Below, piece by piece: positions 1 through 32,229 of a DNA stretch of 32,229 nucleotides (within the stretch, counting starts at the first letter, position 1; the number at the start of each line of letters is the position of its first letter). The stretch is from contig JAKPOQ010000133.1 of NCBI GenBank assembly GCA_029547745.1, positions 1 to 32,229 on the forward strand, given 5' to 3'. The position numbers and the translations under genes were made by a program. This DNA is from Actinomycetes bacterium (lineage in GTDB: Bacteria; Actinomycetota; Thermoleophilia; UBA2241). The notes beneath the pieces were generated by a model, which saw nothing but the letters and a program-made list of their open reading frames with translations, did no database searches and had not been told where the DNA came from.

Positions 1-549
1 GCGGCCTGCGTCCTCCGGGCTCAGGTTTGAGTCGTCGATCTCGGCCTCACGGAGCGTCGACAGGACGCTCATGTAGAGGTTCGAATGGAGGTAGCGCCGC
101 ATCCGAGTGCCGGTACTCGCTACCATTGAGCTCAGGCCGGACTTAGCGGAGAAGCGGTCCACGAAGATTCGCGCCTGGATATCCGTGAGCACCTGGTACT
201 TGAAGTACTCAGGGAGGTGCTGCTGGAGTAGGTTCAGGCAGTAGCCGTGGATGGTGCCGACGTACATCTCGGCCATGCCTGTGACCTCGCCGAGGCGTGC
301 TCGAACGCGTTCAGCGATGCGATCTTTCAGCTCCGCCGCGGCCTTGTCGGTAAAGGTGAATGCGACGACGTTGGCAGGAGCGATGTTCTCGTCGCGTTTC
401 GTGGCGAGGATGTGTGCGACGCGCTCGGCTACGACCTGCGTCTTGCCCGATCCCGCACATGCGATGATCTGCAGGTTGTGGTCGATCGTGGTAATCGCAT
501 CAAGTTGATTCTCTGTGTAGCGCTGCCCTGCGAGATAGCCGTCGGACAA
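1..549 (-). CDS. UvrD/PcrA-family superfamily I DNA helicase, 5' part (continues beyond the window)
   Basis: This frame is open from a TTG codon at 549 to the window edge and encodes the first 183 residues. Visible motifs are those of the SF1A helicase N-terminal domain: a Q-motif region (YTENQLDAIT, Q15), Walker A ACAGSGKT (residues 30-37), motif Ia VVAFTFTDKAAAELKDRI, and VGTIHGYCLNLL (motif Ib region). The TTG start is chosen because GAGGGGG lies 5-6 bases upstream and no better start exists. Family role: ATP-driven 3'-5' unwinding in repair or in defence modules; which applies here cannot be said without the rest of the gene. Codons such as ATT, AAT, CTT, ACA and TTG are common, unlike the nearly all G/C-ending codons of neighbours, which suggests acquisition. 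It lies directly beyond an attI-like site next to intI, so it may be a cassette gene (inference). Confidence 0.85.
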   Translation of the reverse strand, partial: MSDGYLAGQRYTENQLDAITTIDHNLQIIACAGSGKTQVVAERVAHILATKRDENIAPANVVAFTFTDKAAAELKDRIAERVRARLGEVTGMAEMYVGTIHGYCLNLLQQHLPEYFKYQVLTDIQARIFVDRFSAKSGLSSMVASTGTRMRRYLHSNLYMSVLSTLREAEIDDSNLSPEDAGR

Positions 550-578
550 TGTTCCCCCTCGAGGGTTGAGGAGTGGTG

Positions 579-603
579 CGGCTCCGAAACCCTCTCGGAG
601 CTG
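579..603 (-). other. Hairpin in the helicase leader
   Basis: GCTCCGA (581-587) and TCGGAGC (595-601) form a perfect 7-bp stem with a 7-base loop, extended by a G-U and a C-G pair. It lies 30-50 bases upstream of the helicase start, so it would be in the mRNA leader. It may be regulatory or part of a recombination site; no function is shown. Confidence 0.5.
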
Positions 604-606
604 CTG

Positions 607-623
607 TGTTCTAGTCTAGAACA
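607..623. promoter_or_regulatory. 17-bp perfect palindrome (8-1-8) upstream of the helicase gene
   Basis: TGTTCTAG-T-CTAGAACA is a perfect inverted repeat around one central base, about 60 bases upstream of the helicase start. On the minus strand it contains TAGACT, a possible -10 hexamer, so a repressor bound here could block that promoter. It has GTTC-N7-GAAC spacing, which is not the Gram-positive LexA box (GAAC-N4-GTTC). No matching regulator is visible in the window. Confidence 0.5.
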
Positions 624-654
624 TGGCTGTGACGTGAACTGAGGCATGGTGTCG

Positions 655-684
655 GCCTAACAATGATTATGCAGAGCGCGTAAC
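655..684 (-). other. attI: Candidate attI recombination site of the integron
   Basis: Reading on the minus strand, downstream of the intI stop: GTTACGC (684-678), then GCATAAT (672-666), a CATT spacer, then GTTAGGC (661-655). GTTAGGC fits the GTTRRRY core that integron integrases cut. GCATAAT lies in inverted orientation to it, as the L box does in a simple site, and GTTACGC resembles the upstream direct-repeat integrase-binding box of class 1 attI. The site is 86-116 bases beyond the 3' end of intI, between GC-rich resident DNA and a gene with foreign codon use. Placement on the 3' side of intI is unusual but is known for inverted integrons such as that of Treponema denticola. Recombination activity is inferred. 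Confidence 0.4.
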
Positions 685-770
685 ACCTGTACGAGTGTAT
701 CGGCTTCTGCGTATGCCGCAAGGGCCGGACTCGGACGGGAGCGGTATGCGGTCTGCAGAGTGGCGGTCGG

Positions 771-1727
771 TCAGAGACCGTCGAGCGGGCTGCGCACGCC
801 GAGGCCACCGCGATTGAGGACGTGCGTGTAGACCATGGTCGTGCGCACGTCCTTGTGGCCGAGCAGCTCCTGGATCGTGCGGATGTCGTAGCCCGTCTCG
901 AGAAGGTGCGTGGCGAACGAGTGTCGCAGCGTGTGGCAGCCGGCGCGCTTGGTCGTCCCCGACGCCCCCACGGCTTCCTTCATCGCCCGTTGCACGACCG
1001 TCTCGTGCAGGTGGTGGCGCCCCTCGTGGCCAGACCTCGGGTCGCGCCAGCGCCGTCGTTGCGGGAAGACCCACTGCCAGCGCCAGTCGGTCGACGCGTG
1101 CGGGTACTTCCTCGCCAGCGCGTCGGGGAGCTCCACCGCGCCCCAGCCCGCGGCCAGGTCGGCCTTGTGGATGCGTTTCACGGTCGCGAGGTGGGCACGA
1201 AGCTGCGGTCGCAGCGCCTGAGGCAGGACGGTGACGCGGTCCTTGTCGCCCTTGCCGCCGCGCACCACGATCTCGCCGCGGGCGAAGTCGAGGTCCTGGA
1301 CCCTGAGACCGAGACACTCGTTGAGGCGAAGCCCGGCCCCGTACATCAGGGAGGCCATGAGGCGGAGGTCGCCGTCGAGGTAGTCGAGGACGGCGGCGAC
1401 CTCGTCCCGCGTGAGGACGACCGGCAGACGGCGCGGACGCCGGGCGCGGACCACGCCGCCGAGGTCGCCGACCGGCCGCTGCAGCACGTTCCGGTAGAGG
1501 AAGAGCAGTGCCGAGAGCGCCTGGTTCTGCGTCGAGGCGCTCACCTCACGCTCGGTGGCCAGGTGCGTGAGGAAGGCGTTGATCTCGGCCTCGCCCATCT
1601 CGCGCGGGTGCCGCAGGCCGTGGAAACGGATGTAACGCCGGACCCACAGGCAGTAGGCCTGCTCCGTCCGGCGGCTGTAATGACGGGCGCGCAGGGCTGT
1701 GCGCAGGTCGTTCATGAGCTGGGACAC
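771..1727 (-). CDS. intI: Integron integrase (IntI family tyrosine recombinase)
   Basis: 318 residues, a typical IntI length. A SAM-like core-binding domain (about 1-85) is followed by the catalytic domain (105-310) with R134, K159, H265, R268, H291 and the nucleophile Y300. Between the conserved Lys and HxxR lies the insertion that separates IntI from XerC/D and phage integrases (residues about 204-250, with [17 protein letters not shown] and RHH segments); it contacts extrahelical bases of folded attC sites. Family role: site-specific recombination of gene cassettes at attI and attC. The GTG start has AGGAG 8 bases upstream; an internal ATG at 1715 is the alternative. Codon use matches the chromosome, so this is a resident gene. 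No complete attC array is visible: rpsI lies on the 5' side and a helicase gene on the 3' side. Confidence 0.93.
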
Positions 1728-1749
1728 GTGTGCCGCTCCTCACCGTGCG

Positions 1750-1772
1750 GGCGCCGGCGGCGCACCGGCGCC
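1750..1772. other. GC hairpin just upstream of intI
   Basis: GGCGCCGG (1750-1757) and CCGGCGCC (1765-1772) pair perfectly over 8 bp with a 7-base loop. It ends 23 bases before the intI start and would lie in its leader. Function unknown. Confidence 0.4.
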
Positions 1773-1823
1773 TCGAGTGTGAGCGGGAAGGCCTGAGGGT
1801 TCAACGGGTGACCGGGAACGTCA

Positions 1824-1848
1824 ACGGGCCGCCCGGAGGGCGGCCCGT
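1824..1848 (-). terminator. Strong GC hairpin, probable rplM-rpsI terminator
   Basis: An 11-bp perfect stem (1824-1834 with 1838-1848) with a 3-base loop lies 126 bases past the rpsI stop and before the intI start, on the side where rpsI transcription should end. There is no U-run after it, as is common in GC-rich actinobacteria. TTGACG, a -35-like hexamer, begins beside it on the minus strand and could belong to an intI promoter. Confidence 0.5.
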
Positions 1849-1907
1849 CGTGCTCGCTGGTGCAGCGGTGAACGCTTGAGACAGGGAGCGCGCCGCGCGT
1901 GACGTTG

Positions 1908-1952
1908 TACGCACGAGCGGCGGGCTGCGCGACAGCTTACGCGCGAGCGGCG
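1908..1952. repeat. Two near-identical 15-bp direct repeats between rpsI and intI
   Basis: TACGCACGAGCGGCG (1908-1922) recurs as TACGCGCGAGCGGCG (1938-1952), one mismatch, exactly 30 bp apart (about three helical turns). This is the 5' flank of intI, where a conventionally arranged integron would carry attI with direct integrase-binding repeats. No GTTRRRY core in the expected orientation is seen here, so the function is open. Confidence 0.45.
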
Positions 1953-1973
1953 CGCCGCCCGCGACGCCGCAGG

Positions 1974-2369
1974 CTAACGCTTGCTGAACTGTGGCTTCTT
2001 GCGCGCCTTGTGGAAGCCGGCCTTCTTGCGCTCGACCTTGCGGTCGTCGCGGGTGAGAAAGCCGGCGCGCTTGAGCGGCGTGCGCAGGTTCTCGTCGGCC
2101 TCGCAGAGCGCTCGGGCGATACCGTGGCGCACGGCGCCCGCCTGGCCGGCGATACCTCCGCCGTAGACGTTCACGTTGACGTCGAACTTGCCCGTCGTGT
2201 GCGTGGTCTCGAACGGCATCATGGCGACGGTCTGCAGCACCTTGCGGCCGAAGTAGTCGTCCATCTCGCGCCCGTTGACGACAGCGCGGCCGACGCCCGG
2301 ACTGAGGATGACGCGCGCGACGCTCGTCTTGCGCTTGCCGGTGGCGCGGTACATGACTGCTGCAGCCAA
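1974..2369 (-). CDS. rpsI: 30S ribosomal protein S9
   Basis: 131 residues. The N-terminal [14 protein letters not shown] block and the C-terminal tail KKPQFSKR are diagnostic for S9; the basic tail reaches the P-site tRNA in the ribosome. The TTG at 2369 is chosen because AAGGAG lies 6 bases upstream, within the end of rplM; the ATG at 2354 has no such site. It is the second gene of the standard rplM-rpsI operon, 3 bases after the rplM stop. The final codons overlap a GTTAGCC string that resembles an integron core site but does not fit GTTRRRY. Confidence 0.97.
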
Positions 2370-2372
2370 GCC

Positions 2373-2807
2373 TTACTCCTTGATCTCGAGCGGTTCGGGC
2401 GCCTGGGCCTCGTGCGGATGCTCGGCCCCGGCGTAGACCTTCAGCTTGCGGAGCTGGGCGCGGCCGAGCTTGGTGTGCGGCAGCATGCCGCGCACGGCGC
2501 GGCGCACGATCTCTTCGGGACGCCGCGCCTGAAGGTGAGCGTACGACTCGCTCTTGAGACCGCCCGGATAGCCCGAGTGACGGTAGTACATCTTCTGCTC
2601 GGGCTTGTTGCCGGTCACCACGACCTTGTCAGCGTTGATGACGATCACGAAGTCGCCGGTGTCGATGTTGGGCGTGTAGGTCGTCTTGCGCTTGCCACGC
2701 AGGGTGTCGGCGACGACCGTGGCGAGGCGCCCGAGCGTCTTGCCTTTGGCGTCGACCAGGTACCACTTCTTCTCGATGGCGGAAGGCTTGGCGACGTACG
2801 TCTTCAT
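2373..2807 (-). CDS. rplM: 50S ribosomal protein L13
   Basis: 144 residues, normal for L13. Recognisable blocks are the N-terminal region ending [16 protein letters not shown], then [18 protein letters not shown] and [12 protein letters not shown]. It is an early-assembly 23S rRNA-binding protein of the large subunit. It is first in the rplM-rpsI operon, with a clear promoter and a leader hairpin upstream. The Shine-Dalgarno is weak (GAGTGAG). Confidence 0.97.
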
Positions 2808-2833
2808 GCGCTCACTCTGTCGAATCCGAAGAC

Positions 2834-2851
2834 CGCGCCCCGGAGGGCGCG
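2834..2851 (-). promoter_or_regulatory. Leader hairpin of rplM-rpsI
   Basis: CGCGCCC (2834-2840) pairs with GGGCGCG (2845-2851), loop CGGA. It would sit at the 5' end of the transcript from the promoter at 2861-2889. L13 leaders that mediate autoregulation are known in Firmicutes; a similar role here is inference. Confidence 0.4.
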
Positions 2852-2860
2852 CGAACGGGG

Positions 2861-2889
2861 ACTATACCGAATCCCGGAAGGCGGCGCAA
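2861..2889 (-). promoter_or_regulatory. Housekeeping promoter of rplM-rpsI
   Basis: On the minus strand, TTGCGC (-35, 2889-2884), a 17-base spacer and TATAGT (-10, 2866-2861) form a near-consensus sigma-70-type promoter about 55 bases upstream of the rplM start. Expected transcription start is near 2853. Confidence 0.75.
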
Positions 2890-3002
2890 CACGGGGCGCG
2901 GGAACATGGTGCGCGACGACACGGCGGGCGAGTGAGTGCGGCGGCGCGCAACGACGCGCGCAGCAGCGACTGCCCCTGCGCGCGGCGCGCGCCGCCCCCG
3001 GC

Positions 3003-3827
3003 TCACGCCGACATGCGACGCAGGCGGACCCGGTCGCCGGCAGAAAGCCCCAGGACCTCGGCGGCCGAGCCCGAGTTCACCGCCAGCGCGACCTGACCGT
3101 AGCTGTCGATGAGGACGAGGATGTCGCTCGGGCGCACGCTCGAGAAGGTCCGCACGACGCGGGTGAAGTAGCGCTCGCCGCCGCAGTCGAGCTCCAGGTC
3201 CGGGCCGAGGTCGGCCGCCTCCAGCTCCGCGCCGGTCAGGTTGAGAGCCACGTTCCCGAACCGGTCCACCAGGACGGCGGTGGCGGTGACGCCGTCCTCG
3301 TCCACTTGCGGCGCCGGCACGTCGAGACGGACCAGGCCGGCGGGGTCGACGGCGGCGCCGACCACGTCGAGCGGCAGACCCGAGGCGAGGCGCGCCGCCA
3401 CCGGGGCGAAGATGTCGCGCCCATGGAAGGTCGCCGAGAGAGGCGACAGCCACAGCTCTTCGTTGCTCAGAAGGCGAGCCTCGGTGACGCCGCCGTCGGC
3501 GTCGGCTGCGAGCGTGAGGAGGCCGTTGTCGGGGCCGACGAAGAGCCGGTCGCCGGGGCTGCGCAGGGCGACCGGCCGCCGCGGCCCTCCGACGCCGGGA
3601 TCGACCACTGCCAGATGGACGGCGTGGTCCGGCATGTAGGGCAGGGTGTTGCGCAGCACGACGGCGCCGCCGAGCACGTCGCGTTCCCCGAGACCGTGGG
3701 TGACGTCGATGACCTCGACGTCGGGCGCGACGCGCTTGATCACGGCCCGGCACGTGCCGGCGAAGTCGTCGCGGTAGCCGTAGTCGCTGAAGAAGCAGAT
3801 GAGGCGTGGGGCGGCGAGCGACGTCAT
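3003..3827 (-). CDS. SAM hydroxide adenosyltransferase (DUF62, S-adenosylmethionine hydrolase)
   Basis: 274 residues, full length. Family motifs are SDYG (14-17), VVDPGVG (74-80), GPDNG (98-102) and FHGRDIF (134-140). D76, R83 and H135 have the same spacing as the Asp-Arg-His triad that activates water in archaeal SAM hydrolases, so hydrolysis of SAM to adenosine and methionine is expected rather than halogenation. The start has GGGAGGG 4-5 bases upstream. It follows hemD after 80 bases on the same strand and is probably the last gene of the haem operon. Its physiological purpose is poorly understood; limiting SAM or supplying adenosine are possibilities. Confidence 0.9.
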   Translation of the reverse strand: MTSLAAPRLICFFSDYGYRDDFAGTCRAVIKRVAPDVEVIDVTHGLGERDVLGGAVVLRNTLPYMPDHAVHLAVVDPGVGGPRRPVALRSPGDRLFVGPDNGLLTLAADADGGVTEARLLSNEELWLSPLSATFHGRDIFAPVAARLASGLPLDVVGAAVDPAGLVRLDVPAPQVDEDGVTATAVLVDRFGNVALNLTGAELEAADLGPDLELDCGGERYFTRVVRTFSSVRPSDILVLIDSYGQVALAVNSGSAAEVLGLSAGDRVRLRRMSA

Positions 3828-3907
3828 GCGTCCCTCCCTGGTCGGCGTGACAGCGACGGCAACCTACGCCGAAGCCGGGTGCGAAGCAACGTCGGCGGCG
3901 ACCGCCG

Positions 3908-4873
3908 CTACGAGGCAGCATCGGCGACGATCGCCGCCACCAGTCCGTGGACGTCGTGCTCTGCGGCCTCGACGGCAACCGTCAGGCCCTGGGCGCGCAC
4001 GGCCGCCGAGGTCGCCGGGCCGATGGTGACGATGCGGGCGCCGGCAAGCCGCTCGGCGAGCGGCCGGCCGGCGCCCTCGCTCGCCTCAGCCGCGGCGCCC
4101 TCGCCCTCCTCAGCCGCAGCGCCTCCGCCATCCTCACCTGCGACGCCAGGGCGCTCCGCGGCGCGCAGCGCCCTTTCCGCGAGCTCGACGAAGCGCTCGA
4201 CGGTACTTGCGGAGGTGAACGTCAGGTAGTCGGCCGCCGCGATCCGCGCGAACGGCAGGGCGAGCCGTTCGACGGCGACCGTGTCATACACGGGCAGTAC
4301 GTCGACGGTCGCCCCCCACTCTCGCAAGGTGTCGGGCAGGACCTCGCGCGCCTTGCGCGCCCGCGGGAGAAGGACGCGTAAAGGAGTGGCGCGAGCGGGC
4401 TGGGTGGAGGCTGACGCGCAGACGCCGGCCGATCCGGCGACGACAGGCACTCGTCCGGCGGCGGCCGGTCGACCGCGCCCTTCAGCCTCGAGCGCATCCA
4501 AAAGACCTTCCGCGACGGACTCCTCGGGGACGATGCCGGCCGTCACGCCGTGGGCGGCGAGGGCGGCCGCGGTCCGCGGCCCGACCGCCGCCACCGTCGC
4601 TCCCGCAAGGGCGTCGGGACCGGCCCCGCACTCACGCATGCAGGCAAGGAACTCCGCGACGCCGTTGGCGCTGGTGAAGATGACGAGCTGGTAGGTCGAG
4701 AGCCGGGCGACGGCGGCGCGGATCTCGTCGTTCAGCGGCACCGGGACGATACGGATGGTCGGCACAAGCAGCACCTCGGCCCCCAGGTTCTCGAGCGGCT
4801 CGACGAGCGCGCCGGCCTGTTCCTCCGGTCGCGTCACCACAACGCTCTTGCCGAGAAGCGGATGTTCAGCCAT
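3908..4873 (-). CDS. hemD: Uroporphyrinogen-III synthase
   Basis: 321 residues from the ATG at 4873. It begins with LLGKSVVVTRPEEQAGAL, the usual HemD N-terminus, and has the two-lobed architecture with FTSANGV in the first half and TFTSASTVERF plus ARIVTIGPATSAAVRAQGLTV in the second. It closes hydroxymethylbilane to uroporphyrinogen III with D-ring inversion. Two Ala/Gly/Glu-rich insertions (after the first lobe and before the last domain segment) make it longer than usual. A GTG at 4939 overlaps the hemC stop as GTGA and would add 22 residues; the ATG is preferred because it fits the family N-terminus. Confidence 0.88.
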   Translation of the reverse strand: MAEHPLLGKSVVVTRPEEQAGALVEPLENLGAEVLLVPTIRIVPVPLNDEIRAAVARLSTYQLVIFTSANGVAEFLACMRECGAGPDALAGATVAAVGPRTAAALAAHGVTAGIVPEESVAEGLLDALEAEGRGRPAAAGRVPVVAGSAGVCASASTQPARATPLRVLLPRARKAREVLPDTLREWGATVDVLPVYDTVAVERLALPFARIAAADYLTFTSASTVERFVELAERALRAAERPGVAGEDGGGAAAEEGEGAAAEASEGAGRPLAERLAGARIVTIGPATSAAVRAQGLTVAVEAAEHDVHGLVAAIVADAAS

Positions 4874-4935
4874 CGGTCCCACCCGCCCTCGACGCTCGTT
4901 CACTCGCCTGCACACTGTCGCAGAGGACGGGACGT

Positions 4936-6090
4936 TCACCCATCGCCGGCCTCCGCGCGCAGCGAACGCAGGATGCGGTCGGCGCCGGCGGCGAGCAGGT
5001 CGGCGGCGAGGGCGCGCCCGAGTGCCTCGGGCGCGCCCGCGCCGCCACGACGCTCGAGCCGCACGACGTCGCTGCCGTCAAGTGAACCGACGAACGCCCT
5101 CAGACGGAGCATCGGACCGGCGGCAACCCTGCCTGGATCACCTGGGCCGGCGAGACCGGTCGCACCGGCGACGCCGGCCAGACCGGCGAAGCCCCTCGTC
5201 CCGTCACCGTCGACATTCGACTCCAGCTCGCCGAGAGCGCCGATCGGTACCTGGCAACCGCCCTCGAGGGCACGCATCAGGGCGCGCTCGGCGCGCACCG
5301 CCGCCGTCGTCGGCGCGTCGACCAGCGGCGCGACGAGGGCGCGCACCTCCTCGTCGTCCACCCGTGCCTCGATCGCCAGCGAGCCCTGGCCGACGGCCGG
5401 GAGCATCTCGTCGAACGGAAAGGCGAAGGCGGCCACGCCGGCCCGCCCGAGGCGGGCCAGTCCCGCGGCCGCAAGCACCGTCCCCGCCATCCGCTGTTCG
5501 GCGACCTTGCGCAGGCGCGTCTCGACGTTACCGCGGATGTCGACGAGCGTCAGGTCAGGACGCGCCGCCAGTAGTTGCGCCCGGCGGCGCAGGCTCGAGG
5601 TCCCGACGACGGCCCCATCGGGCAGGTCTGCCAGAGAGCGCGGGAAGGCGTCGTCCCGCGCGGCGTTGAAGACAGAGGCGGCCGACGGCGGCGCGGCCGA
5701 CGGCGGCGCGGCGTCCGCTTCGCCCGCCGCGCCGCTCCCTACGTCGACTCCATCCGCGCCGCGCGCCACGAACACGTCGTGCACGTCCTCGCGCGCCGTG
5801 AAGGCGACGATCGCCAGCCCCTCCGGCGTCTCGGTGGGCATGTCCTTGGCTGAGTGCACCGCGAGGTCGACCCGCTCGCCAAAGAGCGCCGCCTCGAGCT
5901 CCTTCGTGAAGAGACCCTTGTCGCCGATCTTCGCCAGCGGCGCGTCGAGGACCTTGTCACCCTTGGTGTGGATGACCTCGATCGCGACGGTCAGGTCCGG
6001 ATGGAGGTCCTGCAGACGGTCGCGCACCCACTCGCTCTGGGTGAGCGCAAGCCTGCTACCCCGCGAACCGATGCGCAGGACGCGGCTCAC
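4936..6090 (-). CDS. hemC: Porphobilinogen deaminase (hydroxymethylbilane synthase)
   Basis: 384 residues. It starts RVLRIGSRGSRLALTQSEWV and carries IHTKGDK, GLFTKELEAAL, DLAVHSAKDMPT, VVGTSSLRRRAQL and DIRGNVETRL. The Cys of ALEGGCQVPIGA is the residue that holds the dipyrromethane cofactor. It polymerises four porphobilinogens to hydroxymethylbilane. It is longer than the usual 310 residues because of an Ala/Pro/Asp-rich insert before NAARDDAF and a Gly-rich stretch after GELESN. The GTG start overlaps the hemA stop (GTGA), implying translational coupling. Confidence 0.95.
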   Translation of the reverse strand: MSRVLRIGSRGSRLALTQSEWVRDRLQDLHPDLTVAIEVIHTKGDKVLDAPLAKIGDKGLFTKELEAALFGERVDLAVHSAKDMPTETPEGLAIVAFTAREDVHDVFVARGADGVDVGSGAAGEADAAPPSAAPPSAASVFNAARDDAFPRSLADLPDGAVVGTSSLRRRAQLLAARPDLTLVDIRGNVETRLRKVAEQRMAGTVLAAAGLARLGRAGVAAFAFPFDEMLPAVGQGSLAIEARVDDEEVRALVAPLVDAPTTAAVRAERALMRALEGGCQVPIGALGELESNVDGDGTRGFAGLAGVAGATGLAGPGDPGRVAAGPMLRLRAFVGSLDGSDVVRLERRGGAGAPEALGRALAADLLAAGADRILRSLRAEAGDG

Positions 6091-7601
6091 GCAGCGCCCG
6101 GCTCGAACTCGTCGCGGGCGTGCGCCGGGCCGGACCCACGTGCCGCGTCCTGCCAGGGCGCCCGCGTGGACGCGCCCGGGGCATCTCGATCGGGCGCCGG
6201 CGCGGACGCGCCCGGCGCGTCCTCCTCCGGCGCACCCGCCCCGTCGGCCTCGCTCTCTGCCCCGGCCGCCTCGTCCTCCGCCCCCGCCGCCTCGTCCTCC
6301 GCCGCGGCCGCCTCGTCCTCCGCCTCCGCCGCCTCGCTCCCGTCCAGCTCGAACAGCATGCGCACCGCATCGACGTAGAGGTAGCACTCATCGCGCTCCG
6401 CAGCTTCCTTCATGCGCACGGTCGGCGTATGCAGGATCTTGTTCACGATCGACATGGTCAGGATCTCGACCTGCTCACGCTGCCTCTCGCCGAGATCCCC
6501 CAGGCGCCCGGCGAGCCGGTCCAGCTCCCTGCGGCGGATCCCCTCGACCTTGTCGCGCAGGCCGGCGATGGTCGGAACGACCTCGAGACTCCGCAGCCAG
6601 CGACGCATCTCGTCGAGTTCCTCCTCGACGATGCACTCGGCCTTGGCGGCCTCCTTCTCGCGCTCGTGGCGGTTCTCCTCGACGATGTGCCTGAGGTCGT
6701 CGATGTCGTAGAGGAAGGCGTCGTCGATCCTGCCGATCCCGGGGTCGAGGTCACGCGGCACGGCGATGTCGATGAAGCAGAGTGGACGGTGGCGACGATG
6801 CTTCATGGCCCGCTCGACATGCTCGCGGGTGATGACGTAGTGGGGCGCCGCCGTCGACGAGATGACGATGTCAGCGGCCGCGAGGTGCCCTTCGAGGTCC
6901 TCGAAGGGCACCGCCCGGCCGCCGACCCGACGCGCCAGCTCCTCGGCGGCGGCGTACGTCCGGTTGGTGACCAGGATGCGTTCCCCGCCGTGCGCCTTGA
7001 GATGCGTGGCCGTCAGCTCGCTCGTCTCGCCGGCGCCGACGATCAGGACGGTGCGCTTCTTCAGCTTGCCGAACACCTGCGCCGCGAGCTCGACGGCGGC
7101 GGAGCTCACGCTCACCGGACGCGCGCCGATGGCGGTCTCCGTCCGGACGCGCTTGCCGACCTCGAGCGCGCGCCGGAAGAGGCGATTGAACACGGGCCCA
7201 GTACTGCCGCCCTCGAGCGCCGTCTGGTAGGCGTCCTTGAGCTGGGCGACGATCTGGTACTCGCCGACCACCATCGAGTCGAGACTGGCGGCGACGCGGA
7301 ACAGGTGAGCGATCGCCGCGTCGCCCGCGTGATGGTAGACGACAGGCTCGAGCTCTGCGACGGGCACGCCGGCCTCGTGCGCCAGGCACGCGACCGTGGC
7401 CCCGTTCGCGGCCGCGACGTCGCTCGCGTATGTGTAGACCTCGGTGCGGTTGCAGGTCGACAGCGCGACCGCCTCGCACGCTCCCGCGTGCGTCATGAGG
7501 TCGCGCCCCACCCTCAGCGCCGCCTCGCCGTCGAGGGCGAGCTTCTCGCGCAGCTCGAGCGATGCGGTCTTGTGGGAGATGCCGGTGACGACGACGAGCA
7601 C
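6087..7601 (-). CDS. hemA: Glutamyl-tRNA reductase
   Basis: 504 residues. LSTCNRTEVY places the catalytic Cys at position 50; the NADPH-binding segment is VLIVGAGETSELTATHLKAHG, followed by the dimerisation helix region. It makes glutamate-1-semialdehyde from glutamyl-tRNA, the first step of C5 tetrapyrrole synthesis. About 80 C-terminal residues beyond the normal end are acidic Ala/Glu/Asp-rich repeats then Pro/Ala/Asp-rich sequence, an unusual disordered tail. GTG start, with GGAG about 11 bases upstream. The next gene is hemC; hemB and hemL are not in the window. Confidence 0.95.
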   Translation of the reverse strand: MLVVVTGISHKTASLELREKLALDGEAALRVGRDLMTHAGACEAVALSTCNRTEVYTYASDVAAANGATVACLAHEAGVPVAELEPVVYHHAGDAAIAHLFRVAASLDSMVVGEYQIVAQLKDAYQTALEGGSTGPVFNRLFRRALEVGKRVRTETAIGARPVSVSSAAVELAAQVFGKLKKRTVLIVGAGETSELTATHLKAHGGERILVTNRTYAAAEELARRVGGRAVPFEDLEGHLAAADIVISSTAAPHYVITREHVERAMKHRRHRPLCFIDIAVPRDLDPGIGRIDDAFLYDIDDLRHIVEENRHEREKEAAKAECIVEEELDEMRRWLRSLEVVPTIAGLRDKVEGIRRRELDRLAGRLGDLGERQREQVEILTMSIVNKILHTPTVRMKEAAERDECYLYVDAVRMLFELDGSEAAEAEDEAAAAEDEAAGAEDEAAGAESEADGAGAPEEDAPGASAPAPDRDAPGASTRAPWQDAARGSGPAHARDEFEPGAA

Positions 7602-7673
7602 GGCTCAGCGCTCCAGCCACGCGGGCAGCGCGCATCGCCTGTCGTATTCCATGCCGTGACGCCGCCGCATCGC

Positions 7674-8501
7674 TCAGCTCCCGTAGGTGTGGAACGCACT
7701 GAGGTAGGGCACCGCTGCGAAGCGGATGGTAAGCATCAGGGCGAGACCCGTGATCGCGAGCCAGGCGACGCGGCGGCCGCCCCAGTCGACGCGCAGACGT
7801 CCCCAGAGCAGCACCGCGTACGTCACCCAGGCAGCCGCCGACAGCAGCACCATCGGGTCGGTCCACCACCGTTCGACGGCGAAGGTCTCGACGCGGATCA
7901 CCCCGGCCGCCATGCCCATGGTCAACGCAGGGAGACCGAGGAGCGTCGCGTGGAACATCAGCTTGTCGAGCGTCGCCAGCGAGGGAAGGCGCCCGAGGAC
8001 GCCGCTGAGACGGCGGCGCTTGAGCCGCCACTCCTCGAACAGGTAGATGAGCGCGGCCCCGCCGGCGACGTACAAGGCGCCCAGCGCGGTCAACATGACG
8101 ATCACGTGGAGGACGACGATGTCGCTGCGCAGGGCGGGCATCAACTCTCGCGGCGCCTCGTACTCGGTGAGCGCCGCGACGAGCAGGCCGATCACCACCG
8201 GCACGACGTAGAGGCCGATCGCCTTCACGCGCGTGATGAACTCGAGGGCGAGGTACACGAGGGCCACGGACCACGCCACCGCGCTCAGGGACTCGTAGGC
8301 GCCGACGACGGGCACACGCCCGGCGGCGGTGCCTCGCAGCACAAGGGCGGCCGTCTGCAGCGTCCAGCCTCCGGCGACCAGCCACAGCCCGACGCGTTCC
8401 AAGCCCTCGTGGCGCGCGAACAGAGCGACGAGGAACATCGCGAACGACCCGCAGTAGAGCAGAAAGGCGATCCAGAGGACGATGGCGGAAGCTTGTTCCA
8501 T
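7674..8501 (-). CDS. CcsA/HemX-family integral membrane protein
   Basis: 275 residues from the ATG at 8501, with about eight hydrophobic segments. Near the C-terminus RWWTDPMVLLSAAAWVTYAVLLWGR corresponds to the tryptophan-rich haem-handling segment of the CcsA/CcmC family, though the classical WGxxWxWD string is reduced. As first membrane gene upstream of hemA it matches HemX of Bacillus, which lowers HemA levels; cytochrome c assembly (CcsA/ResC) is the alternative. No ccs1/resB is seen nearby, which favours the HemX reading. An in-frame extension to 8642 is basic, low in hydrophobicity and rejected. Confidence 0.82.
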   Translation of the reverse strand: MEQASAIVLWIAFLLYCGSFAMFLVALFARHEGLERVGLWLVAGGWTLQTAALVLRGTAAGRVPVVGAYESLSAVAWSVALVYLALEFITRVKAIGLYVVPVVIGLLVAALTEYEAPRELMPALRSDIVVLHVIVMLTALGALYVAGGAALIYLFEEWRLKRRRLSGVLGRLPSLATLDKLMFHATLLGLPALTMGMAAGVIRVETFAVERWWTDPMVLLSAAAWVTYAVLLWGRLRVDWGGRRVAWLAITGLALMLTIRFAAVPYLSAFHTYGS

Positions 8502-8557
8502 GTGTCGGGGCTCGTGTCCGCGGCGACGCTCGCGCGGCGAAAGGCGGCCGCGCCGGC

Positions 8558-8728
8558 TCAGTCGCCGGAGCCGGCCGCCTCCCGCTTCTCCAGCTCGCGC
8601 TCGAGCAGGTCGAGGTCCCTCGGCAAGGCGCCCACGCGGCACGCCAGGATCGCGCAGGAGGCGATCACGACGGCGAGGATCATGGCGCAGGCCGCGGCGA
8701 CGAACTTGGCGCCTTCTTCGATGCTCAC
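8558..8728 (-). CDS. Small single-pass membrane protein, function unknown
   Basis: A 56-residue reading frame with GTG start and GGAGG 8 bases upstream. Residues about 7-31 form one hydrophobic helix (FVAAACAMILAVVIASCAIL with flanks, three Cys), followed by a charged segment DLDLLERELEKREAA with heptad-like leucines. It precedes the CcsA/HemX-like gene by 56 bases and is probably the first gene of the haem operon. It could be a small partner of HemX or a membrane anchor. No family is recognised; the good ribosome site and codon use support reality. Confidence 0.6.
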   Translation of the reverse strand: MSIEEGAKFVAAACAMILAVVIASCAILACRVGALPRDLDLLERELEKREAAGSGD

Positions 8729-9043
8729 GGTGTCACCCTCCGATGGTCCTCTTCCCGTTCAGCTCGACACCGTTGGACGACGTCTGGTCGACCTCGACGG
8801 CTAGTCTAGACCGTCTGTAGCGGCGCGGCGCCCCCACCCTGCCCGCTTTCGGCCTTGCCGTCGAGGTCGGCGACGATCCTCACCTTCCCACGCAAAGCCG
8901 CTCGGAGGCGCGCACTTCACGACGCGCTCTCCATATCAGCCGAGGGGCTTCGGTGACGCGTTCTTGTATTGTCTCGACGTCACGGAGTCCTGGCGGACCC
9001 CCCGCGCAGCAGGAACCACCGCCCGCGCGGCGTAGGTAGCGCC
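8729..9043. other. Divergent intergenic region between haem operon and satD-like gene
   Basis: No gene is seen. It must hold the haem-operon promoter (minus) and the satD promoter (plus). CTAGTCTAGA at 8801-8810 is identical to ten bases of the palindrome upstream of the helicase gene; its minus strand gives TAGACT, a possible -10, about 75 bases from the small-protein start, but no convincing -35 lies 17 bases upstream. Confidence 0.4.
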
Positions 9044-9694
9044 ATGCCGCTCGAACGCCGCCGCGACACCAACGTCATCGCCGTGCTGTTCGGTCACCTG
9101 CTCGACGGCGAGGCCGAGGCGGCGGCCGCCGGCCGCCGCCTCGGCCTCGCCGTCGAGCGCGTCAACCACCTCTTCGCCCCGGCGGTCGCGGAGCCGTTCG
9201 CGGTCACCGGGCAGGGGCGCATCGACGGCGTCCTGAGCGACCCCGCCCAGGCTCCTCTCTGCATCAGCGTCCTGCGCGAGTCGCTCGCACCACTGCGGCT
9301 GCGGGTCGGCGTCGGCATCGGCACCCTCGAACGTTTGCGCGAACCGACGAGCGGCGAGGACGACGCATACTCCCTCGCCGCCCAGGCCCTGCAGCTCGCG
9401 GCCCGCGACGACGGCCTTACCCGCTACCTCGGCACCGGCGAGGCCGGTGACGTGCTGCTCGCCGCCCTCTGTCGCCTCGTCGATCCGCTCATCCGCGCCC
9501 GCACCGCCAAACAGTGGGAGGCGATCGCCGCGTACCGCGAGCTCGGCCACCAGCGCGATGTCGCCGCCCGGCTCGGAGTGACGCGGCAGAGCGTCGGCGA
9601 CCGGCTGGCGGCGGGTCACCGCCGCGCGGTCGAAGACGCCGACGCGGCTATCGCCACGTACCTCTCGTACCGCCGCCAGCGCTTCGGATACTGA
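9044..9694 (+). CDS. SatD-like protein with C-terminal helix-turn-helix
   Basis: 216 residues. The N-terminal two thirds resemble the SatD family (VERVNHLFAPAVAEPFAVTGQGRIDGVLSDP then LRLRVGVGIGTLE). The last third is a helix-turn-helix (GHQRDVAARLGVTRQSVGDRLAAG, residues about 165-188). SatD proteins are associated with acid or stationary-phase adaptation in streptococci; the actinobacterial role is unknown but DNA binding is plausible. The ATG at 9044 is taken; a longer form from 8969 has an N-terminus without family character. It is the only plus-strand gene in the first 13 kb and ends tail-to-tail with the glycosyltransferase. Confidence 0.75.
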   Translation: MPLERRRDTNVIAVLFGHLLDGEAEAAAAGRRLGLAVERVNHLFAPAVAEPFAVTGQGRIDGVLSDPAQAPLCISVLRESLAPLRLRVGVGIGTLERLREPTSGEDDAYSLAAQALQLAARDDGLTRYLGTGEAGDVLLAALCRLVDPLIRARTAKQWEAIAAYRELGHQRDVAARLGVTRQSVGDRLAAGHRRAVEDADAAIATYLSYRRQRFGY

Positions 9695-9733
9695 GCCCGG
9701 TCCCCGCCGGGCCCGGGCCCTCTTCTCGCGACC

Positions 9734-10609
9734 CTACGAGCGCCGCAGAAGCCGGCCGACCAGTCCGTACCGCCGGTCGAAACGCCGCCGCGCGGCCCAC
9801 TGCGAGCGCACGTTCTCCGCAACGCGGTCGAGATGGATAGCCCGGGCCCGCGGCTCGTACGTCACCGTCCAGCCGGCGCCGCGCAGACGCATGCAGAGAT
9901 CGACGTCGCCGTAGAGGAGGAAGTAGCCCTCGTCCATGCCGCCGACCTGCGCGAACGCCTCACGCCTGACGAGCATCGCCGCCCCCGAGACCCAGTCGAC
10001 GTCAGTCCGCGCCGAGGGCGCGAAGTAGGCGACGCGCTTCGGCTTGCGCCGCGGACGCAGCACACGCGGACGCGGCACGAGCTGCGTCCAGACCGCCCGC
10101 CAGCGCCAAGGGCGCGTCGGCCTGAACCCCGCCGAGAGCTCGACGGCTCCGTCCGGAGCGACGAGGCGCGGCCCGCAACATCCGACGTGACGGTGCGAGT
10201 CGCTGATCGTCTCGTAGAGCTGGTCGAGGGCTCCGGCCCGCAGGCGGGCGTCGCCGTGCTGCAGGAGCAGCAGCGGCGCGCCGAGCAGGCGCGCCCCCTC
10301 GTTGGCCGCCGCCCCGAAACCCGCCGCGAGCGGCACCTCCACGACGCGGACGGACGGGAACCGGGCGGTCACCGTCTCGCGAGTACGGTCCTTGGAGCCC
10401 AGGTCGGCCACCACCACCGCGGCGACTTGCCCCGTCAACTCGCGGAGGACGGGAGCGATGTGAGGGGCGTCGTTGAACGTGACGACGACGGCGCCGACGG
10501 TCTCCTGCGTGGGAGGGAGCTGCTCAGGGCCGGGGCGCGCACCGAGACGCCGCCGCGCCGCAGCCTCCTCGCCGAGGCGGTCCTCAAGCTCGACCGGCAC
10601 CGGCGTCAC
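9734..10609 (-). CDS. Family 2 glycosyltransferase
   Basis: 291 residues. GT-A fold features: VGAVVVTFND near residue 38, VVVADLGSKDRT, AGFGAAANEGARLL, LLLQHGDARL in the DXD position, then VDWVSGAAMLVRREAFAQVGGMDEGYFLLYGDVDLCMRLRGAGW, typical of rhamnosyltransferase-like GT2 enzymes. It probably transfers a sugar to a cell-envelope polysaccharide. No membrane span is seen. GTG start overlaps the stop of the MOSC-MogA gene (GTGA), so it is translated with the molybdenum cofactor genes, an odd pairing. Confidence 0.85.
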   Translation of the reverse strand: MTPVPVELEDRLGEEAAARRRLGARPGPEQLPPTQETVGAVVVTFNDAPHIAPVLRELTGQVAAVVVADLGSKDRTRETVTARFPSVRVVEVPLAAGFGAAANEGARLLGAPLLLLQHGDARLRAGALDQLYETISDSHRHVGCCGPRLVAPDGAVELSAGFRPTRPWRWRAVWTQLVPRPRVLRPRRKPKRVAYFAPSARTDVDWVSGAAMLVRREAFAQVGGMDEGYFLLYGDVDLCMRLRGAGWTVTYEPRARAIHLDRVAENVRSQWAARRRFDRRYGLVGRLLRRS

Positions 10610-11574
10610 CGGGCCGTCGCGGGGCGGACAGGCGGCGCGGCACAGTCGCCGCCAAGGTCGAGCAGCTTCTCGATCGCGTGCGGCAGCGCGGGCGCGATCA
10701 TCGCGAACTGCTCGCGGCAGGCTCGGGGGCTGCCCGGCATGTTGACGATGAGCGTGCGGCCGCGCAGCCCGCTCACGGCGCGCGAGAGCATCGCGTGCGG
10801 CGTCGACGCCAGGGAGCCCATGCGCATCGCCTCGGCGAAGCCGGGCGCCAGCCGGTCGATCACGTCGAGCGTCGCCTCGGGCGTCACGTCGCGGCTCGTC
10901 AGACCGGTCCCGCCGGTCGTCAGCACGAGGTTCACGCCTGCCTCGTCGGCGAAGTGGACGAGGGCGGCGGCGATCTGATCGCGTTCGTCGGGCACGATCA
11001 CGCGCTCCACGACCGCCGCCCCCATCTCTTCAAGCAGCGCGGCGAGCGCGTCACCGCTCTCGTCGGCGCGCTCGCCGCGCGCCCCCTTGTCCGACGACGT
11101 CAGCACGGCGGCGCGGATCAGCGAGCGCTTCTCGATCGAGATCGCGTCTCCCGGGCGCAACTCGCCGCCCTCGACGACGCGGGCGAAGACACCCTCGCGC
11201 GGCATGACGCAGTCGCCGACCTGCTCGTAGATCGCGCAGCGGTCGTGGCAGACCTTGCCGATCTGCGTGACCTCGACCAGCGTCTCACCGAGGCGCATCC
11301 GCGTCCCGAGCGGCAACCGATGGACGACCACGCCCTCCGTCGTGACGTTCTCGCCGAAGGCGCCGGGCGTGACGTCCAGGCCCTGGGCGCGCATCTTGGC
11401 GACGCTCTCGTCGGCGAGCAGGCTGACCTGCCGGTGCCAGGGGCCTCCGTGCGCGTCGCCCTCCACGCCGTGCCCGGCGAGCAGCGTGATCGCCGCCCGC
11501 GGCGTCTTCGGCACGCCCGTGCGATCGGCGACGTTGACACTGACGACGCGCCCGTCGGGCTTCTCGTGGCTCAC
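10606..11574 (-). CDS. MOSC domain - MogA/MoaB fusion protein
   Basis: 322 residues. The MOSC domain (about 1-150) shows [45 protein letters not shown] and [18 protein letters not shown] domains handle activated sulfur or Moco. The MogA/MoaB domain (about 155-310) shows [29 protein letters not shown] and [13 protein letters not shown] and should adenylylate molybdopterin before metal insertion. This fusion is common in anaerobes. GTG at 11574 has GGGGAGG with good spacing and overlaps the moaC stop as GTGA; longer in-frame sequence upstream belongs to moaC in another frame. Confidence 0.9.
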
Positions 11575-12092
11575 GTCGTCCTCCCCGCGTCGCCCGACGT
11601 CCCCGCGTCGTCTGCGTCGTCGCGCCGCCACAGGCCGCTGCGGCCGCCGCTCTTCTCGAGGAGCCGCACGCGCACGACCTCCATGCCCCGGTCGACCGCC
11701 TTGCACATGTCGTAGACGGTGAGCGCCGCGACCGACGCCGCCACCAGCGCCTCCATCTCGACGCCGGTGCGTCCCCGAAGTCGCGCCTCGGTGACGATGC
11801 GCAGTCCCGGCAACGCCGCATCCTCGGCGATGTCGACCTCGACGGCGCTCAGGGCCAGCGGGTGACACAGCGGGATGAGCTCGTGGGTGCGCTTGGCGGC
11901 CACGATCCCGGCGAGCCGCGCGGCGGCGATGACGTCGCCCTTAGGCACGGCCTCGTCCTGGATGAGAGCGAGCGTCTCGGGGGCCATGCGGACGAGCGCC
12001 TCGGCGCGCGCGCGACGGTCGGTCTCGTCCTTGCCACCGACGTCGACCATGCGCGCGCGCCCGCGCTCGTCGATATGGCTGAGGTCGCTCAC
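11571..12092 (-). CDS. moaC: Cyclic pyranopterin monophosphate synthase
   Basis: 173 residues. Begins [20 protein letters not shown] and carries [12 protein letters not shown] and [28 protein letters not shown], the conserved MoaC active-site segments. With MoaA it converts GTP to cPMP, the first Moco intermediate. The GTG at 12092 fits the family N-terminus and has GGAG about 11 bases upstream. An ATG at 12164 in frame would add 24 residues that are encoded by a 44-bp tandem duplication and lacks a ribosome site. The C-terminal 20 residues are Arg/Asp/Gly-rich and not conserved. Confidence 0.93.
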
Positions 12093-12162
12093 CTTCTCTG
12101 CGCTCCTTGTTCGCCGACCTTGCTGGGGTCGCTCAGCGGCCCCGCGCTCCTTCTTCGCCGAC
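12075..12162 (-). repeat. 44-bp tandem duplication covering the moaC ribosome-binding site
   Basis: Minus-strand copies 12162-12119 and 12118-12075 match at 35 of 44 positions. Both contain GTCGGCGAA, AAGGAGCGC and GAGCGACC. The downstream copy supplies the Shine-Dalgarno and start of moaC; the upstream copy carries the same AAGGAG with CTG where the start GTG would be. Confidence 0.8.
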
Positions 12163-12190
12163 ATCGCGACGTACACGCCCGGGCATCCTC

Positions 12191-13153
12191 TCACCCACCG
12201 ATCTGTGACATGGACCGATGGTTGGCGAGGCGCTCGCGGCGGCGGTCGAACGTCTTGGCGGAAAGCGCCGCCTCGAGCGCCGCACGCAACTCCTGAGGAC
12301 GGCCGATCAGCGGCCGCACGTCCGTCTCCTCGCCCGAGAAGAGGCAGGTGCGCAGACGTCCGTCGGCCGTCAGCCGCAGGCGGTTGCAGCGCTCGCAGAA
12401 GTGCTCCGAGACGCCGGCGATGAAGCCGATCGTGCCCGGCGCGCCGGGCGCCGCCCAATAGCGCGCCGGGCCGTGTCCGTACGGCCCCGCGACCGGCTCG
12501 AGCACGTGGCGGGCGCGCAGCAGCTCGAGGACGCGCGGGGCAGGCACCATGTGCCCTTCCACGACGAGCCGCCGGTCGACGGGCATGAACTCGATGAAGC
12601 GCACGTGGACGGCCCGTTCACGGGTAAGGTCGACGAAGGCGTCGAGCTCGTCTTCGACCCCCTCGAGCAGGAGCACGTTGAGCTTGACGGGCTCGAATCC
12701 GGCGGCGAACGCCGCGTCCAAGCCGGCGAGCGCGTCACGCAGGCACGCGCCGCGCGTCACGGCGGCGTACCGCGCCGGGTCGAGGCTGTCGATGCTGACG
12801 TTCACGCGGCGCAACCCGTGTCGGCGCAGGTCGTCCGCGAAGCGCGGCAGCAGGACGCCGTTGGTCGTCAGGGAGAGGTCCGCGACACCCTCGATCTGCG
12901 CCAGCATACCGACCAGGTCGGCACAGCCGTGGCGCACGAGCGGCTCCCCGCCGGTGATACGCACCTTGCGGATCCCACACGAGACGGCGACACGCGTGAA
13001 GGCGACGAGCTCCTCATACGACAGGATGTCGTCGTGGGACCGCGGCAGCACGCCCTCCGGAGGCATGCAGTACGTACACCGCAGGTTGCAGCGGTCGGTG
13101 ACCGACAGGCGCAGGTAGTCGACGCGCCCTGCACGCGCGGGCGTCACGCTCAT
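12191..13153 (-). CDS. moaA: GTP 3',8-cyclase (radical SAM, MoaA)
   Basis: 320 residues. The radical-SAM cluster motif is C22-N-L-R-C26-T-Y-C29, followed by [13 protein letters not shown]. The C-terminal second [4Fe-4S] site is [18 protein letters not shown], and the protein ends in Gly-Gly (SQIGG), essential in MoaA. It converts GTP to 3',8-cyclo-7,8-dihydro-GTP, the MoaC substrate. The ATG at 13153 is used; an ATG at 13177 would add eight residues and neither has a strong ribosome site. It leads the moaA-moaC-MOSC/mogA-glycosyltransferase operon. Confidence 0.95.
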
Positions 13154-13224
13154 GCCCGAAGTGTAGTGCACGCGCATGGCCCCGGCGAGCCCGGCGGTCG
13201 CCGCGCGGAGGGCCTGACAGCGAC

Positions 13225-13272
13225 GTAGGGCGGCGCGGGGAGGACGGCACGGCCGTCCGCGCGCCGCCCTAC
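13225..13272 (-). terminator. Long hairpin at the end of mop
   Basis: 13225-13237 pairs with 13260-13272 over 13 bp, and inside it GGACGGC (13242-13248) pairs with GCCGTCC (13252-13258). It includes the mop stop codon and lies between mop and moaA, so it probably ends the mop transcript. There is no U-run. Confidence 0.5.
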
Positions 13273-13472
13273 TTGTCGATCAGGACTTCCGTCGCCTTGA
13301 TCACGGCCGTGACTTCGTCCCCGGCCTCGATCGCCAGGTCCTCAGCCGCGCGCCGCGTGATCGCCGACACGATCTCGTGCCCGCCGATGTCGATCACGAC
13401 CTCGGCCATCACCGTGCCGAGGACCACGCTCTTGACCGTCCCGGCCAGTTTGTTCCGTGCGCTCAAGGTCAT
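13269..13472 (-). CDS. mop: Molbindin (Mop/TOBE domain protein)
   Basis: 67 residues, a single Mop domain. Starts with the typical SARNKLAGTVKSVVLG, then VMAEVVIDIGGHEIVSAITRRAAEDLAIEAGDEVTAVIKATEVLI. Members form hexamers that bind and buffer molybdate or tungstate in the cytoplasm. GAGGAGG lies 6 bases before the ATG. The upstream region holds the CTAAG-N6-CTTAG palindrome shared with the tup promoter, so joint control by an oxyanion-responsive regulator is likely. Confidence 0.93.
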   Translation of the reverse strand: MTLSARNKLAGTVKSVVLGTVMAEVVIDIGGHEIVSAITRRAAEDLAIEAGDEVTAVIKATEVLIDK

Positions 13473-13582
13473 GTCCGCCTCCTCTCCGCGCAGTCGCCGG
13501 ACGGCGACCGCTCCGGGTCAGAGGTACCCCGCGCAAGATGCGCTAAACGGCGTTCTCGCAGCCTGCGCGCCGCGCGGGTATC

Positions 13583-13598
13583 CTAAGCAGGACCTTAG
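13583..13598. promoter_or_regulatory. Candidate Mo/W operator upstream of mop and of the divergent secreted-protein gene
   Basis: CTAAG-CAGGAC-CTTAG, an inverted repeat with 6-base spacing. On the minus strand its last bases form TAGGAT, a possible mop -10, in the same register as TAGAAT in the tup site. On the plus strand TATCCT (13580-13585) overlaps its left arm and may be the -10 of the gene at 13659. Confidence 0.6.
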
Positions 13599-13658
13599 CG
13601 AAGGGCTTCGCGGCAGACCGAGGGCCACGACGCCCGCGACGTCGCAGGAGGTGCGGCC

Positions 13659-14783
13659 ATGGCGGTCCGGATCCGCCGCACATGCGTCCTGGGGGCGGTC
13701 CTCGTCCTCGCCGCCTGCGGCGCGTTCCTGCTCGTCGCCGACCGCGCCGCGGCGCAGACGAACACATACAGTGAGGGGATCCCCGGCGTGCCTTTCTCCT
13801 TCGTGAAGCTCGGCGTCGGCATGACTCTCGACCCCGGTGGCGACGACCAGACTCTGGTCCTCCAGCTCGAGGACGTGCCGGGCGGCGCCACCACAGCGGC
13901 GACGTCGGGCGCCATTTCCGGCGTTTTCACGCTCGATGGCGCCCCCGCCGAGAACGTGAGCTTCCTGCTCTTCCGCGTACGGATGGACTACGACACGACA
14001 TCGGCCGTCAGTCCGGTGGTGCGCTTCACGGCGAGGGAGACGGGCACGTTCAGCGGGCAGGCGCAGGGGCACGAGGAGCCCGCAACGGGAGTATGGGTCT
14101 TCCCCGTCGCCAAGCGGGACGACGGCGAATACCCCGGAGGCTCGCTCCTGCGCTACAGGCTCGCGTTCACGTTGCCGAACGCCGGCGCCAGCGGGACGAT
14201 CACCGTGTACGACGTCACTCTCGAGTACGGCCACTACGTCGCCCCCCCAGATTACGGCGGCGACGGCGGCGACGGCAAGGCTGACGGCAAGAGCAAGAGC
14301 GACGGCGGGAAGAAGCCGACCGGCGTCGCCTACATGGGCAGCTCAGGCGGCGGGTCAGGAGGCGGCACCGGCACCGGGTCCGGCGCCGGGTCCGGCACCG
14401 GCCAAGGCGGCGTCGGCGTCGGCGCGGGCATGGGGAGCATCGGGACCGACGCGCCGATGGCGGCGTCGCCGCGCTCGACCGCCGCCGACACCGTGACCGG
14501 CTACCCGCTCCGCCCGGAGGACCTGACGGGCGGCGGTGAGGGCGACGGTGGCACGGGGGACGCCGGGTCCGGCGGCGGTGGCCCGAGCGTCGCCGCAGGA
14601 ACGGCGAGCGGCGGCGCCTCGAGCCTCTCCTGGAGAGACCTCGTCTGGCTCGCCGTCGCGCTGGCTGTGGCAGCGCCTTTCGTCGCCGCTGAAGCCGACC
14701 GGCGCCGGGTGCGCCGGCGTCTGAGAGACCTCGTCGAGCAGACGCCGGACGGCCCGGCGCCACGCCTCACTGCACCAGTCTAA
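13659..14783 (+). CDS. Exported, Gly-rich, membrane-anchored protein of unknown function
   Basis: 374 residues with AGGAGG 7 bases upstream. An N-terminal signal (hydrophobic residues about 9-27) is followed by a likely cleavage site after RAAA; LAAC inside it resembles a lipobox, but the hydrophobic run continues past the Cys. Residues about 35-190 form a beta-rich domain without a recognised family; about 195-320 is Gly/Ser/Thr/Asp-rich linker; residues about 330-348 are a membrane span followed by a basic Arg-rich tail. This is the layout of a cell-surface protein tethered by its C-terminus. It is divergent from mop and shares the candidate Mo/W operator. Its end overlaps the convergent lipoprotein gene by 17 bases. 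Confidence 0.8.
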   Translation: MAVRIRRTCVLGAVLVLAACGAFLLVADRAAAQTNTYSEGIPGVPFSFVKLGVGMTLDPGGDDQTLVLQLEDVPGGATTAATSGAISGVFTLDGAPAENVSFLLFRVRMDYDTTSAVSPVVRFTARETGTFSGQAQGHEEPATGVWVFPVAKRDDGEYPGGSLLRYRLAFTLPNAGASGTITVYDVTLEYGHYVAPPDYGGDGGDGKADGKSKSDGGKKPTGVAYMGSSGGGSGGGTGTGSGAGSGTGQGGVGVGAGMGSIGTDAPMAASPRSTAADTVTGYPLRPEDLTGGGEGDGGTGDAGSGGGGPSVAAGTASGGASSLSWRDLVWLAVALAVAAPFVAAEADRRRVRRRLRDLVEQTPDGPAPRLTAPV

Positions 14784-15270
14784 GCTCGGCGGGCCGCTTG
14801 ATGCGGATCGCCGTGTGGTCGCCGCTCTTCACGATCGTGCCCGTGACGCGCACGAGCCTGCCCTCGAGCTCCTGCGGCGGCACGGTGAAACGTTCGGCGA
14901 CCTTGCCGGGGACGATCACGACGAAGCGCTGCGGCTCGGGCGCCGGCAGGCCGAGACTGAGTTCCACGGCGTCCCCCCGGCGACGGAAACCGGCCACGAC
15001 GCCTTCGACGCGGAGTCGCTGGCCGACGCTGTCGACGGCTTCGCTCCAACTGATGGTCTCGAGCCCGGCCGCGGGCGACATCAGGGCATCGGCGGCCGGT
15101 GAGGCGGGGGTCGCAGGCTCCTCCAGAGCGCTGCATCCAGCCAGACAGACGACGACCGGCGCGACGGCGAGGAGCGCGCCGATCACCATGGTGATCGGCG
15201 CGCTCCTCGCCGTCGCGCCCGACCCGTGAGGCCTGCGCATCCCTGCGGCGCCCGACCTGCGCATCGTCAT
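14767..15270 (-). CDS. Putative lipoprotein with OB-fold-like domain
   Basis: 167 residues from the ATG at 15270 (GGAG 8 bases upstream). A GTG at 15321 overlaps the tupC stop as GTGA and is the coupled alternative; ATGs at 15240 and 15189 are also possible. The signal sequence MVIGALLAVAPVVVCLAGC ends in a clear LAGC lipobox. The mature part (ISWSEAVDSVGQRLRVEGVVAG, then PPQELEGRLVRVTGTI and HTAIRIKRPAELRLV) has the alternating pattern of a small OB-fold. It is the last gene of the tup transcript and may be a surface ligand-binding partner. A perfect 62-bp palindrome runs through the signal-peptide codons. Confidence 0.7.
   Translation of the reverse strand: MTMRRSGAAGMRRPHGSGATARSAPITMVIGALLAVAPVVVCLAGCSALEEPATPASPAADALMSPAAGLETISWSEAVDSVGQRLRVEGVVAGFRRRGDAVELSLGLPAPEPQRFVVIVPGKVAERFTVPPQELEGRLVRVTGTIVKSGDHTAIRIKRPAELRLVQ
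15158..15219. repeat. Perfect 62-bp palindrome with no spacer
   Basis: Every base from 15158 to 15188 pairs with its partner from 15219 back to 15189; the centre is ACCATGGT. The next outer positions (15157/15220) do not pair. It lies within the lipoprotein gene and codes for part of the signal peptide region on the minus strand. Confidence 0.97.
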
Positions 15271-15317
15271 CCTGCGCGCTCCGTCCACCAACTTCCTCAC
15301 TCCCTTCGCGAACACGG

Positions 15318-16067
15318 TCACGGCCCCTCGTGCACGTAGTCGGCGACGACGGGCGTCGCAGGTCGCGCGGCGACCTCCGCGTACGTGCCCTGCTGCAGGA
15401 CCCTACCCTGCTCGAGGAACGTGACGCGGTCGGCCATCGCCCTCGCTTCGGAGGTATCGTGGGTCACCCAGAGGACGGCCATCGCGAGCTGGGCGAAGAT
15501 GCGCTGCAGGTCGGCGGCCAGGGCACGCCGTGTGGGAGGGTCGAGCGACGCCATCGGCTCGTCGAGGAACAACACGGCAGGGTCGGTGGCGAGCGCGCGG
15601 GCGACGCTGACACGCTGCGCCTCGCCTCCCGACAGCCCCGAACGGCGACGGTCGGCGAGGTGCGAGATCGCCAGCAGGTCCATCGCGCGCTGCGTGCGCG
15701 TGCGCAGCTCGTCCCCGCGCACCCCGTGCACACGCAACCCGCTCTCGACGTTCCCTCTCACTGTGGTCGACAGGAGGTACGGCTGTTGGAAGACGGCCGC
15801 CGTCCGTCGCCGCAGGCGCAGGCGGTCCTTGTTCGAGCGCACCAGGCGCCCTTCGAACTCGAGCGTGCCGGCGACACGCTCGAGACCATTGAGGGCACGC
15901 AGCAGCGTGCTCTTGCCGGCGCCGTTCGGCCCCAGCACGACGTGGACCTCCCCCGGCATGACGGCGAAACGGGGCACGTCGACGACGACGCGGTCTCCCT
16001 TGCGGACCACGAGGTCGGTAGCCACGATGATCGGCCCGTCACCCGTGTCCGGAGACTCGCCCCTCAT
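15318..16067 (-). CDS. tupC: Tungstate ABC transporter, ATP-binding protein
   Basis: 249 residues. Walker A GPNGAGKST, Q-loop VFQQPYLL, signature LSGGEAQRVSVARAL, Walker B VLFLDEPMASLD and switch His in WVTHD are all intact. It lacks the C-terminal TOBE domain of ModC/CysA-type ATPases; free Mop may take over that sensing role. ATG with GGAG about 9 bases upstream. It lies 37 bases downstream of tupB and powers import of the anion delivered by TupA. Confidence 0.92.
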   Translation of the reverse strand: MRGESPDTGDGPIIVATDLVVRKGDRVVVDVPRFAVMPGEVHVVLGPNGAGKSTLLRALNGLERVAGTLEFEGRLVRSNKDRLRLRRRTAAVFQQPYLLSTTVRGNVESGLRVHGVRGDELRTRTQRAMDLLAISHLADRRRSGLSGGEAQRVSVARALATDPAVLFLDEPMASLDPPTRRALAADLQRIFAQLAMAVLWVTHDTSEARAMADRVTFLEQGRVLQQGTYAEVAARPATPVVADYVHEGP

Positions 16068-16104
16068 TCACGCCCGCTCCGGTGTCCGGCGACGATCTCG
16101 CTCG

Positions 16105-16803
16105 TCACTCGTGCCTTCCCCGCTGCTGGATGACCGTCATCGCGTAGTTCGTCGAGAAGCTCAGGATGATGAGTACGACGCCCAACGCCATGGCGTTCGC
16201 GAACTCTCCCATGCCGACGTACTGCATGATGCCCGTGGTGAGGACCTGGGTCTCGCCGATGATGTTCCCCCCGACCATGTTGACCGCGCCGACCTCGGAG
16301 ATGATGCCGCCGAAGGCGGCCATGACGGCCGCCATGAGCGGCACCCTGATCTCGCGCAGGAGGAGCAGGAAGAGCCTGAACCGGCCGGCGCCCAGGGAGA
16401 GGATCTGCAGGCGGAAGCCGGCGTCGAGCTGCTGCAGGGCGGCGAGCGACAGCCCGGCGATGATGGGCAGGGCGATCAGCACCTGAGCGATCACCATTCC
16501 GGTGACCGTGTACATGAGGTGCAGGGAGCCGAACGGGCCGCTGCGCCAGAGGAAGAGGGCGACCACGAGGCCGACGACGACTGGCGGCACGCCCATGCCC
16601 GTGTTCACGCTCGCGACGACGAGACGACGAAGGGGGAACTGGTTGAGGGCGACGACCATGCCGAGCGGCACGCCGAGGACGAGCGAGATGGCGAGCGCGC
16701 TGCCGGCCACGCGCAGAGAGCGGAGGGCGATCTCGTACGTCGTGGCATCGCCGCCGAAGAGCAGCCGGAAGGCCTCGACGATGCCCCGGATGATGTAGTC
16801 CAG
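16105..16803 (-). CDS. tupB: Tungstate ABC transporter, permease
   Basis: 232 residues, about six membrane spans. The EAA loop region is LGAGRFRLFLLLLREIRVPLMAAVMAAFGGIISEVGAVNMVGGN, characteristic of TupB/WtpB-type permeases. The frame is open upstream, but that sequence encodes the intercistronic terminator and has no credible start except a GTG at 16893 inside the hairpin. The homologous N-terminus DYIIRGIVEAFRLLFGGD begins after a CTG (16803) that has GGGGAGG 7 bases upstream, so CTG is the probable start codon. Confidence 0.88.
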   Translation of the reverse strand: MDYIIRGIVEAFRLLFGGDATTYEIALRSLRVAGSALAISLVLGVPLGMVVALNQFPLRRLVVASVNTGMGVPPVVVGLVVALFLWRSGPFGSLHLMYTVTGMVIAQVLIALPIIAGLSLAALQQLDAGFRLQILSLGAGRFRLFLLLLREIRVPLMAAVMAAFGGIISEVGAVNMVGGNIIGETQVLTTGIMQYVGMGEFANAMALGVVLIILSFSTNYAMTVIQQRGRHE

Positions 16804-16854
16804 CTCAGACCCTCCCCGTCGTGATCCCGCGTCGTCGCGTTCGGCCGAAAAGAC

Positions 16855-16894
16855 CGTGGGGGCGGCGGAGTTCGGGACCTCCGCCGCCCCCACG
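16855..16894 (-). terminator. Intercistronic terminator between tupA and tupB
   Basis: A 16-bp perfect GC stem (16855-16870 with 16879-16894), 8-base loop, followed on the minus strand by GGTCTTTTCGG. It lies 46 bases after the tupA stop. Partial termination here would yield more binding protein than permease and ATPase, a common arrangement in ABC importers. Confidence 0.75.
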
Positions 16895-16939
16895 TGGCTC
16901 AGTCCTCCCGGGAGAGGACCATTCTATAGGTGGCTCAGG

Positions 16940-17917
16940 TCACCGCGCCGGCGCCGGGGCGGGCGGCAGCACCGAGGTCGGGATGACGTACGCGTTCGGA
17001 TAGAACATCGTCGTACCCAGCATCTTGTACGCACCGATGGCCTTCTGGCCGTTGCTGCTGACGAGCCACTCCGCCAGGAACTCCGCCCCGGTCGAGTTGA
17101 CGTCGGGGTGGTCGTTCTGGTTCACGAGCAGGACGGAGTACTGGTTCTTGAGGTCCTTGCGCGTCGTGAGGAGACGGTAGAGCGGCGGCGAGAGCTTGGC
17201 GCTGCTCTTGTTCTTGATCCAGGTCGCCACGTCGGTAAGGGTGTAGGCCTTCTTCTCGGCTGCGAACATGAGGGTATCCAGCATGCCCTTGCCGGTCGAC
17301 GCATACCATGACGGCGCGCTGGCGGGATCGATGGTCACGCCGGCCTTCTTCCAGAGCTCCAGCTCCTTCTTGTGCGTGCCTGAGTTGTCGCCGCGCGACA
17401 CCCAGGCGATCCTGCCCGCGGGGAGCGTCTTGCCCCAGGCGGCGATCCGCTTGAAGGCCTGCACGGCCGTCTTGGCCGTCTTCACGCCTGCCGGGTCGAC
17501 CCCTCTGCTGTTCGTCATGCCGACGACGGTGAAGTAGTTGTAGGCGAACGGCAGCCTCATGGTGAGGTGTCCCTGGGCCAGCAAGTCCTTCTCGTCCGCC
17601 GGAGAATGCGCGATCACGACGTCGCAGTTGCCGTCCCTTGCGAGCGCAAGGGCCGCGCCGGAGCCCACCGAGACCCACGTCAGGTCGATGCCCGGGAAGC
17701 GTGCCTCGAACGCCGGCTCGACGACGTTCACAAGGAGCCCTGTGTCGTTGACGCTGGTCGTCGTCGCCAGTCGCAGCGCCGCGGGGTCGACCGCGCCCTT
17801 CGTGTCGTCCGTGCCATACGCTCCCGTCGCGCCGACGACGGCGGCGGCGACGAGCACCAGGAGCAGGGCGACGGTCGTCCATCGTGCCCACGTCCGCTTA
17901 CGCACTTGCTGAGCCAT
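16940..17917 (-). CDS. tupA: Tungstate-binding protein of ABC transporter
   Basis: 325 residues. An N-terminal signal peptide (Arg-rich start, hydrophobic 13-34) ends near GAYG. The mature protein opens with LRLATTTSVNDTGLL; the TTTS-x-x-TGL stretch (52-61) is the TupA oxyanion-binding signature. Further family segments are WVSVGSGAALALARDGNCDVVIAHSP and WVSRGDNSGTHKKELELWKKAG. It captures tungstate (or molybdate) with high affinity outside the membrane. GGGAGG lies 4 bases before the ATG at 17917; longer frames reach upstream of the promoter and are rejected. It is first in tupA-tupB-tupC-lipoprotein. Confidence 0.93.
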   Translation of the reverse strand: MAQQVRKRTWARWTTVALLLVLVAAAVVGATGAYGTDDTKGAVDPAALRLATTTSVNDTGLLVNVVEPAFEARFPGIDLTWVSVGSGAALALARDGNCDVVIAHSPADEKDLLAQGHLTMRLPFAYNYFTVVGMTNSRGVDPAGVKTAKTAVQAFKRIAAWGKTLPAGRIAWVSRGDNSGTHKKELELWKKAGVTIDPASAPSWYASTGKGMLDTLMFAAEKKAYTLTDVATWIKNKSSAKLSPPLYRLLTTRKDLKNQYSVLLVNQNDHPDVNSTGAEFLAEWLVSSNGQKAIGAYKMLGTTMFYPNAYVIPTSVLPPAPAPAR

Positions 17918-17999
17918 GCTGCCTCCCACTGACGATCGCCTTGCTCCGCAGGGCGGACGAAAGGTCCCGCCACCGCGGACCCGTACTTCGGAGGCACTC

Positions 18000-18029
18000 A
18001 TTCTAAGGAAACGCTTAGGGTGGTGGCAA
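18000..18029 (-). promoter_or_regulatory. tup promoter with overlapping palindromic operator
   Basis: On the minus strand TTGCCA (-35, 18029-18024), an 18-base spacer and TAGAAT (-10, 18005-18000). The spacer and -10 contain CTAAG-CGTTTC-CTTAG (18018-18003), so a protein bound there would block RNA polymerase. The start of tupA is about 83 bases downstream of the -10. Confidence 0.78.
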
Positions 18030-18178
18030 GAGCAGCACGGAGGCGGTGAGAGGCGGTCGGAAGGTCAGTGTCCCAGGACGTGGCGTACGGGTCGCAAGGC
18101 TGTCGTGCGGAGACGACCGCGACGATGGACCCTCCCTGAGGCCGACATCATGCGGACCGGAGCGCCGTCCCGAAAGGG

Positions 18179-18226
18179 AGAAAAGAAGGGGGGCGGCGGG
18201 CCAGAAAAGAAGGGGGGCGGCGGGCC
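18179..18226. repeat. Perfect 24-bp tandem duplication of a terminator arm and tail
   Basis: 18179-18202 and 18203-18226 are identical. Each unit holds one arm of the GC hairpin plus the A-rich stretch AGAAAAGAA that becomes the U-rich tail on the minus strand. Confidence 0.9.
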
Positions 18227-18244
18227 CGGAGGGCCCGCCGCCCC
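18214..18244 (-). terminator. Rho-independent terminator with a duplicated U-rich tail
   Basis: A 14-bp perfect stem (18214-18227 with 18231-18244) and 3-base loop, followed on the minus strand by CCTTCTTTTCT, and 24 bases further by a second copy of arm and tail. It must end a minus-strand transcript that starts to the right. Confidence 0.75.
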
Positions 18245-18288
18245 GTCTGCTCGGGTGCGGCGCGCGGGCGCACCGCGTGCGGGGCGCC

Positions 18289-18318
18289 CTAGCGCGCCGC
18301 ACCACCTAAGTCAATCAC
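18289..18318 (-). CDS. Possible nine-residue leader peptide
   Basis: GTG start followed by eight codons and TAG encode MIDLGGAAR. AGGAGGT lies 9 bases upstream with an exceptional match to the anti-Shine-Dalgarno. The stop codon lies inside the base of the following long hairpin, so ribosome position could affect folding. Codons ATT, TTA and GGT are rare in this genome. The same frame is open back to 18483, giving a 64-residue unrecognised protein as an alternative. Confidence 0.3.
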   Translation of the reverse strand: MIDLGGAAR

Positions 18319-18484
18319 GTGTCGTCTACCTCCTTTCGTCGCGGCCTCCGGTCGCGGCGCGTCTCTTGTCCGCACCTTGACCGCCGACATCTGAAAGCAT
18401 CGCGCACTCGCCCGATATTGGCAAGTGCGCGGCCTCCCGGCGCTCCGGGCTGTCGCATGACTCACGCTCGCGGGGTTCTGCATG

Positions 18485-18850
18485 GCGCTCCCGATCCCTT
18501 CTATGTCGCCCGTGACAGGACGGCCGAGGGCGTCGCCCTCCGGTCAGTGGTCGACAAGGTCGAGCTCGGGGAACTGCCCGCGTACACTCACGCGGTCGAG
18601 CGCTGGCCGACGACGCCATCAAGATCTGCGCGGGCGCCCCGAACGTGTACTACCACCACCAGCCGCTCATCAAGCCCATCAAAGGCGACGACATCACGGA
18701 GATCTTCGCCGGGGCCGCCCATGTGGCAGAAGGCAAGCACTACCTGCGGCCCCAGCCACATCCCTTCTTCGAACCTGATCCCGGATTCGCCCACGCCGAC
18801 GAAGAGGGTCGTTGCGGGAAGAGCCGCCACCTGGGGGCCATCCCACGGGC
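18485..18850 (+). pseudogene. Decayed coding region, family not recognised
   Basis: Two plus-strand frames show strong G/C-ending codon use back to back. The first reads DPFYVARDRTAEGVALRSVV and then VDKVELGELPAYTHAVERW up to about 18608. The second, offset by one base, continues ADDAIKICAGAPNVYYHHQP then LIKPIKGDDITEIFAGAAHV and onward to about 18810. A single-base deletion near 18610 would explain the break. Neither part has a credible start or ribosome site. Downstream (to about 19017) coding bias becomes ambiguous, and an antisense frame 19025-18588 is also open. The region separates tup from the CQLGC/MoaD genes and may be a lost gene of that cluster. Confidence 0.35.
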
Positions 18851-19064
18851 TGCGCACAGTCATGGCCTGCCTACCGCCGACGGGGACGTGGAGCACGACA
18901 TCCGGGACCACCCAGGCGGCGACCTGGACCTCCGACGTCGGAAGCGTCATCAGGTTCACCTCCACGGTGCAGTGGATGGAGGCGCCCGCAGCCTGGTACG
19001 CCGAGGACACACGCTGAGCCGTCACTAGCCAAAGGCGGCGCAGGCGCGAAGCAGAGGACGCCGC

Positions 19065-19250
19065 TCAGAAGCAGCCGAGCTGGCAGCCGACGACCTTGAT
19101 GCCCAGCTCGTTGCAGGTGCGGCCGACCTCGGCGAGCGGGACGTCGAGGTCGCGGGCGATCTTGAACGCCACCGCGCACCGCAGACGCTTCTCGACGCCG
19201 GCCTTCGCCTTCAGGGTCTCGATGAGACGCGGGATGTTCCCTTCGGCCAT
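19065..19250 (-). CDS. Small conserved helical protein with C-terminal CQLGCF motif
   Basis: 61 residues. CAVAFKIARDLDVPLAEVGRTCNELGIKVVGCQLGCF looks like a small winged-helix-like fold with four Cys (one early, one in RTCNELG, two in CQLGC). I recall similar CQLGCF-ending small proteins from anaerobe genomes near tungsten/molybdenum genes, but their function is not established; metal or cofactor handling is a guess. TGCTAGACT, an extended -10-like sequence, lies only 7 bases before the ATG, so the mRNA may be leaderless; AAGGAG at 16 bases upstream is too far for normal use. The moaD-like gene lies 163 bases upstream on the same strand. Confidence 0.75.
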   Translation of the reverse strand: MAEGNIPRLIETLKAKAGVEKRLRCAVAFKIARDLDVPLAEVGRTCNELGIKVVGCQLGCF

Positions 19251-19413
19251 GGCGCGCAGTCTAGCACTCCTTGCGCCGCGGTCGCAGCGCCGCGCCGGCC
19301 GGGAGGCACGCCGGCTGGGAGGCACGCCGGCCGGGATGCGCCGCCCGGGACGCACGCCGGCCGTGGTCCGTCACGGGCCGAGGAAGGCGAGCGACCTGCT
19401 CCGCTCGCGGTCC

Positions 19414-19671
19414 TCAGCCGCCGCCGACAGGAGCGAAGAGCGAGACCTCGTCGCCGTCCCGCAGGACGGTGGACGCGTCGCCGTGCACACCGTTCACGAG
19501 GACGAGACCCACGGTGCCGGAAGGGAGGCCCAGAGACTCGCAGAGCGCCGCCACCGTCGGCGCCTCGGCGAGCGGCACACGCCGTTCGGCGCGCCCGTCG
19601 CGGGTCTTCATCTCGAGCCCCGCGAAAAGGCGCGCCTCGACGGTGCCGCCCTGCTGCCGGTCGTCCTTCAC
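19414..19671 (-). CDS. MoaD/ThiS-family ubiquitin-like sulfur carrier
   Basis: 85 residues. A beta-grasp pattern (VEARLFAGLEMKT, VAALCESLGLP, LVLVNGVHGD, LRDGDEVSLFAPVGGG) ends in Gly-Gly-Gly, with the terminal diglycine needed for adenylation and thiocarboxylate formation. PVGGG and LVNGVHG are typical of the MoaD variants that accompany tungsten aldehyde oxidoreductases. It should supply sulfur for the dithiolene of molybdopterin. GTG start with GGAAGG 5 bases upstream. moaE is not in the window. Confidence 0.88.
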   Translation of the reverse strand: MKDDRQQGGTVEARLFAGLEMKTRDGRAERRVPLAEAPTVAALCESLGLPSGTVGLVLVNGVHGDASTVLRDGDEVSLFAPVGGG

Positions 19672-20056
19672 GTCAACCTTCCCGTCACTCCGCCGTCACT
19701 CCGCACTCCCTATCTTCGGCGACCTCGCCGACATCGAGACCGACCCGAGCGCGTTACTGCCACGCACTGTACCATTCCCCGCCCCGCGCACGGCGAGGCG
19801 TCGCCCGGCTGCGCTGCCGCACGCCTGGGCTGCCGCGCACCTGCGCCTCCACGCCGCCCGCCCAGCGGAAGGCCGGCCCCAGCCCACGGAGTCCCGCTCA
19901 CCCCGACCGCTCGCGACGCCCAGCAACTCGTTGTCCCCGTCCGTGCACGGAACCCCGCTCACCCCGGCCGACCCCTCTGCCGATAGAGGGGGCAAGAGAG
20001 CGACGGCCGGGTGCGGCCACGCGACGTGTCCCGCCCAAAGAGACGACGGAGGAAGG
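19672..20056. other. Intergenic region between moaD-like and ATPase genes
   Basis: No gene is supported. A perfect 11-bp tandem duplication (19683-19693, 19694-19704) abuts the moaD ribosome site and duplicates CGGAGTGACG on the minus strand. CGCTCACCCC is also repeated (19896-19905 and 19956-19965). No convincing promoter is seen on either strand. Confidence 0.4.
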
Positions 20057-20995
20057 ATGGCCGACGAGGCGCCCGACGACCAGCGTCGGATCCAAGCGAC
20101 GGACGCCCAGGCGAGCGCGCACGACCAGGCGCTGCGCGCCGTGCAAGTCGCCCTTCTCAAGGAGCTCGACACGAGCATCGACAAGCTCGCCCGCGCCCGC
20201 CTCGGCGACAGCGCCCGCGAGCATCTCGAGATCCTGCGAAGCCTGCTGAAGGCGCAGGTCAACGCCTACCTCGAGCACTTCGCCGCCCGCAACGCCACAC
20301 TCACGCCGACGACCTCGGTGATGTACGCCGCCGAGGTCGGCGCGCCCGGGGTCATCGCGACCACGCTGCGTGGTCTCGTCGAGGGAGGGACGCTGACCGG
20401 CGGCCAGGCGGCCAAGTTGGGCCAGATCATCACCGAGCGGCGCACGATGTTCATCTTCGGCGACCGGGCGACCGGGAAGTCGACCTTGCTCAACGCCCTC
20501 TTCGAGCTCGTGCCGGTCGACGAACGCTTCGTCGCCATCGAGCGCGGCGCGGACCTCCCGGCGCTCAAGGAGCGGTCGTTCTGTGTGCGCCTGACCGTCG
20601 ACGACGAGACTGACATCACCACCCTGTTCGCCAAGGCGCAGCGCATGCAACCCGGGCGACTCGTCGTCGGCGAGGTGCACCGCGACGAGGTCCGTCACCT
20701 GTTCGCCCTGCTCGGCGAGATGCCCACCGTGGGCGGCATGGCGACGCTGCGGGCGGAGACCGTGCAAAGGGCCATCGACACCGTCGTCAAGGCGGTCGGC
20801 GACGGCGACCCGGCCGCCGGCCGGGTCGCCGTCGCCGCCGTCCGTCCCGTCTTCGCCCACATGCACTCCGACGAGAAGGGCAGGCCGCGCCTCGCCGGCT
20901 TGTGGAGCGTCACCGGCCTGGACGGGGGCGAGCTCGTGCTCGAGGAGATGCGCACCGCGGCGCCGGCCGCCGCGCAGCTCGTCACCGAAGCCTGA
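20057..20995 (+). CDS. Orphan CpaF/VirB11-like secretion ATPase
   Basis: 312 residues. An N-terminal helical region (20-85) precedes an ATPase core: Walker A GDRATGKST (135-143), Asp-box-like FVAIERGADLPAL, Walker B-like RMQPGRLVVGEVHRDE (197-211) and a His-box position GGMATLRAETVQRAID where CpaF has ATIHANS. The His-box is altered. Relatives drive tad pili or type II/IV secretion, but no tad or pil genes are near, so the partner is unknown. GGAGG lies 4 bases upstream of ATG. The C-terminus lies in a 40-bp tandem duplication. Confidence 0.8.
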   Translation: MADEAPDDQRRIQATDAQASAHDQALRAVQVALLKELDTSIDKLARARLGDSAREHLEILRSLLKAQVNAYLEHFAARNATLTPTTSVMYAAEVGAPGVIATTLRGLVEGGTLTGGQAAKLGQIITERRTMFIFGDRATGKSTLLNALFELVPVDERFVAIERGADLPALKERSFCVRLTVDDETDITTLFAKAQRMQPGRLVVGEVHRDEVRHLFALLGEMPTVGGMATLRAETVQRAIDTVVKAVGDGDPAAGRVAVAAVRPVFAHMHSDEKGRPRLAGLWSVTGLDGGELVLEEMRTAAPAAAQLVTEA

Positions 20996-21040
20996 AGCAC
21001 CGCCGGCCGCTGCACAGCCCGTCGCCGAGGCCCGAAGCGC
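20961..21040 (+). repeat. 40-bp tandem duplication across the ATPase stop codon
   Basis: 20961-21000 and 21001-21040 match at 33 of 40 positions and all seven differences are transitions. The first copy contains the stop TGA; the second has CGA there. A third partial copy follows. Confidence 0.8.
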
Positions 21041-21319
21041 TGCCGGCCGCGCTCGAACGTCGCGGCCCTCGAGCGTCACGGCCTCTCTTCGCGCGCGGGC
21101 GCCACGCCCCCAGGCCCTCCCTTCGGGCTCGAACGTCACCGTCGTCCGGCCCGATACGTCATCGTCGCTCTCCGTCCGTCCACCTGTCCGTCCGCGGCGA
21201 CCGCCAGTATGGTTGTCCGGGTCGCACGGGGCTGGTACCATGCCGGGTCGCGCCGCCTGTTGGCGACGACCGACACCCCTGCTCCGGCACGCAGGCCGGG
21301 GCCGCTCAGACCGTAGGAG
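20996..21319 (+). other. Intergenic region before rpsF
   Basis: It holds the second and third units of the 40-bp repeat and the rpsF promoter. No gene is seen. Confidence 0.5.
21213..21241 (+). promoter_or_regulatory. Promoter of rpsF-ssb-rpsR-rplI
   Basis: TTGTCC (21213-21218), 17-base spacer, TACCAT (21236-21241), about 80 bases before rpsF. Both hexamers match consensus at four of six positions. Confidence 0.6.
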
Positions 21320-21616
21320 GTGATCACCATCAACAAGTACGAGCTCATGCTCATCGTCAACCCGGCAGCCGAAGCAGATCGGCAGGCCGAGATCCTCGAC
21401 CGTCTCCGTTCCACCGTCGAAGGCGCCCAAGGCGCCGTCATCGGGGTGGACGAATGGGGCAAGAAGAAGCTCCAGTACGAGGTCAAGGGCGAGACCGAGG
21501 GCATCTACTCCGTCGTCACGTTCAAGTCCACGCCCCAGACCCTCGCGGAGGTCGAGCGCATCTTGGGCATCACCGACGATGTCCTGCGCTTCATGACCGT
21601 GCGACTCAAGTCGTAG
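21320..21616 (+). CDS. rpsF: 30S ribosomal protein S6
   Basis: 98 residues from the GTG at 21320. NKYELMLIVNPAAEADRQAEILDRL and GVDEWGKKKLQYEVKGETEGIYSVVTF identify S6, which binds S18 on the 30S platform. The GTG shares its first base with AGGAGG, too close for initiation. The Shine-Dalgarno GGAGGTGATC is a ten-base match to the 16S 3' end and is properly placed for the ATC at 21329, where other S6 proteins have Met before N/RKYE. So the true start may be ATC, giving 95 residues. First gene of rpsF-ssb-rpsR-rplI. Confidence 0.95.
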   Translation: MITINKYELMLIVNPAAEADRQAEILDRLRSTVEGAQGAVIGVDEWGKKKLQYEVKGETEGIYSVVTFKSTPQTLAEVERILGITDDVLRFMTVRLKS

Positions 21617-21641
21617 CGCAAGCCCAGCGAAGGGAGTCACC

Positions 21642-22106
21642 GTGGCAGGTTCCATCAACAGCGTCGTGCTCGTCGGCAACCTGACGCGCGATCCGGAGCT
21701 CAAGGCGCTGCCCAGCGGCACGAGCGTCTGCTCTTTACGCATCGCCGTCAACGATCGCGTCAAGGACCCGACCACGGGCGAGTGGACCGAAAAGCCGAAC
21801 TACATCAGCGTCGACGTGTTCGGGGGTCAGGCCGAGAACTGCGCCCAATACCTCGCCCGCGGCCGTCAGGTGGCCATAGAAGGTCGGCTGCGCTGGCGCG
21901 AGTGGCAGACGCAGGACGGCCAGAAGCGCGAGGCCGTGAGCGTGGTCGCCAACAACGTCCAGTTCATCGGCCCCCGTGAACCCGCCGCCGGCGGACAGGG
22001 CGGCACTTGGGGCGGCGCACCCGCCGGTCAGGGCGCCTCGTTCAACAACGAAGGCCTCGAGCCGAGCGACAAGGACTTCCAGGAAGACGACGACATCCCG
22101 TTCTGA
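21642..22106 (+). CDS. ssb: Single-stranded DNA-binding protein
   Basis: 154 residues. OB-fold with [42 protein letters not shown] and [24 protein letters not shown] flexible Gly/Ala-rich linker is followed by the acidic tip DDDIPF, which recruits replication and repair enzymes. GTG start with AAGGGAG upstream. Standard position between rpsF and rpsR. Confidence 0.97.
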
Positions 22107-22146
22107 CGAGCAAGACACGGCGCCGACACGGCGCCGAAAGGAGTAC

Positions 22147-22422
22147 ATGAGCATGCCAGGTCCCAAACCAAGAGGGCGGCGCGAGAAGAAGAGCAAGGCC
22201 GGCGGTTTCGGCCAGGCGCGACGTCGCTACTGCTACTTCTGCAAAGAGAAGATCGACGAAGTCGACTACAAGAACTACACGACGCTCCGCCGTTTCATGT
22301 CCGACAAGGGCAAGATCCGCTCGCGCCGCATCACGGGCACATGCCGCCGTCACCAGGTGCAGGTCTCAGCCGCCATCAAGCGGGCGCGCGAGATGGCGCT
22401 GCTGCCCTACGTTTCGCGCTGA
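22147..22422 (+). CDS. rpsR: 30S ribosomal protein S18
   Basis: 91 residues. [22 protein letters not shown] and the segment [14 protein letters not shown] identify S18. CYFC and TCRRH retain a possible zinc site (C+ form of S18). AAAGGAG is 3 bases before the ATG at 22147 and 9 bases before a second in-frame ATG at 22153, so the latter may be the true start. Confidence 0.96.
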
Positions 22423-22432
22423 GGTGAAGACG

Positions 22433-22879
22433 ATGGAGGTCATCCTTCTGCAGGACGTCCCTGATCTCGGTGAGAAGGGGCACCTCGCGACGGTGAGCAG
22501 CGGGTACGCGCGGAACTACCTGCTGCCCCGCAGACTGGCCGAGGTCGCGACACCGGGCGTGATCGTCGAGTTCCGGCGTCGGGAGGAAGAGCGCAAGGCG
22601 CGCGAGGCACGCCTGGCGGTCCAGGCCGAGGACATCACGGCCACCCTCAACCGCACCGTGCTCACCCTGACCGCCCGCGCCGGCGAAGGCGAGCGGCTCT
22701 TCGGCTCGGTCACCGCGGCAGACATCGCCCAGGCCATCAAGGACGCCCGCGGCTACAGCATCGACAAACGCAAGGTCCTGCTCGACGAGCCCATCAAGGA
22801 ACTCGGCACGTTCATCGTCGACGTCGAGGTCGCCGACGGGTTCGTCGCCTCGGTGAAGATCATCGTCGTGCCCGAGTAG
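22433..22879 (+). CDS. rplI: 50S ribosomal protein L9
   Basis: 148 residues, normal length. MEVILLQDVPDLGEKGHLATVSSGYARNYLLP is the L9 N-terminal RNA-binding domain, joined by the long Arg/Glu/Ala helix (about 45-75) to the C-terminal domain. The ATG at 22433 fits the family; a GTG at 22424 overlaps the ribosome site GAGGTGA. Ten bases separate it from the rpsR stop. Confidence 0.97.
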   Translation: MEVILLQDVPDLGEKGHLATVSSGYARNYLLPRRLAEVATPGVIVEFRRREEERKAREARLAVQAEDITATLNRTVLTLTARAGEGERLFGSVTAADIAQAIKDARGYSIDKRKVLLDEPIKELGTFIVDVEVADGFVASVKIIVVPE

Positions 22880-23005
22880 AATGCGCGAGCCACAGAGCAA
22901 AGCTCCGCGGCGGGCGCGGCCCCGGCTGCGGGGCCGGAGAACGACCTCAACCACTGCCTGAGGCATGACGCTAGAAGGCGTCCGGGGCCGGCGGTAGACT
23001 TCGGT

Positions 23006-23056
23006 CCCCGGCCCCTGCGGCCGGGGCCGCGGCGAGGACGGTCGCCTCGCCGCGGC
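23006..23056. terminator. Consecutive GC hairpins between rplI and dnaB
   Basis: CCCCGGCC/GGCCGGGG (23006-23026, 5-base loop) is followed by a 12-bp stem (23026-23037 with 23045-23056, 7-base loop); they share one base. They may end the ribosomal operon or shape the dnaB leader. TAGACT at 22995-23000 is a possible dnaB -10, which would put both hairpins in the leader. A further hairpin GGCCCCG/CGGGGCC lies near 22918-22935. Confidence 0.4.
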
Positions 23057-23088
23057 GGCGTGCCAGCACGACGTCCGAAGGAGTCCTC

Positions 23089-24447
23089 GTGGCGGTCGAA
23101 CCCATGTATCCGGCGCCGGTCTCGGCGCACGTCCCGCCACACGACAACGAGGCCGAGCAGTCGGTCCTGGGGGCCATGCTCGTCAATCCGAACGCGATCG
23201 CGGCCGCGGTCGAGACCCTGCAGGCCGACGACTTCTACCGCGACTCGCATCGCGCCGTCTATCGCGCCATCCTCACACTTTACGACCGCGGCGAAGAGGT
23301 CGACGTCGTCACCGTCGGCGCCCAGCTCGAGCGGGTGGGGGAGCTCGCCAAGGTCGGCGGCCGCGAGTTCGTCCACGCCCTCGCCGAGTTCGTCCCCGCC
23401 GCCGCCAACGCGGCCTACTACGCCGGCATCGTTCGTGAGCAGGCCGTCCTCCGAGGGCTCATCCGGGTGGGCAACGAGATCGCCGAGCTCGGCCACACGC
23501 ATCCCGGCGAGGTCGCGACCCTCCTCGACCTCTGCGAGCAGAAGGTGTTCGCCATCCAGCAGCAGCGGCGCTCGCAGGAGTTCCAGTCCATCCGTCAGGT
23601 GCTGGTACGCAACTTCGAGTACCTCGACATGCTGCAGCGCGAACAGGGCGTCACCGGCGTCGCCTCGGGCTTCGAGGGCATCGACCGGCTAACCGGCGGG
23701 TTCCAGCCGGCGAACCTCATCGTCCTCGCCGCCCGTCCCGGCGTCGGCAAGACCTCGCTCGCCCTCAACATCGCCCAGAACGTCGCCGTCGGCGGCAAAG
23801 CCCCGGTGGCGGTGTTCAGCCTCGAGATGAGCGCCCAAGAGCTGGGCGAACGCATGATGTGCTCAGCGGCGCGGGTGAGCTCCCACAGGGTACGCACCGG
23901 CACGCTGTCGGGCGACGACTACGCCAAGCTCATCCAGGCGGCCGGCGAGCTCGAGAAGGCCGAGGTCTACATCGACGACTCGGCCGGCCTCAACATGTTC
24001 GAGCTCCGCGCCAAGGCCCGCCGCCTCGCGAGCAAAGTGCCGCTCGCCCTGCTCATCGTCGACTACCTCCAGCTCATGGTGGGCGACGGCCGGGCCGAGA
24101 ACCGCCAACAGGAGGTCGCAGCGATCTCGCGCTCGCTGAAGCAGCTCGCCCGCGAGCTGAACGTGCCGGTCATCGCCGTCTCACAGTTGAACCGGGCCCC
24201 CGAGGCGCGCGCCGACCGCGAGCCTCAGCTCGCCGACTTGCGTGAATCGGGGGCCATCGAGCAGGACGCCGACATGGTCATGTTCATCTACGAAGATCCC
24301 AGCGACCCGTCAGCCAAAGGCGTCATCAAGCTCAAGATCGCCAAGCACCGCAACGGGCCGACGGGCGAGGTCCGCCTCGGGTTCGTGCGCGAGTACACCA
24401 AGTTCCGCACCCTCGCCGTGTCCGACGAGCTCGATCTCGAAGGCTGA
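23089..24447 (+). CDS. dnaB: Replicative DNA helicase
   Basis: 452 residues. The N-terminal DnaB domain (HDNEAEQSVLGAMLVNPNAI onward) is followed by the RecA-like core: Walker A ARPGVGKTS, VAVFSLEMSAQELGERMM, Walker B LLIVDYLQLM, VPVIAVSQLNRAPE and the Arg-finger region KHRNGPTGEVRLGF. It unwinds DNA at the fork as a hexamer. No intein interrupts it. GTG start with AAGGAG 5 bases upstream. Conserved position after rplI. Confidence 0.97.
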   Translation: MAVEPMYPAPVSAHVPPHDNEAEQSVLGAMLVNPNAIAAAVETLQADDFYRDSHRAVYRAILTLYDRGEEVDVVTVGAQLERVGELAKVGGREFVHALAEFVPAAANAAYYAGIVREQAVLRGLIRVGNEIAELGHTHPGEVATLLDLCEQKVFAIQQQRRSQEFQSIRQVLVRNFEYLDMLQREQGVTGVASGFEGIDRLTGGFQPANLIVLAARPGVGKTSLALNIAQNVAVGGKAPVAVFSLEMSAQELGERMMCSAARVSSHRVRTGTLSGDDYAKLIQAAGELEKAEVYIDDSAGLNMFELRAKARRLASKVPLALLIVDYLQLMVGDGRAENRQQEVAAISRSLKQLARELNVPVIAVSQLNRAPEARADREPQLADLRESGAIEQDADMVMFIYEDPSDPSAKGVIKLKIAKHRNGPTGEVRLGFVREYTKFRTLAVSDELDLEG

Positions 24448-24448
24448 C

Positions 24449-24471
24449 GGCGCGTGCGTGACGCACGCGCC
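24449..24471. terminator. Hairpin after dnaB
   Basis: An 11-bp perfect stem around a single central base (10 bp with a TGA loop in practice), starting 2 bases past the dnaB stop. No U-run follows. The next gene starts 19 bases later, so it may only attenuate. Confidence 0.5.
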
Positions 24472-24489
24472 TCGCGGTAGAGTAGAAGC

Positions 24490-25314
24490 ATGAGCGTCAT
24501 CATGCTCAACGGGGTGCTCGTCGCCGCCGACAAAGCCATGATCCCGGCCACCGACCGTGCCGTGACGCACGGCCTCGGTCTCTACGAGACGCTCAAGCTG
24601 GTCGACGGCGTCCCGGTGTTCTTCGAGGAGCACCTGCGGCGCCTCGAGAGCGGCATGGAGGCGCTCGGCCTGGAGCGGCCGTGCACGGCCGCCGAGCTGG
24701 CCGAGCAGATCTGCCGTCTCGCCGAGGCGACCGGCGTGCCGAACGGCGCCTGTCGTATCCTGGTCACGGCCGGACCGCCGGGGGGCAGACCCAATCTGCT
24801 GATCCGTACCGAGATTCGCGTTTTCCCGGCGCGTCCCCTGCGCGTGATCACCTACCGCGGCGTACGCGTGAGCGCCCAGTTCAAGGCAATGACGGTCATG
24901 CAGAGCCACCTGGCGCAACAGGCGGCCGCCAAAGCCGGCGCCGACGACGCCCTCCTCGTCGACGACGAGGGCCGCATCTTCGAGGGCGCGACCTCCAACG
25001 TCTTCATCCTGCGCGGCGGCGGTCTGCTCACGACGCCCGCCGAGGGCGCGATCCTCCCCGGGGTCATGCGCGCCGAGGTCGAGAAGGTCGCACGCGACGT
25101 CGGCATCCCGGTCGTAGAGGCCTACGCCCGCGTCGCCGACCTGCGTCCCGACGACGCCATGCTGCTTACGAGCAGTGTCCGGGGGATCGTCTCTGTCGAG
25201 AGCGTCGACGGCCGCCGCCTGCGCGTCGATGCGGAGTTGGCCGACCGTCTCCGCGCCCTCGTCGCCGTCGACGAGGCGGCGAGCGCGGCCGCGTTTCGCG
25301 CCAAGTACCTCTGA
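24490..25314 (+). CDS. Class IV PLP aminotransferase (branched-chain aminotransferase / aminodeoxychorismate lyase family)
   Basis: 274 residues. Fold-type IV features: MLNGVLV, DRAVTHGLGLYETLKLVDG, K132 in QFKAMTVMQSHLAQQAAAKAG (PLP Schiff-base Lys), GADDALLVDDEGRIFEGATSNVFI with E165, and LLTSSVRGIVSVESVDG. Substrate choice among IlvE, PabC and D-amino-acid types cannot be read reliably; without pabA/B neighbours and with a short length, PabC-like or IlvE-like are both open. The Shine-Dalgarno is weak. It ends tail-to-tail with the methyltransferase. Confidence 0.88.
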   Translation: MSVIMLNGVLVAADKAMIPATDRAVTHGLGLYETLKLVDGVPVFFEEHLRRLESGMEALGLERPCTAAELAEQICRLAEATGVPNGACRILVTAGPPGGRPNLLIRTEIRVFPARPLRVITYRGVRVSAQFKAMTVMQSHLAQQAAAKAGADDALLVDDEGRIFEGATSNVFILRGGGLLTTPAEGAILPGVMRAEVEKVARDVGIPVVEAYARVADLRPDDAMLLTSSVRGIVSVESVDGRRLRVDAELADRLRALVAVDEAASAAAFRAKYL

Positions 25315-25329
25315 CGCGGCCGCCGTTGC

Positions 25330-26055
25330 TCAGCCCGGACGGCGGGCTTCCAGAAACCAGCTCGTGTGGTGGTGCACGCGGCCGCCCGCAAGCGGCTCAT
25401 CATACGAGCGCTCCTCGAGGTCGAGAAGCTCGAGGCCGGCGAAGTCCGCCTCGAGCTCGTCCGCCGTGCAGAAATGCAGGTAGCCGGCCTCGACCCAACT
25501 GCGCTCCTCGCCCGCGACCGGCTCGCCTTTGGCGTAGTGCTGGGCGTCGCGCGGCGAGAGGGTACTGAGAAAGAGGAGGCCGCCCGGGCGCAGGAGGGCG
25601 CCGACGGCGGTCGCGAACCGGCGACGCCGTGACGGCGGCAGCAACTGGTAGACGTTGCTGGAGAAGACGACGTCGAAGCCGCCGCAGTCCGAGGCGTCGC
25701 CGCTCCCGCGACGGACCGCCGGAGTCGCGCCCCGTTCCGCCGCCAAGGCCTCCGGATCGGTGACCTCGAACTCGACGTCGAGGCCGCCCCGCCGGCTGCG
25801 GCGCGCCGCCGACACGGCAGCCGGGGAAGGGTCGATACCCAAGACCCGGCAGCCGAGTTCGGTGGCGAGGTAGAGGCTGTCGCGGCCGTAGCCACAGCCC
25901 ACGTCGAGAAGGTCGAAGCTGCGTCCCGCGGCGAAGCTCAGGCGGGCGACGGCCAGGCGAGCGAGCTCGCTCGGGCCGTCGCCCCAACGCTTCCCCTCGC
26001 GGCGGTAGCGCTCGTCCCAGTACGCCGCCTCGGGGGCGAGACCCGCGCCGTTCAC
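25330..26055 (-). CDS. Class I SAM-dependent methyltransferase
   Basis: 241 residues. Motif I is [18 protein letters not shown], followed by [18 protein letters not shown] (acidic end of beta 2) and [18 protein letters not shown] and [15 protein letters not shown] (motifs of the tellurite-resistance TehB/UbiE type). [19 protein letters not shown] at the N-terminus resembles thiol or tellurite methyltransferases. Substrate unknown. The GTG start overlaps the purC stop (GTGA), so it is coupled to purC; longer in-frame sequence upstream is purC in another frame. Confidence 0.85.
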
Positions 26056-26924
26056 GCCCTGGTGAGCCGTCGCCAGGCCTCCGCGTACTTCTCGGCCGTC
26101 TTCGCGACGACGTCGTCGGGCAGGGCGGGTCCAGGGGCCGTCTTGTCCCAGTCGAGAGTCTCGAGGTAGTCGCGCACGTACTGCTTGTCGTAGCTCGGCT
26201 GGCTCTTGCCCGGCTCGTAACCGTCCGCGGGCCAGAACCGCGACGAGTCCGGCGTCATGGCCTCGTCGATGAGGATCAGCTCGCCGTCCAGCAGCCCGAA
26301 CTCGAACTTGGTGTCGGCGATGATGATCCCACGTTCCAGCGCCCACTCGGCCCCGAACCTGTAGAGGTCGAGGGCCGCGTCGCGCACCCGCTCGGCGAGT
26401 CCCATGCCGATCCTGTCGGCCATGGCAGCGAACGGGATGTTCTCGTCGTGGTCGCCGATCGCCGCCTTCGTCGACGGCGTGAACAGCGGCTCGGGCAGCC
26501 GGCTCGCCTCGACGAGACCCGCCGGCAGCGGGATGCCGCAGACCGCGCCCGTCCGCTCGTACTCCTTGCGCGCCGATCCCGTCAGGTAGCCGCGCACGAT
26601 CGCCTCGACGGGAAGCGCCTCGGCGCGGCGCACGACGACGGAGCGTCCCGCGAGGTGGGCATGCGCCGCGTCGGCGACGAACGGGTCGGGGTCGACGACA
26701 TGGTTCGGGATGATCCCGCTCGTCTTCGCAAACCAGAAGTTCGAGATCTGGGTGAGGACGACACCCTTCTCCGGGATCGGCGTCGGCAGGACCACGTCGA
26801 AGGCGGAGATGCGGTCGCTCGTGACGATGAGCATCTCGTTGGGGGCGTACTCGTAGACGTCCCGCACCTTGCCGCGCGTGAGCAGGTTCCAGTCGTCCTC
26901 GTGCGACTCGTACAGCACCGTCAT
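26052..26924 (-). CDS. purC: Phosphoribosylaminoimidazole-succinocarboxamide synthase
   Basis: 290 residues. [66 protein letters not shown] and [27 protein letters not shown] are PurC segments for ATP, CAIR and aspartate binding. It catalyses step 8 of purine synthesis. This is the longer (about 290-300) form of the enzyme. The ATG overlaps the stop of the upstream gene as ATGA; AAGGAG lies 12 bases upstream. Confidence 0.96.
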
Positions 26925-28708
26925 GATGGGTCGGCTCCTTTCGCGGACGACGCCCGTCGGGCGATGAGGTCGAGCAGGGCCAGCGCCGCCGCGCGGGGGC
27001 CCTCGCTCTCGTAGCCGGCGAGGCCCAGCCGCGTGCGCAACTGGCCCACGGTCACTCCCGTTGCGTACGCGGCGCCGAACGTGCGCCGGGCGAGCTCGTC
27101 GTGGGTGGCGACGCGCTGCGCCGGCCCGAAGACGTTGGCGAAGTAGCAGTGCGTCAGGCCGGTCGCCGTGGTCGTGCCCTTCGCGAGGGCTGCGCCCTCG
27201 CGGAACACCCCCAAGGCCTCGTCGACGTCGGCGATGACCTCCACCACGGGGTGGTCGTCATCGACCGGTTGGTAGTTGTTCGCGTAGAGGATGAAGTCGA
27301 CGGGGTAGCCGTGGAGGACGTCCTCGAGCGTCGCGACGGGGACCACGACGCGGGCGTTGACGCGCTGCGGGCTCATGATGATCGCCCGGTCCATCTGCTG
27401 GAACGCGTAGCCCTGCTGGAGGTCGTCGAGGCGGACGAAGGCGCCGATCTCGGTGCCGTAGCCACGCACCACGCCGTCGTCTCCGACCTCGAGGGAACCC
27501 ATGTCGTCGGCGATCACGCGCATCTCGCGGATGCGGTCCTCGCCCGCGAGACGCAGCGCCTCGAGACTCTCGGACTTCCCGGTCGCCGTGTCGCCGATCA
27601 GGAGGACGTTCGCCGTCGTGCCGTCGGTGAGGACGATGTGCGTGAAGGCGCCGTGGAACGGCATGCGTCCCCGCTTCATCACCGCAAGGTTGTGCAAGGT
27701 GAGCGCCATCTTCTTCACATAACCGAAGTAGCCGAAACGGTCCTCGAGAGGGACCGCCGCGACAAGCAGCCGGCTCTCGGCGTCGTCGTGGAACACGGTC
27801 GGCTGCTCGCCGAAGCGCGCCAGCGCCTCCGGCGGCGCACCGTAAACGTAGACGGCGTCCGGCCCGGCGGCGATCTCGTCGTCGGACGCCATCTCGAACA
27901 GGTTAGCCAAGCTGAGACCGAGGCCGGCGAACCGCAGGTGGAAGTAGACGAAGACGGTGAGCGGGCCGACGAGCGCCGGATAGCAGAGCCAGTGCTCGCG
28001 GTCGAGACGCAGGCCGGAGAGCGGATCCTCGTCGACCTCGATGAAGCGGCCACTGCGCGTGTTGGCCGGCGGGTCGAGGAGCAGCGGCGGGTACATGAGC
28101 ACCTGGCGCACGAACGGGACGCCGCCGAGCAGCTTGCGGTAGCGCGCCGGGATGGCGGCGCGCCGCGGCGCGGCCACGACGCCGACCTCGCAACCGGCCG
28201 CCACCTGGCGGTAGACGCGCGGGTGAGTGGCGGTCACGTTCTCGGCGATGTCGCGGTACAACGCGCGGACGAGGCGGCCGAGGGCTTCGAGCGTCTCGTT
28301 GAAACTCCGGTACGGACGCCACTCGCCACGCTCGGCCGCCGGGTCTGCGCGACTCACGAGAAAGCGGTCGTACCTGCGCCAGAAGTCGTACAGGCCTTCG
28401 ACGAAGCCGTGCAGGTGCTCCCGTTGCGTCGGCAGACCGGTGTGCACGCCTGATGCGCGGGTGATGCGGTCGAGCGGGTTGTTCGCGAGCAGACGAAGGA
28501 GCTCGAGGAGTCTTTCGCGCGCGTCGTCGCCCGTCAGGCCGATCCGCGCCAGAGCGTCCGGGTCGTGCGCCTCGAGTCGGGCCACGTAGAGGCCGACGAC
28601 GCGCGCGAAGGCGTCACTCTCGACCAGCTCCTGCGTCGTCGCGCAGAGCTGTCCCTCGCTGTGGAGGACGATCTGGCGCTCGTCGACGTCGACGCGCAGA
28701 ACAGGCAT
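26921..28708 (-). CDS. Phosphoenolpyruvate carboxykinase-like P-loop protein
   Basis: 595 residues from the ATG at 28708 (GGGAG 8 bases upstream). The N-terminal 300 residues have no recognised domain. The C-terminal part shows GDTATGKS (372-379, kinase-1a P-loop), [12 protein letters not shown] (Asp pair 401-402, metal), [12 protein letters not shown], and [20 protein letters not shown], which parallels the C-terminal substrate/ATP loop of ATP-dependent PEP carboxykinase. It could be a divergent PEPCK or an HPr-kinase-superfamily regulator. Coupled by ATGA to purC. It is well conserved in composition with neighbours and shows no damage. Confidence 0.7.
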
Positions 28709-28768
28709 GAGGCACTCCCGAGGTTCGAGTGGACCGGGGCGGTCGGTGAGCCCGAAGGATAGCATCAC

Positions 28769-28808
28769 CGGGGCGGGGCGGGCGCCTCCGGGCGCCCGCC
28801 CCGCCCCG
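28769..28808 (-). terminator. Very stable hairpin after sodB
   Basis: About 19 bp (28769-28787 with 28790-28808, one G-U pair) and a 2-base loop, all G/C, 20 bases past the superoxide dismutase stop. It separates the redox cluster from the PEPCK-like gene. No U-run. Confidence 0.6.
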
Positions 28809-28828
28809 CGCTCCGGCGCCTCCGCCCG

Positions 28829-29419
28829 TCAGCCGGCCTTGGACAGGTTCCGCGCGACGAACTCCCAGTTCACGAGCTTGTCGAAGAACGCCTGCACGTA
28901 GGCGGGGCGCAGGTTCTGATAGTCGAGGTAGTACGCGTGCTCCCAGACGTCGACGGTGAGCAGCGGCGTCGCCGACGTCGTCAGCGGCGTCTCGGCGTTG
29001 GGCGTCGTCACGATCTTGAGCGCGCCCCCGTCGGCCACGAGCCACGCCCAGCCGCTGCCGAAACGCCCGACGGCCGCCGTCTTGAAGTCCTCGACGAAGG
29101 CGTCGTAGCCGCCGAACGCGGCCTCGATCCTCGCCGCCAGGTCACCCGTCGGCGCGCCGCCACCGCCGGGTCTCATCCCGTTCCAGAAGAACGTGTGGTT
29201 CCACACCTGAGCGGCGTTGTTGAACAGCGGCCCCGGGGCCGCGCCGCGGATCACGTCCTCGAGCGGCTTGGCCGCGAGATCCGTACCCTCGGTCAGCTTG
29301 TTGAGCGTGTCCACGTACGTCTTGTGGTGCTTCCCGTAGTGGAAGCTGATGGTCCTCGCCGAGTACGCCGGTTCCAGTGCATCCTCGGCGTACGGGAGTG
29401 GTGGCAGTTCAAAGGCCAT
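28829..29419 (-). CDS. sodB: Superoxide dismutase (Fe type)
   Basis: 196 residues. Starts FELPPLPYAEDALEP; metal ligands are H27 (HYGKHHKTYV), H75 (QVWNHTFFW), D157 and H161 (DVWEHAYYLDY). Gln71, four residues before H75, is the second-sphere position that marks Fe enzymes. It converts superoxide to peroxide and oxygen in the cytoplasm. AAGGAGGAG lies 3-4 bases before the ATG at 29419. Last gene of a five-gene redox cluster with two Rieske proteins, glutaredoxin and ferredoxin:thioredoxin reductase. Confidence 0.95.
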   Translation of the reverse strand: MAFELPPLPYAEDALEPAYSARTISFHYGKHHKTYVDTLNKLTEGTDLAAKPLEDVIRGAAPGPLFNNAAQVWNHTFFWNGMRPGGGGAPTGDLAARIEAAFGGYDAFVEDFKTAAVGRFGSGWAWLVADGGALKIVTTPNAETPLTTSATPLLTVDVWEHAYYLDYQNLRPAYVQAFFDKLVNWEFVARNLSKAG

Positions 29420-29483
29420 GTCTCCTCCTTGCATGTTGAGCCGCGGCCGCCGCGGGCACGACTACGCCGGCCCGCGGCGGACT

Positions 29484-29870
29484 TCATTCCTTCACCTCGA
29501 CCTCGATCGCCCCTTCGTCGGTCACGCGCGCCGGAAACGTCGCGAGGTCATGGACATCGGCCAGCTGCCGACGCTCCTCAGGACGCTTGACGCGAGCCGC
29601 CGGGGATTCCTTCGCGCCGCTGTGGCGGTCGATCGCCGGGCTCAGGTTCTTGCCGCTGCGGATGTCGAACTGGGCGAAGTGCGCTGGACAGGTGATGATC
29701 CACCCTTCGAGCGTGCCCCGTTCAAGCGCTGCGTTCCGATGCCCGCAGCGGCGACCGATCGCATAGACAGTCCCCTCGTAGTTGCAGAGGCAGACCTCCT
29801 CATCGTCGATGCGCACATACTTGGTGCCGCCGGGGACGATGTCGTCGAGTCGCGCGACCTCACGCCACAT
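29484..29870 (-). CDS. Rieske [2Fe-2S] ferredoxin-like protein
   Basis: 128 residues from the ATG at 29870 (GAGGAGG 6 bases upstream). Ligands C42-G-H44 and C61-P-A-H64, 16 residues between the pairs, in RCGHRNAALERG and IITCPAHFAQFDIRSG. After the cluster domain, a basic segment (ARVKRPEERRQ) precedes a final strand. It is a soluble electron carrier of the kind that serves oxygenases or reductases; the partner is not visible. It lies upstream of sodB on the same strand. Confidence 0.9.
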   Translation of the reverse strand: MWREVARLDDIVPGGTKYVRIDDEEVCLCNYEGTVYAIGRRCGHRNAALERGTLEGWIITCPAHFAQFDIRSGKNLSPAIDRHSGAKESPAARVKRPEERRQLADVHDLATFPARVTDEGAIEVEVKE

Positions 29871-29885
29871 CGCGTCCTCCTCTCG

Positions 29886-30000
29886 CGCCTCGTCCGACCT
29901 CACGTTTCGTCCGACCTCACGTTTCGTCCGATCTCACGTTTCGTCCGATCTCACGCCTCGTCCGGCCTCGCGCCTCGTCCGGCCTCACGCCTCGTCCGGT
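29886..30000. repeat. 17-bp tandem repeat array (6.8 copies)
   Basis: Units of consensus CGYYTCGTCCGRYCTCA at 29886, 29903, 29920, 29937, 29954, 29971 and a partial at 29988. Units 3 and 4 are identical. The array fills the gap between two redox genes and runs into the stop codon and last codons of the reductase gene. The period is not a multiple of three. Confidence 0.92.
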
Positions 30001-30320
30001 GGGAACTGGGGAAGGCTGTCGGGGTCGGTCACGTCCTTGTGGACGAAGAGCCCGCACCAGCAGCGTCTCATCTTGTCGAAGTGTGCCCGGTGGAAGGGGA
30101 TGCAGGGGCAGACGATCCTCATGTCCTCGTCACGGGCGCCGCTGCGCCCCTGGCAGGGGCAGTACGGCGCCCCATGCTCCCGCTCGAGCTTGACCTCCTG
30201 CTGGAGCAGGAAGTCGGCGAGCTCCTCGTCCGGCGTGAACTTGAAGCCCAGCGGGTCGACGACCTTCCCGAAGAGGAAGCGCAGCGCGTCCTTGCGCTCC
30301 GCGACCGCCATCGCCCTCAT
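29985..30320 (-). CDS. Ferredoxin:thioredoxin reductase, catalytic [4Fe-4S] subunit
   Basis: 111 residues. Cys motifs C54-P-C56, C71-P-C73 and C87-W-C89 are the CPC...CPC...CxC set that holds the cluster and the redox-active disulfide. Spacing (14 and 13 residues between motifs) differs from the plant enzyme (16 and 8). It passes ferredoxin electrons to thioredoxin- or glutaredoxin-like partners; glutaredoxin is encoded just upstream. No variable subunit is seen. ATG overlaps the glutaredoxin stop (ATGA). The last residues PPDEA come from the 17-bp repeat array. Confidence 0.9.
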   Translation of the reverse strand: MRAMAVAERKDALRFLFGKVVDPLGFKFTPDEELADFLLQQEVKLEREHGAPYCPCQGRSGARDEDMRIVCPCIPFHRAHFDKMRRCWCGLFVHKDVTDPDSLPQFPPDEA

Positions 30321-30574
30321 CCCGTCCCGTTCACGAGCTCGCGGTAGCGCTCCGGATTGAAGCCCACGACGACCTCGCCGTTGATGACCGCCACCGGGAA
30401 GCGACGGCCGCCGCTGAGCTGGTGCGCCTTTTCGGCGGCCGCCTCTTGCTCTTGGCCGCTCAGCAAGTCGACGTCGACGGCCTCGAAGGCAACGCCCCTT
30501 TCGGTGAACCACTGCTTCGCCTTGCGGCACCAGGGGCATGTGCTCAACGTGTACAGGAACACCTCATCCGCCAT
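30317..30574 (-). CDS. Glutaredoxin-like protein
   Basis: 85 residues. FLYTLSTCPWCRKAKQWF places the active site at C13-P-W-C16; the cis-Pro region is RRFPVAVINGEVVVGFNPERYREL. GRRFPVAVING corresponds to the TVP substrate loop. It likely reduces disulfides and takes electrons from the adjacent ferredoxin:thioredoxin reductase. The ATG has GAGGAGG 7 bases upstream and lies 11 bases inside the end of the preceding Rieske gene. Confidence 0.92.
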   Translation of the reverse strand: MADEVFLYTLSTCPWCRKAKQWFTERGVAFEAVDVDLLSGQEQEAAAEKAHQLSGGRRFPVAVINGEVVVGFNPERYRELVNGTG

Positions 30575-30896
30575 CTCGGGCCTCCTCGAGCCGCACCAGG
30601 ACCTTGCCGTCTTTCTCCTTGACCGCATACGTGGAGATGGCGAGCTCCGGAGCGTCCAGGAACGCCCCGTCACGGATGTCGAAACGCCAGTCATGGCACG
30701 GACACGTGATCACGTACCCGTCCAGTCTGCCCGCCTTCAGCGGACAGGCCATGTGAGCGCATTTGTTGGCGATCGCGAAGAGCTCGCCGTGCTGTCGTAT
30801 GACGAGCACGGCGAGGCCCTTCGGATAGACCGCGAGAGGGACGCCCTCCTTGATGCTGACGTCGTCGGCGACCGCGACCCACGCCGGTCCTGACAC
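30564..30896 (-). CDS. Rieske [2Fe-2S] ferredoxin (NirD/BphF type)
   Basis: 110 residues from the GTG at 30896 (GGTGGAGC upstream). Ligands C46-A-H48 and C65-P-C67-H68 in NKCAHMACPLKAG and YVITCPCHDWRFDIRDG. The extra Cys at 67 is common in this family. The compact form WVAVADDVSIKEGVPLAVY... resembles small soluble Rieske ferredoxins. In-frame sequence up to 31067 lacks family character. First gene of the redox cluster Rieske-Grx-FTR-Rieske-sodB. Confidence 0.9.
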   Translation of the reverse strand: MSGPAWVAVADDVSIKEGVPLAVYPKGLAVLVIRQHGELFAIANKCAHMACPLKAGRLDGYVITCPCHDWRFDIRDGAFLDAPELAISTYAVKEKDGKVLVRLEEARDGG

Positions 30897-31084
30897 GCTC
30901 CACCCCTTCCACGGACGGTCCTCCGCGCCTCGCGCCCAACCGCCTCCCGCCCCCTTCCAGGCTTGACCGGGCAGCGAGACGGGATGTCGACGCGCGGCGA
31001 GTCGCTGCCGTCCTTCCCCGCCCGGAGGCGCGGCAAACTGCGCCACCGCGGCGGACTGCGCCGCCACGTGCCCCCAGCGGTCGA

Positions 31085-31591
31085 CTACCAGCGATCGTGG
31101 TGGACGCGCGTCTCGTCGTACCGGTTCGAGGGCCGCTTCACCTCAGCGGGATACCCGACCGGGAGCAGGGCGAACGGGACGACATGCTCCGGCATCCCCG
31201 GGATCAGCTCGCGCATCTTGCGCACGCGGAAGCCGCGTGGGTGCAGCCCGAGCCAGACACTTCCGAGGCCCAGTTCCTGCGCCTCGATGAGGATGTTCTC
31301 GGTCGCCGCCGCGCAGTCTTCGGCCCAGAATCCCTTGCTCCTCTCGAGCGACTCGTCGCCGCACACGAGGATAGCGAGGGGCGCCTTGTTGATCATGCGC
31401 GCATAGGGATGGAAGGACGACACCGCGTCAAGGATCGCCCTGTCGCGGATCACCACGAAGTGCCAGGGCCGCTCGTTCCCGGACGACGGCGCGCTCATAC
31501 CCGCCCGCAACAGCTTCTCGACGAGCTCGTCGGGGACCGGCTTGTCGGTGTACTTGCGGATGCTGCGCCGCTCAAGGACCGGATCGCTCAT
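31085..31591 (-). CDS. Nitroreductase-family FMN oxidoreductase (copy 1)
   Basis: 168 residues. DPVLERRSIRKYTDKPV and LLRAGMSAPSSGNERPWHFVVI are the FMN-phosphate and isoalloxazine contacts; ENILIEAQELGLGSVWLG and VPVGYP-like LLPVGYPAE complete the fold. It probably reduces nitro, quinone or flavin substrates with NAD(P)H. ATG at 31591 has GGGAGG 6 bases upstream; the GTG at 31597 is too close to that site. A close paralogue lies 99 bases upstream. Confidence 0.92.
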   Translation of the reverse strand: MSDPVLERRSIRKYTDKPVPDELVEKLLRAGMSAPSSGNERPWHFVVIRDRAILDAVSSFHPYARMINKAPLAILVCGDESLERSKGFWAEDCAAATENILIEAQELGLGSVWLGLHPRGFRVRKMRELIPGMPEHVVPFALLPVGYPAEVKRPSNRYDETRVHHDRW

Positions 31592-31690
31592 CGCCACCCT
31601 CCCGCGTCGTGTGCCGTCGTCTGAATCCTAGTCCTCAAACGGCAGCGCGGGAACAGGCCCGCCGAGGTGCGACAGCGCGTACCGCCGCGG

Positions 31691-32203
31691 CTACCAGCAC
31701 TCGCGATGCACACGCGCCGGGTCGAAACGCTCGGCCGGTGGCTTGCGCTCCACCGGGTGACCGACGGCGACGACGGCGAAGGGGACGATGTGGTCGGGAA
31801 GAGCGAGGAGGCGACGGATGCCCTCGACGCGCTCGGGCAACGGATGGACGCCGAGCCACACGGCGCCGAGGCCAAGAATCTCAGCCTCGATGAGGATGTT
31901 CTCGGTGGCCGCAGCACAGTCCTGTTCCCAGAACTGCGGCCACTTCTTGAGCTGTGTGTCGGCGCAGACGACGATCGCCAGCGGCGCCTGCCTCAGCATC
32001 CGCGCGTAAGGATGGACCTCCGTGATCGCCGTCAGCGTCGCCCTGTCGCGGACGACCACGAACCGCCAGGGCCGCTGGTCACCCGCCGACGGCGCCGCCA
32101 TCGCTGCTCGAAGCAAGCGCTCGACGTGCGCCTCGCTCACCGGCTCGTCGGTGTACTTGCGGATGCTGCGCCGCGTGAGGACGGGGTCGCGGCCGGGCGC
32201 CAC
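31691..32203 (-). CDS. Nitroreductase-family FMN oxidoreductase (copy 2)
   Basis: 170 residues from a GTG at 32203. Same layout as copy 1 (DPVLTRRSIRKYTDEPV, MAAPSAGDQRPWRFVVV, DCAAATENILIEAEILGLGAVWLG) and clearly a paralogue; the segment CAAATENILIEA is identical. The start is uncertain: the frame stays open to the window edge (32229) and no good ribosome site precedes the GTG. Confidence 0.9.
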   Translation of the reverse strand: MAPGRDPVLTRRSIRKYTDEPVSEAHVERLLRAAMAAPSAGDQRPWRFVVVRDRATLTAITEVHPYARMLRQAPLAIVVCADTQLKKWPQFWEQDCAAATENILIEAEILGLGAVWLGVHPLPERVEGIRRLLALPDHIVPFAVVAVGHPVERKPPAERFDPARVHRECW

Positions 32204-32229
32204 GTCGGCGACGTCCGCATCTTGTGGCG

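Follow-up and report, generated by a model that had tools for sequence, protein, structure and literature searches.

The window, that is, the whole stretch of 32,229 nucleotides that was analysed, belongs to a Thermoleophilia MAG of 2,265,330 bp (G000) and carries a tungstate transporter operon and a mop gene, each preceded by a copy of the palindrome CTAAG-N6-CTTAG. The features of this region are the following.

12191 to 13177, minus strand: moaA, following mop in the same orientation (from sequence; tblastn relatives at regulator loci)
13269 to 13472, minus strand: mop, a 67-aa TOBE (Mo/W-binding) protein (PF03459, E=3e-19; TIGR00638 above cut-off)
13524 to 13548, minus strand: possible second mop promoter, GTTT-N15-GGGTAC (from sequence, conserved in the congener G001; low confidence)
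13580 to 13585, minus strand: possible mop −10 box, TAGGAT, overlapping the palindrome (low confidence)
13583 to 13598, no strand: palindrome CTAAGCAGGACCTTAG, proposed operator between mop (minus) and a divergent exported ORF (plus); exact match, second matrix score
13659 to 14783, plus strand: ORF for an exported protein, divergent from mop; the 13583 site could serve it as well (from sequence)
14767 to 15321, minus strand: lipoprotein-like ORF, last of the tup operon and overlapping its end (from sequence)
15318 to 16067, minus strand: tupC, ATPase (PF00005, E=1.7e-29; place in the tup operon)
16105 to 16893, minus strand: tupB, permease (NF038017 above cut-off; NF041773 TupB, E=8.7e-45, under its cut-off)
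16940 to 17920, minus strand: tupA, tungstate-binding protein, start ATG at 17920-17918 (NF041772, E=3.7e-54, under its curated cut-off)
18000 to 18029, minus strand: sigma70-like promoter of tupA, TTGCCA-N18-TAGAAT (promoter scan)
18003 to 18018, no strand: palindrome CTAAGGAAACGCTTAG, the operator proposed for tupABC; exact match, kept in G001, top matrix score

The initial annotation had described two exact copies of the palindrome upstream of oxyanion genes. An exact match confirmed both positions, and the neighbouring genes, mop and tupA, proved to be Mo/W genes. No other exact copy occurs anywhere in the genome; the random scatter that the annotation had named as a refuting outcome did not occur. 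A reversed control pattern matched once in the same genome, and no exact copy appeared in 100 dinucleotide shuffles of the window. By a rough estimate, base composition alone would give ~0.4 copies per genome. Since the two copies share a 4.4-kb stretch and each stands at an Mo/W gene, we do not ascribe them to chance. When two mismatches were allowed the genome held 74 matches, compared with 147 for the reversed control, and these matches are mostly background.

The promoter scan placed a single sigma70-like promoter in the region 13200-18500, namely that of tupA. The palindrome occupies its −35/−10 spacer and the TAGAAT box (18005-18000) overlaps the right arm, an arrangement that makes repression likely. 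At tupA of G001, whose protein is 76% identical, CTAAGGACTTCCTTAG lies at the equivalent position before TAGAAT. The earlier claim that both palindromes overlap a −10 box in the same register thus stands for tup and is weaker for mop. The TAGGAT of mop lacks a clear −35 and is absent from the scan output, and TAGCGC (G010) or TAGCGG (G009) takes its place in relatives; since the scan was silent and the box is not conserved, we assign it low confidence. The GTTT-N15-GGGTAC box, which we take to resemble actinobacterial sigmaB/sigmaF promoters, sits downstream of the mop palindrome, and the mop promoter is uncertain. This palindrome has mop on one side and, on the other, the divergent exported ORF, for which no family match was found among the Pfam and NCBIfam profiles, so either gene could be served by it.

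An ORF resembling the lipoprotein-like ORF of the tup operon, for which no Pfam family scored above cut-off, is present in G001. A DNA element at 18214-18405 is 89% identical in G001, where the flanking coding DNA is ~80% identical; the figure is 86% in G002, and several further genomes of the family match a shorter part of it at ~80%. The element contains a strong Shine-Dalgarno sequence, a 9-codon ORF (MTDLxGAAR) and a GC hairpin terminator, and often lies beside an aldehyde dehydrogenase, tup or mop. Positions 18588-19025 look like what is left of an aldehyde dehydrogenase gene; G001 (L037:17587-19128), G009 and G010 have this gene intact. A 62-aa ORF ending in CQLGCF (19065-19253) was considered as a regulator and rejected for lack of a family match. 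Small ORFs like it are found upstream of tupA in the class relatives L024 and L026, and because similar ORFs precede tupA in palindrome-free members of the class, we regard this type of ORF as unlinked to the palindrome.

We then compared 15 genomes of the family, G000 included, together with their 30 Moco riboswitch leaders. The absence of the motif from orthologous tup and mop genes, the other refuting outcome named earlier, was not what we found: it is kept at tupA of G001, and a copy with one mismatch precedes mop in G001 (CTAAGGCGTTCTTTAG), G009 and G010. The eight exact copies in the family lie at tupA (G000, G001), at mop (G000), in three riboswitch leaders (G001:C14, G010:C88 and G010:C308) and at a regulator gene (G006, G009). 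A similar palindrome, CTAAGTGATTACTAAG, in G003, G008 and G014 was set aside as unrelated, being a TetR/MFS intergenic element; palindromes of this type that separate a TetR-like gene from an MFS transporter (L100, L101, L102) represent a separate conserved operator.

The Moco riboswitch (RF01055) is present at the tupA locus in 9 of the 13 relatives examined outside G000 and G001, and is absent before tupA in these two, where the palindrome is found instead. In some relatives both occur in series. A palindrome with 0-2 mismatches stands at the promoter position in 6 of the 30 leaders, the other 24 showing at least 3 mismatches; it begins 17-18 nt before the 5' end of the riboswitch (10 in one leader) and a TANNNT box falls on its right arm. 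We rejected a reading of the palindrome as an RNA hairpin, since in these leaders it precedes the expected transcription start.

A co-occurring regulator, for which the initial annotation had recommended a search, emerged from the same comparison. In G006 and G009 the palindrome, with perfect 10- and 11-bp arms, precedes a gene coding for an ArsR-type winged helix joined to a PBP_like domain (PF12727). The ortholog of G000 (C132:9160-10161) is 62% identical to this gene; since it lies outside the window on a different contig, the operators would act in trans. Its own promoter contains a degenerate site, CTTAGGATTCCCCTAG, with two mismatches, which begins 26 bp ahead of the start codon and overlaps a TAGCGT box lying 17 bp after TTGACA; this site is lost in G001. 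Regulator and exact motif co-occur in four genomes (five of the 15 carry the regulator and five the motif; p ~0.02 by a hypergeometric estimate that makes no correction for kinship). The regulator was not found in G010 (91% complete, fragmented), which has several sites, nor in G002 (80% complete), which has one two-mismatch site, while G012 has the regulator and lacks the motif at its riboswitch, mop and regulator promoters.

The protein of about 330 aa carries a large C-terminal sensor resembling a binding protein. In the G000 ortholog the PBP_like domain scored E=1.7e-56, and HTH_20 (E=3.6e-08) and HTH_5 (E=4.3e-05) were both above the Pfam cut-off; no TOBE domain was found with Pfam. The N-terminal winged helix matched ArsR-type proteins in the PDB, among them the archaeal PH1932 (1uly, E=1e-18, by profile). 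The NCBIfam HTH_metalloreg model gave 28.9 bits, under its cut-off of 55, and no dedicated NCBIfam model matched. By sequence, the sensor matched NF011068, a MoeA-type molybdopterin protein, over the C-terminal (PBP) half of the latter (E=5e-58). In the structure predicted for the ortholog of G001 (L196:8001-8999; pLDDT 93.2, pTM 0.75), the sensor fold resembled type-II, oxyanion-binding proteins, including the tungstate-binding 3lr1, which was not the top match, and also LysR effector domains that serve many other ligands.

A search of GTDB contigs yielded 45 loci of this regulator in Actinomycetota and Chloroflexota, and we scored 45 upstream regions, 44 from these loci and that of G000. One carrier of the regulator is an isolate, Thermanaerothrix daxensis (L238). 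Within one mismatch, YTAAG-N6-CTTAR was found in 31 of the 45 regions, 17 of them exact. When the regions were shuffled the mean number with a site was 0.57 (maximum 3), and spacers other than 6 gave 0-8. Outside the regulator promoters there were four further sites in 479 kb of loci, including one at the tupA start in L204, which is likely to lie upstream of the true start although within the longest tupA ORF call. Genes for tup, mop or wtpA-like proteins were near 29 of the 45 loci, and the array regulator-tupABC was common. Comparative genomics thus links the palindrome both to this regulator and to Mo/W genes. The regulator is also often followed by CWB2 cell-wall-binding, small exported and ECF-S-like membrane proteins (L083:10214-13122, L208, L199, L207, L212), a set that is possibly an undescribed uptake module.

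We trained a position matrix on 29 distant regulator promoters only, all from outside the family. Its two highest scores in the window fell on the palindromes (19.1 bits for 18003 and 14.6 for 13583), the next score being 2.0; maxima in shuffled sequence averaged 4.3 and reached 13.9. With the same matrix the regulator site of G000 came first in the scored contig stretch. We also checked 20 PBP_like proteins of the same class whose N-termini are of the GntR, HTH_17 or MoeA type; none had a site within one mismatch upstream, and therefore the palindrome tracks the ArsR head and not the sensor. PBP_like sensors fused to a GntR-type head occur in L091 and L092 (by Pfam) and in L090 (by sequence), and one on an HTH_17 head in L094, beside a double TOBE protein.

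These results bear on several other explanations of the palindrome. That chance, or the promoter consensus alone, produced it has a negligible probability: although the right-arm TAG falls on TANNNT −10 boxes, no promoter element accounts for the left arm, position and a spacing of exactly 6 are conserved at regulator promoters, and all eight exact copies in the family are at relevant promoters. Given these copies, the regulator promoters and the matrix ranking of the window sites, we count this explanation as refuted. It is very improbable that the palindrome is a site for ModE, TunR or TaoR, the proteins known to regulate Mo/W genes, even though TaoR has the same sensor domain. The sequence is unlike the ModE box, as the initial annotation had observed, and ModE and TunR were rejected as regulators because the TOBE matches of G000 consisted of Mop and a single longer ORF that is probably ModC, and no regulator of the ModE/TunR type was among them. 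The regulator linked to the palindrome carries an ArsR-type HTH (HTH_20, HTH_5) and not HTH_17, and the sole clear HTH_17-PBP protein that we found (G012, HTH_17 E=2.2e-12) has no palindrome upstream.

A different, unrecognised Mo/W regulator could bind the palindrome, with the ArsR-PBP protein as its target and not the binder. The sites without a regulator in G010 and G002, and the regulator without sites in G012, would fit such an arrangement, but we judge it decidedly unlikely: the palindrome is conserved at the promoter of the ArsR-PBP gene itself in two phyla, is nearly absent elsewhere in the regulator loci, and did not turn up before PBP_like genes that encode other N-termini; the TOBE matches of G000 are confined to Mop and the longer ORF. 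It is also unlikely, to a slightly lesser degree, that the repressor works as proposed here and senses sulfate, phosphate, a Moco precursor or another ligand that is neither W nor Mo. Among the top structural matches of the sensor are LysR effector domains as well as proteins related to phosphate and sulfite, and in Actinomycetota the regulator often precedes cell-wall-binding and ECF-S-like proteins and not tup; against this stand the Mo/W genes near 29 of the 45 loci, the match to the MoeA-fused PBP domain, and the targets in the family, which are tup, mop and Moco riboswitch leaders.

We therefore favour, with a probability of roughly 0.83, the reading in which an autoregulated repressor, made of an ArsR winged helix and a cytoplasmic PBP_like sensor of the type-II periplasmic-binding-protein kind that would bind tungstate and/or molybdate, uses the palindrome as its operator. 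From the sequences we infer DNA binding, the ligand and the sign of regulation. The annotation's proposal of a dedicated Mo/W repressor with an operator other than that of ModE is supported by the conservation and by the candidate regulator. A repressor dimer would read two YTAAG half-sites with a centre-to-centre distance of 11 bp, close to one turn of the helix, which would fit a symmetric winged-helix dimer. As the tup operator lies in the −35/−10 spacer and overlaps the −10 box, the bound repressor would block RNA polymerase there. The metal-loaded sensor would most likely be the co-repressor, by analogy with uptake regulators: with sufficient W/Mo, transcription of tup and mop would be off, and starvation would release it. 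Through the same palindrome the regulator would also repress its own gene. We lean, less firmly, towards a wider proposal, that these proteins form an undescribed class of W/Mo repressor in Actinomycetota and Chloroflexota, with an operator of its own that may have replaced the tupA riboswitch in the genus of the window and may act in series with it elsewhere. If so, an oxyanion-sensing protein and a cofactor-sensing RNA would gate the same gene in some relatives, and the operators directly before Moco riboswitches would make these promoters suited to asking whether metal sensing by a protein and by an RNA is layered.

Known examples of Mo/W control are ModE, TunR, TaoR and the Moco riboswitch, and a description of an ArsR-type Mo/W regulator was not found in the open-access literature that we searched. 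The present results supply a candidate regulator, an operator and a predicted regulon for lineages in which we found none described. The riboswitch RF01055 controls the same kind of genes but does so through RNA. Like ModE and the ModE-like TudE, the ArsR-PBP protein is proposed to be a Mo/W-dependent repressor of uptake genes, although its sensor is PBP_like and without TOBE, the domain through which ModE senses (PMC11980592). With ArsR/SmtB proteins it shares the winged helix (HTH_5/HTH_20) and, as proposed here, a palindromic operator and autoregulation; it differs in its large C-terminal sensor, its length of ~330 aa and its score under the HTH_metalloreg cut-off. The nearest known kind of regulator is TaoR (Rajeev et al. 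2019, Environ Microbiol 21:784-799, doi 10.1111/1462-2920.14500, as cited in PMC11980592), described as an HTH joined to a PBP-like domain that regulates tungstoenzyme and Mo/W transport genes, TaoR-like proteins carrying the excisionase-type HTH_17 (PMC11980592). The PBP_like sensor and the linkage to tup and other Mo/W genes are common to both, whereas the ArsR-PBP head is an HTH_20/HTH_5 winged helix with its own operator, YTAAG-N6-CTTAR, a contrast drawn from the described domains of TaoR. Because the sensor half was already known from the TaoR family, the "new" of the initial annotation has to be qualified. Sharing the sensor and not the head, the ArsR-PBP family would work in a TaoR-like manner without belonging to TaoR by its head domain, and the occurrence of the PBP_like sensor on ArsR, excisionase-type and GntR heads shows the rewiring of one oxyanion sensor.
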